A DNA stretch of 64,000 nt from Algorimicrobium echini (GTDB lineage Bacteria > Bacteroidota > Bacteroidia > Flavobacteriales > Flavobacteriaceae): the NCBI RefSeq assembly GCF_900115185.1, contig NZ_FOVN01000002.1, positions 156,335 through 220,334 on the forward strand. Direction: 5' to 3'. The first letter of the stretch is position 1. Each line of letters begins with the position of its first letter. This document shows, piece by piece, positions 1-64,000 of this stretch. The position numbers and the translations under genes were made by a program. The notes beneath the pieces are model-generated. The model was not told the DNA's origin, searched no databases, and saw nothing but the letters and a program-made list of their open reading frames with translations.

Positions 1-1185
1 GCGTTCTAAAATTTGTGGGCGTTCTTCCTCTAGCAATTCTGTAGAAATAGTTACATTCTCTGGCAATTCAATTTTAGGAATCGTCATTTGCATTAAATTT
101 TCTATACGTTCTAATGCTTCTTCCTCTTTTTCAGTATAAAAAAGAAGCGCTTGACCTTCACGTTCTGCACGTCCCGTTCTACCTATTCGATGCATATAAT
201 TTTCAGGAAAGTTAGGCGTATCAAAATTAATAACATGTGATACGTTATCAATATCCAAACCACGAGCCATAACATCGGTTGCCACTAAAATTCGGTTTTC
301 ACCTGCTCTAAATTGCTCAATACTACGTAAGCGGTAATTTTGAGTTTTATTGGAATGAATTACACATAATTCATCGTGGAAATTTTCGTCCAATGCATCA
401 AATAATCGGTCTGCCATTTTCTTAAACGCAACAAAAATGAGCACTCTATTGTAAGTTTCGGTATCTTTTAAAATACTTTTTAGTAAGTTTAATTTTGTGT
501 AAAAATTAGGAACAGCATATTTGTGCTGTTCAATATTCTCTAAAGGGGTTCCTGAAACGGCAATGGAAACACGTTTTGGAGCAATGAAAAAGTTATTAAT
601 TAATTCATCAACATCTTCAGTCATCGTGGCTGAAAACATAATGTTTTGACGACGTTCAGGTAGAATATCAAAAATATTAATTAATTGATGTCTGAAACCT
701 AAATCTAACATCACATCTACTTCATCAATAACTAGTTTCTGAATGGTTTTTAATTGTAGTACTCGGCTAACAGCCAAATCATAAAGTCGTCCTGGCGTAG
801 CCACAATAATATCAATACCTTCAGCAACCGCTCTTTTTTGTGCATTAATATTTACACCTCCATAAACTCCTAATACACGAACATTAATATATTTTGCTAA
901 TTTTTCAATTTCATCCACTACCTGAACAACTAATTCTCGGGTAGGCACCATTACCAAAACCCGTGGACTTTCCTGTTCTGAATATTTTAAACCTCTTAAA
1001 ATAGGAAGCATATAGGCAAACGTTTTTCCTGTTCCTGTTTGGGCTATACCAACCACATCTGTGCCTGATGCAACGACACTAAAGGCTTCTGCCTGAATGG
1101 GTGTTGGGTGAGTAAAGCCTAAATCGTCTAATGCGTTGTATAAAGGCGTGTTTAATTTTAAATCTTGAAAAGTAATGGCGTCCAA
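1..1185 (-). CDS. DEAD-box ATP-dependent RNA helicase, C-terminus beyond the window
   Basis: The first 395 codons are visible; the gene runs off the left edge. The translation carries the helicase motifs in order: Q motif (PTPIQ), motif I (AQTGTGKT), motif Ia (PTRELV), motif II as DEVD, motif III (SAT) and motif VI (HRIGRTGR). Both RecA-like domains are therefore present and the missing part should be the variable tail. The family unwinds or remodels RNA duplexes using ATP, in ribosome assembly or RNA decay. I chose the TTG start at 1185 because there is no in-frame ATG just upstream and a TACCTTTG promoter box lies about 20 bases before it. Motif II reads DEVD instead of DEAD, which keeps the acidic pair. 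Confidence 0.9.
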   Translation of the reverse strand, partial: MDAITFQDLKLNTPLYNALDDLGFTHPTPIQAEAFSVVASGTDVVGIAQTGTGKTFAYMLPILRGLKYSEQESPRVLVMVPTRELVVQVVDEIEKLAKYINVRVLGVYGGVNINAQKRAVAEGIDIIVATPGRLYDLAVSRVLQLKTIQKLVIDEVDVMLDLGFRHQLINIFDILPERRQNIMFSATMTEDVDELINNFFIAPKRVSIAVSGTPLENIEQHKYAVPNFYTKLNLLKSILKDTETYNRVLIFVAFKKMADRLFDALDENFHDELCVIHSNKTQNYRLRSIEQFRAGENRILVATDVMARGLDIDNVSHVINFDTPNFPENYMHRIGRTGRAEREGQALLFYTEKEEEALERIENLMQMTIPKIELPENVTISTELLEEERPQILER

Positions 1186-1488
1186 AAGTTTCTGTTTTAG
1201 TCCACAAAGGTAAATGTTTTATATGTCTTATGCTTTATGGCTTTGCAACTTTATAAAATGTTGTGATATCTTGCTAATTGAATTTGATAGACAATAAGTA
1301 TTAAATTTAGAAAAAGGTTTGGAAGCCCAGACTATTTTTGTTGCCTTTTTAAGCAATGTAAAGAGAAAAGATGACTATCAAACCATATGAAAATGAAATT
1401 TTATGAAGATTTTTGTTATGAAATAACTACACTATTTTCCACTTTTTTATCCAATGAAATTTTCGGTACTTTGTAAATAACTTTTTTA
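1186..1488. other. Intergenic region between the divergent helicase and pabB genes
   Basis: This is the only gene-free stretch of about 300 bases in the window. It holds the helicase promoter box (TACCTTTG on the - strand near 1205-1212). It also holds a weaker pabB candidate, TACTTTG at 1467-1473, which is one base short of the consensus. I see no RNA gene, no convincing small ORF and no strong hairpin in the rest. Confidence 0.6.
1205..1212 (-). promoter_or_regulatory. Bacteroidota -7 box for the helicase gene
   Basis: On the - strand this reads TACCTTTG, an exact match to the TAnnTTTG -7 element used by the main sigma factor of Bacteroidota. It ends 19 bases before the TTG start. No clear TTTG -33 box is seen at the usual spacing. 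Confidence 0.55.
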
Positions 1489-2793
1489 TTGAGAAAAACC
1501 TACACATATCAATCACAGGACATTCACGCCTTTAAAAATCAGTTACGGCTTTGGAGTCAGCAATTCCGAGAGGTTTTATGGTTGGATTCCAATACCTACA
1601 CCCAAATACATAGTAGCTATGATGCCATTTTAGCTGTAGATGCTTTTACCAGTATTCAAACAGATTTTGTGGATGTTTTCAACAAGCTAAAAGAGTATCA
1701 GTCACTTACAAATGATTGGATTTTTGGCTATCTAACCTACGACTTAAAAAACACCATAGAGCCCTTAAAATCAGAAAATTTTGACGGTTTAAATTTCCCT
1801 GATTTATGCTTCTTCCAACCCAAAAAAATATTTCTAATTAAAGGAAACCAAGTTGAAATTCAATATCTGAATATGGTAGATGATGAGATAGAAGTAGACC
1901 TAGAATCCATTGAAAAAGCAGAAGAATTTTATCCTAATCACGATGAAAATGTAATAGATAATCCCATCAAAATTAAAATGAGGATTACGAAGGATGCTTA
2001 TTTTGAAAAAGTAAAAATGATGTTAGCGCATATTCATCGTGGTGATATTTATGAGGCTAATTTTTGCCAAGAGTTCTATGCGGAAGACACCCAAATAAAC
2101 CCATTAGCAATTTATAACAATCTGAATGCCATTTCTAAACCACCTTTTGCTACTTTTTTAAAATTAAATGATAAATACTTGTTGTCGGCTTCACCTGAAC
2201 GTTATTTAAAAAAAACAGGACAAACGGTTATTTCACAACCTATAAAAGGCACCGCAAAACGCTCTAAAAATACAGATGAAGATAATTTGCTTAAAAAGCA
2301 ATTAGTTTCAGATATAAAAGAACGCAGCGAAAATATTATGATTGTAGATTTAGTCCGAAACGATTTATCTAAAACAGCTATAAAAGGAAGTGTGCACGTA
2401 TCCGAACTCTGCAAAATATATAGTTTTGAGCAAGTCCATCAAATGATTTCAACTATTCAAAGTACCGTTTCAGTAAATACCAATCCAATCGATATAATCG
2501 AATCCACATTTCCAATGGGAAGCATGACTGGTGCGCCAAAAATTTCGGCCATGCGTATTATTGAAAACCTAGAAGAAACTAAACGAGGCTTGTATTCTGG
2601 TGCTGTTGGCTATTTTACACCACAAGGTGATTTCGATTTCAATGTGGTAATTAGAAGCATCCTTTACAATGAAACCAATCAATATATATCCTATTCAGTA
2701 GGTGGTGCTATTACTGCTAAAAGTAATCCTTTAAATGAATACGAAGAATGTCTAGTAAAAGCGAAGGCTATGAGAGATGTATTAGAAGCGTAA
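1489..2793 (+). CDS. pabB: Aminodeoxychorismate synthase component I
   Basis: The product is 434 residues, in the chorismate-utilising family (PabB, TrpE, MenF). It should convert chorismate plus ammonia to aminodeoxychorismate for folate synthesis. The catalytic C-terminal half is clear: SASPERYL, QPIKGT, IVDLVRNDLS, FPMGSMTGAPK and GDFDFNVVIRS. The PIKGT motif, with lysine where anthranilate synthases have PIAGT, is the known marker of PabB and argues against trpE. The N-terminal third is weakly conserved, as usual. The start is a TTG at 1489; no nearby in-frame ATG fits. No glutamine amidotransferase partner (pabA) is adjacent. tilS follows after 55 bases. Confidence 0.88.
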   Translation: MRKTYTYQSQDIHAFKNQLRLWSQQFREVLWLDSNTYTQIHSSYDAILAVDAFTSIQTDFVDVFNKLKEYQSLTNDWIFGYLTYDLKNTIEPLKSENFDGLNFPDLCFFQPKKIFLIKGNQVEIQYLNMVDDEIEVDLESIEKAEEFYPNHDENVIDNPIKIKMRITKDAYFEKVKMMLAHIHRGDIYEANFCQEFYAEDTQINPLAIYNNLNAISKPPFATFLKLNDKYLLSASPERYLKKTGQTVISQPIKGTAKRSKNTDEDNLLKKQLVSDIKERSENIMIVDLVRNDLSKTAIKGSVHVSELCKIYSFEQVHQMISTIQSTVSVNTNPIDIIESTFPMGSMTGAPKISAMRIIENLEETKRGLYSGAVGYFTPQGDFDFNVVIRSILYNETNQYISYSVGGAITAKSNPLNEYEECLVKAKAMRDVLEA

Positions 2794-2822
2794 TAGGTTT
2801 ACGTTTTGTTGGTTTAAAAGTG

Positions 2823-2830
2823 TAAATTTG
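2823..2830 (+). promoter_or_regulatory. Candidate -7 box for tilS
   Basis: TAAATTTG matches TAnnTTTG and lies 18 bases before the tilS ATG, in the short gap after pabB. A TTTG occurs upstream at 2805 but at a spacing of 14 bases, shorter than usual. tilS could therefore be transcribed on its own or together with pabB. Confidence 0.4.
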
Positions 2831-2848
2831 ACGTATTATTGAAACGAA

Positions 2849-4171
2849 ATGACAGCTATCGATTTTAAAAATCACATTCATAAAAACCTTCCTTTTTTAA
2901 CGAAAAGTAAAGTGTTGATTGCCATTTCGGGTGGTATGGATAGTGTGGTTTTAACACATGTATGTCAGAACTTAGAATTGAATATAGCTTTGGCACATTG
3001 TAATTTTAATTTGCGAGGTGCTGAAAGTGATGCTGATGAAGAATTTGTTTTAGAGTTAGCCGAAGATTTGGATTTAGAAGTTTTTATTGAAAGTTTTGAA
3101 ACGGAAACTTATGCTTCGGAAAACAACATATCCATTCAAATGGCAGCGCGCGACTTGCGCTATACTTGGTTTCAAGAATTAGCAGAGCAGTTACAATTCG
3201 ATTATATTTTAACAGCTCATCATGCTGATGATAATGTGGAAACCTTTTTTATTAACCTCATGCGTGGTACTGGTTTAGACGGATTAACTGGTATTCCGGA
3301 AACCAATGGGAAGCTTGTTAGACCATTTTTACCATTTTCTCATACAGCATTACAAGCCTATGCCAACACCAAAAAATTAGTTTGGAGAAACGATAGTAGC
3401 AATGCTTCAACTAAATACCTTCGGAATAAATTACGACATGATGTTATTCCAATATTAAAGAAAATGAATCCGCAATTCCTGGATAATTTTCAAAAAACAC
3501 AAGCGCATTTGCAAGAGTCGTCTGAAATTATTGAAGATACCTTGGTGAAAATTCAAAAAAAAGTGGTGCAAGCATCGGATAATAGTATTCAATTGGATGT
3601 AAAAAAACTAAAACAATTATCCAATCCAAAGGTTTACTTATACTACTTATTGAAAGATTTTCAATTCACAGAATGGGATGATGTCTATCAATTATTATAT
3701 GCACAATCGGGAAAATATGTATTATCTCAAACACACCGTTTGGTGAAAGATAGAACCACGTTAATTTTAACCGAAAGACCTGAAAATATTAAAACAAAGT
3801 CATTTATATGGGAAGAAAATGAGTCCGAATTATTTCTTCCTAACGGACAATTAACCATTGAAAATAGTTCTAAATTAGGCGAAATATCCGCCTCAAGGCT
3901 CTATGTTGATAAAGATTTGTTAAAATATCCCTTAACGGTAAGAAAATGGGAAAAAGGCGACTATTTTTACCCATTCGGAATGACAGGTAAAAAGAAAGTG
4001 AGTAAATTTTTTAAAGATGAAAAATTGTCATTACCTGAAAAGGAACAAGTCTGGTTATTGTGTTCCAATAATCGAATAATTTGGGTTATTGGTTTACGCG
4101 CCGACAACCGATTTAAAGTAACTACAGATACCAATCATATTCTAAAAATTAGTTTTCATAATGAAACATAA
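2849..4171 (+). CDS. tilS: tRNA(Ile)-lysidine synthetase
   Basis: The 440-residue product has the family's ATP-pyrophosphatase loop SGGMDS at residues 27-32, followed by LTAHHADDNVETF and the MRGTGLDGLTGI segment typical of TilS. A C-terminal domain with WEKGDYFYPFGM and a KVSKFFKDEK-type segment follows, as in long-form TilS enzymes. The enzyme attaches lysine to C34 of the CAU-anticodon isoleucine tRNA so that it reads AUA, an essential cytoplasmic step. Its end overlaps the next gene by 11 bases, so the two are probably co-transcribed. Confidence 0.95.
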   Translation: MTAIDFKNHIHKNLPFLTKSKVLIAISGGMDSVVLTHVCQNLELNIALAHCNFNLRGAESDADEEFVLELAEDLDLEVFIESFETETYASENNISIQMAARDLRYTWFQELAEQLQFDYILTAHHADDNVETFFINLMRGTGLDGLTGIPETNGKLVRPFLPFSHTALQAYANTKKLVWRNDSSNASTKYLRNKLRHDVIPILKKMNPQFLDNFQKTQAHLQESSEIIEDTLVKIQKKVVQASDNSIQLDVKKLKQLSNPKVYLYYLLKDFQFTEWDDVYQLLYAQSGKYVLSQTHRLVKDRTTLILTERPENIKTKSFIWEENESELFLPNGQLTIENSSKLGEISASRLYVDKDLLKYPLTVRKWEKGDYFYPFGMTGKKKVSKFFKDEKLSLPEKEQVWLLCSNNRIIWVIGLRADNRFKVTTDTNHILKISFHNET

Positions 4172-6197
4172 TTTATTTTTATTTACAACGCTACTTATTA
4201 CCGCATTTTCAGTACATGCTCAAATTTTAAATCCTGTAAAATGGACAACAAAAACTGAAAAACTATCAGAAACCCAATACAATTTAATTTTTGAAGCTGA
4301 TATTGAAGAGCACTGGCATTTATATTCACAAAATTTACCAGACGGTGGGCCAATTCCAACCGAGTTTAATTTCGATTCAATAGATAAAACAGATAATTTT
4401 AAGCTCATAGGTAAAGTTCTAGAAAGCGATTATATAACGGCTTTTGATAAAGTGTTTGAAATGGATTTAAACTTTTTTGATAATGAAGCAACCTTCACTC
4501 AAAAAATAGAGCTTTTAAACCCAGATTTAAAAACAATAACGGTTGATATTGCTTATCAAGCTTGCGATGATGAACGCTGTATTTATCCACAGAAATCTGT
4601 TACTTTTAATTTGGATGGTTCGGTTAAGCAGGAAACAAAAAGCCTTACCGAGGACAATGCTGATCTTTCAAATATTTTTAATTTGGAGGATAATCAAGCA
4701 GAAGTAAAACCCGACTTTACCATTACGGATTCTGAAACTGAAGCCGAAAACGAAGCTAAAGGACTTTGGGTGATATTTTTTACCGCATTCTTTTTAGGGT
4801 TTTTGGTATTACTAACACCGTGTGTGTTTCCAATGATTCCAATGACGGTAAGTTTCTTTACCAAGCAAAGCAAAACAAGAGGTCAAGGGATTAGAAATGC
4901 GTTGCTATACGGTTTCTTCATTATTGTAATTTACACACTCTTAGGTACAGCTATTTCTGCTATTTTTGGAAGTAATGCTATGTATGAATTTTCAACAGGT
5001 GTTATATTTAATACCATCATGTTTTTAGCTTTATTGATTTTTGCTTTCTCCTTTTTAGGAGCTTTTGAAATTATGTTACCAAATTCTTGGGTTAACAAAG
5101 TGGATAGTGGTGCCAATAAAGGTGGTGTTGTTGGTATTTTCTTTATGGCTTTAGCATTGGCTGTTGTTTCATTCTCATGTACATTTCCAATAGCAGGAAC
5201 TGCTTTATTAGATGCTGCAACTAAAGGTGGTATTGCACCAATAATTAGTATGCTTGGTTTTTCATCAGCAATAGCATTACCATTTGCTTTATTTGCATTT
5301 TTTCCAAGTTGGTTAAATTCCATGCCAAAATCAGGTGGTTGGTTGAATACGGTTAAAGTTGTTTTAGGATTTTTAGAATTAGCATTTGCTTTCAAATTCT
5401 TGTCTATGGTAGATCTTGTTCTAGAATGGCACATACTAACACGTGAAGTATTTTTAGCTATCTGGATTGCCATTTTTGGAACGTTAGGGTTATATTTATT
5501 AGGGAAAATTAAGTTACCACACGATTCACCTTTAACACATATTTCGGTTGGACGTTTATGTATGGCGTTGCTTGCGTTATCATTTACAGTCTATATGATT
5601 CCAGGACTTTGGGGAGCACCAGTTGAACTTATTAGTGGTTTTCCACCACCAATGAGTACCAATAGTGAGTCGCCTTATGGTGTTGGAAATACCAAACCTG
5701 CCGTTTATTCTGGAACTAACAATGTTACCGAACTGCCAGAGCATGCACATTATGGTCCAAACAACATAATCGCGTTTCATGACTATGAACAAGGTTTAGC
5801 CTATGCCAAGAAAGTTAATAAACCCGTAATGTTAGATTTTACTGGTTTAACCTGTGTTAATTGTCGAAAAATGGAAGAGCAAGTATGGGTTGAAGAGCAT
5901 GTTTTTAATATATTAAATAATGATGTCGTTTTAATATCCCTGTATGTAGACGACAGAAAAAAATTACCAAAGGATGAGCAATATGAATCCGAACTAACAG
6001 GAAATAATGTCACAACATTTGGTCATAAATGGTTGGAATTTCAACAAGTGCGTTACAATACCAATGCACAACCGTTATATGTTATTCAAGATACAGACGG
6101 CAATGATATTAGTAAACCTGTAGGCTATACACCAGATGCTGATGAATATCACGATTGGTTAAAGGCAGGCGTAAAACGGTTTAAAGACAAACAATAA
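4161..6197 (+). CDS. dsbD: Thiol:disulfide interchange protein of the DsbD type
   Basis: The 678-residue inner-membrane protein has three parts. After a signal peptide (residues 1-20) comes a periplasmic N-domain with C135 and C140 in ACDDERC. An eight-helix membrane core follows (about residues 200-490) with redox cysteines C221 (LTPCVFPM) and C340 (SFSCTFP). The C-terminal thioredoxin-like domain carries CVNC at C565/C568. The family carries electrons from cytoplasmic thioredoxin to periplasmic partners for disulfide isomerisation and cytochrome c maturation. Translation starts inside the end of tilS, which suggests coupling. A strong hairpin terminator follows. Confidence 0.93.
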   Translation: MKHNLFLFTTLLITAFSVHAQILNPVKWTTKTEKLSETQYNLIFEADIEEHWHLYSQNLPDGGPIPTEFNFDSIDKTDNFKLIGKVLESDYITAFDKVFEMDLNFFDNEATFTQKIELLNPDLKTITVDIAYQACDDERCIYPQKSVTFNLDGSVKQETKSLTEDNADLSNIFNLEDNQAEVKPDFTITDSETEAENEAKGLWVIFFTAFFLGFLVLLTPCVFPMIPMTVSFFTKQSKTRGQGIRNALLYGFFIIVIYTLLGTAISAIFGSNAMYEFSTGVIFNTIMFLALLIFAFSFLGAFEIMLPNSWVNKVDSGANKGGVVGIFFMALALAVVSFSCTFPIAGTALLDAATKGGIAPIISMLGFSSAIALPFALFAFFPSWLNSMPKSGGWLNTVKVVLGFLELAFAFKFLSMVDLVLEWHILTREVFLAIWIAIFGTLGLYLLGKIKLPHDSPLTHISVGRLCMALLALSFTVYMIPGLWGAPVELISGFPPPMSTNSESPYGVGNTKPAVYSGTNNVTELPEHAHYGPNNIIAFHDYEQGLAYAKKVNKPVMLDFTGLTCVNCRKMEEQVWVEEHVFNILNNDVVLISLYVDDRKKLPKDEQYESELTGNNVTTFGHKWLEFQQVRYNTNAQPLYVIQDTDGNDISKPVGYTPDADEYHDWLKAGVKRFKDKQ

Positions 6198-6209
6198 GTG
6201 TTTAAAATT

Positions 6210-6234
6210 AAGCGAGACTAGTTCTCGCTTTTCT
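6210..6234 (+). terminator. Rho-independent terminator after dsbD
   Basis: An eight-base stem (AAGCGAGA / TCTCGCTT) closes a five-base loop and is followed by a short T-rich stretch. It ends the pabB-tilS-dsbD run and precedes the adenine deaminase gene. Confidence 0.75.
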
Positions 6235-6267
6235 GTATAAAATAAGTAGCTTTACTGAAACGATTTT

Positions 6268-7887
6268 ATGAAAATTCAAGGGCAGATTGTCGACATTCCG
6301 AACAAACGTATTTTTTCAGGTGAAATAACCGTTGTTAATGGCAAAATTTCAGCCATCGAAGAAGTGTCTCATAACATGCAACAATTTATCTTACCAGGAT
6401 TTGTGGATGCACACATTCATATTGAAAGTTCTATGTTGGTACCTAGTGAATTTGCTAGAATTGCCGTAAAACACGGAACGATTGCAACCGTTTCCGATCC
6501 GCATGAAATAGCTAATGTTTTGGGAATAGAAGGTGTGGAGTTCATGATTAATAACGGAAAGCAAACACCATTCAAGTTCAATTTTGGTGCACCATCTTGC
6601 GTACCTGCTACCACGTTTGAATCCGCAGGAGCTGTAATTGATTCGGAAGGAATTAAAACCTTAATGGCCAATCCAGATATTTGCTATTTAGCCGAAATGA
6701 TGAATTATCCAGGGGTTTTGTTTGATGATGACGAGGTGCTTAAAAAAATAGCTTGGGCAAAACACTACAACAAACCCATAGATGGTCATGCGCCAGGTTT
6801 ACGTGGTGATGATTTAACGAAATATATCAACGCAGGCATAACCACCGACCATGAATGTTTTACCTATGAGGAAGGGTTAGAGAAACTCAAAAAAGGTATG
6901 AAAGTCTTAATCCGAGAGGGTAGTGCTGCCAAAAATTTTGACGCGTTGATTGATTTATTACCGGAGCATTATGAAAATATGATGTTTTGTAGCGATGATA
7001 AGCATCCAGACGATTTATTGCTTGGTCATATTAATCAATTATGTGTACGCGCCATTGCCAAAGGTTTTGATGTATTTCAAATATTACAAATGGCCTGTGT
7101 AAATCCTGTAAAACATTATAATTTATCAGTCGGTTTATTGCAAGTAAATGATGTAGCCGATTTTATTGTGGTTGAAGATTTAATTCACTTTAAAACCCTA
7201 AAAACGGTTATTAATGGTGCGGTGGTTTTTGAAAATGGACAATCGCTTATTCCACATACAGAATTCGAAATACTTAATAATTTCAATACAACTAAAAAAC
7301 AGGTTTCTGATTTTAGAATCGCATCTTCTTCGAAGAAAATCAGAGTTATAGAAGCTTTGGAAGGGCAACTGGTAACCAATGAATTAATTGAAGACGCATG
7401 GATTAAAGATGGCAATCTCATTTCTAATACAGAAAAAGATATTTTAAAAATGACCGTCGTTAATCGATATAATGATGATGAACCGTCTTTAGCTTTTATA
7501 AAAAACTTCGGATTAAAATCGGGAGCCATTGCCAGTTCAGTTGGTCATGATTCTCATAATATCATTGCAGTTGGAGTGAACGATGAAGCCATTTGTAAAG
7601 CCGTCAACTTAATTATTGAAAATAAAGGTGGTATTTGTGCGGTTTCAGAAACGGATAGTCAGATAGTGTCGCTTCCTGTAGCGGGAATTATGAGCGATCA
7701 AGATGCGAAAACCATTGGTGAGGCTTATGGAAAATTAGATAAAATAGCTAAACAATTAGGTAGTACCTTAAATGCTCCTTATATGACCTTGAGCTTTATG
7801 GCATTATTGGTAATTCCGTCCTTAAAATTGAGTGACAAAGGCTTATTTGATGGAAATACGTTTAAATTTACACCTTTAGAAGTTTAA
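6268..7887 (+). CDS. ade: Adenine deaminase
   Basis: The 539-residue protein belongs to the metal-dependent amidohydrolases and matches the bacterial Ade type. The metal-binding HxH is at H49/H51 in [14 protein letters not shown]. Further family segments are [27 protein letters not shown] and [11 protein letters not shown]-terminal domain contains [15 protein letters not shown]. The enzyme hydrolyses adenine to hypoxanthine and ammonia in purine salvage. The downstream hydrolase starts two bases after the stop codon, so the pair is probably one transcript. Confidence 0.94.
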
Positions 7888-7888
7888 T

Positions 7889-8857
7889 ATGCCCATACTA
7901 GAATCCACCTATAAACCACCTTATTTTTTCAGAAAAGGCTTTGTGGCCACTGTTTATTCAGGATTAATCCGCCAAGTTAAAGACATTATTCAAAAGCGCG
8001 AACGCATTACTTTATCCGATGGCGATTTTTTAGATTTGGATTGGAGTTATGCGGATGAAAAAACAGATAAGCTTATCATTATTTTGCATGGTATGGAAGG
8101 TAGCGCTCAACGTGCTTATGTTACTGGAACAGCCAAGCTGTGTAATGAGAATAAAATAGATGCGTTATCGGTTAATTTCCGTGGATGTTCCGGTGAAGAT
8201 AATTTGCATTTTCAATCCTATCATTCAGGAGCCACAGCGGATTTGCAGGATGTAATTACCCATGTTATTGGCACAAAAGCATATTCGGAAATTTATATTA
8301 AGGGTATTAGTCTTGGTGGAAATGTTACTCTAAAATATTTAGGAGAATCCACAAACATTCCCACTGAAATTAAACGAGGAATAGCCGTGTCAGTTCCGTG
8401 TTATTTAGCTGGTTCTGCTAAAGAGTTGCATACTCTTAAAAATTTTCCGTTTCATGAAAAATTCAAACGTGATTTAATCAATAAATTACGGGTTAAAAGC
8501 GAAAATCATCCGGATAAAATTTCGCCTAAAGATTTAAAAGAAATTAAAACGTTATACGATTTCGATAATTTTTATACCGCTAAAGCTCATGGTTTTAAAG
8601 ATGGTTCCGATTATTATGAGAAAAGTAGTTCGCTGCAATTTCTTCCAAATATTAAGATTCCTACTTTAATTATTAATGCGCTCAATGATTCCTTTTTATC
8701 ACCTGAATGCTATCCAGTTAAAGAAGCGATAAATAACCCAAATTTATTTTTAGAAATGCCCAAACATGGTGGTCACATGGGCTTTATCCAAACCCGTGGT
8801 TATTATTATAATGAACTTCGGACTTTGGAGTTTATTCGTAATAATCCTTACTTATAA
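7889..8857 (+). CDS. YheT-type alpha/beta hydrolase
   Basis: The 322-residue protein resembles the YheT/ABHD1-3 branch of alpha/beta hydrolases. It has an oxyanion-type LHGMEGS segment near residue 67, the nucleophile elbow GISLGGN with S141, a late acid (NALNDSF) and a histidine in GGHMGF. Proteins of this group are thought to be lipid or short-chain esterases, but the natural substrate is unknown. There is no signal peptide, so it is probably cytoplasmic. It follows ade by one base, and its 3' end overlaps the convergent flavoprotein gene by 10 bases. Confidence 0.8.
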   Translation: MPILESTYKPPYFFRKGFVATVYSGLIRQVKDIIQKRERITLSDGDFLDLDWSYADEKTDKLIIILHGMEGSAQRAYVTGTAKLCNENKIDALSVNFRGCSGEDNLHFQSYHSGATADLQDVITHVIGTKAYSEIYIKGISLGGNVTLKYLGESTNIPTEIKRGIAVSVPCYLAGSAKELHTLKNFPFHEKFKRDLINKLRVKSENHPDKISPKDLKEIKTLYDFDNFYTAKAHGFKDGSDYYEKSSSLQFLPNIKIPTLIINALNDSFLSPECYPVKEAINNPNLFLEMPKHGGHMGFIQTRGYYYNELRTLEFIRNNPYL

Positions 8858-9825
8858 ATTTCCAAGTAATTCGTTTGTTCCTCAAGAGCCGAAATAAATT
8901 CACTTTTAAGTGCTTTCACCAATTCAGAAACATGAGGTGCATTTTGAATATTAGTAACCCCTTGTCCAGCGGACCAAATCGTTTTCCATGCTTTTGCATC
9001 ATCTTTATGAGCTGTTAATTCTTCACCAAAATCTACTTTTTTCTCGCGTGACAGCATTTCTTCGGTAATTCCCATGGCTTTTATACTGGGTCCTAAAAAG
9101 TTAGCTGAAACACCAGAAATAGCAGCTGTATAGACAATATCATCAGCGCTAGCATCAATTATCATATCCCGATACTCTTGAGGTGCTTTACTTTCTTGCG
9201 TATTAATAAATCGGGTTCCCATATAGGCTAAATCGGCTCCCATTTGTAAGGCAGATGCAATATCGCGTCCTGTGCTTATGGTTCCTGCAAGCAATATGGT
9301 TTTCTTAAAAAAACGTTTAATTTCAGCAACTAATGGCATTGGGTTAATAGTTCCAGCATGTCCACCTGCACCTGCGGAAACAAGAATAAGCCCATCTACA
9401 CCTGCCTCGGCAGCTTTTTCGGCATGCCGTTTTTTAATAATATCATGAAATACCAACCCACCATAACTATGAACCGCATCAACCAATTCTGAAACAGCAC
9501 CTAATGATGTAATAATTAATGGTACTTTGTGTTTAACACATAATTCTAAATCAGCTTGTACGCGTGGATTTGTATTATGAACAATCAAGTTTACACCAAA
9601 AGGAGCCGCTTTTTTTCCTGTTTCTTTTTCAAAGTTTGCCAGTGCGGTTTTAATTTCTATAAGCCACTCTTCAAAGCCTTCACTGGTGCGTTGGTTTAAA
9701 GCAGGAAATGTGCCAACAATACCATTTTTACAACATTCAATGACTAATTGTGGTCCGGAAATTAAAAACATAGGTGCCGCAACAGCAGGTAATGTTAAGT
9801 CTTTTATAAACGATGCTTTACTCAT
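8848..9825 (-). CDS. Nitronate monooxygenase-like flavoprotein (copy 1)
   Basis: The 325-residue protein belongs to the NPD/2-nitropropane dioxygenase FMN-barrel family. Visible features are the N-terminal AAPMFLISG, the SAGAGGHAG segment with the conserved histidine, and the FMN phosphate-binding LLAGTISTGRDIA with ALQMGADLAYMGTRF. Such enzymes oxidise alkyl nitronates or act as quinone/flavin oxidoreductases; the true substrate is open. I start it at the ATG at 9825. A TTG nine codons upstream lies inside a TATATTTG promoter box and is probably not translated. A paralogue lies at 26268-27215. Confidence 0.85.
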   Translation of the reverse strand: MSKASFIKDLTLPAVAAPMFLISGPQLVIECCKNGIVGTFPALNQRTSEGFEEWLIEIKTALANFEKETGKKAAPFGVNLIVHNTNPRVQADLELCVKHKVPLIITSLGAVSELVDAVHSYGGLVFHDIIKKRHAEKAAEAGVDGLILVSAGAGGHAGTINPMPLVAEIKRFFKKTILLAGTISTGRDIASALQMGADLAYMGTRFINTQESKAPQEYRDMIIDASADDIVYTAAISGVSANFLGPSIKAMGITEEMLSREKKVDFGEELTAHKDDAKAWKTIWSAGQGVTNIQNAPHVSELVKALKSEFISALEEQTNYLEIYK

Positions 9826-9849
9826 TTTTTTGTATGTGTTGATTGAAAC

Positions 9850-9857
9850 CAAATATA
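9850..9857 (-). promoter_or_regulatory. -7 box for the nitronate monooxygenase-like gene
   Basis: On the - strand it reads TATATTTG, matching TAnnTTTG, and ends 24 bases before the ATG at 9825. It overlaps the upstream TTG codon and so decides between the two possible starts. Confidence 0.55.
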
Positions 9858-10012
9858 ATTAAAATCTGTTCATTAGTTTTATATAAAAGCTTTAAGAGTT
9901 TACTAATAAGCAGTATTGCTTTTTATTATTCTAAAAATTAGTTACCACATTACTCACTGTTTTTTTATACTTTTAAGGGAATCAATAGTTTACAACTTCT
10001 AAAATCCTGCTT

Positions 10013-10501
10013 ATGAAAACGGAACTAAACTTAAAAGTTATAAATAACAGAATTGTGACGAGTATGGTAATCAGCTTGTTTTTTATAACCACTGCTTGCG
10101 AGAGTTTAAAAACCGCGGTTTTCGACCAATATGCCTACCAACAAGCTATTTCTTTAAAAATTGAGAGTACCAATCTCATGGAAAATGCCATTAATCCGTT
10201 TGCGTCCTTTCAATCGGAAATTGATGAATTAGAGCTAGAACTACAAAAAATGGTGGAATATGAAAAAAATAAACCTAATAATGAAATCACCTATGCCATG
10301 TGGACTTTGGTAATGGATAGCGAGCGAAACTTATTAGCTGGCTTTTTAAAACGTTGGGAAACGGAAGGCCAATTATCACAAACCTTTACCAACGAAGCCA
10401 TCATTCAAATTTCAGAAGCTTTAGATTTAATTATCAAATATGAAGCTCAAAAAAATAAAACGAACGAATCTAACATTCTAAATTTTCTGTCAAACAACTA
10501 A
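10013..10501 (+). CDS. Hypothetical lipoprotein, helical
   Basis: The 162-residue product has a long basic N-region, a hydrophobic core and a lipobox ending at C29 (FITTAC), so it should be a lipid-anchored envelope protein. The mature part is predicted by eye to be almost all helix, rich in Glu, Lys and Gln (for example SEIDELELELQKM), with no catalytic motif I recognise. It heads a tight three-gene run: the next gene starts 10 bases downstream and the amidohydrolase 9 bases after that. A role as partner or anchor of that enzyme is an inference from gene order only. Confidence 0.7.
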   Translation: MKTELNLKVINNRIVTSMVISLFFITTACESLKTAVFDQYAYQQAISLKIESTNLMENAINPFASFQSEIDELELELQKMVEYEKNKPNNEITYAMWTLVMDSERNLLAGFLKRWETEGQLSQTFTNEAIIQISEALDLIIKYEAQKNKTNESNILNFLSNN

Positions 10502-10511
10502 TTATTGCGCT

Positions 10512-10835
10512 ATGGATATTGACGAACTTATAAAACTACTAAAAGAAGAGCTCATTAAAGTTTTAGGTGAAAGTTATAACGATTACCAACAAGAAACCAA
10601 ACAAGATATTGATGCCTTTTTACAAGCGTCTAAAATTAAATTAGAGCGTTGGACAAATTTATTAGCTGCACAAGATTTAACTATTAATGAATACGAATGG
10701 TTATTGCAAAGTCAGAAGGATTTAATGGTTCTATCGGCTTTGAAAAAATCAGGTGTTTCTGCTTCAAGATTGGGACATTTAAAGAACAAAATAATAAAAA
10801 CCATTCTAAATACGGTTGTAATTGCTGTGCTTTAA
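10512..10835 (+). CDS. Small helical hypothetical protein
   Basis: The 107-residue protein is highly charged and helical, starting MDIDELIKLLKEELIKVLGE, and ends in a hydrophobic tail of about 12 residues (ILNTVVIAVL). That tail could insert in a membrane or pack against a partner. I do not recognise the family. It sits between a lipoprotein gene and an amidohydrolase gene with gaps of about 10 bases on both sides, so co-expression is likely. Confidence 0.65.
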   Translation: MDIDELIKLLKEELIKVLGESYNDYQQETKQDIDAFLQASKIKLERWTNLLAAQDLTINEYEWLLQSQKDLMVLSALKKSGVSASRLGHLKNKIIKTILNTVVIAVL

Positions 10836-10844
10836 AATCTGTTT

Positions 10845-12332
10845 ATGACTCAACCAAACGCCAACAACATTCCTAAAAATTATACAGTTTATAACTGCCA
10901 TACACATACGTTTACTATAGACCACGTACCGAATAACTTTGGTAAAAAAGTAACACCATTAGTATTTCAGATAGTGACCATGAAAGTTGTGAAATGGTAT
11001 TTTTTAAATTTAACCTATAGAAACAACACCTATAAGCGTTTCACACATCGGGTAAAAAAAATCAAACATTTTTTCATCAGTGTTTTAAAGTTCACAATTG
11101 TTGGTTATTGGCTATTTTCCATGATCATGTTTTTCTGCATTTGGTTGGGTAAAATGCTAATAAACATTCTAGCAATTAGTAATTTGTTTAGTAAACAGAG
11201 TAAGGAAGCTTATGCGCGTTTTGTAACCCTTGGAAGGTATGCTACTTATAGCAAATCTGGACAACGAAAAGTATTTGATTTACTAGAAAAAACCTACGAC
11301 GTTAATACCAAATTCGTGGTTTTACCAATGGACATGGATTATATGCAAGCTGGAAAACCAGTTGCTAATTATATGAAGCAGCTTGAGGAACTATTACAGG
11401 TTACTAAAAATAATAAAGAACAACTATTACCATTCATTTTTGTAGATCCACGTCGAATAACAGATCCATCCATAAATATCAACGGGTTTTCATATGAACG
11501 CTTTGTCAAGAAAAATTTAACCAGACGCCATTTTCACGGAATAAAACTATATCCAGCTTTAGGGTACTTTCCTTTTGATAAACACTTAATAGAAACGTAC
11601 AAGTTTGCACAAGAACATCAAATCCCCATAACCACACATTGCATTGAAGGTACTGTTTTCTATCGTGGAAAAAAAGAAAAGGAATGGGATTACCACCCAA
11701 TTTTGAAATACACAAAAAAGGTAACAGAAGGACCAATTCCCATGCCATTACCACAAACCAAAAATTACCATTTTACTACCAATTTTTCACACCCATTAAA
11801 TTATCACTGCTTATTAAATAAAAAATTATTAAGTAATTATTTAGGCGAAGAAACCGATTTAAGCAAACTAAAAATATGTTTAGCACATTTTGGAGGCTCT
11901 AAAGAATGGTTGCGTTACACCAATGATAATTGGAATAATTATAACAATAACATTTCACACATTTCACGGGAAAAATATTTTGAAAGCACCATAAAAAACA
12001 CGTTAAACCATGGCAGCACACGAACAATTTGGTGGAATGCCAGTTGGCTGTCTATTATTTATGATTTAATCATACAGTATGAAAATGTCTATACAGATAT
12101 CAGTTTCATTTTATTTAATGAGGAATTATTTCCGTTACTAAAATATTTACTTCAAGATGATAAGGTGAAACATAGAATTCTTTTTGGAACAGATTACTAT
12201 GTGGTAGCACAAAAAAATACAGAAAAAGCTTTGTTTCAAAACTTACGAAGTTACCTAGGCGAAGATTTATTCTATTTAATCAGTCATCAAAACCCGAAAC
12301 AATTCTTAAGTACAACATGGAAAACCTATTGA
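10845..12332 (+). CDS. Amidohydrolase-like metal hydrolase with an inserted membrane segment
   Basis: The 495-residue protein looks like an amidohydrolase-2 type TIM barrel. It has an HxH at H19/H21 (NCHTHTF), HGIKLYPALG, a THC segment, ICLAHFGGS and the late RILFGTDYY, which carries the usual metal/active-site aspartate. Unusually, about 60 residues after HxH (roughly 70-113) form a basic and then strongly hydrophobic stretch (SMIMFFCIWLGKMLINIL). This would place one or two membrane helices between the first barrel strand and the rest. The substrate is unknown. It is the last gene of a three-gene run with a lipoprotein and a small helical protein. Confidence 0.75.
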   Translation: MTQPNANNIPKNYTVYNCHTHTFTIDHVPNNFGKKVTPLVFQIVTMKVVKWYFLNLTYRNNTYKRFTHRVKKIKHFFISVLKFTIVGYWLFSMIMFFCIWLGKMLINILAISNLFSKQSKEAYARFVTLGRYATYSKSGQRKVFDLLEKTYDVNTKFVVLPMDMDYMQAGKPVANYMKQLEELLQVTKNNKEQLLPFIFVDPRRITDPSININGFSYERFVKKNLTRRHFHGIKLYPALGYFPFDKHLIETYKFAQEHQIPITTHCIEGTVFYRGKKEKEWDYHPILKYTKKVTEGPIPMPLPQTKNYHFTTNFSHPLNYHCLLNKKLLSNYLGEETDLSKLKICLAHFGGSKEWLRYTNDNWNNYNNNISHISREKYFESTIKNTLNHGSTRTIWWNASWLSIIYDLIIQYENVYTDISFILFNEELFPLLKYLLQDDKVKHRILFGTDYYVVAQKNTEKALFQNLRSYLGEDLFYLISHQNPKQFLSTTWKTY

Positions 12333-12364
12333 TAATTTCATACATTTAAGAAAATCAATTGATT

Positions 12365-13903
12365 ATGCTAAAAAAAGTCTTTGGAAGTGCCGTATTTGGA
12401 GTTGAAGCAACCACCATAACTGTTGAAGTAAATGTAGACAAAGGTGTTGGGTATCATTTGGTAGGTTTACCAGATAACGCCATCAAGGAAAGCAATTTCC
12501 GAATAGCAGCAGCGCTTCAAAACAATGGCTTTAAAATTCCTGGTAAAAAAATCATTATTAATATGTCGCCAGCCGACTTACGAAAGGAGGGAAGTGCTTA
12601 CGACTTAACTCTGGCTATGGGAATTCTTGCAGCTACCAACCAAATAAAAGCAGACGATTTAGAAGCTTATTTAATTATGGGTGAATTATCTCTTGATGGA
12701 ACCTTGCAACCCATAAAAGGCGCTTTGCCCATTGCTATAAAAGCACAGGAAGAAGGTTTTAAAGGTTTTATTTTACCCAAACAAAATGCCAAAGAAGCAG
12801 CCATTGTTTCCGGATTGAATGTTTACGGTGTAGATACCATTACACAAGTTATAGACTATTTTGATAAAGGTGAACCACTAGAACAAATTATAATAGACGT
12901 CAAGGAAGAGTTTAATAAAAGTCTTAATTTCCCGGAGTTTGATTTTGCCGATGTTAAAGGTCAAGAAGGAATTAAGCGTTGTATGGAGATTGCTGCTGCT
13001 GGTGGTCATAATATTATTTTAATAGGTCCTCCAGGCGCTGGTAAAACGATGCTTGCTAAACGATTACCGAGTATTTTGCCACCAATGACTTTGCATGAAG
13101 CTTTAGAGACCACAAAAATTCATTCCGTTGTTGGTCGTGTTAAAGAAAACACGGGATTAATGGCACAACGGCCGTTTAGAAGTCCACATCATACTATATC
13201 AAACGTAGCTTTAGTTGGTGGTGGCAGCTATCCACAACCAGGCGAAATTTCCATGTCGCACAACGGTGTGTTGTTTCTAGATGAATTACCAGAATTTAAA
13301 CGCGAGGTTTTAGAGGTGATGCGTCAGCCGTTGGAAGATCGGGAAGTTACCATTTCTAGAGCAAAATTTACGGTTACATATCCATCGTCTTTTATGTTGG
13401 TGGCTAGTATGAATCCGAGTCCGAGTGGTTATTTTAACGATCCTAATGCGCCTGTAACATCATCACCTGCCGAAATGCAACGATATTTAAGTAAAGTGTC
13501 TGGACCGTTATTAGACAGAATAGATATTCATATTGAAGTGACACCAGTACCTTTTGAAAAATTATCAGACGAACGCAAAGGTGAAGCATCAATAGAGATT
13601 AGAAAACGGGTTACAGCAGCTAGAGAAAGACAAACGGAACGTTTTGTGGATTCGGATAGCGTGCATTACAATGCTCAAATGAATGTGAAACAAATTCGTA
13701 AATACTGTCAATTAGATGCTGCTTCTAAAGAATTATTAAAAACAGCTATGGAACGTTTAAATTTGTCAGCACGTGCGTATGATAGGATTTTAAAAGTATC
13801 CAGAACAATAGCCGATTTAGAAGCCAGTCCATCCATACAGGGAGCACATATAAGCGAAGCCATTCAATACCGAAGTTTGGATCGCGAAGGGTGGTTAGGA
13901 TAA
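12365..13903 (+). CDS. YifB-type Mg-chelatase-like AAA ATPase
   Basis: The 512-residue protein has the N-terminal ChlI-like/Lon-S5-like domain (VFGSAVFGVEATTITVEV, MSPADLRKEGSAYDL), a Walker A at IGPPGAGKT, Walker B in GVLFLDELPEF, and the C-terminal Mg-chelatase-type domain (LSARAYDRILKVSRTIADL). Family members are widespread and are linked to natural competence (ComM, a branch-migration helicase) in some bacteria. Whether that applies here cannot be told. I start at the ATG at 12365; a TTG two codons earlier is less likely. No competence gene is adjacent. Confidence 0.9.
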   Translation: MLKKVFGSAVFGVEATTITVEVNVDKGVGYHLVGLPDNAIKESNFRIAAALQNNGFKIPGKKIIINMSPADLRKEGSAYDLTLAMGILAATNQIKADDLEAYLIMGELSLDGTLQPIKGALPIAIKAQEEGFKGFILPKQNAKEAAIVSGLNVYGVDTITQVIDYFDKGEPLEQIIIDVKEEFNKSLNFPEFDFADVKGQEGIKRCMEIAAAGGHNIILIGPPGAGKTMLAKRLPSILPPMTLHEALETTKIHSVVGRVKENTGLMAQRPFRSPHHTISNVALVGGGSYPQPGEISMSHNGVLFLDELPEFKREVLEVMRQPLEDREVTISRAKFTVTYPSSFMLVASMNPSPSGYFNDPNAPVTSSPAEMQRYLSKVSGPLLDRIDIHIEVTPVPFEKLSDERKGEASIEIRKRVTAARERQTERFVDSDSVHYNAQMNVKQIRKYCQLDAASKELLKTAMERLNLSARAYDRILKVSRTIADLEASPSIQGAHISEAIQYRSLDREGWLG

Positions 13904-13948
13904 GTGAAAATTTTCTGACAGATTGAATCCTAACCACCAATAAACAGG

Positions 13949-13975
13949 ATGATTAAAAAATAAAATTTTAATCAT
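13949..13975 (+). terminator. Weak AT-rich hairpin after the YifB-type gene
   Basis: A ten-base AT-rich inverted repeat (ATGATTAAAA / TTTTAATCAT) surrounds a seven-base loop. There is no clean T run after it, so it may be only a weak terminator. Confidence 0.3.
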
Positions 13976-14049
13976 ATTATTACCAGAAAAACAAAGCCTG
14001 TTTCATTCTTTTTTATATTTTTAGTGTCTATTAATTAAACTAACCAAAT

Positions 14050-14562
14050 ATGAAAAATGTATCCTTATTAATTATTGGTGCCATTATTGGTGCATTAGCT
14101 ACGTATTATTTTTGTCCAAATTGTGCTGGACATGAAGATGTGGTAGAAGATATTATCAAACCAGCTGGTGTAATTACATCTAAAGAAGCTATGGTTTTAG
14201 ATGAAGCTTTTAATTCTAGACATCAATTAATTAGCGATTCTATTGTTATGCGTCCAGACAACCGGTCTGCTTGGTGGTCTATAGAAGACATTAAAAATTA
14301 TATAAAATATGCAGAAAATCAATCCCAAGAATTAGGCTACCAAATGGATGGCGTACGTTTATATTTGGGTGCTTATCCAGATTCACCAAAAGAAGGCGTT
14401 GGTTATACCACCATGTTTTTTGTACCAACAGGTATGCAAGCTTTATCAGAAGGTTCTAGTATGCCGTTTCATTATAAACGCCAAGGAGGTGACATTCCTG
14501 GAGGTGATGGCTTGAATATGGCAGGCACTGGAAATCCACCGAGTGCCAATTACCCACAATAA
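14050..14562 (+). CDS. Membrane-anchored hypothetical protein
   Basis: The 170-residue protein begins with one hydrophobic helix (residues 4-20), followed at once by CPNC. The remainder is a soluble, probably extracytoplasmic domain with a glycine-rich end (GGDIPGGDGLNMAGTGNPP). I do not recognise the domain. The gene is followed after eight bases by a polytopic membrane protein gene and then a histidine kinase gene, so the three are probably co-transcribed. A sensory or signal-modulating role would be an inference from that position. Confidence 0.6.
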   Translation: MKNVSLLIIGAIIGALATYYFCPNCAGHEDVVEDIIKPAGVITSKEAMVLDEAFNSRHQLISDSIVMRPDNRSAWWSIEDIKNYIKYAENQSQELGYQMDGVRLYLGAYPDSPKEGVGYTTMFFVPTGMQALSEGSSMPFHYKRQGGDIPGGDGLNMAGTGNPPSANYPQ

Positions 14563-14570
14563 TTTAATTT

Positions 14571-15272
14571 ATGGAAGAGTTTTTAAGAAGTAATTATATT
14601 ATTTTATCACTCTCCATTGAAGGTTTAGCCGCTATAATCGCTATATTTTGTTACAGAAAATATAAGCTTACAGTGGCTAAATTTTTTCTATATTTTTTAG
14701 TATATATATTTATTTGTGAACTTTTAAGTGGATATACACGCCAAATAATTGAAGGCCCTTTACATTTTCTAGAAGGTACTATTATTGAGAAAAATTATTG
14801 GTGGACCACTTTATTTTGGAACATTGGATCTGTTTTATTTTTTAGCTTTTTCTATCACAATTTAGTTGAAAAAGATAAGTTTAAAAAACTTATAAAATGG
14901 ATGTGTATCGGATTTTTAGTTTTAGCTGTTTTTATAATTTCAACAAATTTCAATAAATATTTCCAAGGTATGTTTCCGTCACTTCTTATTGCAGGAGGAT
15001 TAGTTGTGTTAACTTGTGTTTGTCTGTATTTTTATGAATTATTGCAATCAGATAAAATTCTGAATTTCTATAAATCTATTTATTTTTATATTAGCACAAC
15101 AATTTTTGTCTGGTGGCTTATTACGACACCTATAATATTTTATGATGTATATTTTACCACAGCCGATTGGAACTTTATAATTTTAAAATGGCAAATTTTT
15201 TTATTTGCAAATATGTTTATGTATTTAACCTTTAGCTTTGCTTTATTATGGTGCAAACCGGAGACCCATTAG
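14571..15272 (+). CDS. Polytopic membrane protein, unknown
   Basis: The 233-residue product is hydrophobic nearly end to end, with about seven candidate membrane helices separated by short loops and no large soluble domain. Phe, Trp and Tyr are common in the helices. It overlaps the start of the downstream histidine kinase by 25 bases. This suggests translational coupling and that it may be the sensing or partner subunit of that kinase, which has only a very short N-terminal input region. No family assignment is possible from sequence alone. Confidence 0.6.
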   Translation: MEEFLRSNYIILSLSIEGLAAIIAIFCYRKYKLTVAKFFLYFLVYIFICELLSGYTRQIIEGPLHFLEGTIIEKNYWWTTLFWNIGSVLFFSFFYHNLVEKDKFKKLIKWMCIGFLVLAVFIISTNFNKYFQGMFPSLLIAGGLVVLTCVCLYFYELLQSDKILNFYKSIYFYISTTIFVWWLITTPIIFYDVYFTTADWNFIILKWQIFLFANMFMYLTFSFALLWCKPETH

Positions 15273-16069
15273 TCAGCACAGCTGCTGAAAGATACTTGTT
15301 AATATACATGATTGGTGTATTGCTGCTTGTTTGTGCCCTTATTATATTAATTTTCATATTTTTTAATAAACGAAAAAACAAACTGCTTTTAGATAAAATT
15401 GAACGCGAAAAAGTATTTCAAGAAGAACTATCCAACACCCAAATTGAGATACAGGAGCAAACACTGAAAAATATTGGTCAAGAGTTACATGATAATATTG
15501 GGCAATTATTATCTGTTGCTAATATGCAGATGAGCATTATGAATATGCAAGTTCAGGAAAGTATTAAGGACCAATTTACGGAAACCAAAAATGTGGTTAA
15601 AGAAAGTTTAAGTGAATTACGCGCACTTTCTAAATCTTTAAATAGTGATGTAATTGTGAATCGTGGTTTTCAAAAATCGGTTGAAAACGAAGTGGCACGT
15701 TTAAATAAACTACAGCTATTATCAGCCGAATTAGAAATTACAGGTGATGAAACCACATTCACCAATTCCAAAGATAGCATTATCTTATTCCGAATAATCC
15801 AGGAGTTTATTTCAAATACCGTGAAATATGCATCGGCAGCGAGTTTAATGGTGAAATTAGATTATCAAGAGCAACAGCTGATAATTCATATTGAAGATGA
15901 TGGAAAAGGTTTTGATATCGCTTCCGCAGAAAAAGGAGCAGGCTTACTAAATATGAAAAGTCGTGCAGATTTAATTAACGCGGCGTTTAATTTGCGTTCT
16001 GAAATTAAGGAAGGAACCAGCTTGCAAATTAACTATCCTTATCGTGAAGAAACAAAACTAACTTTCTAA
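15248..16069 (+). CDS. Sensor histidine kinase, HisKA_3 type, orphan
   Basis: The 273-residue kinase has one N-terminal membrane helix (about 17-39), a coiled-coil-like linker, the phosphoacceptor segment GQELHDNIGQLLS with H81, and a HATPase domain with FISNTVKYA (N box), DDGKGFD (G1) and GAGLLNMKSRA (G2). This is the NarL/LuxR-partner class. No response regulator gene follows; the next gene is convergent. The kinase lacks any large sensor domain, so the membrane protein that it overlaps may supply input. An internal ATG at residue 21 is an alternative start that would reduce the overlap. Confidence 0.85.
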   Translation: MVQTGDPLVSTAAERYLLIYMIGVLLLVCALIILIFIFFNKRKNKLLLDKIEREKVFQEELSNTQIEIQEQTLKNIGQELHDNIGQLLSVANMQMSIMNMQVQESIKDQFTETKNVVKESLSELRALSKSLNSDVIVNRGFQKSVENEVARLNKLQLLSAELEITGDETTFTNSKDSIILFRIIQEFISNTVKYASAASLMVKLDYQEQQLIIHIEDDGKGFDIASAEKGAGLLNMKSRADLINAAFNLRSEIKEGTSLQINYPYREETKLTF

Positions 16070-16768
16070 ACAAGCATCCCAAACGGGATCATTTGGTAAT
16101 GGTGCTGTTACCTGAATGTCTTTTTTGGAAACAGGGTGCGTAAACTCCAAGTGTCTGGCATGTAAACTAATACTGCCATCTGGATTACTCCGATTAAAGC
16201 CATATTTTAAATCGCCTTTTATGGGACAACCAATACTAGCTAATTGTACACGAATTTGATGATGTCTGCCAGTTTCTAAAGCTACTTCCACTAAATAGTA
16301 ATTATCTAATTGTTTTAACACCTGATAATGTAAAATGGCATTTTTGCTCTCAGCAGATTTATTGGGAAAGGCTGTAGATTTGTTGTTCTTCGGATTTTTC
16401 CGTAACCAATGTATTAACGTATCCGTTTGTTTTGGAGGTGCGTTTTTAATTAATGCCCAATAGGTTTTATGGGCATCTCTTTCTGCAAATAGTTTATTCA
16501 ATCGTGACAAGGCTTTACTGGTTTTTGCAAACATAACAATGCCTGTAGTTGGTCTGTCCAATCTATGAACCACCCCTAAATACACATTACCAGGTTTGTT
16601 GTATTTGTCCTTAATATAGTCTTTAACTACATCGCTTAAAGGCATATCACCTGTTTTATCACCTTGAACAATATCACCAGCACGTTTGTTTACGATGATT
16701 AGGTGATTGTCTTCGTATAAGACTTGGAGGTTTTTTTTGTTAGAAAAGATATTAGATGATTTGATCAC
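16058..16768 (-). CDS. RluA-family RNA pseudouridine synthase
   Basis: The 236-residue protein carries the catalytic VVHRLDRPTTG motif (Asp nucleophile), an LNKLFAERDAHKTYWALI segment and the ETGRHHQIRVQLA motif typical of RluA/RluC/RluD enzymes. There is no S4 domain. It should isomerise uridines in rRNA or tRNA; which positions cannot be told. The only usable start is a GTG at 16768 that shares a base with the stop codon of the upstream four-helix-bundle gene (TAGTG). The first ten or so codons look unlike a family N-terminus and resemble the repeat-like DNA around that gene. Confidence 0.87.
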   Translation of the reverse strand: MIKSSNIFSNKKNLQVLYEDNHLIIVNKRAGDIVQGDKTGDMPLSDVVKDYIKDKYNKPGNVYLGVVHRLDRPTTGIVMFAKTSKALSRLNKLFAERDAHKTYWALIKNAPPKQTDTLIHWLRKNPKNNKSTAFPNKSAESKNAILHYQVLKQLDNYYLVEVALETGRHHQIRVQLASIGCPIKGDLKYGFNRSNPDGSISLHARHLEFTHPVSKKDIQVTAPLPNDPVWDACLES

Positions 16769-17139
16769 TAGATTATTAGATTTTTGGATTTATTTAGTGT
16801 TGATTTAAACTTAGATGTCATTTTAATAATAGCATCTAAACTATTTAATAGACTATCTAATTCATCTTTGTTTATGAAATTTAAGTCGGGAGCAATTAAT
16901 AATTGCGTTTTAATTTCGTATGCAGAACCAATTGCTATTTGAAGAAATCTTGTAAAATCTTTATTTGAATGTCTAGATGAACCTTCTGCAATATTTGACG
17001 GTATGGAAATAGAGGCTCTTCGTAACTGATTTGTTAATCCAAATTTCTCATTTTCAGGAAATTTAGATGTTATAGAATAAATTTCAGCACAAAATAATCT
17101 GTTTTTTTTCCATATTTCTAAATCTTTACACCTATACAT
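16768..17139 (-). CDS. Four-helix-bundle protein of the 23S rRNA intervening-sequence family
   Basis: The 123-residue protein matches the small helical family first known from open reading frames inside 23S rRNA intervening sequences. It has DLEIWKKNRLFCAEIYSIT, LTNQLRRASISIPSNIAEG, FLQIAIGSAYEIKTQLLIA and a basic C-terminus. The biochemical role is not settled; relatives include the Avd accessory protein of diversity-generating retroelements, but no reverse transcriptase is nearby. The gene sits between panB and the pseudouridine synthase gene, beside a five-copy 8-bp tandem repeat. That arrangement suggests it arrived as an insertion. Confidence 0.85.
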   Translation of the reverse strand: MYRCKDLEIWKKNRLFCAEIYSITSKFPENEKFGLTNQLRRASISIPSNIAEGSSRHSNKDFTRFLQIAIGSAYEIKTQLLIAPDLNFINKDELDSLLNSLDAIIKMTSKFKSTLNKSKNLII

Positions 17140-17167
17140 TTCCTAAATTTAGTTATTTGATACACCT

Positions 17168-17207
17168 CCAACAATCCAACAATCCAACAATCCAACAATC
17201 CAACAAT
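17168..17207. repeat. Five-copy 8-bp tandem repeat
   Basis: The unit CCAACAAT (ATTGTTGG on the - strand) occurs five times without interruption in the gap between the panB stop codon and the four-helix-bundle gene. Its copy number could vary by slippage. Confidence 0.9.
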
Positions 17208-17212
17208 CGGAT

Positions 17213-18031
17213 TTAATACTGTTCCTCATCATTCGGAAAATCAACCGATTTTACATCCGTTACATATTGGGAAATAGCATTCGTCATATCTTCGTACAAA
17301 TTCATGTACCTGCGTAAAAAACGCGGATTAAACTCATGCGTCATACCAATCATATCATGTAATACAAGCACTTGACCATCCACGCCTTTTCCTGCACCAA
17401 TGCCAATAACAGGAATGCTGACACTTTCAGCAACTTCTTGGGCTAATTTGGCGGGAATTTTTTCTAACACAATAGCAAAACAACCAGCTCTTTCAAGCAT
17501 TAAAGCATCTTCTTTTAGTTTATCAGCTTCTTCATCTTCTTTAGCACGAACGGTATAGGTTCCAAACTTATAAATGGATTGTGGTGTTAACCCTAAATGT
17601 CCCATAACGGGAATACCTGCATTTAGAATACGCTTAATAGAGTCTTTAATTTCTTTACCACCCTCCAGTTTTACGGCATGACCACCACTTTCTTTCATGA
17701 TTCTAATGGCAGAACGTAAGGCTTCTTTTGGGTCGCTTTGGTAGCTTCCAAACGGTAAATCTACCACTACCAAAGCGCGCTCAATGGCGCGTACCACAGA
17801 AGATGCATGATAAATCATCTGATCTAGCGTAATCGGTAAGGTGGTTTCATGTCCAGCCATTACATTACTAGCAGAATCGCCAACGAGAATCACATCTATT
17901 CCGGCACCATCAACAATTTTTGCCATGGTATAATCATAAGCCGTTAACATAGATATTTTTTCGCCTTTGGCTTTCATATCTACTAATGTTTTAACGGTTA
18001 TACGTTTGTATTGTTTTTTGGCTACTGACAT
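17213..18031 (-). CDS. panB: 3-methyl-2-oxobutanoate hydroxymethyltransferase
   Basis: The 272-residue enzyme transfers a hydroxymethyl group from methylene-tetrahydrofolate to ketoisovalerate, giving ketopantoate, the first step to pantothenate and CoA. Family segments are clear: [64 protein letters not shown] and the late [10 protein letters not shown]. The length is normal. The four-helix-bundle and RluA-type genes follow on the same strand. No panC or panD is adjacent. Confidence 0.95.
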
Positions 18032-18151
18032 ATATTTGATTTAAAATGCTTGTAAAATTAATAAATTAAGAATTGATTCTGTTAATTTTTGGTTATTTCA
18101 AACAAATTATAAGTCTAAAAAGTTTACTTTAGAAAAACAAATAGACCTATC

Positions 18152-18613
18152 ATGACTAAAAAAATCACTTATCTAGCTATTCTTATGGTTTCTTTGACCT
18201 ATGCTCAAAACAACTCCGAAATAGCTGTAAAAGAAGCAATAGATACTTTTTTTGAAGGTTTTCATAAAGGAGATACTGTTTTAATGAAAACAGTAATGTA
18301 TGGTAAATTTCCATCGCAAACCACATTTAAAGATAATAATGGTAACGACCAGATTCATAAAGGAAATGTAAGTGATCTACTTGTAACATTGGCTTCTAAA
18401 AAACCAGACCAAAAATGGCAAGAAAAGTTGTTGGATTACCATATTCAGGTAGATGGTAATTTAGCACATGCATGGACGCCTTACGAGTTTTGGTTTAATG
18501 ATCAATTTAGTCACTGTGGTGTTAATTCATTTCAGTTATTTAATGATAACGGTCAGTGGAAAATAATTTATTTAGTGGACTCAAGGCGCACCGATGACTG
18601 TAAACCAAAGTAA
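18152..18613 (+). CDS. Exported NTF2-like (SnoaL-type) protein
   Basis: The 153-residue protein begins with a signal peptide (cut after TYAQ, about residue 19). It continues as a single NTF2-like cone domain: KEAIDTFFEGFHKGD at the start, an AHAWTPYEFWFND strand and a NSFQLFNDNGQWKIIYLVDSRR ending. Such domains bind small ligands or act as weak enzymes; no specific function follows. It stands alone between two - strand genes. Confidence 0.75.
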   Translation: MTKKITYLAILMVSLTYAQNNSEIAVKEAIDTFFEGFHKGDTVLMKTVMYGKFPSQTTFKDNNGNDQIHKGNVSDLLVTLASKKPDQKWQEKLLDYHIQVDGNLAHAWTPYEFWFNDQFSHCGVNSFQLFNDNGQWKIIYLVDSRRTDDCKPK

Positions 18614-18632
18614 GTTTATGTTAGGTAATAGC

Positions 18633-20057
18633 TTAACAATCTGTTAAATGCACGCCAACAGCAAGACCACCTTCACTGGTTTCTTTGTATTTCGAATTCA
18701 TATCTTTGGCGGTTTCCCACATGGTTTGAACAACTTTATCTAGTGGTACTTTTACATTATTTGGATCGGTATCTAAAGCTAATTCTGCGGCATTAATGGC
18801 TTTAATAGCTCCCATTGAGTTACGCTCAATACACGGAATTTGTACCAATCCACCAATAGGGTCGCAGGTAAGACCTAAATGATGTTCCATGGCTATTTCG
18901 GCAGCAATTAAAACCTGTTCAGGAGTGCCACCTAACATTTCGCACAGCGCTCCAGCTGCCATAGCAGACGAGACGCCAATTTCTGCTTGACAACCACCCA
19001 TGGCTGCAGAAATAGTAGCCCCTTTTTTAAATATTGAGCCAATTTCTCCGGCTACTAGTAAGAATTTTTTAATATGCTCAAAATCGGCTTCATGATTTTC
19101 TATAACCATATAATACATTAAAACAGCTGGAATAACACCTGCACTTCCGTTTGTTGGCGCTGTTACAACACGACCTAAAGAAGCGTTGACTTCATTTACC
19201 GCTAAAGCAAAACAGCTAACCCATTTTAAAATTTGTCGGAATTTAACTTCTGTCTGACGGATACTTTGTAACCATGTTTCAGGTGAATCATAAGGTACAC
19301 CATCTTTTAATTTTTGATGCATATCAAAAGCACGACGACGTACATTTAAACCACCTGGTAAATTTCCTTCGGTATGGCAACCAACGTACATACATTCCAA
19401 CATGGTATTCCAAATACGTTTTAATTCAAAATCAATAGTTTCTTCATCACGAATTGATTTTTCGTTTTCTAAAACCACACCAGAAATAGGTAAATTTAAT
19501 TGCTTACAAAAATCAAGCAATTTCACACCATTTTCAACAGGATAGGGGAAAGTACAGTAAAATATAATTTTGTTGGCTTTAGAATTCTGTCGTTCCTCTT
19601 GAACAACAAATCCACCACCAATAGAATAGTAATAAGCATGGGATTTCCTACCATTAATAACAGCTGTAAAACGCATACCATTAGCATGAAATGGTAAAAA
19701 CTTTCTATTAAAAACAATATCTCTTTTCGGGTCGAAATCAATAGTACGTTCGTTATTAAATCGTAATTTCTTAGTATTATTTATAGCGGCAATTATTACA
19801 TCAATCGTATCTACTGGAATATATTCCGGATCGGCACCACTTAAGCCAAGCATAACCGCATAATCTGTAGCATGGCCCTTTCCTGTTAAAGATAAGGATC
19901 CATATAAGTCTACTGTTATGCTTTCTACCTTTTCAAATCTATTTTTAGATTTTAAATCGGCAATCCACCGTTCTGCTGCTCTCCAAGGTCCTAAAGTATG
20001 TGAACTTGAAGGTCCAACACCTATTTTTAGCATATCAAAAACAGAAATACACTCCAT
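18633..20057 (-). CDS. sdaA: L-serine ammonia-lyase (serine dehydratase)
   Basis: The 474-residue single-chain enzyme contains the N-terminal beta domain ([24 protein letters not shown]) and the C-terminal alpha domain with the cysteines that bind a [4Fe-4S] cluster: [26 protein letters not shown] and VQIPCIERN. It converts L-serine to pyruvate and ammonia. A TATATTTG -7 box lies just upstream. Its end converges on the NTF2-like gene, with a 19-base gap. Confidence 0.95.
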
Positions 20058-20081
20058 GTAATAATCATTTTAATTTAAGGG

Positions 20082-20089
20082 CAAATATA
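20082..20089 (-). promoter_or_regulatory. -7 box for sdaA
   Basis: On the - strand it reads TATATTTG, matching TAnnTTTG, and ends 24 bases before the sdaA ATG. It shows that sdaA has its own promoter downstream of the lipoprotein gene. Confidence 0.55.
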
Positions 20090-20144
20090 CATTTAGTTTA
20101 CGATGAATTTTAACAAACTCAAGGATATTCCTCAAGATTTTAAC

Positions 20145-20630
20145 CTAGCGTTTTTTAAAATTTGTAATACCATAAGACTCCATGACTACATTAATGTCAG
20201 AGAAGTCTTGTTTACCTACGTTGTCAGCAGGAACTACAACTACACGGAAAACCTGATTTCGTGTCCATGAGCTATCTAGCGTATTAAAATTAACAGTTCC
20301 ATCTAAAAAGAAGCGGACATCTGTACGTGTAAAATCGAAGTTATACATTAAAGAACCATCTTCAAACTGTACAGTTTGAGGCAGTAAGCGCCAAACTTCT
20401 TGTCCATCTACAATTTCCCATAGAATATAAACCAATGTTACATCAGCGGGATAAGTATTAAAACCATACGGTTCAAAATATTCATAATTATTACCAGCTG
20501 TAAAGTCGAGTTCAATTTCAAAAGCCGGTGAAACAATTAGGCCACCATCTCTACCTGGAGGTCCTTGAGGTCCTTCGCAAGCGGTAAATAATAAAAAGGA
20601 TGTAATTATTACTGTTATCAGATTTTTCAT
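20145..20630 (-). CDS. Lipoprotein with a short collagen-like stretch
   Basis: The 161-residue protein has a signal peptide and lipobox ending at C18 (LLFTAC), then EGPQGPPGRDGG, a brief Gly-X-X' run just after the lipidated cysteine. The rest looks like a beta-rich domain with many aromatic residues. Similar short lipoproteins with a GPQGPPG tether are common in Bacteroidota; the function is unknown. The tether could lift the domain away from the membrane. Confidence 0.75.
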   Translation of the reverse strand: MKNLITVIITSFLLFTACEGPQGPPGRDGGLIVSPAFEIELDFTAGNNYEYFEPYGFNTYPADVTLVYILWEIVDGQEVWRLLPQTVQFEDGSLMYNFDFTRTDVRFFLDGTVNFNTLDSSWTRNQVFRVVVVPADNVGKQDFSDINVVMESYGITNFKKR

Positions 20631-20706
20631 AAATTATTTTTTATTAGTAAAAATACTAATATTTCCATTCACACAAGCGTTTTGAAGCGATATTAACATA
20701 GGAATC

Positions 20707-20747
20707 TGACAACGTGTCACTTTTTTTGTCATGGCACAATCATTGAC
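20707..20747 (+). promoter_or_regulatory. Candidate sigma-54-type promoter with upstream palindrome, dnaK
   Basis: TGGCACAATCATTGAC at 20732-20747 matches the -24/-12 pattern TGGCACR-N4-TTGCW, with GG and the second G at the correct 12-base spacing and one mismatch (GA for GC). Upstream at 20707-20719 is the perfect palindrome TGACA-ACG-TGTCA, which could bind an activator or repressor. No CIRCE element was found. The assignment is by eye and remains a hypothesis. Confidence 0.4.
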
Positions 20748-20754
20748 TTATACA

Positions 20755-20802
20755 TTCCGAAAATAAATAAGAACACAACACTTCCGGAATTATATTTCGG
20801 AA
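20755..20802 (+). promoter_or_regulatory. Cluster of TTCCGAA-type palindromic elements before dnaK
   Basis: Three related elements lie in 48 bases: TTCCGAAA at 20755-20762, the perfect palindrome TTCCGGAA at 20782-20789, and TTTCGGAA at 20795-20802, the inverse of the first. TATATTTC at 20791-20798 also resembles a -7 box with one mismatch. Together they could be an operator or a leader hairpin in the dnaK 5' untranslated region. Confidence 0.35.
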
Positions 20803-20828
20803 AATACAAATTAAAATAAATAACTATT

Positions 20829-22736
20829 ATGAGTAAAATTATTGGAATCGATTTAGGTACAACTAACTCTTGTGTTTCTGTAATGGAGGGTAATGAGCCA
20901 GTTGTAATACCAAATGCAGAAGGTAAGAGAACAACACCATCTGTAATCGCTTTCGTTGAAGGCGGTGAAATTAAAGTTGGTGATCCAGCAAAACGTCAAG
21001 CCGTTACAAATCCTGAAAAAACGGTTTATTCTATTAAGCGTTTTATGGGTAATAAATTTTCTGAATCATCAAAAGAAGCAGGACGTGTACCTTATAAAGT
21101 AGTAAAAGGCGATAACGATACACCACGTGTAGACGTTGATGGTCGTTTGTATACACCACAGGAATTATCAGCAATGATTCTTCAGAAAATGAAGAAAACA
21201 GCTGAAGACTATTTAGGTCAAGATGTAACTCGTGCTGTTATTACAGTACCAGCTTACTTTAATGATTCACAGCGTCAAGCAACTAAAGAAGCTGGAGAAA
21301 TTGCCGGTTTAAAAGTAGAGCGTATTATTAACGAGCCTACTGCTGCAGCTTTAGCTTATGGAATGGATAAAAAAGGAACTGACCAAAAAATCGTTGTATT
21401 CGATTTTGGAGGTGGTACCCATGATGTTTCTATTTTAGAATTAGGTGACGGTGTTTTTGAAGTATTATCTACCGATGGTGACACCCATTTAGGTGGTGAT
21501 GATGTAGATGAAAAAATCATTAACTGGTTGGCTGATGAGTTTAAATCTGAAGAAGACATTGATTTACGTAAAGACCCAATGGCTTTACAACGTTTAAAAG
21601 AAGCTGCCGAAAAAGCGAAAATTGAATTATCATCTGCAGCGCAAACAGAAATTAACTTACCATATGTTACGGCTACGGCAAGTGGACCAAAACACTTGGT
21701 ACGCACCTTATCACGTTCTAAATTTGAACAGTTAATTGACGATTTGGTAAAACGCACAATTGCACCTTGCGAATCTGCATTAAAAGCTGCAGGTATTACT
21801 AAAAACGATATTGATCAAATTATTTTGGTTGGTGGTTCTACACGAATTCCTGCTGTTCAGGAAGCAGTTGAGAAATTCTTCGGAAAAAAACCAAGCAAAG
21901 GTGTAAACCCTGATGAAGTTGTTTCTTTAGGAGCGGCTATTCAAGGTGGTGTTTTAACAGGTGATGTTAAAGATGTATTGTTATTAGATGTTACACCTTT
22001 ATCATTAGGTATTGAAACCATGGGTAACGTGATGACCAAGCTTATTGAAGCCAACACGACTATTCCAACTAAGAAATCGCAAGTTTTCTCTACAGCAGCT
22101 GACAACCAGCCGTCTGTTGAAATCCATGTGTTACAAGGAGAGCGTGCAATGGCTGCCGACAACAAAACAATTGGACGTTTCCATTTAGATGGTATTCCAC
22201 CAGCAAAACGTGGAACACCGCAAATTGAAGTAACGTTTGATATTGACGCTAATGGTATCATTAAAGTTTCGGCAACAGATAAAGCGACAAACAAAACTCA
22301 AGATATTCGTATTGAAGCTTCTTCAGGATTATCAGAAGAAGAAATTCAAAAAATGAAAGCAGATGCTGAAGCCAATGCCGATGCCGATGCGAAAGCAAAA
22401 GAAACTGCTGAAAAATTGAATGCTGCTGATGCGATGATTTTCCAAACGGAGAGTCAGCTGAAAGAATTTGGTGAAAAATTATCTGACGATAAGAAAAAGC
22501 CAATTGAAGAAGCACTTGAAGAATTGAAAAAAGCTTACGAAACAAAAGATATTGCCGTTATTGATCCAGCTTTAGAGAAAATTAACGAAGCATGGAAAGT
22601 AGCCAGCGAGGAAATGTATAAAGCACAAGCAGATGGCCAACAAGCTGGTCCAGAAGCAGGTCCTGATACCAATGCAGGAACAGATGCTAACGAAGGAAGC
22701 GACGTAGAAGACGTGGATTTCGAAGAAGTGAAGTAA
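20829..22736 (+). CDS. dnaK: Chaperone DnaK (Hsp70)
   Basis: The 635-residue protein is a full-length Hsp70. It has the N-terminal [17 protein letters not shown] phosphate loop, the ATPase segments [29 protein letters not shown] and [12 protein letters not shown], a substrate-binding domain with [15 protein letters not shown], and the acidic C-terminal tail ending EEVDFEEVK-like. It folds and protects cytoplasmic proteins with DnaJ and GrpE, neither of which is in this window. The upstream region is unusually rich in palindromes, and three hairpins follow the stop codon. Confidence 0.98.
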
Positions 22737-22748
22737 ACAGAGAGCCAT

Positions 22749-22804
22749 TCCCGATTTTTTAATCGGGATTGTGTGAATCGTTTATCCCAAATTTATTTTG
22801 GGAT
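22749..22804 (+). terminator. Two tandem hairpins after dnaK
   Basis: Hairpin one has the stem TCCCGATT / AATCGGGA (22749-22768) with a TTTT loop. Hairpin two has the stem ATCCCAAA / TTTGGGAT (22784-22804) with loop TTTAT. Neither has a long T tail, so they may protect the mRNA 3' end or act with the terminator that follows. Confidence 0.5.
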
Positions 22805-22814
22805 CTCATAAAAC

Positions 22815-22852
22815 TAAAACGCAATCATTAATTTGGTTGCGTTTTTTTATGT
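22815..22852 (+). terminator. dnaK terminator, copy 1 of a 38-bp direct repeat
   Basis: The stem AAAACGCAA / TTGCGTTTT closes a 12-base loop and is followed by a T run, a good intrinsic terminator. The whole 38-base segment is repeated exactly at 26091-26128, after the next gene. Confidence 0.85.
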
Positions 22853-22897
22853 TTAAATTTTTATAGATATTTAAAAATCTAAATTAACCATCTACTT

Positions 22898-25800
22898 ATG
22901 AAGAATTCCTACTTAACCCTATTTTTAATTTTATTTTCCGCTTTTGTGCAAGCTCAAGAGCCTTTTGTAACTACTTGGCAGGTTGAAGATGGTGATTTGC
23001 AAATACAAATTTCGGACGCCAATAATACTTCAGATATTTACAACTACTCTATTGATTTTGGAGATGGTGTTGTGGAAAATAATGTTACAGGAGATATTAG
23101 TCATACTTTTGCACAAGCAGGAACTTATACAGTAAGTATTTCTGGTGTTTTTCCAAGAATTGTTTTTAGTAATTCATTATACAATAGCAGATTGAAAATC
23201 AGAAGTGTCGAACAATGGGGAGATATACAATGGAAATCTATGAAAAATGCATTTTCAGGATGTAGTAATTTGATTATTAACGCAACAGATTCACCAAACT
23301 TATCTCAAGTTACGAGTTTAGAGTTAATGTTTCGTGGAGCTACTAATTTGAATCAATCACTAAATAATTGGGATGTTTCAAATATATCAAACATGAGTTA
23401 TATGTTTCAGTATGCTAATTCATTTAATCAACCATTAAATAACTGGGATGTTTCGAATGTTACTAATATGAGTGGTATGTTTTATGATGCAAACTCTTTT
23501 AATCAACCAATTGGAAGCTGGAATGTGTCTAATGTTACGGAGATGAGTTACTTATTTTATTCTGCAACTAATTTCAATCAAAATATTGATTTGTGGGATG
23601 TTTCTAATGTTGAAAATATGAGTTTAATGTTTAGAGATGCAACATCATTTAATCAGTCGTTAAATAATTGGAACGTATCAAATGTAACATCAATGGGTGA
23701 AATGTTTAAAAATGCTACATCATTTAATCAGCCTCTAAATAACTGGAATTTGGATAGTGTGAATTTTCTTCAAGAAATATTTTCAGGAGCCACTTCTTTT
23801 GATCAACCTCTTAACAATTGGAGATTTCCAAATGTTTCTCGATTAGATGATATATTTTATAATGCTGTTAGTTTTAATGGGGCAATTAATGAATGGGATG
23901 TTTCCAATATTTCCTACATGGAAAATTTATTCAATGGAGCAGTTAGTTTTAACCAGCCTCTTGAAAATTGGAATGTATCTAATGTGATAGGCATGTTTGG
24001 TATATTTAGAGGAGCATCATCTTTTAACCAATCTTTAAATAATTGGGATATTTCAAATGTAACTAGTCTAGGAGAAGCATTTTTTGAAGCATCTAATTTT
24101 AATCAACCACTTGATAATTGGAATGTTCAAAACGTTACCAATATGCAAAAGATGTTTTCAGGAGCAATTGCATTTAATCAGCCAATAGGAAACTGGAATG
24201 TAGCAAATGTAAATAATTTAAATCAAACTTTTAATAATGCAATTAGCTTTAACCAACTAATTAACGATTGGGATGTTTCAAATGTTCAAACTATGGTAGG
24301 TACATTTTCTGGAGCTTCTAGTTTTAATCAACCACTTGATAATTGGAATATAGTTAATGTTTATAGCATGTCTAGTTTGTTTAATGGTGCTATTCAGTTT
24401 AATCAAGATATAAGTAATTGGGATATTTCGAATGTCCAGCAATTAAACTTTATGTTTAATAATGCACACTCTTTCAATCAGGACATTTCAAACTGGCAAT
24501 TTAGAGATGGTTTATATTTACATGATTTTCTTAATTTTTCTGGATTAGATTCCGATAATTATGACGCATTATTGTTAAACTTTTTTAATTTAGGAATACA
24601 ACCATCAAGTTTTGGCCAAAATACAGGTTTAGGTGCAAGAGAATTAAAGTTCTGTGATATAGATACTAGAACGAATTTAATAAATAATGGATGGACATTT
24701 ATAGGAGATTCATTATCAAATGAGTGTAATTCTGTTTCTGGTGTGGTTTATTATGACCAAGATGAAAATGGTTGTACTGTATTAGATATTAATGTTAATA
24801 ACATTTTTGTAAATGCATATAGTAATAATATAAGTAATGCTAAACTGGTTAATGAAAGTGAATATATACTTTATACTAGTGATAACTCTTTAACATTATC
24901 AATTATTAACATTCCAGATTACTTTACTGCAACACCACAATCTACAACCGTAGATTTCTCCATAACATCCACAGAACAAGTCGATTTTTGTTTAACAGCC
25001 AACCAAACAATTGAAGATTTAAATATTAAGCTTTTACCAATAGCTGATGCAAGACCTGGTTTTGAAGCAAATTATAAGTTAATAATAGAAAATAGAGGAA
25101 CAGAGATGATTAATAACATTTCTGCAAGTGTGTTATTTGATGATGCCAAGCAATCTTTTATTTCGGCAACGCCTGCGGAATCGAGCGCGTCTTCCAATAG
25201 ATTAGATTTTTCTATTGCCAGTCTGAATCCTTTTGCTAAACACGAAATAAACCTTGTTATGCAAACATTTGCACCACCCACTGTAAATAGTGATGATGTT
25301 TTGAATTTTACAGCTTCGGTTTTACCAAGTATGAATGATTATTCACCAGATAATAATACTTATGACCTAGAACAAATTGTGGTGAATTCTTTTGATCCAA
25401 ATGATAAACGGGTGGTTCAAGGAAACACAATAACTACGGATGAAACCAGTAATTATTTAGATTATATTATCAGATTTCAAAATACAGGATCTGCAAATGC
25501 AATAAATGTAAAAATTACAGATAATTTACATCCTAATCTGGACTGGAGTACGTTAAGCGTAACAAGTGCGAGTCATGATTATAACGTGAATCTAATAAGT
25601 TTAAATATAGTTAATGGAAATAATGTAGAATTTAGTTTTGATAACATAAACTTGCCATCTGAAATGCAAAACGAACCAGAAAGCCATGGTTATATTGCCT
25701 ACAAAATTAAACCTATTAATAGTATTGGAGAAGGTGATGTTATGAGTGGAAATGCCAGTATTTATTTCGATTATAATTTGCCAATTATTACCAATACAGT

Positions 25801-26077
25801 CTCAACCGAAGTGGTAAATCCATTAAGCAATGACGAATTTTTTATTGATAATAATGTTGTGATATACCCAAATCCTGCAGTTGACGTTATTTTTATTAAA
25901 AAGAAGTCAAACACGCAATTACATTCTGTAAAATTATATAACATACAAGGTCGAGAATTAATCAATTTAAAAGGAAATATTAACTATATAGATACACGTG
26001 AAATAGCGTCAGGTGCATATATTTTGAAAATGGAAACAAATTTTGGTAATTTAAACAAACAGATTATTATTGAGTAA
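22898..26077 (+). CDS. BspA/DUF285-repeat surface protein with T9SS sorting domain
   Basis: The 1059-residue secreted protein has a signal peptide (cut near FVQAQ), then a PKD-like domain (SIDFGDGVVENN, about 45-90). About 16 repeats of 25 residues follow (roughly residues 140-560) with the core NWDVSNVTNMSGMF..A.SFNQPL, the BspA/DUF285 leucine-rich-like type. After these come DUF11-like adhesion domains, one beginning SFDPNDKRVV, and a C-terminal T9SS type A sorting domain (IYPNPAVDVIFIK to the end). It should be exported and anchored or released at the cell surface. BspA repeats are linked to adhesion. The gene is flanked by a 38-bp direct repeat of the dnaK terminator. Confidence 0.92.
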   Translation: MKNSYLTLFLILFSAFVQAQEPFVTTWQVEDGDLQIQISDANNTSDIYNYSIDFGDGVVENNVTGDISHTFAQAGTYTVSISGVFPRIVFSNSLYNSRLKIRSVEQWGDIQWKSMKNAFSGCSNLIINATDSPNLSQVTSLELMFRGATNLNQSLNNWDVSNISNMSYMFQYANSFNQPLNNWDVSNVTNMSGMFYDANSFNQPIGSWNVSNVTEMSYLFYSATNFNQNIDLWDVSNVENMSLMFRDATSFNQSLNNWNVSNVTSMGEMFKNATSFNQPLNNWNLDSVNFLQEIFSGATSFDQPLNNWRFPNVSRLDDIFYNAVSFNGAINEWDVSNISYMENLFNGAVSFNQPLENWNVSNVIGMFGIFRGASSFNQSLNNWDISNVTSLGEAFFEASNFNQPLDNWNVQNVTNMQKMFSGAIAFNQPIGNWNVANVNNLNQTFNNAISFNQLINDWDVSNVQTMVGTFSGASSFNQPLDNWNIVNVYSMSSLFNGAIQFNQDISNWDISNVQQLNFMFNNAHSFNQDISNWQFRDGLYLHDFLNFSGLDSDNYDALLLNFFNLGIQPSSFGQNTGLGARELKFCDIDTRTNLINNGWTFIGDSLSNECNSVSGVVYYDQDENGCTVLDINVNNIFVNAYSNNISNAKLVNESEYILYTSDNSLTLSIINIPDYFTATPQSTTVDFSITSTEQVDFCLTANQTIEDLNIKLLPIADARPGFEANYKLIIENRGTEMINNISASVLFDDAKQSFISATPAESSASSNRLDFSIASLNPFAKHEINLVMQTFAPPTVNSDDVLNFTASVLPSMNDYSPDNNTYDLEQIVVNSFDPNDKRVVQGNTITTDETSNYLDYIIRFQNTGSANAINVKITDNLHPNLDWSTLSVTSASHDYNVNLISLNIVNGNNVEFSFDNINLPSEMQNEPESHGYIAYKIKPINSIGEGDVMSGNASIYFDYNLPIITNTVSTEVVNPLSNDEFFIDNNVVIYPNPAVDVIFIKKKSNTQLHSVKLYNIQGRELINLKGNINYIDTREIASGAYILKMETNFGNLNKQIIIE

Positions 26078-26090
26078 TTGATTTTAAAAT

Positions 26091-26128
26091 TAAAACGCAA
26101 TCATTAATTTGGTTGCGTTTTTTTATGT
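26091..26128 (+). terminator. Terminator after the BspA-repeat gene, copy 2 of the 38-bp direct repeat
   Basis: It is identical over all 38 bases to 22815-22852. It has the same stem (AAAACGCAA / TTGCGTTTT), the same loop and the same T run; sequence similarity stops sharply on both sides. Confidence 0.85.
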
Positions 26129-26134
26129 ATATAC

Positions 26135-26159
26135 CTAACAAGTTTTTAAAACCTGTTAG
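26135..26159. repeat. Palindromic element, possible second terminator
   Basis: CTAACAAGTTTT and AAAACCTGTTAG form a 12-base inverted repeat with one mismatch around a single base, followed by a T-rich run. Palindromes of this AACCTGTTAG kind recur between genes in flavobacterial genomes as I recall them, so it may be a dispersed repeat and a terminator in one. Confidence 0.5.
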
Positions 26160-26235
26160 TTATTTTTTTATTAAAGGTTGAAGTTGTGAACCAGTAATTT
26201 CATTTTATAAACTATGCGTGCATAATAAATTCTAG

Positions 26236-26243
26236 TATATTTG
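26236..26243 (+). promoter_or_regulatory. -7 box for the second nitronate monooxygenase-like gene
   Basis: TATATTTG matches TAnnTTTG. A TATG 19 bases upstream (26213-26216) is a three-of-four match to the TTTG -33 box. The box covers a TTG codon at 26241 that could otherwise be taken as the gene start. Confidence 0.55.
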
Positions 26244-26267
26244 CTTTATAATATAAAACGGAAATAT

Positions 26268-27215
26268 ATGTCAACCCAACTCACCGATCTTCTCAAAATA
26301 AAACACCCAATCATTATGGCGCCTATGTTTTTGGTTTCCAATACGGCTATGGTAATCGAAGGGATGAAAAGTGGTATTGCAGGTTGTATTCCAGCCTTAA
26401 ACTATAGAACTTTAGATGAATTACGAGTTTCTATAAATGAGTTAAAAGCAGCAAAGGTTTCAGGTGGTGCTTTTGGATATAATCTGATTGTAAATAAATC
26501 CAACATTAAGTATAAAGAGCAATTACGTGTGATTTGTGAAGAAGGTTGCGATTTCATATTAACCTCTTTAGGAAATCCAGAAGAAACCATTAGAGAAGCG
26601 CATGCCGTTGGTATTAAAGTGTTTTGTGATGTAACCGATTTACATTTCGCCAAAAAAGTAGAACAATTAGGTGCTGATGCAGCCGTAGCTGTAAATAGTG
26701 AAGCTGGTGGGCATCGTGGTAATTTATCGCCACAAGAACTAACCAGTTTACTACATAAAGAATTAAATATTCCAGTCATTTCCGCTGGAGGTGTGGGTTG
26801 TAAAGCAGATATAAATACCATGTTAAGCTATGGAGCGGCAGGTGTTTCTGTAGGAAGTCCGTTTATTGCTTCTATTGAAGCTGGTGTTACGGACGACTAT
26901 AAACAAGCCTGTGTGGATTATGGTGCAGATGATATAGTGATGACAGAGCGTATTTCAGGAACACCGTGTACAGTAATTAATACGCCTTATGTACAGAAAA
27001 TTGGTACAAAATCAACGGGTTTAGAAAAGCTACTAAATAAAAATAAAACCCTAAAAAAATGGGTAAAAATGATTCGTTTTTATATCGGGATGAAAACTAC
27101 TGAAAAAGCAGCTTTACAAGCCACTTATAAAACAGTTTGGGTAGCTGGACCTAGTATTGAACATACCAAAGCTATTTTGCCAACACGTGAGATTGTTGAG
27201 AATCTGACTAATTAG
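26268..27215 (+). CDS. Nitronate monooxygenase-like flavoprotein (copy 2)
   Basis: The 315-residue FMN-barrel protein shows APMFLVSNTAMV near the N-terminus, NSEAGGHRGNL with the conserved histidine, and SAGGVGCKADI plus GAAGVSVGSPFIAS for FMN phosphate binding. It is a paralogue of 8848-9825 but clearly diverged. Relatives oxidise nitronates or act on quinones and flavins; I cannot choose. I take the ATG at 26268. The TTG at 26241 falls in the promoter box. It ends three bases before the convergent hydrolase. Confidence 0.87.
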   Translation: MSTQLTDLLKIKHPIIMAPMFLVSNTAMVIEGMKSGIAGCIPALNYRTLDELRVSINELKAAKVSGGAFGYNLIVNKSNIKYKEQLRVICEEGCDFILTSLGNPEETIREAHAVGIKVFCDVTDLHFAKKVEQLGADAAVAVNSEAGGHRGNLSPQELTSLLHKELNIPVISAGGVGCKADINTMLSYGAAGVSVGSPFIASIEAGVTDDYKQACVDYGADDIVMTERISGTPCTVINTPYVQKIGTKSTGLEKLLNKNKTLKKWVKMIRFYIGMKTTEKAALQATYKTVWVAGPSIEHTKAILPTREIVENLTN

Positions 27216-27218
27216 CAA

Positions 27219-27860
27219 TTATACCAAACTTGTTATTAAATCTACATTTACAACATGTTTGCCTTCAAAAGGAATTATTTGCAAGCGGTTTCCAAATAAT
27301 TCGGTAGCGCGCGTTTCTTCGTGATGGATGCGTTCTTCATTTAAATAGTCATCTTCAGTACCATAAATAAGCGATACTTTGGTTGATGCATCTAAATATT
27401 GAAAATCAGCAGCCACTAATTCTTTTGGAATTCCGCCAGAATGCAATACCAGTTGGGAACATTTCAGTTGGCGTTTGGCAAGATATCGCGTTGCCACACT
27501 CACACCTTGTGAATACCCTAAAACAATTAAATTTATTCCGTCAGGAAGGCCTTCCGCTTCCAGAACGGAATCAAAATAACGCATAATATTCTCGGTGTCT
27601 TTAACCGTGGTTTCTTTTGTTAACCAACTGGCTCCAACATGTTTAAATTTGGGTGGTGTGTAGTATTTACTTGGTGCTTGAGGTGCAATAATATAATTTT
27701 CTTCCGCAGATAAGTTTTGAAAATATCTTAAAAAATATCGACTTAAATAACCCATACCATGACAAACAAACCAAACGTTTTTTGTAGATGCCGTTAATGT
27801 ATTTAATGTGGCATAACTATTCGTGGTGGTGTAAGATATTTCCTTTTCAGTTAGATTCAT
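27219..27860 (-). CDS. Small alpha/beta hydrolase (carboxylesterase/phospholipase type)
   Basis: The 213-residue single-domain hydrolase has a WFVCHGMGY oxyanion segment, the nucleophile elbow LGYSQGVSV, a probable acid in YGTEDDYLNE and a histidine in EGKHVVN. This layout fits the carboxylesterase/phospholipase-like family. It has no signal peptide. It is divergent from menI with only 52 bases between, so the two may share control. Because no standard menH (SHCHC synthase, also an alpha/beta hydrolase) is seen in the menaquinone cluster, it is a weak candidate for that step. Its elbow differs from the usual MenH pattern. Confidence 0.75.
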   Translation of the reverse strand: MNLTEKEISYTTTNSYATLNTLTASTKNVWFVCHGMGYLSRYFLRYFQNLSAEENYIIAPQAPSKYYTPPKFKHVGASWLTKETTVKDTENIMRYFDSVLEAEGLPDGINLIVLGYSQGVSVATRYLAKRQLKCSQLVLHSGGIPKELVAADFQYLDASTKVSLIYGTEDDYLNEERIHHEETRATELFGNRLQIIPFEGKHVVNVDLITSLV

Positions 27861-27912
27861 TTGTTATTGGTGTTTTGTACTTTTACATTTCGATCTAAAA
27901 ATACAGAATTTT

Positions 27913-28338
27913 ATGTCCATATCTAAAGAAGCCAAACTTAAGGAAATCAATGCGGTTTGCAAAAACACCTTAATGGAAACCCTAGAAATTACTATTTCCG
28001 ATTTTGGCGATGATTATTTAATAGCCAAAATGCCTGTTAATTCACGTGTATATCAACCAGATGGTGTGTTACATGGTGGAGCAACTGCTGCTTTAGCGGA
28101 AAGTGTTGGTAGTTTTGCTTCGCATTTATTTTCAAATTTAGAGGAGGTATTTGTTCGTGGTACAGAAATTACAGCCAATCATTTAAAAAGCGTGACCGAA
28201 GGATATGTGTTTGCCAAAGCAACCTTTTTGCATAAAGGCAGAACCACGCAGTTAATAGATATTCATGTTACTGATGACCAGGATAACTTGATTTCGGTTT
28301 GCCGTTTATCAACTATTTCGCTGCCTAGAAAAAAATAA
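27913..28338 (+). CDS. menI: Hotdog thioesterase, probable DHNA-CoA thioesterase
   Basis: The 141-residue hotdog-fold protein resembles the PaaI/YdiI group: NSRVYQPDGVLHGGATAAL followed by AESVGSFAS, where the glutamate is the catalytic residue in that group. It should release 1,4-dihydroxy-2-naphthoate from its CoA ester, the step between MenB and MenA. The position directly before menF and menD supports this over a general thioesterase role. The menF start is 17 bases downstream. Confidence 0.82.
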   Translation: MSISKEAKLKEINAVCKNTLMETLEITISDFGDDYLIAKMPVNSRVYQPDGVLHGGATAALAESVGSFASHLFSNLEEVFVRGTEITANHLKSVTEGYVFAKATFLHKGRTTQLIDIHVTDDQDNLISVCRLSTISLPRKK

Positions 28339-28355
28339 CCAATTTATCCAACACC

Positions 28356-29492
28356 ATGAATCCCTCTGATTTATTCCAGAAACTTCAAGATCAGTTTGCA
28401 AATAAATTACCTTTTGTAGCTTATAGGAATCCTAACGAGTCTATAATTAAAACATTTTTGCAGCAAGATAATACGGTTTATAAAACGACAGACTTTTCTG
28501 AAAGTGGATATATTTTTTCACCCTTTAATATAGAAGAAACTAGTGTTTTAATTCCTGTTGAAAAATCATTAATTTTAGAATTTGAAAGTGAAACTATTGA
28601 AGAATCATCTATAAACTCATGTGCTTCCGAAGTTATTGAGATATCTGATATAACTGTGGTTAAGCAAAACCATATTGCATTAGTTGAAATGGGGATTAAA
28701 GCTATTCATAAAGGCACATTTGAAAAAGTCGTATTATCCCGGCAAGAATCGGTTACTATTTCAGAAACAAATCCTATTAAAATTTATAAAAGGTTATTAG
28801 AAACCTATCCAACCGCTTATGTGTATGTATGGTTTCATCCTAAAGTAGGATTGTGGTTAGGTGCTACGCCAGAAACTTTGCTTCATATTGAAAATAACCA
28901 ATTCAGCACCATGGCGTTGGCGGGAACGCAAGTTTATAAAAATACCATAGATGTGGTTTGGAAGGATAAAGAATTGGAGGAACAACAAATTGTTACCAAT
29001 TTCATCGTTTCAAATCTAGAAAGCCAGTTACAAGACTTAAAAGTTTCTGAAGTAGAAACCGTAAGAGCTGGAAATTTAGTGCATTTAAAAACGCATATTT
29101 CAGGTCGGGTGAATTCTAATCCTTCGAGTTTAAAAAATATCCTTAAAAAGTTGCATCCCACACCTGCTGTTTGTGGGATGCCAAAAGAAGAAGCCAAACA
29201 ATTTATCCTTGAAAATGAACCGTATAAACGCGATTTTTATACAGGTTTTTTAGGTGAATTAAATATAAAGAAATCCATTTCAAGAAACCCTAACAGACGC
29301 AATGTTGAAAATAATGCTTACACGCGTATTAAAACGGTTTCAAATCTGTTTGTAAATCTGCGTTGCATGCAAATTCAAAACACGGAAGCCCTTTTATACA
29401 TTGGAGGAGGCATAACAAAAGACTCCAATCCCAATTTAGAATGGGAGGAAACCATAGCTAAATCTGTGACAATGAAAAAGGTATTGCAATAG
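28356..29492 (+). CDS. menF: Isochorismate synthase
   Basis: The 378-residue chorismate-family enzyme should convert chorismate to isochorismate, the entry step of menaquinone synthesis. Visible segments are FEKVVLSRQESV, WLGATPETLLHIE, MALAGTQVY, VKTHISGRV-like LKTHISGRV, LHPTPAVCGMPKEEA and FYTGFLGELN. The LHPTPAVCG-type motif and the neighbours separate it from pabB at the start of the window. menD follows after 50 bases. Confidence 0.92.
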   Translation: MNPSDLFQKLQDQFANKLPFVAYRNPNESIIKTFLQQDNTVYKTTDFSESGYIFSPFNIEETSVLIPVEKSLILEFESETIEESSINSCASEVIEISDITVVKQNHIALVEMGIKAIHKGTFEKVVLSRQESVTISETNPIKIYKRLLETYPTAYVYVWFHPKVGLWLGATPETLLHIENNQFSTMALAGTQVYKNTIDVVWKDKELEEQQIVTNFIVSNLESQLQDLKVSEVETVRAGNLVHLKTHISGRVNSNPSSLKNILKKLHPTPAVCGMPKEEAKQFILENEPYKRDFYTGFLGELNIKKSISRNPNRRNVENNAYTRIKTVSNLFVNLRCMQIQNTEALLYIGGGITKDSNPNLEWEETIAKSVTMKKVLQ

Positions 29493-29542
29493 TTTTTTAT
29501 CAACTAGCTATTTGCTATTTTTACGGTTAGATTCAATCTTAC

Positions 29543-31303
29543 ATGCAATACCCAAAAATTCCGCTTGCGCAAACCATTGTTCTGCTTTGCAAAGCCAAAA
29601 ATATTCAACATATAGTTATTTCGCCAGGAAGCAGAAATGCACCTGTAACCATAGGATTTACACACGATGATTATTTTACGTGTTACAGTATTGTAGATGA
29701 ACGTTGTGCTGCTTTTTTTGCTTTAGGTATAGCACAACGAATTCAAAAGCCTGTAGCAATTGTATGTAGCTCTGGCAGCGCACTTTTAAATTATTATCCT
29801 GCAATTGCTGAAGCTTATTACAGCCATATTCCTGTGGTGGTTTTATCAGCTGACAGACCTAAACATTTAATTGATATTGGAGATGGACAAACCATTAATC
29901 AGCGAGATGTTTATAAAAATCATATTATTTATACGGCTAATTTAAGTTCGCAAATGGATGCTGAATTTAAAAATCGTGACGAGGATGAACCCGCTATTTT
30001 AAAAACCCTTGAAAACAAATTGGAACGTTTTTTAGGTAGAAAACAAGAGCTACAGCAAGAGAATGAAACAGAAATAAATAAAGCACTTAACAAAGCATTG
30101 TCTAAACGTGGTCCTGTTCATATTAATATGCCGTTTCATGAACCACTTTATGAGTTAACAGACACGTTAAGCGTAAATCCTAAAATTATAGATTTTGAAA
30201 AGCGTGCGAGTAAGGTAGACGATTTTGTATATAACGAATGTTTGGATTTATGGAACAGTGCTGCTAAAAAAATGGTTTTAGTCGGTGTGAATCCACCCAA
30301 CGAAATTGAACAAAAATGGTTGGATGAACTGGTAAAAGATAATAGTGTTATTGTTTTTACCGAAACGACTTCTAATATCCATAATCCAGGATTCTTTAAT
30401 AGTATTGATACCATGATTGCGCCTTTAGAAGATGAAGATTTTAAAGCCTTGCAACCTGATATTTTACTAACCTTTGGCGGACTAGTAGTCTCCAAAAAAA
30501 TTAAAGCGTTTTTACGTAGTTACCAACCTAAACAACATTGGCATATAGACCGTGATTATGCAAATGATACATTTTTTTGTTTGGAGAAACATATTGAAAC
30601 GACTCCAAATAATTTTTTCGAAACCTTCTTACCACAGATTACACATTTTGTAAAAAGTGATTACAAAGCCACTTGGGAACTGATTAGAACCCACCGAAAA
30701 GATAAACATAAAGATTACATAAATGAAATTCCATTTAGTGATTTTTTAGTGTTTGATGCACTATTTAAAAGCTTACCACAGCACATTTCATTACAGTTAG
30801 GAAATAGTTCTACTATTAGATATGCACAGCTTTTTGATATTCATAAATCCATAGATGTTTTTTGTAATCGTGGCACTAGTGGTATTGATGGTAGCACTTC
30901 TACAGCTATCGGTTGTGCGGTAAGTCATGAACAACAAACGGTTTTTATTACCGGTGATTTAAGTTTCTTTTATGATAGTAATGCACTTTGGAATAATTAT
31001 ATTCCTAATAATTTTAGAATTATTATTATTAATAATCAAGGTGGTGGTATTTTCAGAATTTTACCGGGAAACAAAGACTCTGAAAACTTTGAAAAATTTT
31101 TTGAAACCAAACACGATTTAACTGCAAAACAGCTAGCAACTATGTTTGGTTTTCAATATTTAACAGCATCCAATGCTGTGCAGCTAAAAAATAAATTAAA
31201 AGATTTTTATAAGGAATCTAATCAGCCTAAAATATTAGAAATATTTACACCACGCACACTTAATGATGATGTGTTGTTAAATTATTTTAAGTATATTAAA
31301 TAA
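29543..31303 (+). CDS. menD: SEPHCHC synthase
   Basis: The 586-residue thiamine-diphosphate enzyme adds a succinyl semialdehyde unit, from 2-oxoglutarate, to isochorismate. It has VISPGSRNAPVTIGF, VDERCAAFFALGIA with the ThDP-activating glutamate, LSADRPKHLIDIGDGQTINQ, and the C-terminal cofactor-binding region GTSGIDGSTSTAIG, ITGDLSFFYDSNALW and NNQGGGIFRILPG. The length is normal. It is the third gene of the first menaquinone block. Confidence 0.96.
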   Translation: MQYPKIPLAQTIVLLCKAKNIQHIVISPGSRNAPVTIGFTHDDYFTCYSIVDERCAAFFALGIAQRIQKPVAIVCSSGSALLNYYPAIAEAYYSHIPVVVLSADRPKHLIDIGDGQTINQRDVYKNHIIYTANLSSQMDAEFKNRDEDEPAILKTLENKLERFLGRKQELQQENETEINKALNKALSKRGPVHINMPFHEPLYELTDTLSVNPKIIDFEKRASKVDDFVYNECLDLWNSAAKKMVLVGVNPPNEIEQKWLDELVKDNSVIVFTETTSNIHNPGFFNSIDTMIAPLEDEDFKALQPDILLTFGGLVVSKKIKAFLRSYQPKQHWHIDRDYANDTFFCLEKHIETTPNNFFETFLPQITHFVKSDYKATWELIRTHRKDKHKDYINEIPFSDFLVFDALFKSLPQHISLQLGNSSTIRYAQLFDIHKSIDVFCNRGTSGIDGSTSTAIGCAVSHEQQTVFITGDLSFFYDSNALWNNYIPNNFRIIIINNQGGGIFRILPGNKDSENFEKFFETKHDLTAKQLATMFGFQYLTASNAVQLKNKLKDFYKESNQPKILEIFTPRTLNDDVLLNYFKYIK

Positions 31304-31359
31304 GAATTTTTAGTGTTTAAAACTAATTTCACATACATCTTATATATCTCATAAAATAG

Positions 31360-31367
31360 TACCTTTG
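31360..31367 (+). promoter_or_regulatory. -7 box just before the CvfB-type gene
   Basis: TACCTTTG, a perfect TAnnTTTG match, ends four bases before the ATG at 31372. Transcription would begin at or next to the start codon, so the mRNA may be leaderless. No clear -33 box is visible. Confidence 0.5.
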
Positions 31368-31371
31368 CCAC

Positions 31372-32205
31372 ATGATAAAAATTGGAGAATACAATACATT
31401 AGAAATCCTTCGCGAAACTGAACCAGGACTATTCTTGGAAGATGCAGATGGTAATGAGGTTTTATTGCCAAATCGTTATGTACCTAAAGAATTTAAAATT
31501 TGGGATAAACTGGATGTATTTGTGTATTTGGATAATGAAGAACGCCTTGTTGCCGTTACTGATAAGCCTTATATTCAACGTGGCGAATTTGCAGTGTTAC
31601 GTTGTAATGCCGTTACAGAACATGGTGCTTTTCTAGATTGGGGAATGGTTAAAGAATTATTTTGTCCGTTTAGAGAACAAGCCTTTAAAATGAAAAAAGG
31701 AGGCTGGTATTTAGTATATTGTTTTTTAGATGAAGAATCCAATCGTTTGGTAGCTTCCAGTAAAACCAATCAATTTTTAGATAATAAAGAGCTCACCGTT
31801 GAAGCTTTTGAAGAAGTAGATTTAATAGTATCACATCCATCTGATATTGGGATGAATGTGATTGTGAATAAAAAACATCAAGGGTTAATTTTTAATGATG
31901 ATATTTATCAAGACCTTTCCATTGGCGACCGACTAAAGGGCTATGTCAAGAAAATCAGACCTGATAATAAACTGGATATTGTATTAGGAAAAATAGGGTA
32001 TCGTAGTATTGAACCCAATGCCGATTTGATAATGAAAGAACTGGAAGATCATGGAGGCTATTTAAACCTTACTGATAAATCCGATCCAGAAACTATAAAG
32101 CGTGCGCTACAAATGAGTAAAAAAAGCTTTAAAAAAGCTGTTGGTACTCTTTACAAGAAAAAGCTCATTCAGATTAAAGATGATGGAATTTATTTAAACG
32201 ATTAA
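31372..32205 (+). CDS. CvfB-family S1 RNA-binding protein
   Basis: The 277-residue protein has tandem S1-like OB folds (ILRETEPGLFLEDADGNEVLLP near the start, then RGEFAVLRCNAVTEHGAFLDWG and a third VIVNKKHQGLIFNDD). It ends in a winged-helix-like domain (LQMSKKSFKKAVGTLYKKKLIQI). This is the CvfB/YitL arrangement. CvfB binds RNA and affects virulence gene expression in Staphylococcus; here the role is unknown. It follows menD but has its own promoter box. It overlaps the convergent gene by four bases. Confidence 0.88.
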   Translation: MIKIGEYNTLEILRETEPGLFLEDADGNEVLLPNRYVPKEFKIWDKLDVFVYLDNEERLVAVTDKPYIQRGEFAVLRCNAVTEHGAFLDWGMVKELFCPFREQAFKMKKGGWYLVYCFLDEESNRLVASSKTNQFLDNKELTVEAFEEVDLIVSHPSDIGMNVIVNKKHQGLIFNDDIYQDLSIGDRLKGYVKKIRPDNKLDIVLGKIGYRSIEPNADLIMKELEDHGGYLNLTDKSDPETIKRALQMSKKSFKKAVGTLYKKKLIQIKDDGIYLND

Positions 32206-32627
32206 ATTTTAGCTGCGTTTACTTCCGCCTGTATCCAGGTTTCTGCTGTTTTAATATCTGGAAATAATCGACGATTTATTTTTTTGAAAAAATGATTCTC
32301 TAAATCAAAATTAATACTCAAGGCAGAATCCCATGTTACTACTGCTGTAGCGACAAGGTTTGGTAATTCATTTTCTAACTTAAAGGCATCGCTAGGCACT
32401 GTTGAAAAGCTATGAATTTTATTTATAATAAGTCCGAATGGTTTACTATTTGGGAAAAATATTTTACTCACACGCATAATTGTTTTTAATACCAGTAGCG
32501 AAATGTGTGCGTTTTCAGCATACTCAATTAACACAAAGTTTTCAAAAAAGTAAAAATCACCTATTTTTAAATTATAGTGTTTAATTATTTGTGGTTCTAG
32601 GTAGGAGTTGAGGGCTTTGCAGGACAT
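32202..32627 (-). CDS. Hypothetical protein, possibly STAS/SpoIIAA-like
   Basis: The 141-residue protein has no signal peptide or membrane helix. The middle (VLKTIMRVSKIFFPNSKPFGLIIN) and the end (RRLFPDIKTAETWIQAEVN) resemble by eye the small STAS/SEC14-like single-domain proteins seen in flavobacteria. There the last part forms a helix after RxF-D-xxxAxxWL. I give this only as a tentative fold. The gene starts two bases downstream of the C1 peptidase stop, so the two are probably one transcript. Confidence 0.55.
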   Translation of the reverse strand: MSCKALNSYLEPQIIKHYNLKIGDFYFFENFVLIEYAENAHISLLVLKTIMRVSKIFFPNSKPFGLIINKIHSFSTVPSDAFKLENELPNLVATAVVTWDSALSINFDLENHFFKKINRRLFPDIKTAETWIQAEVNAAKI

Positions 32628-32629
32628 TA

Positions 32630-33748
32630 TTAAAGTTTCAGCTTCTTTTTCAAATCGTTAGTAACGGCATCTTGATGAACCATAATTGAAATAGTTTTCA
32701 AGCGCATGTAGGCTTCACTCATATAAACATAACCATTGTTAGCAACACGACTAACGTCGGTTCCCCAAGAATTTTTCACTTTGTAATAAACGGTTCCATT
32801 TTGATCTTTCAGTAAACCTGTTATGTGCATTAAATGATCGTCAGTAGTTGCGTAGTTTTCAAATTCTTGCTGTCTGTAATTTGGTGTAATGGTTTTTTCT
32901 GGACGTATACTAATTATGGCTTCAGCTGCGGTTGCTTCATCTTCAGGGATTACAGCAATACCATGTTTTGCTGAAAAGGTTTTTTCGCTTACATCACAAT
33001 CTAATTCAACAGTATAACCATTTTTTAATGCGTGGTTAATAGTTTCTATAAGTTCGTCTAGTGGCACATTATAAAAACTTCCATTGGAGAAATTATCAGG
33101 AATATTTAAAATAAATTGCGAGTAAAACGGTTTGTGTGTAAATGAGGTTATGCTTACGTAATTATCAGGATTAATTTTGGTCATTGCCTGAAATGATTTA
33201 GGCGTGTATTCCACACCTTCATAATTAAATGTAGTAATATCTTCCCCTAAATAAGTGTCTAAAGTACTGTTTACAACTGCTTGCCATTTTGGCGATAAAC
33301 GTCTTCCTGGATTGTCAATGTATATGTCTAGAATTCCATTTAGTACTGCTATCATTTCGGCATGATTATGTCCTGTTGCGCCAGTTTCCAAACCACTATA
33401 TACGGATTGTGGCACCAAACCATAATCGCGAATACTATTCATAACATCATGAGCTAAACCACCTTCACTAAATTGTGCTTTCCCTTGACGCATAACATAA
33501 TTCCATGCTTTTTTAGGGTAGGTATGACGGACTTGAAACATTTCTGAAATATCAATTTGTTTTCCTGTTAGTCTGATAATTTCACTTTCTAAAAATGACG
33601 ATGTGGAAAAACTCCAACAAGTTCCAGTGTTTCCTTGACTAATAACTTCTGTCGTTTCCAAATCAATTAGTGTTTCAAACGAATAACTTTGCGAAAAGCA
33701 AGTTACAGATGTGAAAAGAAAGGTGAATAAAAACAGAATATTTCTCAT
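32630..33748 (-). CDS. Exported C1-family (papain-like) peptidase
   Basis: The 372-residue protein begins with a signal peptide (to about FSQ, residue 20). It has the papain-type active site: Q38 and C44 in QGNTGTCWSFS, a histidine in DHLMHITG and the asparagine in KNSWG. The spacing and large insert between Cys and His fit the bleomycin hydrolase/PepC-type C1 aminopeptidases. With the signal peptide it should work in the periplasm or outside. The gene lies against the menaquinone cluster direction and probably has no functional link to it. Confidence 0.88.
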   Translation of the reverse strand: MRNILFLFTFLFTSVTCFSQSYSFETLIDLETTEVISQGNTGTCWSFSTSSFLESEIIRLTGKQIDISEMFQVRHTYPKKAWNYVMRQGKAQFSEGGLAHDVMNSIRDYGLVPQSVYSGLETGATGHNHAEMIAVLNGILDIYIDNPGRRLSPKWQAVVNSTLDTYLGEDITTFNYEGVEYTPKSFQAMTKINPDNYVSITSFTHKPFYSQFILNIPDNFSNGSFYNVPLDELIETINHALKNGYTVELDCDVSEKTFSAKHGIAVIPEDEATAAEAIISIRPEKTITPNYRQQEFENYATTDDHLMHITGLLKDQNGTVYYKVKNSWGTDVSRVANNGYVYMSEAYMRLKTISIMVHQDAVTNDLKKKLKL

Positions 33749-33776
33749 GGTTCTTACTTGTTATATAAATAATAAT

Positions 33777-33784
33777 TATTTTTG
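33777..33784 (+). promoter_or_regulatory. -7 box for menB
   Basis: TATTTTTG matches TAnnTTTG and ends 15 bases before the ATG at 33800. The TTG inside it, at 33782, is in frame with menB and could be mistaken for the start. Confidence 0.5.
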
Positions 33785-33799
33785 ACAAAAATAAAGAAA

Positions 33800-34639
33800 A
33801 TGAGTGTAGCAAACTGGAAAACCGTTAAAGAATATGAAGATATAACCTATCAAAAATCTGATGGTGTAGCTCGTATTGCATTTAACAGACCAAATGTCCG
33901 AAATGCCTTTCGACCTAAAACAACAAGTGAATTATATGATGCTTTTTACGATGCACATGAAGATGTAAATATTGGTGTTGTATTGTTATCTGCTGAAGGA
34001 CCATCAACAAAGGACGGTGTTTACAGTTTCTGTTCAGGAGGCGATCAAACGGCACGTGGCCATCAAGGTTATGTTGGAGACGACGGTTATCACCGACTCA
34101 ATATTTTGGAGGTGCAACGTTTAATTAGGTTTATGCCAAAAGCAGTAATTGCAGTGGTTCCAGGATGGGCTGTTGGAGGTGGACACAGTTTGCATGTGGT
34201 TTGCGATTTAACACTTGCCAGTAAAGAACATGCTATTTTTAAACAAACGGATGCCGATGTTACTAGTTTCGATGGTGGTTATGGTTCAGCTTATTTAGCC
34301 AAAATGGTTGGACAAAAAAAAGCACGTGAAATTTTCTTTTTAGGTCGAAATTATTCGGCTCAAGAAGCTTTTGAAATGGGAATGGTTAATGCCGTGATTC
34401 CTCATGATGACCTAGAATCTACAGCATATGAATGGGCTCAAGAAATTTTAGCCAAGTCGCCAACATCTATAAAAATGCTGAAATTCGCTATGAATTTAAC
34501 GGATGATGGTATGGTTGGGCAACAGGTATTTGCAGGAGAAGCCACCCGATTAGCTTATATGACTGACGAAGCAAAAGAAGGCCGTGATGCCTTTTTAGAA
34601 AAACGGAAGCCTAACTTTCCTAAAAAATGGATTCCTTAA
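33800..34639 (+). CDS. menB: 1,4-dihydroxy-2-naphthoyl-CoA synthase
   Basis: The 279-residue crotonase-fold enzyme closes the second ring of the naphthoquinone, from O-succinylbenzoyl-CoA to DHNA-CoA. Family segments are YSFCSGGDQTARG, VPGWAVGGGHSLHVVCDL, QTDADVTSFDGGYGSAYLA and the C-terminal PNFPKKWIP. In QTDADV the aspartate replaces the glycine of Escherichia coli MenB (QTGPKV). By known structures this marks the type II, bicarbonate-independent form. I start at the ATG at 33800. menA follows after nine bases. Confidence 0.96.
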   Translation: MSVANWKTVKEYEDITYQKSDGVARIAFNRPNVRNAFRPKTTSELYDAFYDAHEDVNIGVVLLSAEGPSTKDGVYSFCSGGDQTARGHQGYVGDDGYHRLNILEVQRLIRFMPKAVIAVVPGWAVGGGHSLHVVCDLTLASKEHAIFKQTDADVTSFDGGYGSAYLAKMVGQKKAREIFFLGRNYSAQEAFEMGMVNAVIPHDDLESTAYEWAQEILAKSPTSIKMLKFAMNLTDDGMVGQQVFAGEATRLAYMTDEAKEGRDAFLEKRKPNFPKKWIP

Positions 34640-34648
34640 ATAGTTTAT

Positions 34649-35551
34649 ATGCCGTCAATTAAAAATTGGGTTTCAGCAGCACGATTACGTACGCTGCCAT
34701 TATCAATTTCAGGAATCATTCTGGCAACAAGTTTTGCTGCATTTAATGGTTATGTAAATTGGTACATTTTTGTTTTAGCACTGTTAACAACGGTTGCTTT
34801 GCAAGTGCTTTCAAATTTTGCCAATGATTATGGTGATGGTATTAAAGGTACCGACAACCACGAACGTGTAGGCCCTAAACGGGCTATACAAAGTGGAGAT
34901 GTTTCACCAGATGAAATGTTTGCTGCTATTAAAATTAATATCCTAGTCATTATAGCTTTAGTAGTTACCTTATTGTTTTGTGCTTTTGGAATGCGTCATT
35001 TTTTGTATACTATGCTTTTTTTGGCTTTAGGAGCACTTTCAGTTTATGCTGCTATTAATTATACTGTTGGCGACTCTGCTTATGGTTACAAAGGATTAGG
35101 TGATATATTTGTATTTATATTCTTTGGTTTAGTAAGTGGTTTGGGTACCTATTTTTTATACACTTTAAAAATAGATCACGTTATTATTTTACCAGCCTGC
35201 ACGATTGGTTTATTGAGTGTAGCCGTTTTGAATTTAAATAATATGCGTGATATTAATTCCGATATTAAATCAAACAAAATAACACTTGCCGTTAAACTTG
35301 GTTTCAGGAAAGCTAAACGCTATCATTATTTCTTAATTTGTGGAGCCATTTGTCTATCGGCTGTATTTGCTATTTTATATTATGTATCACCCTATAACCT
35401 GCTATTTATAATTATGTATGTTCCATTGGTGAAGCATTTATTTTATGTTAGGAAAACAACAAATCCTTCATTGTTAGATTCGGAGTTGAAAAAAGTAGCT
35501 ATTTCTACATTTCTTCTCGCTGTTTTAATGGGAGTTGGCTATATTATTTAA
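34649..35551 (+). CDS. menA: 1,4-dihydroxy-2-naphthoate prenyltransferase
   Basis: The 300-residue polytopic membrane enzyme attaches the polyprenyl tail to DHNA. It belongs to the UbiA superfamily. The first Asp-rich motif is NFANDYGDGIKGTDN and the second lies in NMRDINSDIKSNKITLAVKLG. About eight to nine membrane helices can be traced. It is nine bases downstream of menB, so the pair is one unit. A UPF0173 hydrolase follows after 77 bases. Confidence 0.94.
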   Translation: MPSIKNWVSAARLRTLPLSISGIILATSFAAFNGYVNWYIFVLALLTTVALQVLSNFANDYGDGIKGTDNHERVGPKRAIQSGDVSPDEMFAAIKINILVIIALVVTLLFCAFGMRHFLYTMLFLALGALSVYAAINYTVGDSAYGYKGLGDIFVFIFFGLVSGLGTYFLYTLKIDHVIILPACTIGLLSVAVLNLNNMRDINSDIKSNKITLAVKLGFRKAKRYHYFLICGAICLSAVFAILYYVSPYNLLFIIMYVPLVKHLFYVRKTTNPSLLDSELKKVAISTFLLAVLMGVGYII

Positions 35552-35628
35552 TAGAATTTATGGCAATCACTTCATAAAATTGTTTTAGTTTTTGTAATTT
35601 CAATACCTAAATTTAAAACTTTTTTTCA

Positions 35629-36306
35629 ATGAAAATTACATTTTACGGTCATGCCAGTTTAGGAATAGAAGTAGATGGTGTTCATATTCTAGTAGATCCC
35701 TTTATCAGTGGTAACGAGAACGCTAAACATATAGATATTAGTACCTTGAAAGCTGATTATATTCTGCTAACACACGCTCATCAAGATCATATTTTAGATG
35801 TAGAAACCATTGCTAAAAATACGGATGCTGTTATAGTTTCTAATTTTGAAATTGTTACCCATTTTCAAAATAAAGGCTTTGAAGGACACCCAATGAATCA
35901 TGGAGGTACATGGGATTTTGAATTTGGCGAAGTGAAATACGTCAATGCCATTCATACCTCTTCATTTCCTGATGGCAGTTATGGTGGGCAACCAGGTGGC
36001 TTTGTTATAGAAGGCGAACATAAAAATATCTACATTGCTGGCGATACGGCTTTAACTATGGATATGAAACTCATTCCATTGCGTACCAAGCTGGATTTAG
36101 CCATTTTACCAATTGGTGATAATTTTACTATGGGTGTTGACGATGCGATTCTAGCTAGCGATTTTGTGCAATGCGATAAAGTTTTGGGCTACCATTATGA
36201 CACGTTTGGTTATATAGAAATAGACCATGAAGTGGCAAAACGCAAGTTTTTTGAAAAAGACAAAGATTTAATGTTGTTAGAAATTGGAGAGAGTTTGGAG
36301 TTGTAA
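35629..36306 (+). CDS. UPF0173-type metal-dependent hydrolase (MBL fold)
   Basis: The 225-residue cytoplasmic protein has the metallo-beta-lactamase metal motif HAHQDH (H49, H51, D53, H54) in LLTHAHQDHILD. It also has GHPMNHGGTW, an IAGDTALTMDM segment with metal-bridging Asp, and a late GYHYDTF histidine. This is the UPF0173/YtkL-like family, whose substrate is unknown. It is located after menA, but nothing in the sequence ties it to quinone chemistry. Confidence 0.87.
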   Translation: MKITFYGHASLGIEVDGVHILVDPFISGNENAKHIDISTLKADYILLTHAHQDHILDVETIAKNTDAVIVSNFEIVTHFQNKGFEGHPMNHGGTWDFEFGEVKYVNAIHTSSFPDGSYGGQPGGFVIEGEHKNIYIAGDTALTMDMKLIPLRTKLDLAILPIGDNFTMGVDDAILASDFVQCDKVLGYHYDTFGYIEIDHEVAKRKFFEKDKDLMLLEIGESLEL

Positions 36307-36309
36307 AAT

Positions 36310-37101
36310 TTATCTTACAACACTCCGTAAAGTATACCAGTGCAAAAATTTGGAAAAAAAGCGTTTTAGGTAAACACCCAACACTTCTTTTTTACCAATA
36401 TATACTTCAAATTTCTTTTTATAAATGGCTTTTAGCATGCGTTCAGCAAAAACGTTTACTGAAAGCCCTTTTTCTGTAGCAGTATCTTGAGTGTTTTGTT
36501 GCTCACCATTACCTATTAAAGCGTGTCGCGCAATATCAGTATTTACGAAACCTGGACAAATTAAGGTAACGGAAATACCATCTTTTTCATGTTCTAAACG
36601 TAGGGCATCAAAAAAGCCATGAAGCGCATGTTTTGCACCACAATATCCAGAACGGTAAGGCGATGCGAACTTCCCCATTAAACTCGTTAAGGTTACAAAC
36701 TGTCCAGATTTCTGACGTACAAAATAGGGTAGTAGTGCTTTAGTAAGCACTACTGTTCCTAAATAATCTACTTCCATTAGTTTTTTATCGACAGCAATAT
36801 CGGTTTCAATAATGAGCGACCGCTAACTAATACCACCATTGTTTATTAAAATATCAATCGTGCCAAACCTGCCGATGGCACTTTCAACAATTGGTAACAT
36901 ATTATTATAATCGGCTAAATCAAATGGCACACAGGCAATATTTTCAGGATTGGGTTGCGCATTTTTTACGGTTTCCAAATCTGTTAAACGTCGGGATGAA
37001 ATAATAAGTTGGCAATTCTGTTTTGCCAAACTAGCTACCAAAGCTTTGCCAATTCCGCTGGAAGCTCCCGTAATCCATATAACTTTGTTGTTGAAATTCA
37101 T
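36310..37101 (-). pseudogene. Short-chain dehydrogenase/reductase interrupted by one amber codon
   Basis: Read through, this is a 263-residue SDR enzyme: the NAD(P) motif TGASSGIGKA near the N-terminus, INNGGIS after the fourth strand, and the catalytic YxxxK in YRSGYCGAKHALHG. A single TAG at 36823-36825 follows NNGGIS. The same frame then continues as RSLIIETDIAVDKKLMEVDYLG, exactly where the family usually reads ISQRS, so CAG (Gln) has most simply become TAG. No frameshift is present. The distal part could restart at an ATG at 36777 but would lack the cofactor-binding half. It is 33 bases downstream of the fatty acid hydroxylase gene. Confidence 0.85.
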
Positions 37102-37134
37102 ATTAGTGTTCGCAAAAAGTGGATAGCTTTTAAT

Positions 37135-38055
37135 TTAAAACTTTTTTTCTTTAGGAGACTCCGATTGGAAACCCGTTTCTAGCCACTCACGGCGTAAATC
37201 ATCACTCAATTTTCCAGTTCCATCATGCGTCCAACCTGGTGGTTTAATAAAATATAGAAATCGGTTTTTTAGAGATTTTTTACCAATAAAAACATCTTTA
37301 AACATATTTCCCCATTCTAGAAAAGCAATTTTTATTGGATTATAGGTGTCAATATTTTTCACTAAACCATAAATTACTTTTTCGTTTTTGAGTTCGGGTT
37401 GAAAGGTACCAAATAACTTATCCCAAATAATAAGAATACCTGCATGGTTTCTATCCAAATACAGAGGATTACTGCCATGATGAACTCTATGATGAGAAGG
37501 TGTGTTAAAAACCTCTTCAAACCATTTAGGCATTTTATCAATAGCTTCTGTATGAATCCAAAACTGATATAACAAACTAATAGACATTTGTAATAAAATC
37601 ATGGCAGGATGAAAACCTAGTAAAGGCATCCAAAGCCAGAAAACAAAGGAGTAAAATCCGCCTGACCAGGTTTGGCGTAAAGCGGTGCTTAAGTTGTATT
37701 TTTGAGATGAATGATGCACCACATGCGATGCCCAAAACAGACGACTTTCATGAGATATACGGTGAAACCAATAATAAGAAAAATCATCCGCAAAGAAAAT
37801 GAGTATAAAACTCCACCAAGTAATCGGTATTGTAAAAAAACGGAAGTTGTTATAAACCCAAAATAATGCCAACAAAACGATGGCTTTACTTAAAAATCCT
37901 AGAAACACATTACCCAATCCCATGGCAATTGATGAAAAGGCATCTTTTGCCTCATAGGTCTTAATCTGCTGTTTGGTAGTAACATATAATTCTAACAACA
38001 TAGCCAAAATAAAAAAAGGAATGGCAAATAGAATAATGTTTGGAAATTCAGGCAT
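37135..38055 (-). CDS. Sterol desaturase/fatty acid hydroxylase family membrane protein
   Basis: The 306-residue membrane enzyme has the di-iron histidine clusters of the family: HRISHE, HVVHHSS and PSHHRVHHGSNP, spread between about four membrane helices. Such enzymes hydroxylate or desaturate lipids, carotenoids or alkylglycerols; the substrate is unknown here. I start at the ATG at 38055 (MPEFPNIILF), because the longer reading would run into the menC promoter region. The SDR pseudogene follows on the same strand and could once have been its pathway partner. Confidence 0.87.
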   Translation of the reverse strand: MPEFPNIILFAIPFFILAMLLELYVTTKQQIKTYEAKDAFSSIAMGLGNVFLGFLSKAIVLLALFWVYNNFRFFTIPITWWSFILIFFADDFSYYWFHRISHESRLFWASHVVHHSSQKYNLSTALRQTWSGGFYSFVFWLWMPLLGFHPAMILLQMSISLLYQFWIHTEAIDKMPKWFEEVFNTPSHHRVHHGSNPLYLDRNHAGILIIWDKLFGTFQPELKNEKVIYGLVKNIDTYNPIKIAFLEWGNMFKDVFIGKKSLKNRFLYFIKPPGWTHDGTGKLSDDLRREWLETGFQSESPKEKKF

Positions 38056-38096
38056 TAGGATTGTTTTATGTTGTCTAAAATACAAAATAAATTGAG

Positions 38097-38104
38097 TACT
38101 TTTG
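38097..38104 (+). promoter_or_regulatory. -7 box for menC
   Basis: TACTTTTG matches TAnnTTTG and ends eight bases before the ATG at 38113. An upstream in-frame start at 38068 would lie before the promoter, so this box fixes the start. Confidence 0.6.
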
Positions 38105-38112
38105 AATACTAT

Positions 38113-39165
38113 ATGAAAGCATCTTATCATAAATATATTCTTAATTTTAAACAACCAAGTGGCACGTCTCGAGGTGTTTTAAAAACAAAGGAAACGTGGT
38201 TTATTATTCTTGAACATGAAGAAAAACAAGGTGTTGGTGAATGTGGTATTTTACGTGGACTAAGTGCTGATGATGTTCCTAATTACGAAGAAAAACTGCA
38301 ATGGGTTTGTGCCAATATTCATTTGGGTTTACCTAATTTATATGCAGAATTAAAAGCATTTCCAAGTATTCAATTTGGTTTGGAAATGGCTTTTAAATCT
38401 TTGGAAGCTAATACACCTTTTAATTTATTTCCTTCAGAATTTACTCAAAACAATAAATCTATTCCCATTAATGGTTTGATTTGGATGGGAACAGACGTTT
38501 TTATGAAGCAGCAAATTAAAGAAAAAATAGAAGCAGGTTTTACCTGTATAAAAATGAAAATTGGAGCCATTGATTTTGAAACAGAATTTGCTTTACTAAA
38601 ATCCATTCGGAAAGAGTTTTCAGCTGATGATATTGAACTGCGCGTGGATGCCAATGGTGCATTTTCTGAAGTTGAAGTTTTAGAAAAACTAAAACGCTTA
38701 TCCGATTTGCATTTGCATTCTATTGAGCAACCTATAAAAGCAGGTCAAGTTAATGTAATGGCAAAATTATGTCAGGAAACACCGCTTCCAATAGCTTTAG
38801 ATGAAGAGCTAATAGGTGTTTTTGAAGGTTCTGATAAAGCATTACTTTTGGAACAAATAAAACCGCAATTTATTATTTTAAAACCGAGTTTTGTAGGTGG
38901 TTGGCAAGGGAGTCAAGAATGGATACAGTACGCCATAAACAATCAAATAGGTTGGTGGATAACAAGTGCTTTAGAAAGTAATGTAGGATTAAATGCCATT
39001 GCCCAATGGACCTATGTTTTAAAGAATAATAATATGCCTCAAGGTTTAGGAACAGGTAGTTTATACACTAATAACTTTGAGAGTCCATTAACCATTAAAC
39101 AAGGCTCTTTATTTTACGATGAAACCAAATCGTGGCATTTTAACTTGAGCGCCTTAACTCATTAA
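38113..39165 (+). CDS. menC: o-Succinylbenzoate synthase (enolase superfamily)
   Basis: The 350-residue protein has the enolase-superfamily residues of the MenC/dipeptide-epimerase branch. These are CIKMKIGA (KxK lysines), LRVDANGAF (Asp ligand), SIEQPIKAG (Glu ligand), ALDEELIG (Asp ligand) and IILKPSFVGG (second catalytic lysine). In this gene setting the reaction should be dehydration of SHCHC to o-succinylbenzoate. Dipeptide epimerase activity is the alternative, as the families overlap. The start at 38113 is set by the promoter box. The CPBP gene follows after 29 bases. Confidence 0.88.
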   Translation: MKASYHKYILNFKQPSGTSRGVLKTKETWFIILEHEEKQGVGECGILRGLSADDVPNYEEKLQWVCANIHLGLPNLYAELKAFPSIQFGLEMAFKSLEANTPFNLFPSEFTQNNKSIPINGLIWMGTDVFMKQQIKEKIEAGFTCIKMKIGAIDFETEFALLKSIRKEFSADDIELRVDANGAFSEVEVLEKLKRLSDLHLHSIEQPIKAGQVNVMAKLCQETPLPIALDEELIGVFEGSDKALLLEQIKPQFIILKPSFVGGWQGSQEWIQYAINNQIGWWITSALESNVGLNAIAQWTYVLKNNNMPQGLGTGSLYTNNFESPLTIKQGSLFYDETKSWHFNLSALTH

Positions 39166-39194
39166 TTCATTAAAATATAAACACAATAAAAAAT

Positions 39195-40154
39195 ATGTAT
39201 ATAGCTCAAGCGTTTAAAGGTCTTCACGAATGGTGGCGATATATTATTGGAATTCTTGCTGTTTTTATGGCTGTTTTGCTAGGACAAATTCCATTTACCA
39301 TAGCTGTCTTTATTAAAGCCATTTCTAAAGGTGATAGTATTTTAGGAATGAATGAAGCTGATTTAATGACATTATTAGAACCAAATTTAAACCTATTCCT
39401 CATGCTGCTATCTTTTGCCGCTGGTTTGGTAGGGCTTTTTATTGTGGCTAAATATCTTCATAAACAAACTATTGTTTCTCTAACCACTGCAAGAGAAAAA
39501 ATTGACTGGAAGCGTTTTTGGTTTGCTTTTATTTTATGGGGATTTGTATCTACTAGTTTTATTTTTATAGACTATTTTTTATCACCTGAAGATTATGTTT
39601 TAAACTTCAAACTGGTACCATTTATAATTCTTTGTTTAATAGCTATTATTTTAATTCCATTACAAACCAGCTTTGAAGAGTATTTGTTTCGTGGCTATTT
39701 AATGCAAGGTATGGGAGTTATTACCAAAACAAAATGGATTCCTTTAATTACCACTTCGGTTGTTTTTGGATTATTACATATTGCTAATCCAGAAGTTAAA
39801 CAATTAGGTTACATCGTCATGGTTTATTATGTAGGAACAGGTTTATTTTTAGGAATTGCAACGTTAATGGATGAGGGTTTAGAGTTAGCTTTAGGGTTTC
39901 ATGCTGCCAACAATTTATTTACAGCTCTATTAGTAACTGCAGATTGGACAGCACTTCAAACGCACTCTGTTTTTAAAGACATTTCATTGCCTGGAGCGGC
40001 TGGTTTTATGGATGTATTTATGCCTGTTTTTGTCGTTTTTCCAATTGTACTATTTGTGTTTTCAAAAAAATATAATTGGACTAATTGGAAAGAAAAACTC
40101 TTTGGAACTGTGGAAGCACCACAAATTGAAACAGAAAATATAACAAATAACTAA
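39195..40154 (+). CDS. CPBP-family intramembrane metalloprotease
   Basis: The 319-residue membrane protein has the CPBP/Abi motifs: the EE pair E161/E162 in SFEEYLFRGYLMQG, then FGLLHIAN and GFHAANNLF, whose histidines bind metal. About eight membrane helices are visible. Relatives process prenylated proteins in eukaryotes (Rce1) and function in bacteriocin immunity or protein trafficking in bacteria. Here it sits between menC and menE, with gaps of 29 and 6 bases, so it is co-expressed with them. A role in the pathway is not established. Confidence 0.9.
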   Translation: MYIAQAFKGLHEWWRYIIGILAVFMAVLLGQIPFTIAVFIKAISKGDSILGMNEADLMTLLEPNLNLFLMLLSFAAGLVGLFIVAKYLHKQTIVSLTTAREKIDWKRFWFAFILWGFVSTSFIFIDYFLSPEDYVLNFKLVPFIILCLIAIILIPLQTSFEEYLFRGYLMQGMGVITKTKWIPLITTSVVFGLLHIANPEVKQLGYIVMVYYVGTGLFLGIATLMDEGLELALGFHAANNLFTALLVTADWTALQTHSVFKDISLPGAAGFMDVFMPVFVVFPIVLFVFSKKYNWTNWKEKLFGTVEAPQIETENITNN

Positions 40155-40160
40155 TTAATC

Positions 40161-41228
40161 ATGGTACCTACATTTGATAAAGTACACAATCATTTTCAAT
40201 TAAATGGCTTTCATTATAATCGGGAAGGTTTAAAGGAAGTTGCCTATAGTTTCATCAAGGAAGGTGATGATTTTGAAATAGCTATTGGCGAATTTTTAGC
40301 AGATTGGTTAGATTCAAAAGATACACTTACCGTTCAAACCTCTGGCTCTACAGGGATTCCTAAAAGTATAGAAGTTAGTAAACAAGCTATGGTGCATTCG
40401 GCCTTAACAACCGGTAATTTTTTTGAGTTACAACCAAAGGATCGTGCACTATTATGTTTGCCAGCAGGAACGATAGCAGGAAAAATGATGTTGATTCGTG
40501 CCATGATGTTGGGATTGTATTTGGATATCATTCCACCAAAAAAGAATTTAACTATTAATACACGTAAAATTTACCAATTTGCAGCAATGATTCCTATGCA
40601 ATTACAAAAGAATCTAGTTAAATTAGGCAAAATAAAAACCATTATCGTTGGTGGAGCACCGGTTTCAAATGATTTGAAAAAGACCATTCAAACTATAAAA
40701 CCAACAGTTTATGAAACTTATGGTATGACTGAAACCGTTAGTCATATTGCCGTAAAGCAACTGAATAATTTTTCTGAAGAAATATCTAAACCGTATTTTC
40801 AAGTATTACCAGGAGTTATAATTTCACAAGATAAAAGGGAATGTTTGGTTATTGATGCCAAAAATATTTCTGAAGACATTATTGTTACCAATGATGTTGT
40901 TAAATTGCAAGGTAAAACAGCATTTGAATGGTTAGGACGGATTGATCACGTTATTAATACGGGAGGTGTTAAAGTCCATCCTGAAGTAATTGAAAATGCA
41001 CTGACAGCTCATTTAGATACTCGATTTTTTATAGCATCATTACCCGATGATGAACTGGGTGAGCGTGTTATTTTAGTGGTAGAAGGTGAGCCAGAACCTA
41101 TACAAAAAACTGTTTTCGCTGGATTAGGTAAACATGAAATCCCTAAAGATGTTTTCTTTGTAAAACATTTTCAAGAAACCCAGTCTGGAAAAATACAACG
41201 AAAAAAGACACTTGCCTCAATCAAATAA
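40161..41228 (+). CDS. menE: o-Succinylbenzoate-CoA ligase, short form
   Basis: The 355-residue adenylate-forming enzyme should activate o-succinylbenzoate with CoA and ATP. Visible motifs are TSGSTGIPKSIEVSK (P-loop), ETYGMTETVSHIA (A5), WLGRIDHVINTGGVKVHPE (hinge) and the late SGKIQRKKT lysine region. It is about 100 residues shorter than typical MenE, missing mainly N-terminal sequence, as is common in Bacteroidota. It begins six bases after the CPBP gene and is the last gene of the menaquinone region. Confidence 0.92.
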   Translation: MVPTFDKVHNHFQLNGFHYNREGLKEVAYSFIKEGDDFEIAIGEFLADWLDSKDTLTVQTSGSTGIPKSIEVSKQAMVHSALTTGNFFELQPKDRALLCLPAGTIAGKMMLIRAMMLGLYLDIIPPKKNLTINTRKIYQFAAMIPMQLQKNLVKLGKIKTIIVGGAPVSNDLKKTIQTIKPTVYETYGMTETVSHIAVKQLNNFSEEISKPYFQVLPGVIISQDKRECLVIDAKNISEDIIVTNDVVKLQGKTAFEWLGRIDHVINTGGVKVHPEVIENALTAHLDTRFFIASLPDDELGERVILVVEGEPEPIQKTVFAGLGKHEIPKDVFFVKHFQETQSGKIQRKKTLASIK

Positions 41229-41301
41229 CCCATTCACGAATTCCTAGTTTTTATAATGGTTGTTGTGTTTTAGGTTTACCTAGAATTTAAAACACAAAAC
41301 C

Positions 41302-43446
41302 ATGAAAAATCTATTACTAATTGTTTGTGTGGCTTTTATAAGTTTACATATAAACGCACAAAAAAAAACAATTTCAGGTACCATAACAGATGAAAACAGA
41401 CTGCCATTACCAGGCGTGAATGTTATAGTTAAAGGAGCTTCAGATGGTACTCAAACCAATTTTGACGGACTATATACCATTCAAGCAAGTGAAGGTGCTA
41501 CTATATCCTATTCATTTATCGGTTATATAACTGCAGAACGAAAAATCAAGAAAAAAACAGACACTATTTCCTTTGCCATGCAAGTGGATTCTGAATCTTT
41601 GGAAGAAGTAGTGGTTACTGCAATGGGAGTAAGAAGAACTAATAAACGATTGAAAACGTCATCTCAAGTCGTGTCTGCAGGGCAATTAACACAAAGTTCC
41701 AACCCAAATACGGTTCAATCTTTGTCAGGTAGGGTTTCTGGCTTACAGATTCATTCCATGAATACAGCTGGCAACCAAACTACACGTATTGTTTTACGTG
41801 GTAATCGGTCAATTTCTGGAACGAATCAAGCGCTTATTGTTATTGATGGAAAAATTTCATCAGCTGAAACTTTAGCGAACATGAAACCTAAAAATATTGC
41901 AAGTACAAATGTTATAAAAGGTGCAGGCGGAAGTGCTTTGTATGGTTCCCAAGGTTCAAATGGTGTTATTATTGTATCAACAAAAGGGAGCAATTATAAA
42001 CTACCTAAAGAAGTCAAACATCATATAAGTCAACCAATTTCGTATGATAATAATGATGTTTACGAAGAAATTGTAGAAAATACTTTCGAAAACGTGAAAA
42101 CAAAACCGTTATCAACGTTTTCAATAGATGTAGATAAAGCATCCTACAGTAACATTAGACGGATGATTAATAGTGGACAGGAAATTCCTGCGAGTTCGGT
42201 TAAGATTGAAGAAATGGTAAATTATTTTGACTATAATTATCCGCAGCCAACAGGCGAACATCCATTTTCCATAAATACCGAACAAATTCAAACACCTTGG
42301 AATGCAGATACACAATTAGTACGTGTTGGTTTACAAGGAAAAACCTATGAAAATGACCAATTACCAGCATCCAATTTAACTTTTTTAATTGATGTATCTG
42401 GTTCTATGGGAAGTGCTAATAAATTGCCTTTATTAAAATCGGCCTATAAATTATTAGTAAATCAATTACGCCCAAAAGATTATGTTTCCATAGTGGTTTA
42501 TGCCGGAGCAGCAGGTGTGGTTTTAGAGCCAACATCAGGCATTGAGAAAGAGAAAATTTTGACAGCTTTAGATAAATTGCAATCTGGAGGTTCCACTGCA
42601 GGAGGACAAGGTATTGAGTTAGCCTATAGTTTGGCTGAAAAGAATTTCAAGAAAAATGGTAATAATCGGGTTATTTTGGCAACAGATGGTGATTTTAATG
42701 TGGGCGCTTCTTCAGATAAAGACATGGAGAGATTGATTGAAGATAAGCGCAAAACAGGTGTGTTCTTATCCGTTTTAGGGTTTGGTTATGGCAATTATAA
42801 AGATTCCAAGTTAGAAACATTAGCAGATAAAGGCAACGGTAACCATGCCTATATTGACACAATGCAGGAAGCGCAAAAAGTATTTGGTAAGGAATTTGGC
42901 GGTACCCTGTTTACAATAGCAAAAGATGTGAAAATTCAAGTAGAATTCAATCCTGCCATTGTTCAAGCCTACCGATTAATTGGTTATGAAAACCGCTTAT
43001 TAGCTGATGAAGATTTTATTGATGATACCAAAGATGCTGGTGAATTAGGAAGTGGACATACCGTTACGGCTTTATATGAAGTTATTCCAGTTGGTGTGAA
43101 AAGCCAGTATTTAAAAGGTATTTCTGATTTAAAATATACCAAACGGGAGTTAAAGTCTAACTTTTCTAATGAATTGTTTACCGTAAAATTCCGCTACAAA
43201 AAACCAGATGGTGATAAAAGCATTGAGATGATTCATGTGCATGAAAATAACGTGCAACAAGCATCTATTGATATGAAATTTGCTTCAGCGGTTGCTTTAT
43301 ATGGTATGCAATTGCGCCATTCGGAATATGATAATAATTCCAAACTGAATGATGTATTGGATTTAGCAAAACAGGGTAGAGGTCAAGACGTAAATGGGTA
43401 TCGTTCCGAATTTGTTCGATTGGTAAATGCATATAATAGTTTGTGA
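41302..43446 (+). CDS. Surface/periplasmic fusion: carboxypeptidase-regulatory, TonB plug and vWA domains
   Basis: The 714-residue exported protein has a signal peptide (to about residue 19) and a CarboxypepD-regulatory-like domain (ISGTITDENRLPLPGVNVIV, 22-100). A TonB-receptor plug-like domain follows (SLSGRVSGLQI, IVLRGNRSISG, IDGKI, GSALYGSQGSNGVIIV; 115-230). Next come a YfbK-type N-domain (STFSIDVDKASYSNIRRMIN) and a von Willebrand A domain with MIDAS DVSGSMGS (D364, S366, S368). The plug has no beta-barrel behind it, so it cannot be a transporter alone. It probably binds partners through vWA. Function unknown. Confidence 0.88.
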   Translation: MKNLLLIVCVAFISLHINAQKKTISGTITDENRLPLPGVNVIVKGASDGTQTNFDGLYTIQASEGATISYSFIGYITAERKIKKKTDTISFAMQVDSESLEEVVVTAMGVRRTNKRLKTSSQVVSAGQLTQSSNPNTVQSLSGRVSGLQIHSMNTAGNQTTRIVLRGNRSISGTNQALIVIDGKISSAETLANMKPKNIASTNVIKGAGGSALYGSQGSNGVIIVSTKGSNYKLPKEVKHHISQPISYDNNDVYEEIVENTFENVKTKPLSTFSIDVDKASYSNIRRMINSGQEIPASSVKIEEMVNYFDYNYPQPTGEHPFSINTEQIQTPWNADTQLVRVGLQGKTYENDQLPASNLTFLIDVSGSMGSANKLPLLKSAYKLLVNQLRPKDYVSIVVYAGAAGVVLEPTSGIEKEKILTALDKLQSGGSTAGGQGIELAYSLAEKNFKKNGNNRVILATDGDFNVGASSDKDMERLIEDKRKTGVFLSVLGFGYGNYKDSKLETLADKGNGNHAYIDTMQEAQKVFGKEFGGTLFTIAKDVKIQVEFNPAIVQAYRLIGYENRLLADEDFIDDTKDAGELGSGHTVTALYEVIPVGVKSQYLKGISDLKYTKRELKSNFSNELFTVKFRYKKPDGDKSIEMIHVHENNVQQASIDMKFASAVALYGMQLRHSEYDNNSKLNDVLDLAKQGRGQDVNGYRSEFVRLVNAYNSL

Positions 43447-43475
43447 TAATTATATGGTATAATTAAAAAATAAGT

Positions 43476-43508
43476 AAAGAGCGCTAAATACATTAAGCGC
43501 TCTTTTTT
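43476..43508. terminator. Bidirectional terminator between the vWA and MFS genes
   Basis: A ten-base stem (AAAGAGCGCT / AGCGCTCTTT) with a ten-base AT-rich loop is flanked by A and T runs on the two sides, so it can stop transcription from both convergent genes. Its distal arm overlaps the MFS stop codon region. Confidence 0.85.
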
Positions 43509-44764
43509 GTTGAAATTTTATAGAAAGCAAAAGCTGCTAATAAACCAATAAAAGAAAAAACAGCCATGGTCATAAAAACATGTCGATGCCCTAAAACACC
43601 TGGTGAGGCATCTAATAAATATCCAATTATAGGACCAGCAAAGATATCTGGTGTATAGCCAATTATAGATATAAAGCCAACAGCAGTACCAGTGAGAGTC
43701 AATGGTATTTTAGCTTCTTCCAAAGTAGCAAAATATAATACGCGTGCAGAATACACTCCAATGGACATGATAATTATAGATAAAATAAATAGGACAGTTT
43801 CACTACTATTCAAGAAGGTAGTCGAAAATATTAAACTTGTAAATAGCATCATTAAAAAACCAATAACAATCCAAAAAGAGGCTCGGGTTTTATCTGCTAA
43901 TAAACCAATAGTAACACCTATAATTGGCCGCATGTATAATAGATATGTACCAACTTGAGCCGAATCTATATCGTCATATTTCATTACGTCTTTTGCATAA
44001 AGGCTAAAAACATCGGTCATTTTATAGCCAAAATAAGCACACAAAATAATAATCATGAGTAACCAAACACTTGGATATTTCATAATTATCTTAAAGTTTT
44101 CGAGTGTTAGTTTTTTTGAATTACTAGTGCTTATTTCAGAATAGTTATCACTTTTAAGAAAGAAATAAACTAAAACACCAATTAATGCAACAATTGAAGA
44201 GGTAGCCATAATAACCATTCTAAAAGCCTCTTGTTTTTCAATTACGCTTGATTCATCAATTTCATACGTTAAAAATGTTGAAAACAGTATAACACCAAAA
44301 GTGCCAAAAAATGCTGCTGTTAAACCACGTCCACCATCAAGAAACCCAAATGCAATACCTTGATTATTGGTGCCTCCCCAAATTCGAGTTGCTTTAATCA
44401 TGGCAGCCCAAAATAAAAATATGGTAGTGAATCCCCAGAAACCGTAAAGTACATGGAGTAAAATTAGAGACGGATAAGAAGCGAGATAAAATCCGCCAAG
44501 TGCTGTGAGAAATAAGGCCACAGCCATAAGTTTATTAGGTTTAAACTTATCGGCTAATGGACCACCAAAAAGATACGAAATAAAGGCAACAATGCCATAA
44601 ACTGAAAAACAACTTCCTAATTGCGTATTGTTAATGACGAAGACTTCTAAAAAAGTAGGTCTAAATATTCGTGCTAATACAAAAGGTAAAACAAAAACAG
44701 CTTCACCAGCTAATATAAGTAAGATGATTGTAAAGACTGATGAAGCTGATTGTTTTTTAAACAT
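43493..44764 (-). CDS. MFS transporter
   Basis: The 423-residue protein has about 12 membrane helices. Typical major facilitator features are SYLFGGPLADKFKPNKLMAV between helices 2 and 3 and a repeated GLLADKTRASFWIV in the second half. The substrate cannot be read from the sequence; the GFLDGGRGLTAAFFG segment recalls sugar-phosphate or organic-acid carriers. Its start codon overlaps the stop codon of the acyl-CoA carboxylase gene by one base, so translation is probably coupled. Transport of a carboxylate that the enzyme acts on would be an inference. Confidence 0.85.
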   Translation of the reverse strand: MFKKQSASSVFTIILLILAGEAVFVLPFVLARIFRPTFLEVFVINNTQLGSCFSVYGIVAFISYLFGGPLADKFKPNKLMAVALFLTALGGFYLASYPSLILLHVLYGFWGFTTIFLFWAAMIKATRIWGGTNNQGIAFGFLDGGRGLTAAFFGTFGVILFSTFLTYEIDESSVIEKQEAFRMVIMATSSIVALIGVLVYFFLKSDNYSEISTSNSKKLTLENFKIIMKYPSVWLLMIIILCAYFGYKMTDVFSLYAKDVMKYDDIDSAQVGTYLLYMRPIIGVTIGLLADKTRASFWIVIGFLMMLFTSLIFSTTFLNSSETVLFILSIIIMSIGVYSARVLYFATLEEAKIPLTLTGTAVGFISIIGYTPDIFAGPIIGYLLDASPGVLGHRHVFMTMAVFSFIGLLAAFAFYKISTKKSA

Positions 44765-46392
44765 TATACCTGTAAAACGCCCATATTAAATGGCTTTTCA
44801 ATAGGTGCATGGTTTGCCGCTTCTATTCCCATACTTATCCATTTTCGGGTATCTAACGGATCAATAATGGCATCTGTCCAAATACGAGACGCTGCATAAT
44901 AAGGCGATACTTGATTGTCATAACGGTCTTTTATTTTTTTGTATAGTTCGTCTTCTTTTTCTTTGGTAATTTCTTCCCCTTTCTTTTTAAGAGATGCTTT
45001 TTCTATTTGTAATAATACTTTTGCAGCACTATTTCCACTCATTACAGCAAGTTCAGCACTTGGCCAAGCAACAATTAATCGTGGATCATAGGCTTTTCCG
45101 CACATAGCATAATTACCAGCACCGTAACTGTTACCTAAAATAATGGTGAATTTCGGTACCACACTATTACTAACTGCATTTACCATTTTGGCACCATCTT
45201 TTATAATGCCACCATGTTCACTTTTACTGCCAACCATAAAGCCTGTAACATCTTGTAAGAATACCAATGGAATTTTTTTCTGATTGCAATTTGCAATAAA
45301 CCGAGTAGCTTTATCGGCCGAATCATTATATATAACACCACCAAATTGCATTTCGCCTTTTTTGGTTTTTACCAATTTACGTTGGTTGGCAACAATTCCT
45401 ACAGCCCAGCCATCAATACGTGCGTAACAGGTTATGATGGTTTGGCCGTAACCAGCTTTGTATTCTTCAAATTCACTATTGTCTACCAAACGCTTAATAA
45501 TATCATACATATCATATTGATCTGCACGCGATTTTGGAATAATTCCATAAATATCTTCAGGGTTTTCTTTTGGTTTTTTGACATCAGCACGATTAAATCC
45601 TGCTTTATCATAATCCCCAATTTTATCCATGATGTTTTTTATCTTATCTAAAGCATCCTTATCGTCTTTTGCTTTATAATCGGTAACACCAGATATTTCA
45701 CAATGTGTTGTTGCACCTCCTAATGTTTCATTGTCTATTGTTTCGCCAATAGCTGCTTTTACTAAATAACTACCGGCTAAAAAGATACTACCTGTTTTAT
45801 CTACTATTAAAGCTTCGTCACTCATAATTGGCAAATAAGCACCACCTGCAACACAACTTCCCATTACGGCAGCAATTTGGGTAATGCCCATACTGCTCAT
45901 TATAGCGTTGTTTCTAAAAATGCGTCCGAAATGTTCTTTATCTGGAAATATGTCATCTTGTAACGGCAGGTAAACACCGGCAGAATCCACTAAATAAATA
46001 ATTGGTAACTTATTTTCTATAGCTATTTCTTGAGCGCGTAAATTCTTTTTAGCCGTTATAGGAAACCAAGCACCCGCTTTAACTGTTGCATCATTAGCAA
46101 CAACCATACACTGTTTTCCTTTTACATAGCCAATTTTCACAACCACACCTGCAGATGGGCAACCTCCATGTTCTTCGTACATATCGTCTCCCGCAAATGC
46201 ACCAATTTCAATGGCTGGTTTTTTAGAATCCAATAAATAATCTATACGCTCTCGGGCTGTTAATTTGCCTTTATCGTGTTGTTTTTCAATACTTTTTTTT
46301 CCTCCACCAAGCTTTACGTGCGCTAGGCGTTTTTTTAATTCAGAAACAAGTAGCTTATTATGATCTTCGTTTTTATTGAAGTTGATATCCAT
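44764..46392 (-). CDS. Acyl-CoA carboxylase, carboxyltransferase (beta) subunit
   Basis: The 542-residue protein is a biotin-dependent carboxyltransferase of the propionyl/methylcrotonyl-CoA carboxylase family. It has KLTARERIDYLLD, the acyl-CoA oxyanion segment VMGSCVAGGAYLPIMSDE, FPDKEHFGRIFRNNAIMS and the C-terminal crotonase half with VTGFMVGSKSEHGGIIKDGAKM and GNSYGAGNYAMCGKAYDP. The FPDxxHFGRIFxN run resembles methylcrotonyl-CoA carboxylase beta. No biotin carboxylase/carrier (alpha) subunit gene is in the window; it must be encoded elsewhere. The MFS gene follows with a one-base overlap. Confidence 0.9.
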   Translation of the reverse strand: MDINFNKNEDHNKLLVSELKKRLAHVKLGGGKKSIEKQHDKGKLTARERIDYLLDSKKPAIEIGAFAGDDMYEEHGGCPSAGVVVKIGYVKGKQCMVVANDATVKAGAWFPITAKKNLRAQEIAIENKLPIIYLVDSAGVYLPLQDDIFPDKEHFGRIFRNNAIMSSMGITQIAAVMGSCVAGGAYLPIMSDEALIVDKTGSIFLAGSYLVKAAIGETIDNETLGGATTHCEISGVTDYKAKDDKDALDKIKNIMDKIGDYDKAGFNRADVKKPKENPEDIYGIIPKSRADQYDMYDIIKRLVDNSEFEEYKAGYGQTIITCYARIDGWAVGIVANQRKLVKTKKGEMQFGGVIYNDSADKATRFIANCNQKKIPLVFLQDVTGFMVGSKSEHGGIIKDGAKMVNAVSNSVVPKFTIILGNSYGAGNYAMCGKAYDPRLIVAWPSAELAVMSGNSAAKVLLQIEKASLKKKGEEITKEKEDELYKKIKDRYDNQVSPYYAASRIWTDAIIDPLDTRKWISMGIEAANHAPIEKPFNMGVLQV

Positions 46393-46482
46393 AGTATTTT
46401 TCTTTGCTACGAATTTACGAAAGTAGATCTTGGTTTGAAAGTGATTATTTTGATAAAATAATTTTACATGGAAATATTTTCC

Positions 46483-46513
46483 TTGGAAAATATAATTATT
46501 TCTTATACATTTG
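46483..46513 (+). promoter_or_regulatory. Promoter of the DoxX-like/redox gene run
   Basis: TTGG at 46483-46486 (-33) and TACATTTG at 46506-46513 (-7) are separated by 19 bases, close to the Bacteroidota consensus. An ATG at 46468 lies upstream of this promoter. The gene should therefore start at 46537. Confidence 0.65.
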
Positions 46514-46536
46514 TATTCAAATTAAAAACGATTAAA

Positions 46537-46893
46537 ATGAAAAGAGATAAAATAATTTATTATGTCACAACAGGGTTATTAACTATTTTAATGCTGTATT
46601 CAGTAAGTATGTACTTTTTTAACCACGATGCAGTTGCGGCTATGTTTACCAATTTTGGTTACCCAACCTATATTATATATCCTTATGCTGTTATTAAACT
46701 CCTAGGTCTAATTGCCTTGTGGATGCCTGGTTTTAAGCTCGTAAAAGAATGGGCTTATGCAGGGTTCTTTTTTGCATTTATATTAGCGTTTTTTGCACAT
46801 TATATGATTGGAGATGGTGAGCAATCTGGCGCTGTCCTAGCTTTAATATTATTAGTAGTATCGTATATTTTTAACAAAAGAATTAATAAATAA
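46537..46893 (+). CDS. DoxX-like small membrane protein
   Basis: The 118-residue protein has four membrane helices and the DoxX-like pattern: KIIYYVTTGLLTILMLYSVS, then FTNFGYPTYIIYPYAVIKLLGLIALWMP, and an AYAGFFFAFILAFFAH helix. DoxX-like proteins often occur with oxidoreductases and are linked to quinone or sulfur redox chemistry, but the biochemical role is vague. The start at 46537 follows from the promoter. The FMN reductase gene begins one base after its stop codon. Confidence 0.8.
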   Translation: MKRDKIIYYVTTGLLTILMLYSVSMYFFNHDAVAAMFTNFGYPTYIIYPYAVIKLLGLIALWMPGFKLVKEWAYAGFFFAFILAFFAHYMIGDGEQSGAVLALILLVVSYIFNKRINK

Positions 46894-46894
46894 A

Positions 46895-47443
46895 ATGAAA
46901 AAAATTATCGCATTTGCAGGAAGTAATAGTAAACAGTCTATAAATAAACAGTTGGTAAATTATACAGCTAACTTGATTCAAGATGCCAATTTTGAAGTAA
47001 CTATTTTAGACCTAAATGATTTTGAAATGCCACTTTATGGTATTGATAGAGAATTACAAGATGGTCATCCTAATTCCGCTAAAAATTTATTTAATCAGAT
47101 TCAAAATTCTGATGGCATATTACTATCATTAGCAGAACATAACGGTGCCTATAGTACGGTATTTAAAAATGCTTTTGACTGGATGTCGCGCATTAATGCC
47201 AAAACATTTGCAGATAAACCGATGCTTTTAATGGCAACATCGCCTGGAGGAAGAGGTGGTGCATCTGTATTAGCAATGGCAAAAGATCGGTTTCCAAGAC
47301 ATGAGGCTCGTATTGTAGCCGATTTTTCATTGCCACTATTTGGTACTCATTTTCAAGATGGAAAAATTGTAGAAGAAGCATTGAATTCAGAATTGCTAAA
47401 TAAAATTGAACAATTTAAAAATGAAATTAATTATGGAAATTAA
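46895..47443 (+). CDS. NADPH-dependent FMN reductase family protein
   Basis: The 182-residue flavodoxin-like protein has the FMN phosphate loop AGSNSKQSINKQLV at the N-terminus, the SLAEHNGAYSTVFKNAFDWMSR segment with the flavin-contacting motif, and LMATSPGGRGGASVLAMA. Enzymes of this type reduce quinones, azo dyes, chromate or free FMN with NAD(P)H. It fits a redox-stress run with the neighbouring DoxX-like, MarR and pirin genes. The next gene overlaps by 11 bases. Confidence 0.88.
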   Translation: MKKIIAFAGSNSKQSINKQLVNYTANLIQDANFEVTILDLNDFEMPLYGIDRELQDGHPNSAKNLFNQIQNSDGILLSLAEHNGAYSTVFKNAFDWMSRINAKTFADKPMLLMATSPGGRGGASVLAMAKDRFPRHEARIVADFSLPLFGTHFQDGKIVEEALNSELLNKIEQFKNEINYGN

Positions 47444-47726
47444 ACACCAACAGAAAAATAAAAACGGTAAATTTTATGTGGTTATAGATGGTCAGCAAAA
47501 AGCTGAAATGACTTATAAGTTTAAAGAAAAAAACGTTATAGACATTAATCACACAGAGGTAGACGATTCCTTGAAAGGGGAAGGTGTTGGTTCTAAATTA
47601 GTAGATTCTGCTGTAACATATTTACGGGAAAATAATATGAAAGCTGTAGCAAGTTGTCCATTTGTACAACACGTATTTAATAAAAACCAGCACGAATATC
47701 AGGATATTATTTATCATAGAAATTAA
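47433..47726 (+). CDS. Small GNAT-like acetyltransferase (YidJ/NATD1 type)
   Basis: The 97-residue protein is a minimal GNAT fold: a beta-rich N-half (GKFYVVIDGQQKAEMTYKF), VDDSLKGEGVGSKLVDSAVTYL with the acetyl-CoA loop, and the CPFVQHVFNKNQHEYQDII ending seen in the NATD1/YjdJ group. Its substrate is unknown. The start is uncertain; ATGs at 47421 and 47433 are both in frame. I take 47433, which overlaps the upstream stop codon by 11 bases and points to translational coupling. Confidence 0.82.
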   Translation: MEIKHQQKNKNGKFYVVIDGQQKAEMTYKFKEKNVIDINHTEVDDSLKGEGVGSKLVDSAVTYLRENNMKAVASCPFVQHVFNKNQHEYQDIIYHRN

Positions 47727-47746
47727 AAATTAATAATAATTTGGTC

Positions 47747-48184
47747 ATGGGAAATATTGCAGAAGACGTACAATCACGTTTTGAAAATAATAAAGTTAAG
47801 GCACTCATTAATATACTCTATACAGCTGGTTGGATAACCAACAAGCAGAATGCATTTTTCAAACCATTTGGTATTTCGCCACAGCAATACAATATTTTAC
47901 GAATTTTAAAAGGAGCAGGAGTACCATTAAAAGCTCAAACAGTTAAGGAAAGAATGATTGAACGTTCGCCTAATGCCACACGACTTATGGATAAACTGTC
48001 TTCAAAAAAATTGATAGAGCGCTTACCTTGTGACCATGACAGACGGGTAGTATATATTCATATAACGAAAGATGGCTTATCTCTTTTGAAAGAGATTTCT
48101 ACTGATTTAAATATGGATTTTTTAGAAAAATTATCCGAACAAGAAGCAGGGCATTTGAGTGATTTATTGGATAAATTACGATAA
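47747..48184 (+). CDS. MarR-family transcriptional regulator
   Basis: The 145-residue protein has the winged-helix core: FFKPFGISPQQYNILRILKG, the recognition helix region SPNATRLMDKLSSKKLIER and the wing LPCDHDRRVVYIHITKDG. A cysteine sits in the wing (residue C at LPCDHD), which could be redox-sensitive; that is inference. MarR repressors commonly sit beside the quinone or oxidative stress genes that they control, and this one lies between the FMN reductase/GNAT pair and a pirin gene. I start at the ATG at 47747. Confidence 0.9.
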   Translation: MGNIAEDVQSRFENNKVKALINILYTAGWITNKQNAFFKPFGISPQQYNILRILKGAGVPLKAQTVKERMIERSPNATRLMDKLSSKKLIERLPCDHDRRVVYIHITKDGLSLLKEISTDLNMDFLEKLSEQEAGHLSDLLDKLR

Positions 48185-48253
48185 TAATGATGGGTTAAAT
48201 AACATTAATAATGTGAAATAAATGTTTCCATTAAAAAGAATTAATATAAAATT

Positions 48254-48973
48254 ATGAGAACAGTACTACACAAAGCGGAAAATCGTGGTTTTGCTAACCA
48301 TGGGTGGTTGCAAGCAAACCATTCTTTTAGTTTTGCCAATTATTTTGATAAGGATAAAGTTCAATTTGGGGCATTACGCGTTTTAAATGATGACGTTATT
48401 GCACCAAAAATGGGATTTGGAACACATCCTCATGACAATATGGAAATTATAACGATTCCTTTAAGTGGCGTTTTAAAGCATCGTGACAATATGCACCAAA
48501 ATTGGCAACAAGTACTTCCTGGCGAAGTACAAGTTATGAGTGCTGGAACGGGAGTACAACATTCCGAAATTAATGGTTCACCTAAAGAACATTTAAGCTT
48601 GTTTCAAATATGGATTATACCAAATAAACAAAATGTAGAACCACGATATGGACAAAAAACTTTCCCAGAAGCAGCTAGAAAAAACAAATTACAAACGTTG
48701 GTTACCTCGATTGATGAAATTCATGAAGAAAGCTTAAAAATTCATCAAGACGCTATTATTTCTAGAATTGATTTGGATGAAGGTAAAACCTTTGAGTACC
48801 AATTAAAAAGTAAGAATCATGGTGTGTATTTGATGACAATTTTTGGAAAAGTAACAGTAGAAAATCAAAATTTAGAAGCTCGAGATGCTATGGGTATTTC
48901 GGAAACAGAATTATTTTCTATTACAGCAAATCAAGATTCAGGACTACTTTTTATTGAAGTTCCTATGAAATAA
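48254..48973 (+). CDS. Pirin-family protein (bicupin)
   Basis: The 239-residue protein matches bacterial pirins: NHGWLQANHSFSFANYF, the metal site FGTHPHDNMEIITIPL with two histidines, and GTGVQHSEINGSP with the third histidine and glutamate. A second, metal-free cupin domain follows. Some pirins (YhhW/YhaK) have quercetinase activity; others sense redox state. It lies 69 bases after the MarR gene and is a likely member of its regulon. Confidence 0.93.
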   Translation: MRTVLHKAENRGFANHGWLQANHSFSFANYFDKDKVQFGALRVLNDDVIAPKMGFGTHPHDNMEIITIPLSGVLKHRDNMHQNWQQVLPGEVQVMSAGTGVQHSEINGSPKEHLSLFQIWIIPNKQNVEPRYGQKTFPEAARKNKLQTLVTSIDEIHEESLKIHQDAIISRIDLDEGKTFEYQLKSKNHGVYLMTIFGKVTVENQNLEARDAMGISETELFSITANQDSGLLFIEVPMK

Positions 48974-48978
48974 TAAAA

Positions 48979-48994
48979 GCTGAACATATTCAGC
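48979..48994. terminator. Short hairpin between pirin and the T9SS cargo gene
   Basis: The six-base stem GCTGAA / TTCAGC has a four-base loop and lies between convergent genes. T-rich sequence follows only after a gap, so it is at best a weak terminator. Confidence 0.35.
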
Positions 48995-49017
48995 CTGTAT
49001 TAAGTGAATTTTTAAAG

Positions 49018-50700
49018 TTATTTTTTAATAAATTTTTTATTATAAATTTTTGTGTCTGTTTGGATACGAAGTATATAAGTTCCTGAATTTAAATAGCTCA
49101 CATCTATTGTGTCTTGGTTTGCGGTACTTAAGAGTTCTTTTCCTAATAGATCAAAAACTTTCAATGTCATTTTTTGAGAATTAGGCAAATGCTGAATATT
49201 AAGTAGGCTATTGGTTGGATTTGGATAAATGGATATTTCAGTTGATTCTAAAACATTTGAAGCAGATAATGTGGTATCAGATATTTTCCAAAGTTCTACC
49301 CCTTGACTGGGATAATTGCCATCAAAATAAATTTCATTATTGAAAACAATAGGTTGAAAAACGGTTACACCAGTAGGAACGTCTACAATACCCATGTTGG
49401 TTAATTGTTGTGTTCCAGCGTTGGTGCCATCTGTTACCCAAACTTGTTGGAGATTATGTTCAAAAAATAATTTGTTGTTCAAAATAACAAAACTTTTGTC
49501 TAACAGAGAAAAGTTAGGAGAAACATTGTTTAATGTTTGAGTATCTATCATTTTTAAGGTGCCGCTTTCTGTGCCATCGGTTTTCCAAATTTCAAATAAA
49601 TTTAAACCAACGGTTCCATCTTGTGCAGATACATAAAGTTCATTATTTAAAATGAAAAAAGGATTTGATCCTGCGCTTAATCCACTATTTAAATGTCCTG
49701 GATAAAAGTCCATGACTTTGTTCCAACCATTTGTATTTGTATATTTATATAATTCTTGACCAGTAATCTGGTTTAAACCAGTATCATAGCCTCTGGCTGC
49801 AAAAAAAAGTTCATTATTAAATTCTATAAAAAAACTTGGACTACTGTCTTTTCCAAATGCTGGATTTAGATTGTTTGGAAAAATATCTGCCACCATAGTT
49901 GTACCAGCGGCTGTTCCGTTTGTTCTCCAAAGTTCTCTACCATGAATCCCATCATCAGCTGAAAAGAAAAGGAAACCATCAAAAATATAAAAATCTCTCG
50001 GATTTGATCCTGCATTTAATGTATTTGCAGTTGAAGGATTAATTTCTAAAAATAATCCGGTACCTGCAGCAGTACCATCTGTAACATACAATTCATAGTT
50101 TGCTCCAGGAGAACTACCAGCACTAAAATAAATTTTTCCATTGTAAGCTTTCATATAATTTAAACCAGCAGTAAAAGTTGGCTCCAAAATTTTTACAGTT
50201 CCAGACGCAGTACCATCTGTTTTCCAAAGCGAGAAAGGTCCTGATACATCTCTTGCCCAAAAATAAAGTTCTCCGTTCAATTCAGCATAAAACTCAATGT
50301 TATCGGAAACACTTGAACCCGTTGGGCCAGGGAAAATATCCAATAAAATTTCTGTACCAGAAGCTGTTCCATCGGTAACAAACAATTCCATGCCTTCGGC
50401 CTGTGAAGACCCATGAAATAACAATTTATTGTTTAAAACTGTTAACGGTTTTGGATTATAACCTGCACTATTGCCATTTAAATCTGAAACTAATGTAGCT
50501 CCAAAACCAGAAGTTTTGTAGAGACGTTGTTGAAAACTAACTGAAGCATTGAAATATAATTCGCCATTATATTCCATAAAATGTCTTGGACTACTACTGT
50601 TTGAACCTATGTTAATATCTGCTACTTGTTCAAATTCATATTGAGCTGTTGTTGCTTGAAAAGATAAGCAACATGCAAAAAAAATGTAATGAAGTTTCAT
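49018..50700 (-). CDS. Secreted ELWxxDGT-repeat protein with T9SS sorting domain
   Basis: The 560-residue protein has a signal peptide (to about TTAQ, residue 19). It then carries about nine repeats of the type ELYVTDGTAAGT / ELWRTNGTAAGT (roughly 80-470), which should build a beta-propeller-like domain. A C-terminal type A T9SS sorting domain begins ISIYPNPTNSLLNIQ. ELWxxDGT proteins are frequent T9SS cargo in flavobacteria, but the function is unknown. It starts three bases after the stop codon of the small T9SS gene and closes the - strand run. Confidence 0.9.
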   Translation of the reverse strand: MKLHYIFFACCLSFQATTAQYEFEQVADINIGSNSSSPRHFMEYNGELYFNASVSFQQRLYKTSGFGATLVSDLNGNSAGYNPKPLTVLNNKLLFHGSSQAEGMELFVTDGTASGTEILLDIFPGPTGSSVSDNIEFYAELNGELYFWARDVSGPFSLWKTDGTASGTVKILEPTFTAGLNYMKAYNGKIYFSAGSSPGANYELYVTDGTAAGTGLFLEINPSTANTLNAGSNPRDFYIFDGFLFFSADDGIHGRELWRTNGTAAGTTMVADIFPNNLNPAFGKDSSPSFFIEFNNELFFAARGYDTGLNQITGQELYKYTNTNGWNKVMDFYPGHLNSGLSAGSNPFFILNNELYVSAQDGTVGLNLFEIWKTDGTESGTLKMIDTQTLNNVSPNFSLLDKSFVILNNKLFFEHNLQQVWVTDGTNAGTQQLTNMGIVDVPTGVTVFQPIVFNNEIYFDGNYPSQGVELWKISDTTLSASNVLESTEISIYPNPTNSLLNIQHLPNSQKMTLKVFDLLGKELLSTANQDTIDVSYLNSGTYILRIQTDTKIYNKKFIKK

Positions 50701-50703
50701 GTG

Positions 50704-51165
50704 TTAGTTTTTTATTATTTTAAGTTGCTTTTTTTTGTGATTTATATCATCACTAATAACTAATATGTACCAACCAGAAGGTAAATAGCTCATATTAATA
50801 TTAGTATATATGTGGTTAATTGATTTTTTAAGTATTATTTTTCCGGTAGCATCAATTAATGATAGTTCACCTTTAAAAATGGTTTCAAATTCTATGTTAA
50901 TGATTGATTCAACTGGATTGGGGTACATTTTTATCTTTTGAAAAGTACCTTCTTCTAAAACCGATAGCGTTTCGCTATATGTGGCATCAAGAATTGTTTC
51001 AATTATTAATATAGTGGCATTCGCTTGGTGATTGAATGTTTCACCAATAACTTCAACACCAAAAGCGTTTTCATTACTTCCAGAATTAAAATTATCTCTT
51101 ACTAATTGTTGGGCACTTAAAAAATTGCATAATAGCAATGTAAATAACAATATTATTTGTTTCAT
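50704..51165 (-). CDS. Small secreted protein with T9SS sorting domain
   Basis: The 153-residue protein has a signal peptide (FLSAQ), then only about 60 residues, and then a type A T9SS sorting domain (MYPNPVESIINIEF to KKKQLKIIKN). Cargo with such a small N-part is unusual. The 60 residues (QLVRDNFNSGSNENAFGV onward) match no domain I know and may form a short beta or peptide module. It lies in tight order between the YadA-head-like gene, 10 bases away, and the ELWxxDGT gene, 3 bases away. Confidence 0.8.
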   Translation of the reverse strand: MKQIILLFTLLLCNFLSAQQLVRDNFNSGSNENAFGVEVIGETFNHQANATILIIETILDATYSETLSVLEEGTFQKIKMYPNPVESIINIEFETIFKGELSLIDATGKIILKKSINHIYTNINMSYLPSGWYILVISDDINHKKKQLKIIKN

Positions 51166-51175
51166 GTTAATACGT

Positions 51176-52726
51176 TTAAGGTTCTAAATATTCAACTCGA
51201 ATTGCTCTTAATGCATCTAAATTATTTCCAGTAATCATATTAAGAACATAATTGGAAAAATTTGCTATTGGAATTGTTAACTCATCTGAATTAATAGTTT
51301 GAAATGTATTTCCAGAATTAATAGAATTGTATGTATATAAAGTTGTCGTTGAACCTGTTGTTAAAGACGTTCTGATTAATGAAAAGGTAACATTTGCAAC
51401 AGAGGTATCCTTGTAAATAAATGATAGTCTTTTAATAATGGCTCCTTCAGGAAGATTTATTGGCATGAACCAATTCCCTGACTGTAGTACTGCTAAACCA
51501 TTGGACGATTTGATGTATTCAAACGACTCACCCTCTGGAACTAAATTTAACCCTGATAATACTAATTTTTTAGTTTGTATTGGTTTAACAATTACAGCGC
51601 CATCTGCATCCAATTGAAGATCTTGAGTTTCTCCATTAGCTAAATTTGGCAAAAGAACGGTACCATCATTTTTAACTTGAAAAGCATTACTTCTATTAGT
51701 ATCAGAAGTTCCATTTCCAACTACAAAAAGTGAATTTGAAGAATCTAAATTATGTTGACCTACAGTCATAGAATTTTGTCCAGTTGATTTTGTTCCTGAC
51801 CCAAATACCGAAGAATATGGATGAATTGTATAGGTGTACCTTCCCGTAGCAAAACTACCCACACCATAAGCTATATTATTATCTCCATAGACAAAGGTTT
51901 CATCACCACTCGCTATTGATTGCCAGCCACCTACAAAAGCATCCCTTCCCAATGATTGTGTTTCATAACCTATTGCGAAAGATCTTCCATCACTAGCAAG
52001 GGTATTGGCGCCAAAAGCAATGGATTGTTGACCAGTTGCTTCCGCGTTGAAACCATAGGCAAATGAGTATAAACCCACATTGGCATCATCCCAATTTTCA
52101 TTATTGTTAAAACCGCCTCTAAAAGCTGATTTTTCTTTGTCGTAAAACATTCTTTTCGAATTTAACAAACTGGTATTATATGCTTTTTCAGAACTTCCAA
52201 TAATAAGACCTGTTTGATCTAATACCAGTTCAGTAGTGCCGTTAGATTGTATTTCTACTTTGTCAGAATCTGCTATGTTTTCTACTTTTATAGTAGTGTC
52301 TTGATCTGCATCAGATAAGTTATTTACAGTTCCGGTTATCCTTTTGGCACTTTCAGAATGTATGGCATACGGAACTGTTTGGATTTCGGTGATGCCTAGG
52401 GAAACCAATCCAGAACCAGAATCTAATTTTGTCTCAATAAAATGTCTGTCGCTTTCAAAAGACACGCCATTTCCATCGATAAAAGTGATGGTTCCATTGC
52501 CAATTACAACAGATACATATCCATTTTCGTTTGTGGTTGCTGAGTGTGTTTCGGTATAGACAAGGTTTTGAGAAAGGCCTTGAAATATTGAAAATTCTAA
52601 TGAGACGTTTTGGTTTGCTAATAGGTTTCCAGCATTATCCTTTAAGATAGCAGAATAGTTTATGCCACGTTGCGCCATAGAAGACATTGACAAAATACAA
52701 AAGGTATAAAGTATTATTTTTTTCAT
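51176..52726 (-). CDS. Secreted protein with YadA-head-like repeats
   Basis: The 516-residue protein has a signal peptide (SSMAQ), an N-terminal beta domain common to Bacteroidota exported proteins (RGINYSAILKDNAGNLL), and a middle stretch (about 210-340) of YadA-head-like repeats such as ATGQQSIAFGANTLASDGRSFAIGYE, ideal for a left-handed beta-roll. A beta C-domain with no T9SS motif follows. It could be an adhesin-like or fibre-like protein. It is first in the - strand T9SS run, downstream of the lipoprotein gene. Confidence 0.8.
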   Translation of the reverse strand: MKKIILYTFCILSMSSMAQRGINYSAILKDNAGNLLANQNVSLEFSIFQGLSQNLVYTETHSATTNENGYVSVVIGNGTITFIDGNGVSFESDRHFIETKLDSGSGLVSLGITEIQTVPYAIHSESAKRITGTVNNLSDADQDTTIKVENIADSDKVEIQSNGTTELVLDQTGLIIGSSEKAYNTSLLNSKRMFYDKEKSAFRGGFNNNENWDDANVGLYSFAYGFNAEATGQQSIAFGANTLASDGRSFAIGYETQSLGRDAFVGGWQSIASGDETFVYGDNNIAYGVGSFATGRYTYTIHPYSSVFGSGTKSTGQNSMTVGQHNLDSSNSLFVVGNGTSDTNRSNAFQVKNDGTVLLPNLANGETQDLQLDADGAVIVKPIQTKKLVLSGLNLVPEGESFEYIKSSNGLAVLQSGNWFMPINLPEGAIIKRLSFIYKDTSVANVTFSLIRTSLTTGSTTTLYTYNSINSGNTFQTINSDELTIPIANFSNYVLNMITGNNLDALRAIRVEYLEP

Positions 52727-52772
52727 GATATTTTATTTTTTAATTACTTTTTTTTGAAATAAGCTTATAATT

Positions 52773-53678
52773 TTATGGCTCTTGATATGTATAATGTATG
52801 GTTTGTGAAGACTGTGTGTTGTAAGAATCTGAATAGTTAATTGTAAGGGACGTAACTAGATTATTTTCTAAAGTATATTGGCATTCAAAATTGTTTAGCA
52901 CTGTGGTATCAGAACTTATATGATATCTTTTAATAGATTTAACGTGATATTCAGAAAATATGAACATGTCTAGGGTTTCTGAATTCTGAAATATTTTCTG
53001 TGTTTCAGGTAAAATGTTTAATGGAGAAAACGTTATTTGTTTAGTTCCAAATGTCGGGTGTAATAGTTCATAAACTGGATTTTTATGATTTTCATAAGTG
53101 TAAATTCTATAATATGTATTTACATATTCATCTCCAGTCATGTTTACGCTTGCTTCATCTACTCTTACTATCCTGTTTAAATGGTCGTAGGTAAATGTGT
53201 AACGTATTAATTCATTACTGTCTGTTATGGTTTCAATTAAATCGTTTTCATTATATGTTAAATCGATATAAGCTATTAGGTCTGTATCAAATAAATTGAG
53301 CCCTACCATTTTTCCATTACTGTAAACAAAATCTACCTCATAAGTGTCATATATAATTTTATTTAACTGATCGCTCGAGTCATATAAGTAAGTGACATCC
53401 GAGCTAGAACTTCCTTCCTTTTCATAAAAAGAAATAGTACCGTTTGGGGTATAGCTTATGGTATAGTTTTGATTGTAACTGCTTCCCGATATCCATTTCC
53501 CCATGTTATTATAAACAAAACTTAAAGCATAGGTATTCGTATTTTGAATGGCAGTTAACGATGAAAGTTTTGGTGTTGAACTTTCAATTTCAGGTGATTC
53601 TTGATTGCTGTCATCCTTTGAGCAAGATGAAATAAGCACCAGTAACATAAAAATTACTATTTTAAAAGCATTTTTCAT
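52773..53678 (-). CDS. Lipoprotein with YD/RHS-like beta repeats
   Basis: The 301-residue protein has a lipobox ending at C19 (LISSCSKDD) and a SKDD-type sequence after it, which in Bacteroidota often goes with surface display. The rest is a chain of beta-hairpin repeats (LSFVYNNMGKWISGSSYN, LTYNENDLIETITD, FTYDHLNRIVRVDEA), resembling YD/RHS-like or DUF4595 lipoproteins. The start is the ATG at 53678; a TTG at 53702 lies in the promoter. It may head the four-gene surface run on this strand. Confidence 0.8.
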   Translation of the reverse strand: MKNAFKIVIFMLLVLISSCSKDDSNQESPEIESSTPKLSSLTAIQNTNTYALSFVYNNMGKWISGSSYNQNYTISYTPNGTISFYEKEGSSSSDVTYLYDSSDQLNKIIYDTYEVDFVYSNGKMVGLNLFDTDLIAYIDLTYNENDLIETITDSNELIRYTFTYDHLNRIVRVDEASVNMTGDEYVNTYYRIYTYENHKNPVYELLHPTFGTKQITFSPLNILPETQKIFQNSETLDMFIFSEYHVKSIKRYHISSDTTVLNNFECQYTLENNLVTSLTINYSDSYNTQSSQTIHYTYQEP

Positions 53679-53699
53679 AATATTAGATTTAGTGTTGAA

Positions 53700-53707
53700 C
53701 AAAAATA
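53700..53707 (-). promoter_or_regulatory. -7 box for the lipoprotein/surface run
   Basis: On the - strand it reads TATTTTTG, matching TAnnTTTG, and lies 21 bases before the ATG at 53678. The TTG within it is in frame, which explains the longer apparent ORF. Confidence 0.5.
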
Positions 53708-53753
53708 GTATGAGGCTTTTTCTATTACTTCATTGAAAACCACCAAAAAGAAA

Positions 53754-53784
53754 TTTCATGGTTAACCACTAATTATTATATTTG
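53754..53784 (+). promoter_or_regulatory. Promoter of the histidine kinase/regulator pair
   Basis: TTTC at 53754-53757 (-33, three of four) and TATATTTG at 53777-53784 (-7) are 19 bases apart. The box ends 25 bases before the kinase ATG. It is back to back with the promoter of the surface run. Confidence 0.6.
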
Positions 53785-53809
53785 ATAAGCAACTTTCTAT
53801 AATTTTTCT

Positions 53810-55669
53810 ATGAAAAAAGTAATTTATGTGTTTTTAGTTGTTTTCTCCCAGATACTCGTTGCACAAAATACGCCTGAACAAGCCATTGATGCTTTACTGG
53901 ATTCTACGCGACAATCCAGTATTAAGGACGTTACAAAAACCAATGTCTATTTCACAAAAGCCAAACAACTAGCCAAACAAGAAAAATTAGAAGCATCCTA
54001 TTACAAAATTCTAAAAAGTGAAGTGGTATTTAATTCAGTCTTGGGGAATAATGAACGCGCCATGAATTTGGCAGATTCTTTAATTAACCAAAATGTCAGT
54101 AAGTTCTATAAAGCCAATGGCTATTTAGAAAAAGGTATTTTATTATCTCGCACCACAAATTTAGAAGCTGCCATTAAAAATGCAAAAGCCGCTTTGGTTC
54201 TTTTTGAAGAGTTAGAAGACCAGAAGGGGGCAACCCATACTTTTAAAATTCTTGGAAACATATCCTATATGAACAACAGTTTCAAAGAGGCTAGGCATTA
54301 TTATAAAAGGGCAATTAATTATATGCTTAAAGATAGCTCCATGGAAGCTGCCGGAAACACGTATACCAATCTTTCAAGAACTTTTGAACCTACAAACGAA
54401 ATAGATTCTGCTATTTACTATAATAATAAAGCGAAAAAAATTGCTTTGGAATTTAACCATGTAATAGAGTTGAAATTTGGAGCTTTTACAAATGATGCCG
54501 ATTACCAAAGTAAAATAGGAAATCATGAAGCGGCCTTGAAAGCATTAGAAGTAGCTAAAAGCGTAGCAGATACAACCGCTATTCCTGGCATGATTGGTAC
54601 TGTTTTTCAAATTAGGGCAGTTATTTATGCAAACATGAACCAATTTGAAAGAGCGGCCATTGAAGCAGAAAATGCTTATCAAATTTATGTAGATAATGGA
54701 CATGAAACACAAGCAAATCAAACAATTAATTTGATAAGGAAATTTAATGCTCAGTCTGGCAATTATAAAAAAGCTTATCAGTATTTAGATATGTATGTAA
54801 AGAATACCGATTCATTAAACCAATTATCGTATGAAAAGAATTTAAGTGATTTACGTTTTAAATACGAAACAGCAGAGAAAGAGCTAAAGATTATTGAACA
54901 AAATAGTGAAATCTTAAAAAAAGAAACTGAAAAAAATCGGGTTATCTTGATTGCATTTTGTCTAGCAATAATTTTGATATTATTAATTGTAGTATATGTT
55001 CAGAACAGAAAATCTCAAAACCAAAAAATAGCTTTTTTGGAAAATGAAAAAGAAAATATAGCTTTAAAATCGTTAATGGCAGGAGAAGAAAAGGAGCGAA
55101 GTAGAATAGCAAAAGAGTTGCACGATGGGATAGGAAGTTTGTTGGCAGCAAGTAAAATGCATGCCAGTAAATTGGAACTAGCTAATACAGAAAAGAAAAC
55201 CTTGTTAATTAATCTTTTGGATAATGCTTCCAAAGAAACGAGACGCATTTCTCATAATTTACTCCCAGAGAGTTTAATGAATAAAGGATTAGATGTTGCT
55301 TTGCAAGATTTTATTAATTCCCTTAATGAAAGTCAACTAATAAAGACTGAATATGAATCTGTTAATTTATCCGTAAATCTGCCACAATCTACACAATTAA
55401 CTATTTACAGGATAATACAAGAACTGCTTAATAATATTATCAAGCATTCTGAAGCTACAGAAGCTTTTATCCAATTGCAGCAACATGATAAAAAACTCAT
55501 TATTACAGTTGAAGATAATGGAAACGGATTTTCTTATGATAATTCCAAAAATGGTATTGGTTTACAAAACATAAAATCCAGATTGTCATTGCTCAATGGT
55601 AAAATGGAAGTTGATTCCAATGTTACTTTGGGAACTTCGGTGTATATTGAATTTGAATTAGAAAAATAA
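53810..55669 (+). CDS. TPR sensor histidine kinase
   Basis: The 619-residue protein has a signal sequence (to about VAQN), about six tetratricopeptide-like helix pairs in the periplasm (80-340, for example YTNLSRTFEPTNEIDSAIYY), one membrane helix (about 377-397), a coiled coil, and the kinase core. That core has the HisKA_3 phosphoacceptor KELHDGIGSLLAAS at H438 and a HATPase with LNNIIKHSEA and NGNGF. This is the typical flavobacterial TPR-HK type. Its regulator gene begins at the base after its stop codon, so they form a pair. Confidence 0.94.
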   Translation: MKKVIYVFLVVFSQILVAQNTPEQAIDALLDSTRQSSIKDVTKTNVYFTKAKQLAKQEKLEASYYKILKSEVVFNSVLGNNERAMNLADSLINQNVSKFYKANGYLEKGILLSRTTNLEAAIKNAKAALVLFEELEDQKGATHTFKILGNISYMNNSFKEARHYYKRAINYMLKDSSMEAAGNTYTNLSRTFEPTNEIDSAIYYNNKAKKIALEFNHVIELKFGAFTNDADYQSKIGNHEAALKALEVAKSVADTTAIPGMIGTVFQIRAVIYANMNQFERAAIEAENAYQIYVDNGHETQANQTINLIRKFNAQSGNYKKAYQYLDMYVKNTDSLNQLSYEKNLSDLRFKYETAEKELKIIEQNSEILKKETEKNRVILIAFCLAIILILLIVVYVQNRKSQNQKIAFLENEKENIALKSLMAGEEKERSRIAKELHDGIGSLLAASKMHASKLELANTEKKTLLINLLDNASKETRRISHNLLPESLMNKGLDVALQDFINSLNESQLIKTEYESVNLSVNLPQSTQLTIYRIIQELLNNIIKHSEATEAFIQLQQHDKKLIITVEDNGNGFSYDNSKNGIGLQNIKSRLSLLNGKMEVDSNVTLGTSVYIEFELEK

Positions 55670-56314
55670 ATGGAAAAATTATATAGTGTTGCTGTTTTAG
55701 ACGATCATGATTTAATTAGTGAAGCCATTAAATCTTTGCTAGATGCAAACAAAACATATCAATTTGTAGCTGGCTTTTTAAGTGCATCAGCTTGCATTCA
55801 GCATTTGAACTCTTTTAATGATGTAGATATTTTATTATTGGATATACATTTAAATGGGGAGGATGGTTTAAAAATCTGTAAAACTTTAACCCATGACTTC
55901 CCTTCGCTTCACAAAATTATGCTTACAAGTTTAACACAACAAAGTTTGGTTACAGAAGCTCTTAAAAATGGAGCCAAGGGTTATTTACCAAAAAATGTAG
56001 GTTATCATGAACTAATTGAGGCCTTAGATACGGTAGTAAGAGACAAGATATACTTACATAAAGACATTTCCTTTTTACCAATTAAAAATGAAAAAGAATC
56101 TACGTATCGATATTTGCCAAAATTAACCAGAAGAGAGAAAGAAATACTTCAGCTAATACTGGATGAAAAAACTACACAAGAAATAGCAGAAAAACTTTTT
56201 ATAGCTGTTAGTACAGTAGAAACCCATCGCTCTAGTTTATTAACAAAAACAGGGTCTAAAAATGTAGTAGGATTAATTAAATATACTATTGAAAAAGGGC
56301 TTTTATCTTTATAA
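55670..56314 (+). CDS. LuxR-family response regulator
   Basis: The 214-residue regulator has a receiver domain with the acidic pair DDHD, phosphoacceptor D58 in LLLDIHLNGEDG, and a lysine in AKGYLPKNVG. A C-terminal LuxR/NarL helix-turn-helix follows (LTRREKEILQLILDEKTTQEIAEKL, VSTVETHRSSLLTKTGSKN). It is the partner of the TPR kinase. Targets are not known; the divergent surface gene run is the closest candidate. Confidence 0.95.
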   Translation: MEKLYSVAVLDDHDLISEAIKSLLDANKTYQFVAGFLSASACIQHLNSFNDVDILLLDIHLNGEDGLKICKTLTHDFPSLHKIMLTSLTQQSLVTEALKNGAKGYLPKNVGYHELIEALDTVVRDKIYLHKDISFLPIKNEKESTYRYLPKLTRREKEILQLILDEKTTQEIAEKLFIAVSTVETHRSSLLTKTGSKNVVGLIKYTIEKGLLSL

Positions 56315-56381
56315 GAAGCTATTTATTTAATATAAAAACACGATATTTGTAGCTTCAATTTTTTAACTAAATAGAGAGATT

Positions 56382-56564
56382 ATGGCAATGAATAAAAATA
56401 CGGTTTTAGCTTGGGCGACTGCCATTATGGTTTTCGTAGGTTTAGCTTTAATAGCACTTGGTGCGTTTAGATATGATGATGTAGCAGGTTGGGGATTTGC
56501 AGCTGTAGGAATTGGTTTTTTTGCAATAGCTTGGGTTTTCAATGCACTAAAAGGGCGTGTATAA
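56382..56564 (+). CDS. Small two-helix membrane protein (CAL67264-like)
   Basis: The 60-residue protein has two membrane helices (VLAWATAIMVFVGLALIALG and GWGFAAVGIGFFAIAWVF) with the FRYDDVAG loop between them. Very similar small proteins are found across flavobacteria, and I recall the name CAL67264 family for them. The function is unknown. It lies 72 bases before ettA. Real coding status is supported by the conserved loop and the position. Confidence 0.8.
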   Translation: MAMNKNTVLAWATAIMVFVGLALIALGAFRYDDVAGWGFAAVGIGFFAIAWVFNALKGRV

Positions 56565-56635
56565 TTAGCTTTCTTTGGTAAGTACCTCCCTAATAAATAT
56601 AATTAACCACAAATAACGTAATAATAACAAACATT

Positions 56636-58327
56636 ATGAGTGACGATAAAAAAGTAATATTTTCAATGTCTGGTTTAACCAAGACATTTCCTGGCGCAAA
56701 TACACCAGTTTTAAAAAACATTTATTTAAGTTTTTTCTATGGTGCTAAAATTGGAATTTTAGGTTTAAATGGGTCTGGAAAATCTACCCTTTTAAAGATT
56801 ATTGCTGGTCAAGATAAAAACTACCAAGGTGATGTTACTTTCTTACAAGATTATTCCGTAGGATATTTAGAGCAAGAACCTCAATTAGATGATAATAAAA
56901 CCGTAATGGAGGTTGTCCGTGAAGGAGCAGCAGAAACAGTTGCTATACTTGACGAGTACAACAAAATTAATGACATGTTTGGTTTAGAGGAAGTGTATTC
57001 TGATGCTGATAAAATGGAAAAGCTGATGAATCGTCAAGCGGTTCTTCAAGATCAAATTGATGCATCTGATGCTTGGGAATTAGATACCAAACTAGAAATT
57101 GCTATGGATGCGTTACGAACACCAGATGGCGATAAAAAAATTGGCGTTCTCTCTGGAGGTGAGCGTCGTCGTGTAGCGTTGTGTCGTTTATTATTACAAG
57201 AACCTGATGTATTATTATTAGATGAGCCTACTAACCACCTTGATGCCGAGTCGGTACATTGGTTGGAACAACATTTAGCACATTATAAGGGAACTGTAAT
57301 TGCAGTTACGCACGATAGATATTTTTTAGATAATGTAGCAGGTTGGATTTTAGAATTAGACAGAGGCGAGGGTATTCCATGGAAAGGAAACTATTCGTCT
57401 TGGTTGGATCAGAAATCTAAACGTATGGCGCATGAAAGTAAAGTGGCTTCTAAACGTCAAAAAACGTTAGAGCGTGAGTTGGAATGGGTACGTCAAGGTG
57501 CTAAAGGACGTCAAACCAAGCAAAAAGCCCGTTTGAATAATTACGATAAATTAATGAGTCAAGACCAAAAACAATTGGATGAAAAACTTGAAATTTATAT
57601 TCCAAATGGTCCGCGTTTAGGAACCAATGTTATTGAAGCCAAAGGTGTGAGTAAGGGTTATGATGATAAATTATTATATGAAGATTTAAACTTCAACTTA
57701 CCTCAAGCAGGAATAGTTGGTATTATTGGTCCCAACGGAGCAGGTAAGACCACTATTTTTAAAATGATTATGGGTGAAGTTGCGCCTGATAAGGGGGAGT
57801 TTATTGTGGGCGAAACTGCAAAAATTGCTTACGTAGATCAAAGTCATTCTAATATAGATCCAGAAAAAACAATATGGCAAAATTTTAGTGATGAGCAAGA
57901 TTTAGTAATGATGGGTGGAAAAGAAGTGAATTCTAGAGCCTATTTAAGTCGTTTCAATTTTTCAGGTGGAGAACAAAACAAAAAAGTAAAATTATTATCT
58001 GGTGGTGAGCGAAATCGTCTGCATTTAGCAATGACTTTAAAGGAAGAAGGCAACGTATTGTTACTAGATGAGCCAACAAATGATTTGGACGTTAACACGT
58101 TACGTGCCCTAGAAGAAGGTTTAGAAAACTTTGCCGGTTGTGCCGTTGTTATTAGTCACGACCGTTGGTTTCTAGATAGAATTTGTACACACATACTAGC
58201 ATTTGAAGGTAATAGTGAAGTGTATTTCTTTGAAGGTAGTTTTAGTGATTACGAAGAAAATAAGAAAAAACGTTTAGGTGGCGATTTAATGCCAAAACGC
58301 ATAAAGTATAAAAAATTGGTTCGCTAA
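56636..58327 (+). CDS. ettA: Energy-dependent translational throttle protein EttA (ABC-F)
   Basis: The 563-residue protein has two ABC domains without membrane helices. The first has GLNGSGKST, LSGGERRRVALCRLLLQ and LLLDEPTNHLD; the second has GPNGAGKTT, LSGGERNRLHLA and LLLDEPTNDLD. The two are separated by the ABC-F linker (KRQKTLERELEWVRQGAKGRQTKQ), and the ARM insert is in the first domain. EttA binds the ribosomal E site and gates the first elongation step according to ADP/ATP. A strong terminator follows. Confidence 0.96.
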   Translation: MSDDKKVIFSMSGLTKTFPGANTPVLKNIYLSFFYGAKIGILGLNGSGKSTLLKIIAGQDKNYQGDVTFLQDYSVGYLEQEPQLDDNKTVMEVVREGAAETVAILDEYNKINDMFGLEEVYSDADKMEKLMNRQAVLQDQIDASDAWELDTKLEIAMDALRTPDGDKKIGVLSGGERRRVALCRLLLQEPDVLLLDEPTNHLDAESVHWLEQHLAHYKGTVIAVTHDRYFLDNVAGWILELDRGEGIPWKGNYSSWLDQKSKRMAHESKVASKRQKTLERELEWVRQGAKGRQTKQKARLNNYDKLMSQDQKQLDEKLEIYIPNGPRLGTNVIEAKGVSKGYDDKLLYEDLNFNLPQAGIVGIIGPNGAGKTTIFKMIMGEVAPDKGEFIVGETAKIAYVDQSHSNIDPEKTIWQNFSDEQDLVMMGGKEVNSRAYLSRFNFSGGEQNKKVKLLSGGERNRLHLAMTLKEEGNVLLLDEPTNDLDVNTLRALEEGLENFAGCAVVISHDRWFLDRICTHILAFEGNSEVYFFEGSFSDYEENKKKRLGGDLMPKRIKYKKLVR

Positions 58328-58333
58328 TTGCAT

Positions 58334-58363
58334 AAAAAAGCCTCGTAAATACGAGGCTTTTTT
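58334..58363 (+). terminator. Strong terminator after ettA
   Basis: A stem of about 13 bases (AAAAAAGCCTCGT / ACGAGGCTTTTTT) with a small AAT-rich loop is flanked by A and T runs. It can act in both directions between ettA and the convergent small gene. Confidence 0.9.
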
Positions 58364-58382
58364 ATGTTATTTTTTTAAGGAA

Positions 58383-58625
58383 TTAATTATTATTATACAT
58401 ATGTCCTTCGGTAAAATCTTGATAAGGTTTTTTTTCGCTTTCATCTGTTGATGGTGATGCTTTGCTTAAACGCTCGTTTTCTTTTTTAAGTATTATAGAC
58501 TTCCTAACACCTAAAATTAATAGAATTAAAAAAAATATAACAGTTATAGCAAGAATCTTTACAATGCTTATTTGTTCAATTAAGAAAAATGTTTGGTATA
58601 CGAAAAAGGTCCATTTCAGAAACAT
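58383..58625 (-). CDS. Small single-pass membrane protein
   Basis: The 80-residue product has an N-terminal hydrophobic stretch, one clear membrane helix (ILAITVIFFLILLILGV, about 25-41), a short coiled segment (SIILKKENERLSKA) and a polar C-terminus. I do not recognise the family. An internal start is possible, since the first 20 residues look atypical. It lies alone between the ettA terminator and the MBL lipoprotein gene. Confidence 0.5.
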   Translation of the reverse strand: MFLKWTFFVYQTFFLIEQISIVKILAITVIFFLILLILGVRKSIILKKENERLSKASPSTDESEKKPYQDFTEGHMYNNN

Positions 58626-58707
58626 AGTAGGTTGATTGATTGGGTTAATAGCTTGTCAAATATAAAATATTTTTTTTAGTAACCAACTAAAAATGAAAAT
58701 ATTGTGA

Positions 58708-59535
58708 CTATTTGTACCAATTTAATTGCACAACTTCTATGGCCTTATTCTTATTGTTTATTATAGTTTTAAAATTTGCAACATCACTTAATCCTTCTGT
58801 TCCGCGATAATGATATGGTAAAACTATTTTTGGTTGAAATGCTAAAACGGCATCAGCTGCATTTTCTACAGGCATAGTATATGGCAAATTCATACATACT
58901 AATGCTATGTCTATATTATCAAGATTTCTCATTTCTGGTATATCTTCCGTATCACCAGAAATGTATATTCGCTGATTGTTTAGAGTTAAAATATAGCCAT
59001 TACCACGACCTTTAGTATGAAATTTTAAAGCTTCTTCACGTAAATTATACATAGGTATGGCTTCAACACCCATGGTAAATTCACCAATTGAAAAACTTTC
59101 ATTTAAACCATTAAAAAAAACATTGAAATTAGCTTTCAGAGATTCTGGTAATTTTTCTTTTACAGCCTCTGGACCAATAATAATGGTGTTAGTGGTGTTA
59201 ATAGCCTCCAAAGTTTTAGTATCCAAATGATCTCCATGGATATCGGTAATTAAAATAAAATTTGGACTACTAAATGGTGTATACCGTTCTGCATCACCTA
59301 CGGGATCAATATATATAGATGTGTTATTATATTCTAAAACAAGACTGGCATGTTCAATAGGTGTTATTTTAATGTTTGAAGCTTCATATAAATTTGAATT
59401 TTCAATATCTGATGACGGTTTATTATTTTGCTCTGTTGCGGTTTCAATATTAATGGGTTCAACCTTATTTTTATCTGTTTTACAATTAGAGAATAATAAG
59501 GTAATTAGTAGTATTGGTAGAATTTTAATTTTCAT
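58708..59535 (-). CDS. MBL-fold metallo-hydrolase lipoprotein
   Basis: The 275-residue protein has a lipobox ending at C18 (LLFSNCKT), a polar linker, and an UlaG-like metallo-beta-lactamase fold. It has LITDIHGDHLD (D98, H100, D102, H103), ISGDTEDIPEMRN with bridging Asp, and LPYHYRG with the late histidine. The first metal histidine of HxHxDH is an aspartate here, which also occurs in some relatives. It should face the periplasm. Two in-frame ATGs exist; 59535 gives the better signal peptide. The substrate is unknown. Confidence 0.85.
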   Translation of the reverse strand: MKIKILPILLITLLFSNCKTDKNKVEPINIETATEQNNKPSSDIENSNLYEASNIKITPIEHASLVLEYNNTSIYIDPVGDAERYTPFSSPNFILITDIHGDHLDTKTLEAINTTNTIIIGPEAVKEKLPESLKANFNVFFNGLNESFSIGEFTMGVEAIPMYNLREEALKFHTKGRGNGYILTLNNQRIYISGDTEDIPEMRNLDNIDIALVCMNLPYTMPVENAADAVLAFQPKIVLPYHYRGTEGLSDVANFKTIINNKNKAIEVVQLNWYK

Positions 59536-59584
59536 GGTGTGTTTAATTTTCATTCAAGTTACAATATATTTGAAAAATTATCAA

Positions 59585-60046
59585 TCATAAATCTAAAACC
59601 ATCTTTATATTACCACGTTTATATGGTGCATTAGCCTCAACGGGAATTTCTTTAAATCCAAATTTTTTATAAATATAAATAGCGTTTTCTAATTTGGTGT
59701 TTGAGTAGAGAAGTAGTTGTTTCATCTCCTTTTTTTTGGCAAATTCAATGCAATGAGCTACTAATTTCTGACCAATTTTTTGTCCGCGACATCGAGGTAA
59801 AACAGCCATTTTAGTAAGTTCCAATACATGTTGGTTGTTAGTAGGCATGAGAGCAACTGTAGCAACAACACATGAATTATTTTTTATAAAAAAAATATGG
59901 CCACCCTTATTAATAATATAAGTTTCAGGTTTGCTTAAAACCTCTTCATCAAAAGGCTCAACATAGAAATGTGTTTGCAACCATTCTATATTTAAGGCAT
60001 AAAAATCTTCAGCGTATTGTTTGTTAAAAGGAATGATGTCAAGCAT
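59585..60046 (-). CDS. GNAT-family N-acetyltransferase
   Basis: The 153-residue protein has the GNAT acetyl-CoA site in LTKMAVLPRCRGQKIGQKLV, preceded by the strand VVATVALMP and followed by LLYSNTKLENAIYIYKKFGF. The family acetylates amines of small molecules or proteins; the substrate is unknown. It overlaps the 3' end of hutG by eight bases, so translation is probably coupled and it may be a late addition to a histidine-degradation transcript. Confidence 0.88.
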   Translation of the reverse strand: MLDIIPFNKQYAEDFYALNIEWLQTHFYVEPFDEEVLSKPETYIINKGGHIFFIKNNSCVVATVALMPTNNQHVLELTKMAVLPRCRGQKIGQKLVAHCIEFAKKKEMKQLLLYSNTKLENAIYIYKKFGFKEIPVEANAPYKRGNIKMVLDL

Positions 60047-61061
60047 TTGTGTGTGCTCTAATAAAATCGGTTATTAAATAGGTTAAAAGTTTGCCAACTT
60101 GATTTTCGGAGTCAGGAGTTGGAGCAGCTTCGCATAGATGAAGATACATAGCGTGTTTATTTTGAGCCGTAGTATTTAAAAAAGCCCGTGCTTTACCCAT
60201 ACTAAATCCACTTGGCGTCATCGCACTACTTGGTGTATTTTGAATGGCATCGCAATCCAGTTCAATTCCATAAGGTTTTGAGTTAATATGCTGTAATGCA
60301 CGTTTTAATTCAGACTTAAATTTCAATTCTTTTCGCACCTCAATGGCTTCAAAGGTATTGAATTCTATATGCCTGTTTTCCTCTAGTTGTGTAAATATAG
60401 CATCAGAGGTATAGTTTTCGTGTAAACCGAAAATAAAATATTTTTTTAAAAACCCTTCAGAAACGGCATAACTAAAGCCATTCCCACTGTGTCTGCCTTC
60501 TTCAGTTCTGAAATCTGAATGTGCATCAAAATTAATAACATTTATTGGTTTTTTTAAAGCTAATGATGCTCCTTTTATATTGCCATAGGCATTGTTATGA
60601 CCACCTCCAATAATAATTGGTGTTTTTCCAGCTTTAATGATGAGAGCCACGAGTTCAGAAACGTGTTTATCAATGTTTTTAACCAGTTTTCTAGCTTTTT
60701 GAATATCTTTTGAATTTGATTGATTTAAACTTTTTAGTTTATGCATGTCATCAAAAAAATCTAAATAACCAAGAATTAGAACTTTATTAGGATGTGTAAA
60801 TTTATTACTTTGAATATTTAACAAAACTTTAAGGCAGGCATTCCAAGCATTAGAAGTACCTATTTTACCGTGATTAGCAAAGACACCTATATCTTCTGGA
60901 ATACCAAAAATAACATATTGAACATCTAAATTTATAAGCTGCTCGTATATACCTGTAAGATGGGGAATTATGTGTATATGTTCACCAAATTTGGATTCAT
61001 CTGGGCGCTTATTTACTAGCGAATTACGATTTGACTCATTAAATAATACCAGTTTATCCAT
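60039..61061 (-). CDS. hutG: Formimidoylglutamase
   Basis: The 340-residue ureohydrolase has the manganese motifs GGGHNNAYG, NFDAHSDFRTEEGRHSG and ELDCDAIQ, with the histidine and aspartate ligands in the arginase-family order. In histidine degradation it hydrolyses N-formimidoyl-glutamate to glutamate and formamide. hutI lies 1.6 kb away on the same strand, which supports this over agmatinase. ATGs at 61061 and 61067 are equally possible starts. GNAT follows with an eight-base overlap. Confidence 0.87.
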   Translation of the reverse strand: MDKLVLFNESNRNSLVNKRPDESKFGEHIHIIPHLTGIYEQLINLDVQYVIFGIPEDIGVFANHGKIGTSNAWNACLKVLLNIQSNKFTHPNKVLILGYLDFFDDMHKLKSLNQSNSKDIQKARKLVKNIDKHVSELVALIIKAGKTPIIIGGGHNNAYGNIKGASLALKKPINVINFDAHSDFRTEEGRHSGNGFSYAVSEGFLKKYFIFGLHENYTSDAIFTQLEENRHIEFNTFEAIEVRKELKFKSELKRALQHINSKPYGIELDCDAIQNTPSSAMTPSGFSMGKARAFLNTTAQNKHAMYLHLCEAAPTPDSENQVGKLLTYLITDFIRAHTNA

Positions 61062-61181
61062 AAACATTAAAATAATTAAATAGAAAGTATAAATGTACTT
61101 TTTATTTGAAACTTTAAAAACAATTGCTTAAAAAAGCACAAAAATAGTAGTAACTTTAATTTTTAAAAAAACGAATTTTTT

Positions 61182-62066
61182 ATGGAATCTAATAAAAACA
61201 GTACAGGATTAAAAGTGGCATTAGGAATAGCTCTAGTTTTATTTGTAGCTACAGGAATTTATACCTCCAAGCTATATAATGAAAAGAAAGATACCGAAGC
61301 CCAATTGTTACAAGAGAAGGAAATGGTTATGAATGATTTGAGTAATATGGCCAAACAATATGATATTGTGATTAACGATAATAATATTGCTAACGAAAAA
61401 TTAGTTGAAGCAAAAAGTCGTATTCAAGGGTTAATAGACTCATTAAAAGTTTCTGAAACAAATGTACAGAGTTTGTATCGTTACAAATCTAAATACGCTG
61501 ATTTGCAAAAAGAAATGACTGTATTATTGACAGAAAATGACCGACTAAAAATTGAAAATGAACTATTGGCAACATCTTTAGATAGTACTAAAATCCGTTT
61601 GGAAGAACGTACCATGTTTACAGACTCATTAATGGTTCAAAACACAGCATTAGCAGAAGTGGTTAGCAATGCTGCTGTTTTAGGTGCTGTAAGCTTAAAA
61701 GGATATGGTGTTATTGAACGTAATTCTGGTAAATTAATTCCTACCGAAAGTGCAAGACGTGCTGATAAAATCCGTGTTTGTTTTACCGTTCCAAAAAATA
61801 CGCTGGTCCAAGGTGGTGATCAAGAATTATATATTCAAGTAATTGATCCAAAAAATAATACCTTGGGAGCAAACGAGCAAATTGAATTTGGTGATAAGGT
61901 GTTGAATTACAGTTTAGTTAGTAAATTTAATTATGAAAATGCAAGTTTGAATATTTGCGAATTTGTAGCGCCTAATGCTGATAGTAAATTTGAAAAAGGC
62001 CGTTATATGGTTAACGTATTTAATCAGAAGGATTTAGTTTCTACTTCAGAATTTATATTAGATTAA
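61182..62066 (+). CDS. Membrane-anchored coiled-coil protein, unknown
   Basis: The 294-residue protein has one N-terminal membrane helix (about 12-30), a long coiled coil (about 38-165) and a C-terminal beta domain (180-294, with RVCFTVPKNTLVQGGDQELYIQVID and GRYMVNVFNQ). The helix is near the N-terminus without a cleavage site, so the coiled coil and domain should be periplasmic. I recognise the layout from flavobacterial genomes but know no function. It is a single + strand gene with its own terminator, surrounded by hut genes on the other strand. Confidence 0.75.
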   Translation: MESNKNSTGLKVALGIALVLFVATGIYTSKLYNEKKDTEAQLLQEKEMVMNDLSNMAKQYDIVINDNNIANEKLVEAKSRIQGLIDSLKVSETNVQSLYRYKSKYADLQKEMTVLLTENDRLKIENELLATSLDSTKIRLEERTMFTDSLMVQNTALAEVVSNAAVLGAVSLKGYGVIERNSGKLIPTESARRADKIRVCFTVPKNTLVQGGDQELYIQVIDPKNNTLGANEQIEFGDKVLNYSLVSKFNYENASLNICEFVAPNADSKFEKGRYMVNVFNQKDLVSTSEFILD

Positions 62067-62105
62067 AACACGCTAATATTGGTTTTCCATAGAGCTAATA
62101 CTAGC

Positions 62106-62139
62106 AAAACCCGGAAGTTTGTTCTTTCGGGTTTTTTTT
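62106..62139 (+). terminator. Terminator after the coiled-coil gene
   Basis: AAAACCCG and CGGGTTTT form a stem, extended by weaker pairs, and are followed by a long T run. The T run touches the stop codon of the convergent gene at 62138. Confidence 0.8.
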
Positions 62140-62716
62140 ACACTTGTTTTTCAGATAATTTCTGAATGCATAATTCCCGTATTTTCCATAGTGTGATAAA
62201 GTCATATTTAATAGAATGGTTAACAATCCAATGTTTTAAATATGTTTGATGTAGTTTGACTTTATACTCACCAATTTGATTTGGAAAAATTTCTTTTTCA
62301 AATACTAATGAATTTTCAAATGAAATGGTATGATTGGATATCCGAGTTATATCTAAAATTTCACTATTAATTTTTAAATAACAATAAGCTTCTGGTAGGA
62401 ACGGTAGTTGCCACTTTTCTAAAACGGCTTTAATACCAGGCGTATTTTCTTCACACATATTATAAACACCTACAAACAGTTTTATGTTAGGGATGTTTTG
62501 TTGATTGGCTAATTCAGCAAGAAATGCATGTTTTGTTGAACAAGTTCCTTTTAACTCTTTTAATACCAAGGAATAATCGCTTCGATTACTATTTCTACCA
62601 TAAGGTAGGTTTTGTATAAAAGTAAGTGTATCCTTATAGTTAGTTATACCAAAATTTAATAGCTTAAATGATAATAGGGATGGATGTGGTGATATAAATT
62701 TATACGATTTGTCCAT
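62138..62716 (-). CDS. Hypothetical protein, possibly transglutaminase-like
   Basis: The 192-residue protein has a GTCSTKHAFLAELANQ segment like the cysteine helix of transglutaminase-like folds, and later EAYCYLKINSEILDITR, in the position of the histidine strand and aspartate. The usual histidine is not evident there, so it may be inactive or the match false. It has no signal peptide. The start overlaps the end of hutI by 17 bases, so it is in the hutI transcript. A role in histidine degradation is not known. Confidence 0.6.
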   Translation of the reverse strand: MDKSYKFISPHPSLLSFKLLNFGITNYKDTLTFIQNLPYGRNSNRSDYSLVLKELKGTCSTKHAFLAELANQQNIPNIKLFVGVYNMCEENTPGIKAVLEKWQLPFLPEAYCYLKINSEILDITRISNHTISFENSLVFEKEIFPNQIGEYKVKLHQTYLKHWIVNHSIKYDFITLWKIRELCIQKLSEKQV

Positions 62717-63935
62717 TTATAATTACCGTTTCAATATGATTATTACCAAAAGCATAGGGTAAATAAGCATAACTTGGAACTGGCTTCGTAATAATAATAT
62801 TCGCTTTTTTTCCACGTGTAATACTGCCGTACATATTGCTAATACCCATGGCATAAGCACCATTAATAGTTGCAGCGTTTATTGCTTCTTCGGGAGTTAA
62901 TTTCATTTTAATACAAGCAGTGCTTACTACAAAATTCATATTACCGCTAGGAGTGGAACCTGGATTATAATCAGTGGCCAATGCTAACGGTAATCCTGCT
63001 TCAATTAATTTACGACCAGGCGTATATGGAATGCTTAAAAAATACGAACAGGAGGGAAGTGCTACTGGCATGGTTTCACCTGTTTTAAGTACTTCAATAT
63101 CATTTAGAGTTAATTCTTCTAAATGGTCTACAGATAGCGCTTGATTGTTTACAGCGACTTCAATACCTCCAAATGCATTAAATTGGTTTACATGAATTTT
63201 AGGAACCAATCCATGTAATTTTCCTGCTTTTAAAATGCGTTCTGTATCGTTTAAATCGAAATAACCTTTTTCGCAAAACACATCAATATACTTGGCTAAT
63301 TGTTCTTTGGCTACTTTTGGGATTAATTCGTTAATAACTAAATCAACAAAACCTTCTTTATTATCTTTGTATTCTTTAGGCACAGCATGTGCTGCTAAAA
63401 GAGTTGCCTTTACTTTTAATGGAAAATTCTGTTTTAATCGTTTAATAACACGCAGCATTTTCAGTTCAGCTTCTACAGTAAGTCCGTAGCCAGATTTTAT
63501 TTCAATGGCACCAGTACCTAATTTCATGACTTGTTTTAGGCGGTTTGCAGATTGTATATACAAATCGTCTTCACTTGTTAGTTGTAGTTTTTCAGCAGAA
63601 TTTAATATACCACCACCACGATTAGCAATATCTTCATAAGACAAGCCATTAATTCTATCTACAAACTCTTGTTCTCTGTTTCCTGCGTAAACAATATGTG
63701 TATGAGAATCGCACCATGTTGGTAAAACCAGTTTCCCAGAAGCATTAATAACAGTGTCTGCTTCCATATTGTTACAATCATCCATTGGACCATAACCTAC
63801 AATGGTATCATCATCTATTAATAAATAAGCATTTTTAATAGTAGGAAGCCGTTTCATATCTTGTCCTGAAACCTTAAGAATATTGCTCTCTCTAACCTGG
63901 ATTAATTCTTGAATATTGGTAATTAATGTCGTCAC
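62700..63935 (-). CDS. hutI: Imidazolonepropionase
   Basis: The 411-residue amidohydrolase opens the imidazolone ring in histidine degradation, giving N-formimidoyl-glutamate, the substrate of HutG. Metal and family motifs are CDSHTHIVYAGNREQEFVDR (HxH), AHAVPKEY, PKIHVNQFNAFGG, SVDHLEELT and ATDYNPGSTPSGNMNFVV. The length is normal. The gene begins 65 bases from the right edge, so its upstream partners (hutH or hutU) cannot be seen. The unknown gene 62138-62716 overlaps its end. Confidence 0.96.
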   Translation of the reverse strand: MTTLITNIQELIQVRESNILKVSGQDMKRLPTIKNAYLLIDDDTIVGYGPMDDCNNMEADTVINASGKLVLPTWCDSHTHIVYAGNREQEFVDRINGLSYEDIANRGGGILNSAEKLQLTSEDDLYIQSANRLKQVMKLGTGAIEIKSGYGLTVEAELKMLRVIKRLKQNFPLKVKATLLAAHAVPKEYKDNKEGFVDLVINELIPKVAKEQLAKYIDVFCEKGYFDLNDTERILKAGKLHGLVPKIHVNQFNAFGGIEVAVNNQALSVDHLEELTLNDIEVLKTGETMPVALPSCSYFLSIPYTPGRKLIEAGLPLALATDYNPGSTPSGNMNFVVSTACIKMKLTPEEAINAATINGAYAMGISNMYGSITRGKKANIIITKPVPSYAYLPYAFGNNHIETVIINGQIV

Positions 63936-64000
63936 GATACTTGTTTTTTCAAAGTTGCTTAATTTTTATTTAATAAAAAAACGCTAACAAAATTATTGCT

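Follow-up and report, generated by a model that had tools for sequence, protein, structure and literature searches.

The window, a stretch of 64,000 nucleotides from the 3.31-Mb genome of the marine bacterium Algorimicrobium echini (G000), contains an interval in which a long repeat-protein gene, here called the cargo, lies between two core genes, dnaK and a nitronate-monooxygenase-like gene (NMO), and is bracketed by two copies of a hairpin (Table 1). The NMO gene is 87-97% identical in five relatives of the genus, and a hairpin resembling the one directly behind the right copy also stands 3' of the last copy of the bracketing hairpin (T) in genomes G003 and G001.

Table 1. Features of the dnaK-NMO interval, in window positions
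Feature	Position	Strand	Basis
dnaK, upstream core gene, 635 aa	20829..22736	+	ORF; 76-97% identity in relatives' loci where found
Short inverted repeat ATCCCAAATTTATTTTGGGAT within the 3' UTR of dnaK, also present in G003	22784..22804	+	Sequence and G003 alignment
T1, predicted dnaK terminator, left 38-bp copy	22815..22852	+	Repeat, fold; left flank homologous to G003
Cargo, PARCEL/DUF285 repeat protein, 1059 aa	22898..26077	+	ORF, repeat spacing, domain matches
T2, predicted terminator 3' of the cargo, right 38-bp copy	26091..26128	+	Repeat; right flank homologous to G003
Second hairpin CCTAACAAG..CCTGTTAG, directly 3' of T2	26134..26159	+	Sequence, alignment
NMO-like gene (PF03060), downstream core gene	26268..27215	+	Pfam

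Results

The repeat and its hairpin

T1 and T2 are direct copies at a spacing of 3276 bp and are identical, as the first-pass annotation of this DNA had stated. Its remark that the flanks differ at once holds on the right; on the left the similarity runs six bases longer with one mismatch, and with that mismatch permitted the repeat grows to 44 bp (22809-22852 / 26085-26128). When the window was shuffled 100 times with its dinucleotides preserved, a 37-mer from the repeat found no match, up to three mismatches being allowed. At the same tolerance the 38-mer occurs in exactly two places in the whole genome, with no third copy, and the wider hairpin pattern ACGCAAYC-N3-24-GRTTGCGT likewise finds T1 and T2 only; the suggested search for further copies thus returned an uncommon hairpin. 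Each copy folds into an 11-bp stem with a 6-nt loop, followed by a T run (z -6.6), and on these features T1 is the predicted terminator of dnaK and T2 that of the cargo gene. T is too conserved for covariation to be informative (two-sided change in one of 12 pairs).

The cargo protein

The label 'BspA-repeat' given at first proved loose: the cargo matches DUF285 (PF03382) and TIGR02167, the 'PARCEL repeat' (126.8 bits against a cut-off of 30, with a 25-residue tandem repeat), while LRR_5, which we take to be the BspA leucine-rich-repeat family, is absent from its Pfam matches at E 1e-3. These repeats are followed by DUF11, DUF7619 and a T9SS C-terminal sorting domain, the N-terminus looks signal-peptide-like by eye, and the gene holds 14 DNA repeat copies spaced mostly 75 bp apart. 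Neither a recombinase domain (domain search) nor a transposase domain (Pfam) was found in the single long ORF between T1 and T2. According to their abstract, Roske et al. (2010, PMC2996958) ascribe to PARCEL proteins, of which the cargo is one, a punctate distribution and probable horizontal transfer by multiple vehicles, and name dyad symmetry as a trait of the repeat-coding DNA; terminator brackets and dnaK do not appear in that abstract.

None of five genus relatives has the PARCEL gene at dnaK. Among 58 other genomes it is there in two, which the tree places outside the genus clade of the window. Conservation of the gene with both copies across distant genera, which had been named as the finding that would count against insertion, was seen in this patchy form only. 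Of 12 homologues away from dnaK examined by eye, ten had readable 3' ends and all ten lacked T, so that T seems to belong to the place rather than to the gene; the idea that the cassette brings its own hairpin is unsupported by the same ten.

Filled and empty sites at dnaK

The recommended comparison with relatives yielded the awaited empty site in G003, a member of the same genus, where the cargo is absent and a single terminator has hybrid flanks: the left resembles that of T1 (z 24.4) and the right that of T2 (z 16.6), the inner flanks scoring z 0.6 and 0.7. This site may be ancestral or the product of a deletion. Another empty locus, L014 in G005, gave no signal in the flank comparison. 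Across 16 filled/empty comparisons, all between species and not mutually independent, both outer flanks match in nine and an inner flank in none; the remaining seven lack one or both outer matches, two of them having been made against L013, which has its own cargo and can match on one side only. In these alignments the filled form minus the empty form amounts to the cargo plus one predicted terminator copy.

Judged by predicted genes, the cargo varies between lineages at the same site and includes a sigma operon, a lipocalin-like lipoprotein and an LRR protein. Short arrays of two units occur at L171, L172 and L084, and at L177 (G102) both copies have an identical TTAGTT loop. Extra places of T were local in seven of eight cases (49 genomes), 24 of 28 hairpins with any loop fell inside this interval (20 genomes), and all 14 hairpin places in 149 genomes of the family lay at dnaK or its cassette.

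As far as flank alignment goes, there is no similarity past the hairpin around the copies, bcp (see below) and L042 excepted: T1 and later copies within one locus share no flank in 19 of 19 pairs from 16 loci (maximum z 2.5). A permutation test of T1 against later copies is modest (P 0.027). At L042 a spacer of 163 bp without an ORF separates two T. We had considered this spacer a cassette remnant, a view rejected on finding that the stretch before the second T resembles instead the dnaK 3' UTRs of L057 (z 20) and L073 (z 7.1); against its own dnaK 3' UTR the score is not significant (z 1.8).

A second locus and terminator pairs

The bcp-trx locus of the same genome behaves like the dnaK site. 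A copy of the last codons of bcp stands before its T2, the inner left flank of T2 also matches (z 5.9), and a direct repeat of ~350 bp is present; as at L042, the second hairpin thus follows core-gene 3' sequence. In 424 kb of the genome, neighbouring terminators resemble each other much more closely than those far apart do: a likeness of at least 0.8 was seen in 15 of 293 near pairs, which represent six distinct pairs at three spots, and in 0 of 11,917 far pairs.

Flavobacterium

Flavobacterium has another dnaK terminator (T*) with the same bracketing pattern. The filled locus L084 and the empty locus L089 agree at every position in the 60 bp left of T* and differ at three positions across ~110 bp to its right; the two outer T* of L084 equal the single T* of L089, and the middle one differs. 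The two cassettes of L084 share flanks like tandem units (right of T*1 and T*2, z 9.3; left of T*2 and T*3, z 6.4). Its surroundings are mosaic, because its dnaK is nearest to that of L080 and its NMO to that of L089.

At L214 (G313) the bracket surrounds a candidate phage-defence pair. There is no clean empty comparator for its flanks, and of 12 comparisons with the empty site one shows a match right of T*2 and another a match of the inner right flank (L216, z 4.3). In G294 and G288, ~39 and ~58 kb separate dnaK from its usual neighbour; a tyrosine recombinase lies near dnaK, a displaced copy of the last codons of dnaK stands at the far junction, and the new dnaK end has a different terminator, not T. 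These dnaK ends look like integrase targets, separate from the cassette pattern. G222, in which no dnaK turned up within 80 kb, was dropped as a second location of a bracketed pair: a dnaK tail precedes its first T*, which points to DNA inserted between dnaK and T*.

Discussion

On the sequence comparisons above, we consider it rather probable that accessory genes come and go behind dnaK as terminator-bracketed cassettes, the breakpoints falling at the intrinsic terminator already present there. Loss would occur when slippage, or recombination on short homology, deletes the DNA between the two direct copies; such a deletion leaves dnaK correctly ended and should therefore be nearly neutral. 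Gain would add the cargo and a further copy of the resident terminator; the likeliest route is recombination with incoming DNA in which the 3' region of that core gene is present, the exchange being closed on the short homology of the terminator. The PARCEL cassette would have passed from one genus to another, entering at the dnaK site each time. With a terminator at each end the cargo would be shielded both from dnaK and from the gene that follows, and for this reason terminators may be tolerated as docking points. Loss by deletion, with its precedent in laboratory circuits (PMC2991278), appears better grounded than gain; the two extra copies that carry core-gene 3' sequence, at L042 and bcp, would favour the gain step, itself unproven. 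The first-pass annotation had the gene entering by recombination on the terminator, or the terminator being duplicated along with it. The empty site fits this, but homologous recombination as the cause of entry goes beyond the data.

It is unlikely that site-specific integration placed the cassettes, as small elements or remnants that lack an integrase, with an integrase in trans using the 3' end of dnaK and each element bringing its own 3' region and terminator. The large stretches of G294 and G288, with their recombinases and displaced codons, the codon copy before T2 at bcp and the UTR-like stretch at L042 are what such integration would leave, but the new dnaK ends in the former pair lack T, and no recombinase was found among those cassette proteins searched against Pfam. 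Nor did one dnaK-end motif reveal, among the matches listed, a displaced copy beside T2 in T-bracketed loci; the two odd matches (L034 and L171) both lie at dnaK itself.

Vertical inheritance is unlikely. It would place the PARCEL gene and both terminators in the common ancestor of Bizionia and Winogradskyella, followed by many losses, with gene conversion keeping the copies identical. The three dnaK-located PARCEL proteins do form one clade (0.994), and the shared loop at L177 is as expected from conversion, which could be an alternative way of keeping neighbouring terminators alike. However, gene and species trees disagree: the former reads ((window,L073),L172) with support 0.994, whereas the dnaK+NMO tree joins L073 to L172 and excludes the window (0.988). 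Also against descent stand the rarity of the gene at dnaK, the deviating middle T* between identical outer ones at L084, which is unlike general homogenisation, and the varied cargo, which requires gains regardless.

Tandem duplication of the 3' region and terminator in place, the gene between them arriving later or diverging, is very improbable: the ORF-less L042 spacer, the tandem-like units of L084 and the direct repeat at bcp agree with it, but the absence of flank homology in all 19 pairs, and of any inner-flank match to the empty site in the 16 comparisons, does not. That the hairpin is simply a common terminator, two nearby copies being coincidence or selection, can be practically dismissed, since the genome-wide hairpin counts contradict it and the 81 sequences (window plus 80 relatives' loci) in which 92 of 455 hairpins have GATTGCG/GGTTGCG-type arms are centred on this very interval, a phage contig with the same hairpin notwithstanding.

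That single IMG/VR contig, in which the hairpin follows an exonuclease-like gene and the stretch holds no dnaK, was also weighed and rejected as a sign that the terminator is a phage attachment site. The Flavobacterium pattern had no IMG/VR match, and a plasmid search for the terminator gave one weak Leptotrichia match only.

Terminator-bracketed cassettes share traits with several known systems. Integrative elements at gene 3' ends have attL/attR repeats, and here too a repeat from a core-gene 3' region flanks accessory DNA, in the same neighbourhood as the likely Flavobacterium examples; the window has direct repeats at both ends and a one-copy empty site, but no tyrosine or serine recombinase of its own between the repeats, and its repeat is the terminator itself, not a coding-sequence end. 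Integron gene cassettes, units of one or few genes with a 3' hairpin, carry attC hairpins and resemble the short two-unit arrays, whereas the hairpin here belongs to the local core gene and did not travel with the readable homologues. Tn7 targets the terminator of glmS, and group IIC introns sit after terminators, so that the terminator region is again a docking site; unlike the present case, each supplies an enzyme of its own and typically duplicates few bases or none. Synthetic circuits in E. coli recurrently shed DNA through deletions between terminator repeats, also where 41 bp are shared (Sleight et al. 2010, PMC2991278). There, direct terminator copies flank a gene and are recurrent deletion endpoints, and T1 and T2 are likewise direct copies of ~40 bp around a gene; the circuits are engineered and display loss only, whereas the bracket of the window is natural, chromosomal and present in several genera, and needs gain too. 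Among the open-access PMC papers listed for docking at terminators, terminator duplication or dnaK-targeting integrases, none describes this pattern, as judged by titles and the openings of abstracts.

More tentatively, and with considerable doubt, the cassettes may represent a general class in Flavobacteriaceae: integrase-free units whose genes dock at a core gene's intrinsic terminator and in doing so duplicate precisely the hairpin found there, of any sequence. Such units would line up in short arrays, spread to the same site in other genera and exit by deletion between terminators, the gain being a hairpin-defined duplicative insertion not yet described. Many bacterial accessory genes sit alone among core genes with no mobile element visible, and their route of arrival is often unknown; here, the relatives suggest that accessory genes are gained and lost at terminators of this kind without a visible mobile-element enzyme, which would be a simple means of exchanging genes. 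If terminators were a usual seam, gene turnover could be read from sequence through neighbouring terminators copied from each other, and the repeated-terminator hazard of synthetic circuits would be linked to natural genome evolution. Terminators had been proposed as docking sites for surface genes: the comparisons partly support this, and the cargo is more varied than that; surface proteins and perhaps the candidate phage-defence pair would share one type of slot.

Results

Two copies of the dnaK terminator around a surface gene

The first-pass annotation had described an exact copy of the dnaK terminator on the far side of a surface gene, and this is borne out: the 38 bases after dnaK (T1) are found again without change beyond the gene (T2), and the repeat grows to 44 bp once one mismatch is allowed. 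By sequence and fold, each copy resembles an intrinsic terminator, with an 11-bp stem, a 6-nt loop and a T run. The protein encoded by the single long gene between them carries DUF285/PARCEL repeats, spaced at 75 bp in the DNA, together with DUF11 and DUF7619, and has a tail for T9SS sorting. In the whole 3.31-Mb genome (G000) the 38-mer occurs only at these two places at up to three mismatches, and the wider hairpin ACGCAAYC-N3-24-GRTTGCGT likewise has no place besides T1 and T2.

Features and loci discussed (positions without prefix are those of the window; L-numbers are loci fetched from genomes)
Feature	Location	Remarks
T1	22815-22852	after dnaK
T2	26091-26128	after PARCEL gene
Single long gene between T1 and T2	22898-26077	1059 aa
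Cargo: PARCEL gene	window, L073, L172	
Cargo: ECF sigma-factor operon	L013, L020, L036, L052, L171, L172	outer-membrane barrel gene too in four of six
Cargo: lipocalin-like lipoprotein	L033, L176, L177	
Cargo: LRR protein with T9SS tail	L028, L092	
Cargo: 398-aa protein with T9SS tail	L171	
Two dnaK-type hairpins	L042:9665-9870	163 bp apart, no ORF in spacer
bcp-trx bracketed locus	G000:C17:251117-255314 (L258:10783-14980)	
Hairpin-like repeat	L262:12437 and 12844 (G000:C17)	exact, 35 nt, 407 bp apart
T*-bracketed ATPase pair	L214:3184-4786 (G313); L215 (G222)	
Long stretches from dnaK to old terminator	L233/L232/L220 (G294); L244-L242/L226 (G288); L223 (G220); L215 (G222)	
CTGAGCG..GTCGAAG repeat at dnaK end	L034, ~6774; L171, ~10707	L171 on minus strand

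Filled and empty sites in the genus and beyond

The insertion that the annotation proposed predicts a single terminator without the gene in sister genomes, and such a site exists in G003, the closest genus member judged by the downstream nitronate-monooxygenase-like gene (NMO, 97%), where dnaK and NMO are separated by 271 bp with one terminator and no gene. Its left flank resembles that left of T1 (z 24.4) and its right flank that right of T2 (z 16.6), while the inner flanks of the window pair show no match (z 0.6 and 0.7). The interval of G005 (L014) is likewise empty (181 bp), and its flank comparison gave no signal. The interval holds a sigma-factor operon, two ORFs and three hairpins in G001, and a methyltransferase gene with one hairpin in G002 and G004. 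The left arm of the G003 hairpin resembles the first hairpin of G001 and its right arm is of the other type; such a mixed hairpin is perhaps the scar of recombination between two copies.

Filled and empty sites, which differ by cargo plus one terminator copy, were compared in 16 comparisons of 200 shuffles each, which are not independent (L172 was used four times, L013 three times). These are between species, many of them diverged; loci were picked by similarity to one neighbouring gene, some later ones for having hairpin pairs. Both outer flanks match in nine (window/G003 locus L113, L073/L031, L172/L052, L172/L036, L172/L037, L171/L037, L028/L026, L092/L026 and L013/L113), the right flank of L171/L037 being weaker, with 1 of 200 shuffles equally good. 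The other seven match on one outer side or none (window/L013 twice, L073/L042, L172/L020, L171/L052, L177/L077, L028/L042); for window/L013 one side each is expected, because L013 carries other cargo. No inner flank matches in any of the 16 (largest z 1.9), and the differences therefore start and stop at the hairpin. Nor do T1 and later copies within a locus share a flank beyond the hairpin in any of 19 pairs (largest z 2.5). The hairpin so appears to be the boundary of the filled/empty difference for the PARCEL gene (three lineages) and three other cargo types; cargo domains were assigned by Pfam on one member per type.

Spread of the hairpin after dnaK

The hairpin core including its loop is found 3' of dnaK in several genera. 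At up to one mismatch, 11 of 149 genomes of the family, sampled at nearly one per genus, carry it at a total of 14 places. Eleven of these stand immediately 3' of dnaK, two are about 640 bp beyond (G054, G102), and the last is T2 itself. At up to two mismatches, 37 of 49 further genomes carry it at 45 places; seven of the eight extra places lie less than 4 kb from another copy, including a pair in G183 on a 6-kb contig without dnaK, and one is remote. Thirty places were fetched as loci, and dnaK is present in 29, the remaining one being a chance match inside coding sequence. A search for perfect stems with any loop was positive in 16 of 20 genomes, with 24 of 28 hairpins in the dnaK interval. 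Under a loose pattern, 53 of 71 dnaK loci (three duplicates removed, the second hairpin of L176 added manually) have the hairpin, 16 of them at least two; the 18 without a match include ten from Flavobacterium with another terminator, and L065, whose hairpin the pattern missed. In an alignment of dnaK 3' regions the loop TTAATT is kept across genera, with few stem changes, a conservation that would seem to exceed the apparent need of a plain terminator.

A probable property of the place

PARCEL homologues at dnaK end in this hairpin. Of 12 inspected away from dnaK, the 3' end could be read in ten, all of which lack it by eye. Where the lipocalin-like gene adjoins dnaK (L033, L065, L176, L177) its end is T-like; farther away (L032, L036, L072) it has no such end. 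The terminator thus seems to belong to the place, not to the gene.

A second terminator-bracketed locus is bcp-trx in the window's genome, where three hairpins AAAAGCGACC..GGTCGCTTTT surround small lipoprotein-like genes. G003 has the empty form (single hairpin, gap about 90 bp), G001 and G004 intermediate sets, and G002 other content. The G003 right flank resembles that right of the third hairpin (z 9.3), and its left flank that left of the first (z 5.1) and also of the second (z 5.9), because a copy of the last bcp codons precedes the latter. The locus also contains a direct repeat of about 350 bp, 92-93% alike.

Among 160 terminator-like hairpins in 424 kb of the window's genome, 293 pairs lie near each other (<5 kb). 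Likeness reaches 0.8 or more in 15 of these and in none (0) of the 11,917 pairs whose members come from different stretches. The 15 reduce to six distinct pairs, since a hairpin read on both strands enters the count repeatedly: dnaK has one, bcp three, a tandem repeat beside bcp one and L262 one. At 0.75 likeness there are 17 near pairs and six from different stretches. A permutation test that set T1 against the later copies in its own locus gave an only modestly positive result (P 0.027).

Proposed movement and mechanism

All three PARCEL proteins encoded next to dnaK fall in a single clade (FastTree local support 0.994, as for the values below), the window protein being nearest to that of L073 (0.994). 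In the tree of two markers, dnaK and NMO, L073 and L172 stand together with the window outside (0.988). This conflict suggests transfer of the PARCEL cassette between genera into the same dnaK site.

Gain would proceed by recombination with incoming DNA that bears the core-gene 3' region, closing on the terminator. In L042 the stretch before the second hairpin resembles a dnaK 3' UTR (z 20 to L057, 7.1 to L073, 1.8 to its own), and the extra copy there and at bcp has carried core-gene 3' sequence along. These copies also agree with a recombinase acting in trans and with tandem duplication, both of which would fit as routes of gain; recombination with incoming DNA is favoured. Loss could follow from deletion between direct terminator copies, with a laboratory precedent in an E. 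coli circuit whose function was repeatedly lost through deletions joining homologous terminators, including where these had 41 bp in common (PMC2991278; see also PMC8546616). Deletions at repeats below 200 bp are recA-independent, as cited in PMC2991278.

The dnaK 3' end in Flavobacterium

The Flavobacterium dnaK terminator (T*) is a different hairpin, AACCGAATC..GATTCGG or CCGAGTC..GACTCGG, present in 18 of 121 genomes at 20 places: 13 within 1.5 kb of dnaK, a second copy in G313 and six upstream of corA (five genomes). In L084 three copies surround two related T9SS genes in cassettes that resemble tandem units. The single T* of L089 and the 60 bp to its left are matched exactly by the outer copies, and three differences separate the two loci over about 110 bp rightward; since the L084 dnaK is nearer to that of L080 (97.8%) than of L089 (93.4%), this area is a mosaic.

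In G313 and G222 two T* copies about 1.65 kb apart flank genes for an AAA ATPase and its 146-aa partner. In PADLOC, the ATPase of G313 hits PDC-M29A (E 2e-39) and the 146-aa protein of G222 hits PDC-M29B (E 4e-9), which makes the two a candidate phage-defence pair. The G313 flank test is not clean: the left flank of the first copy matches in 10 of 12 comparisons, the right flank of the second in one and an inner flank in one.

About 39 kb in G294 and 58 kb in G288 separate dnaK from the T*-corA end. A tyrosine recombinase stands near dnaK in both, recognised through Pfam in G294 and as a visibly close homologue in G288. The new dnaK end has a different terminator. A displaced copy of the last dnaK codons precedes the old terminator in G294, G288, G220 and G222, and none was found in G310. 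This looks like integrase attachment, with the dnaK 3' end as the likely target; that each stretch is one island is tentative, since the one in G294 includes genes resembling hemA and hemH by eye.

Two further observations concern other loci. The CTGAGCG..GTCGAAG repeat of L034 and L171 sits between what appear to be two copies of the last dnaK codons (..DFEEVK stop). The viral contig L181 (IMGVR_UViG_3300025276_000092) carries the hairpin of T1 and T2 3' of a gene judged exonuclease-like by eye.
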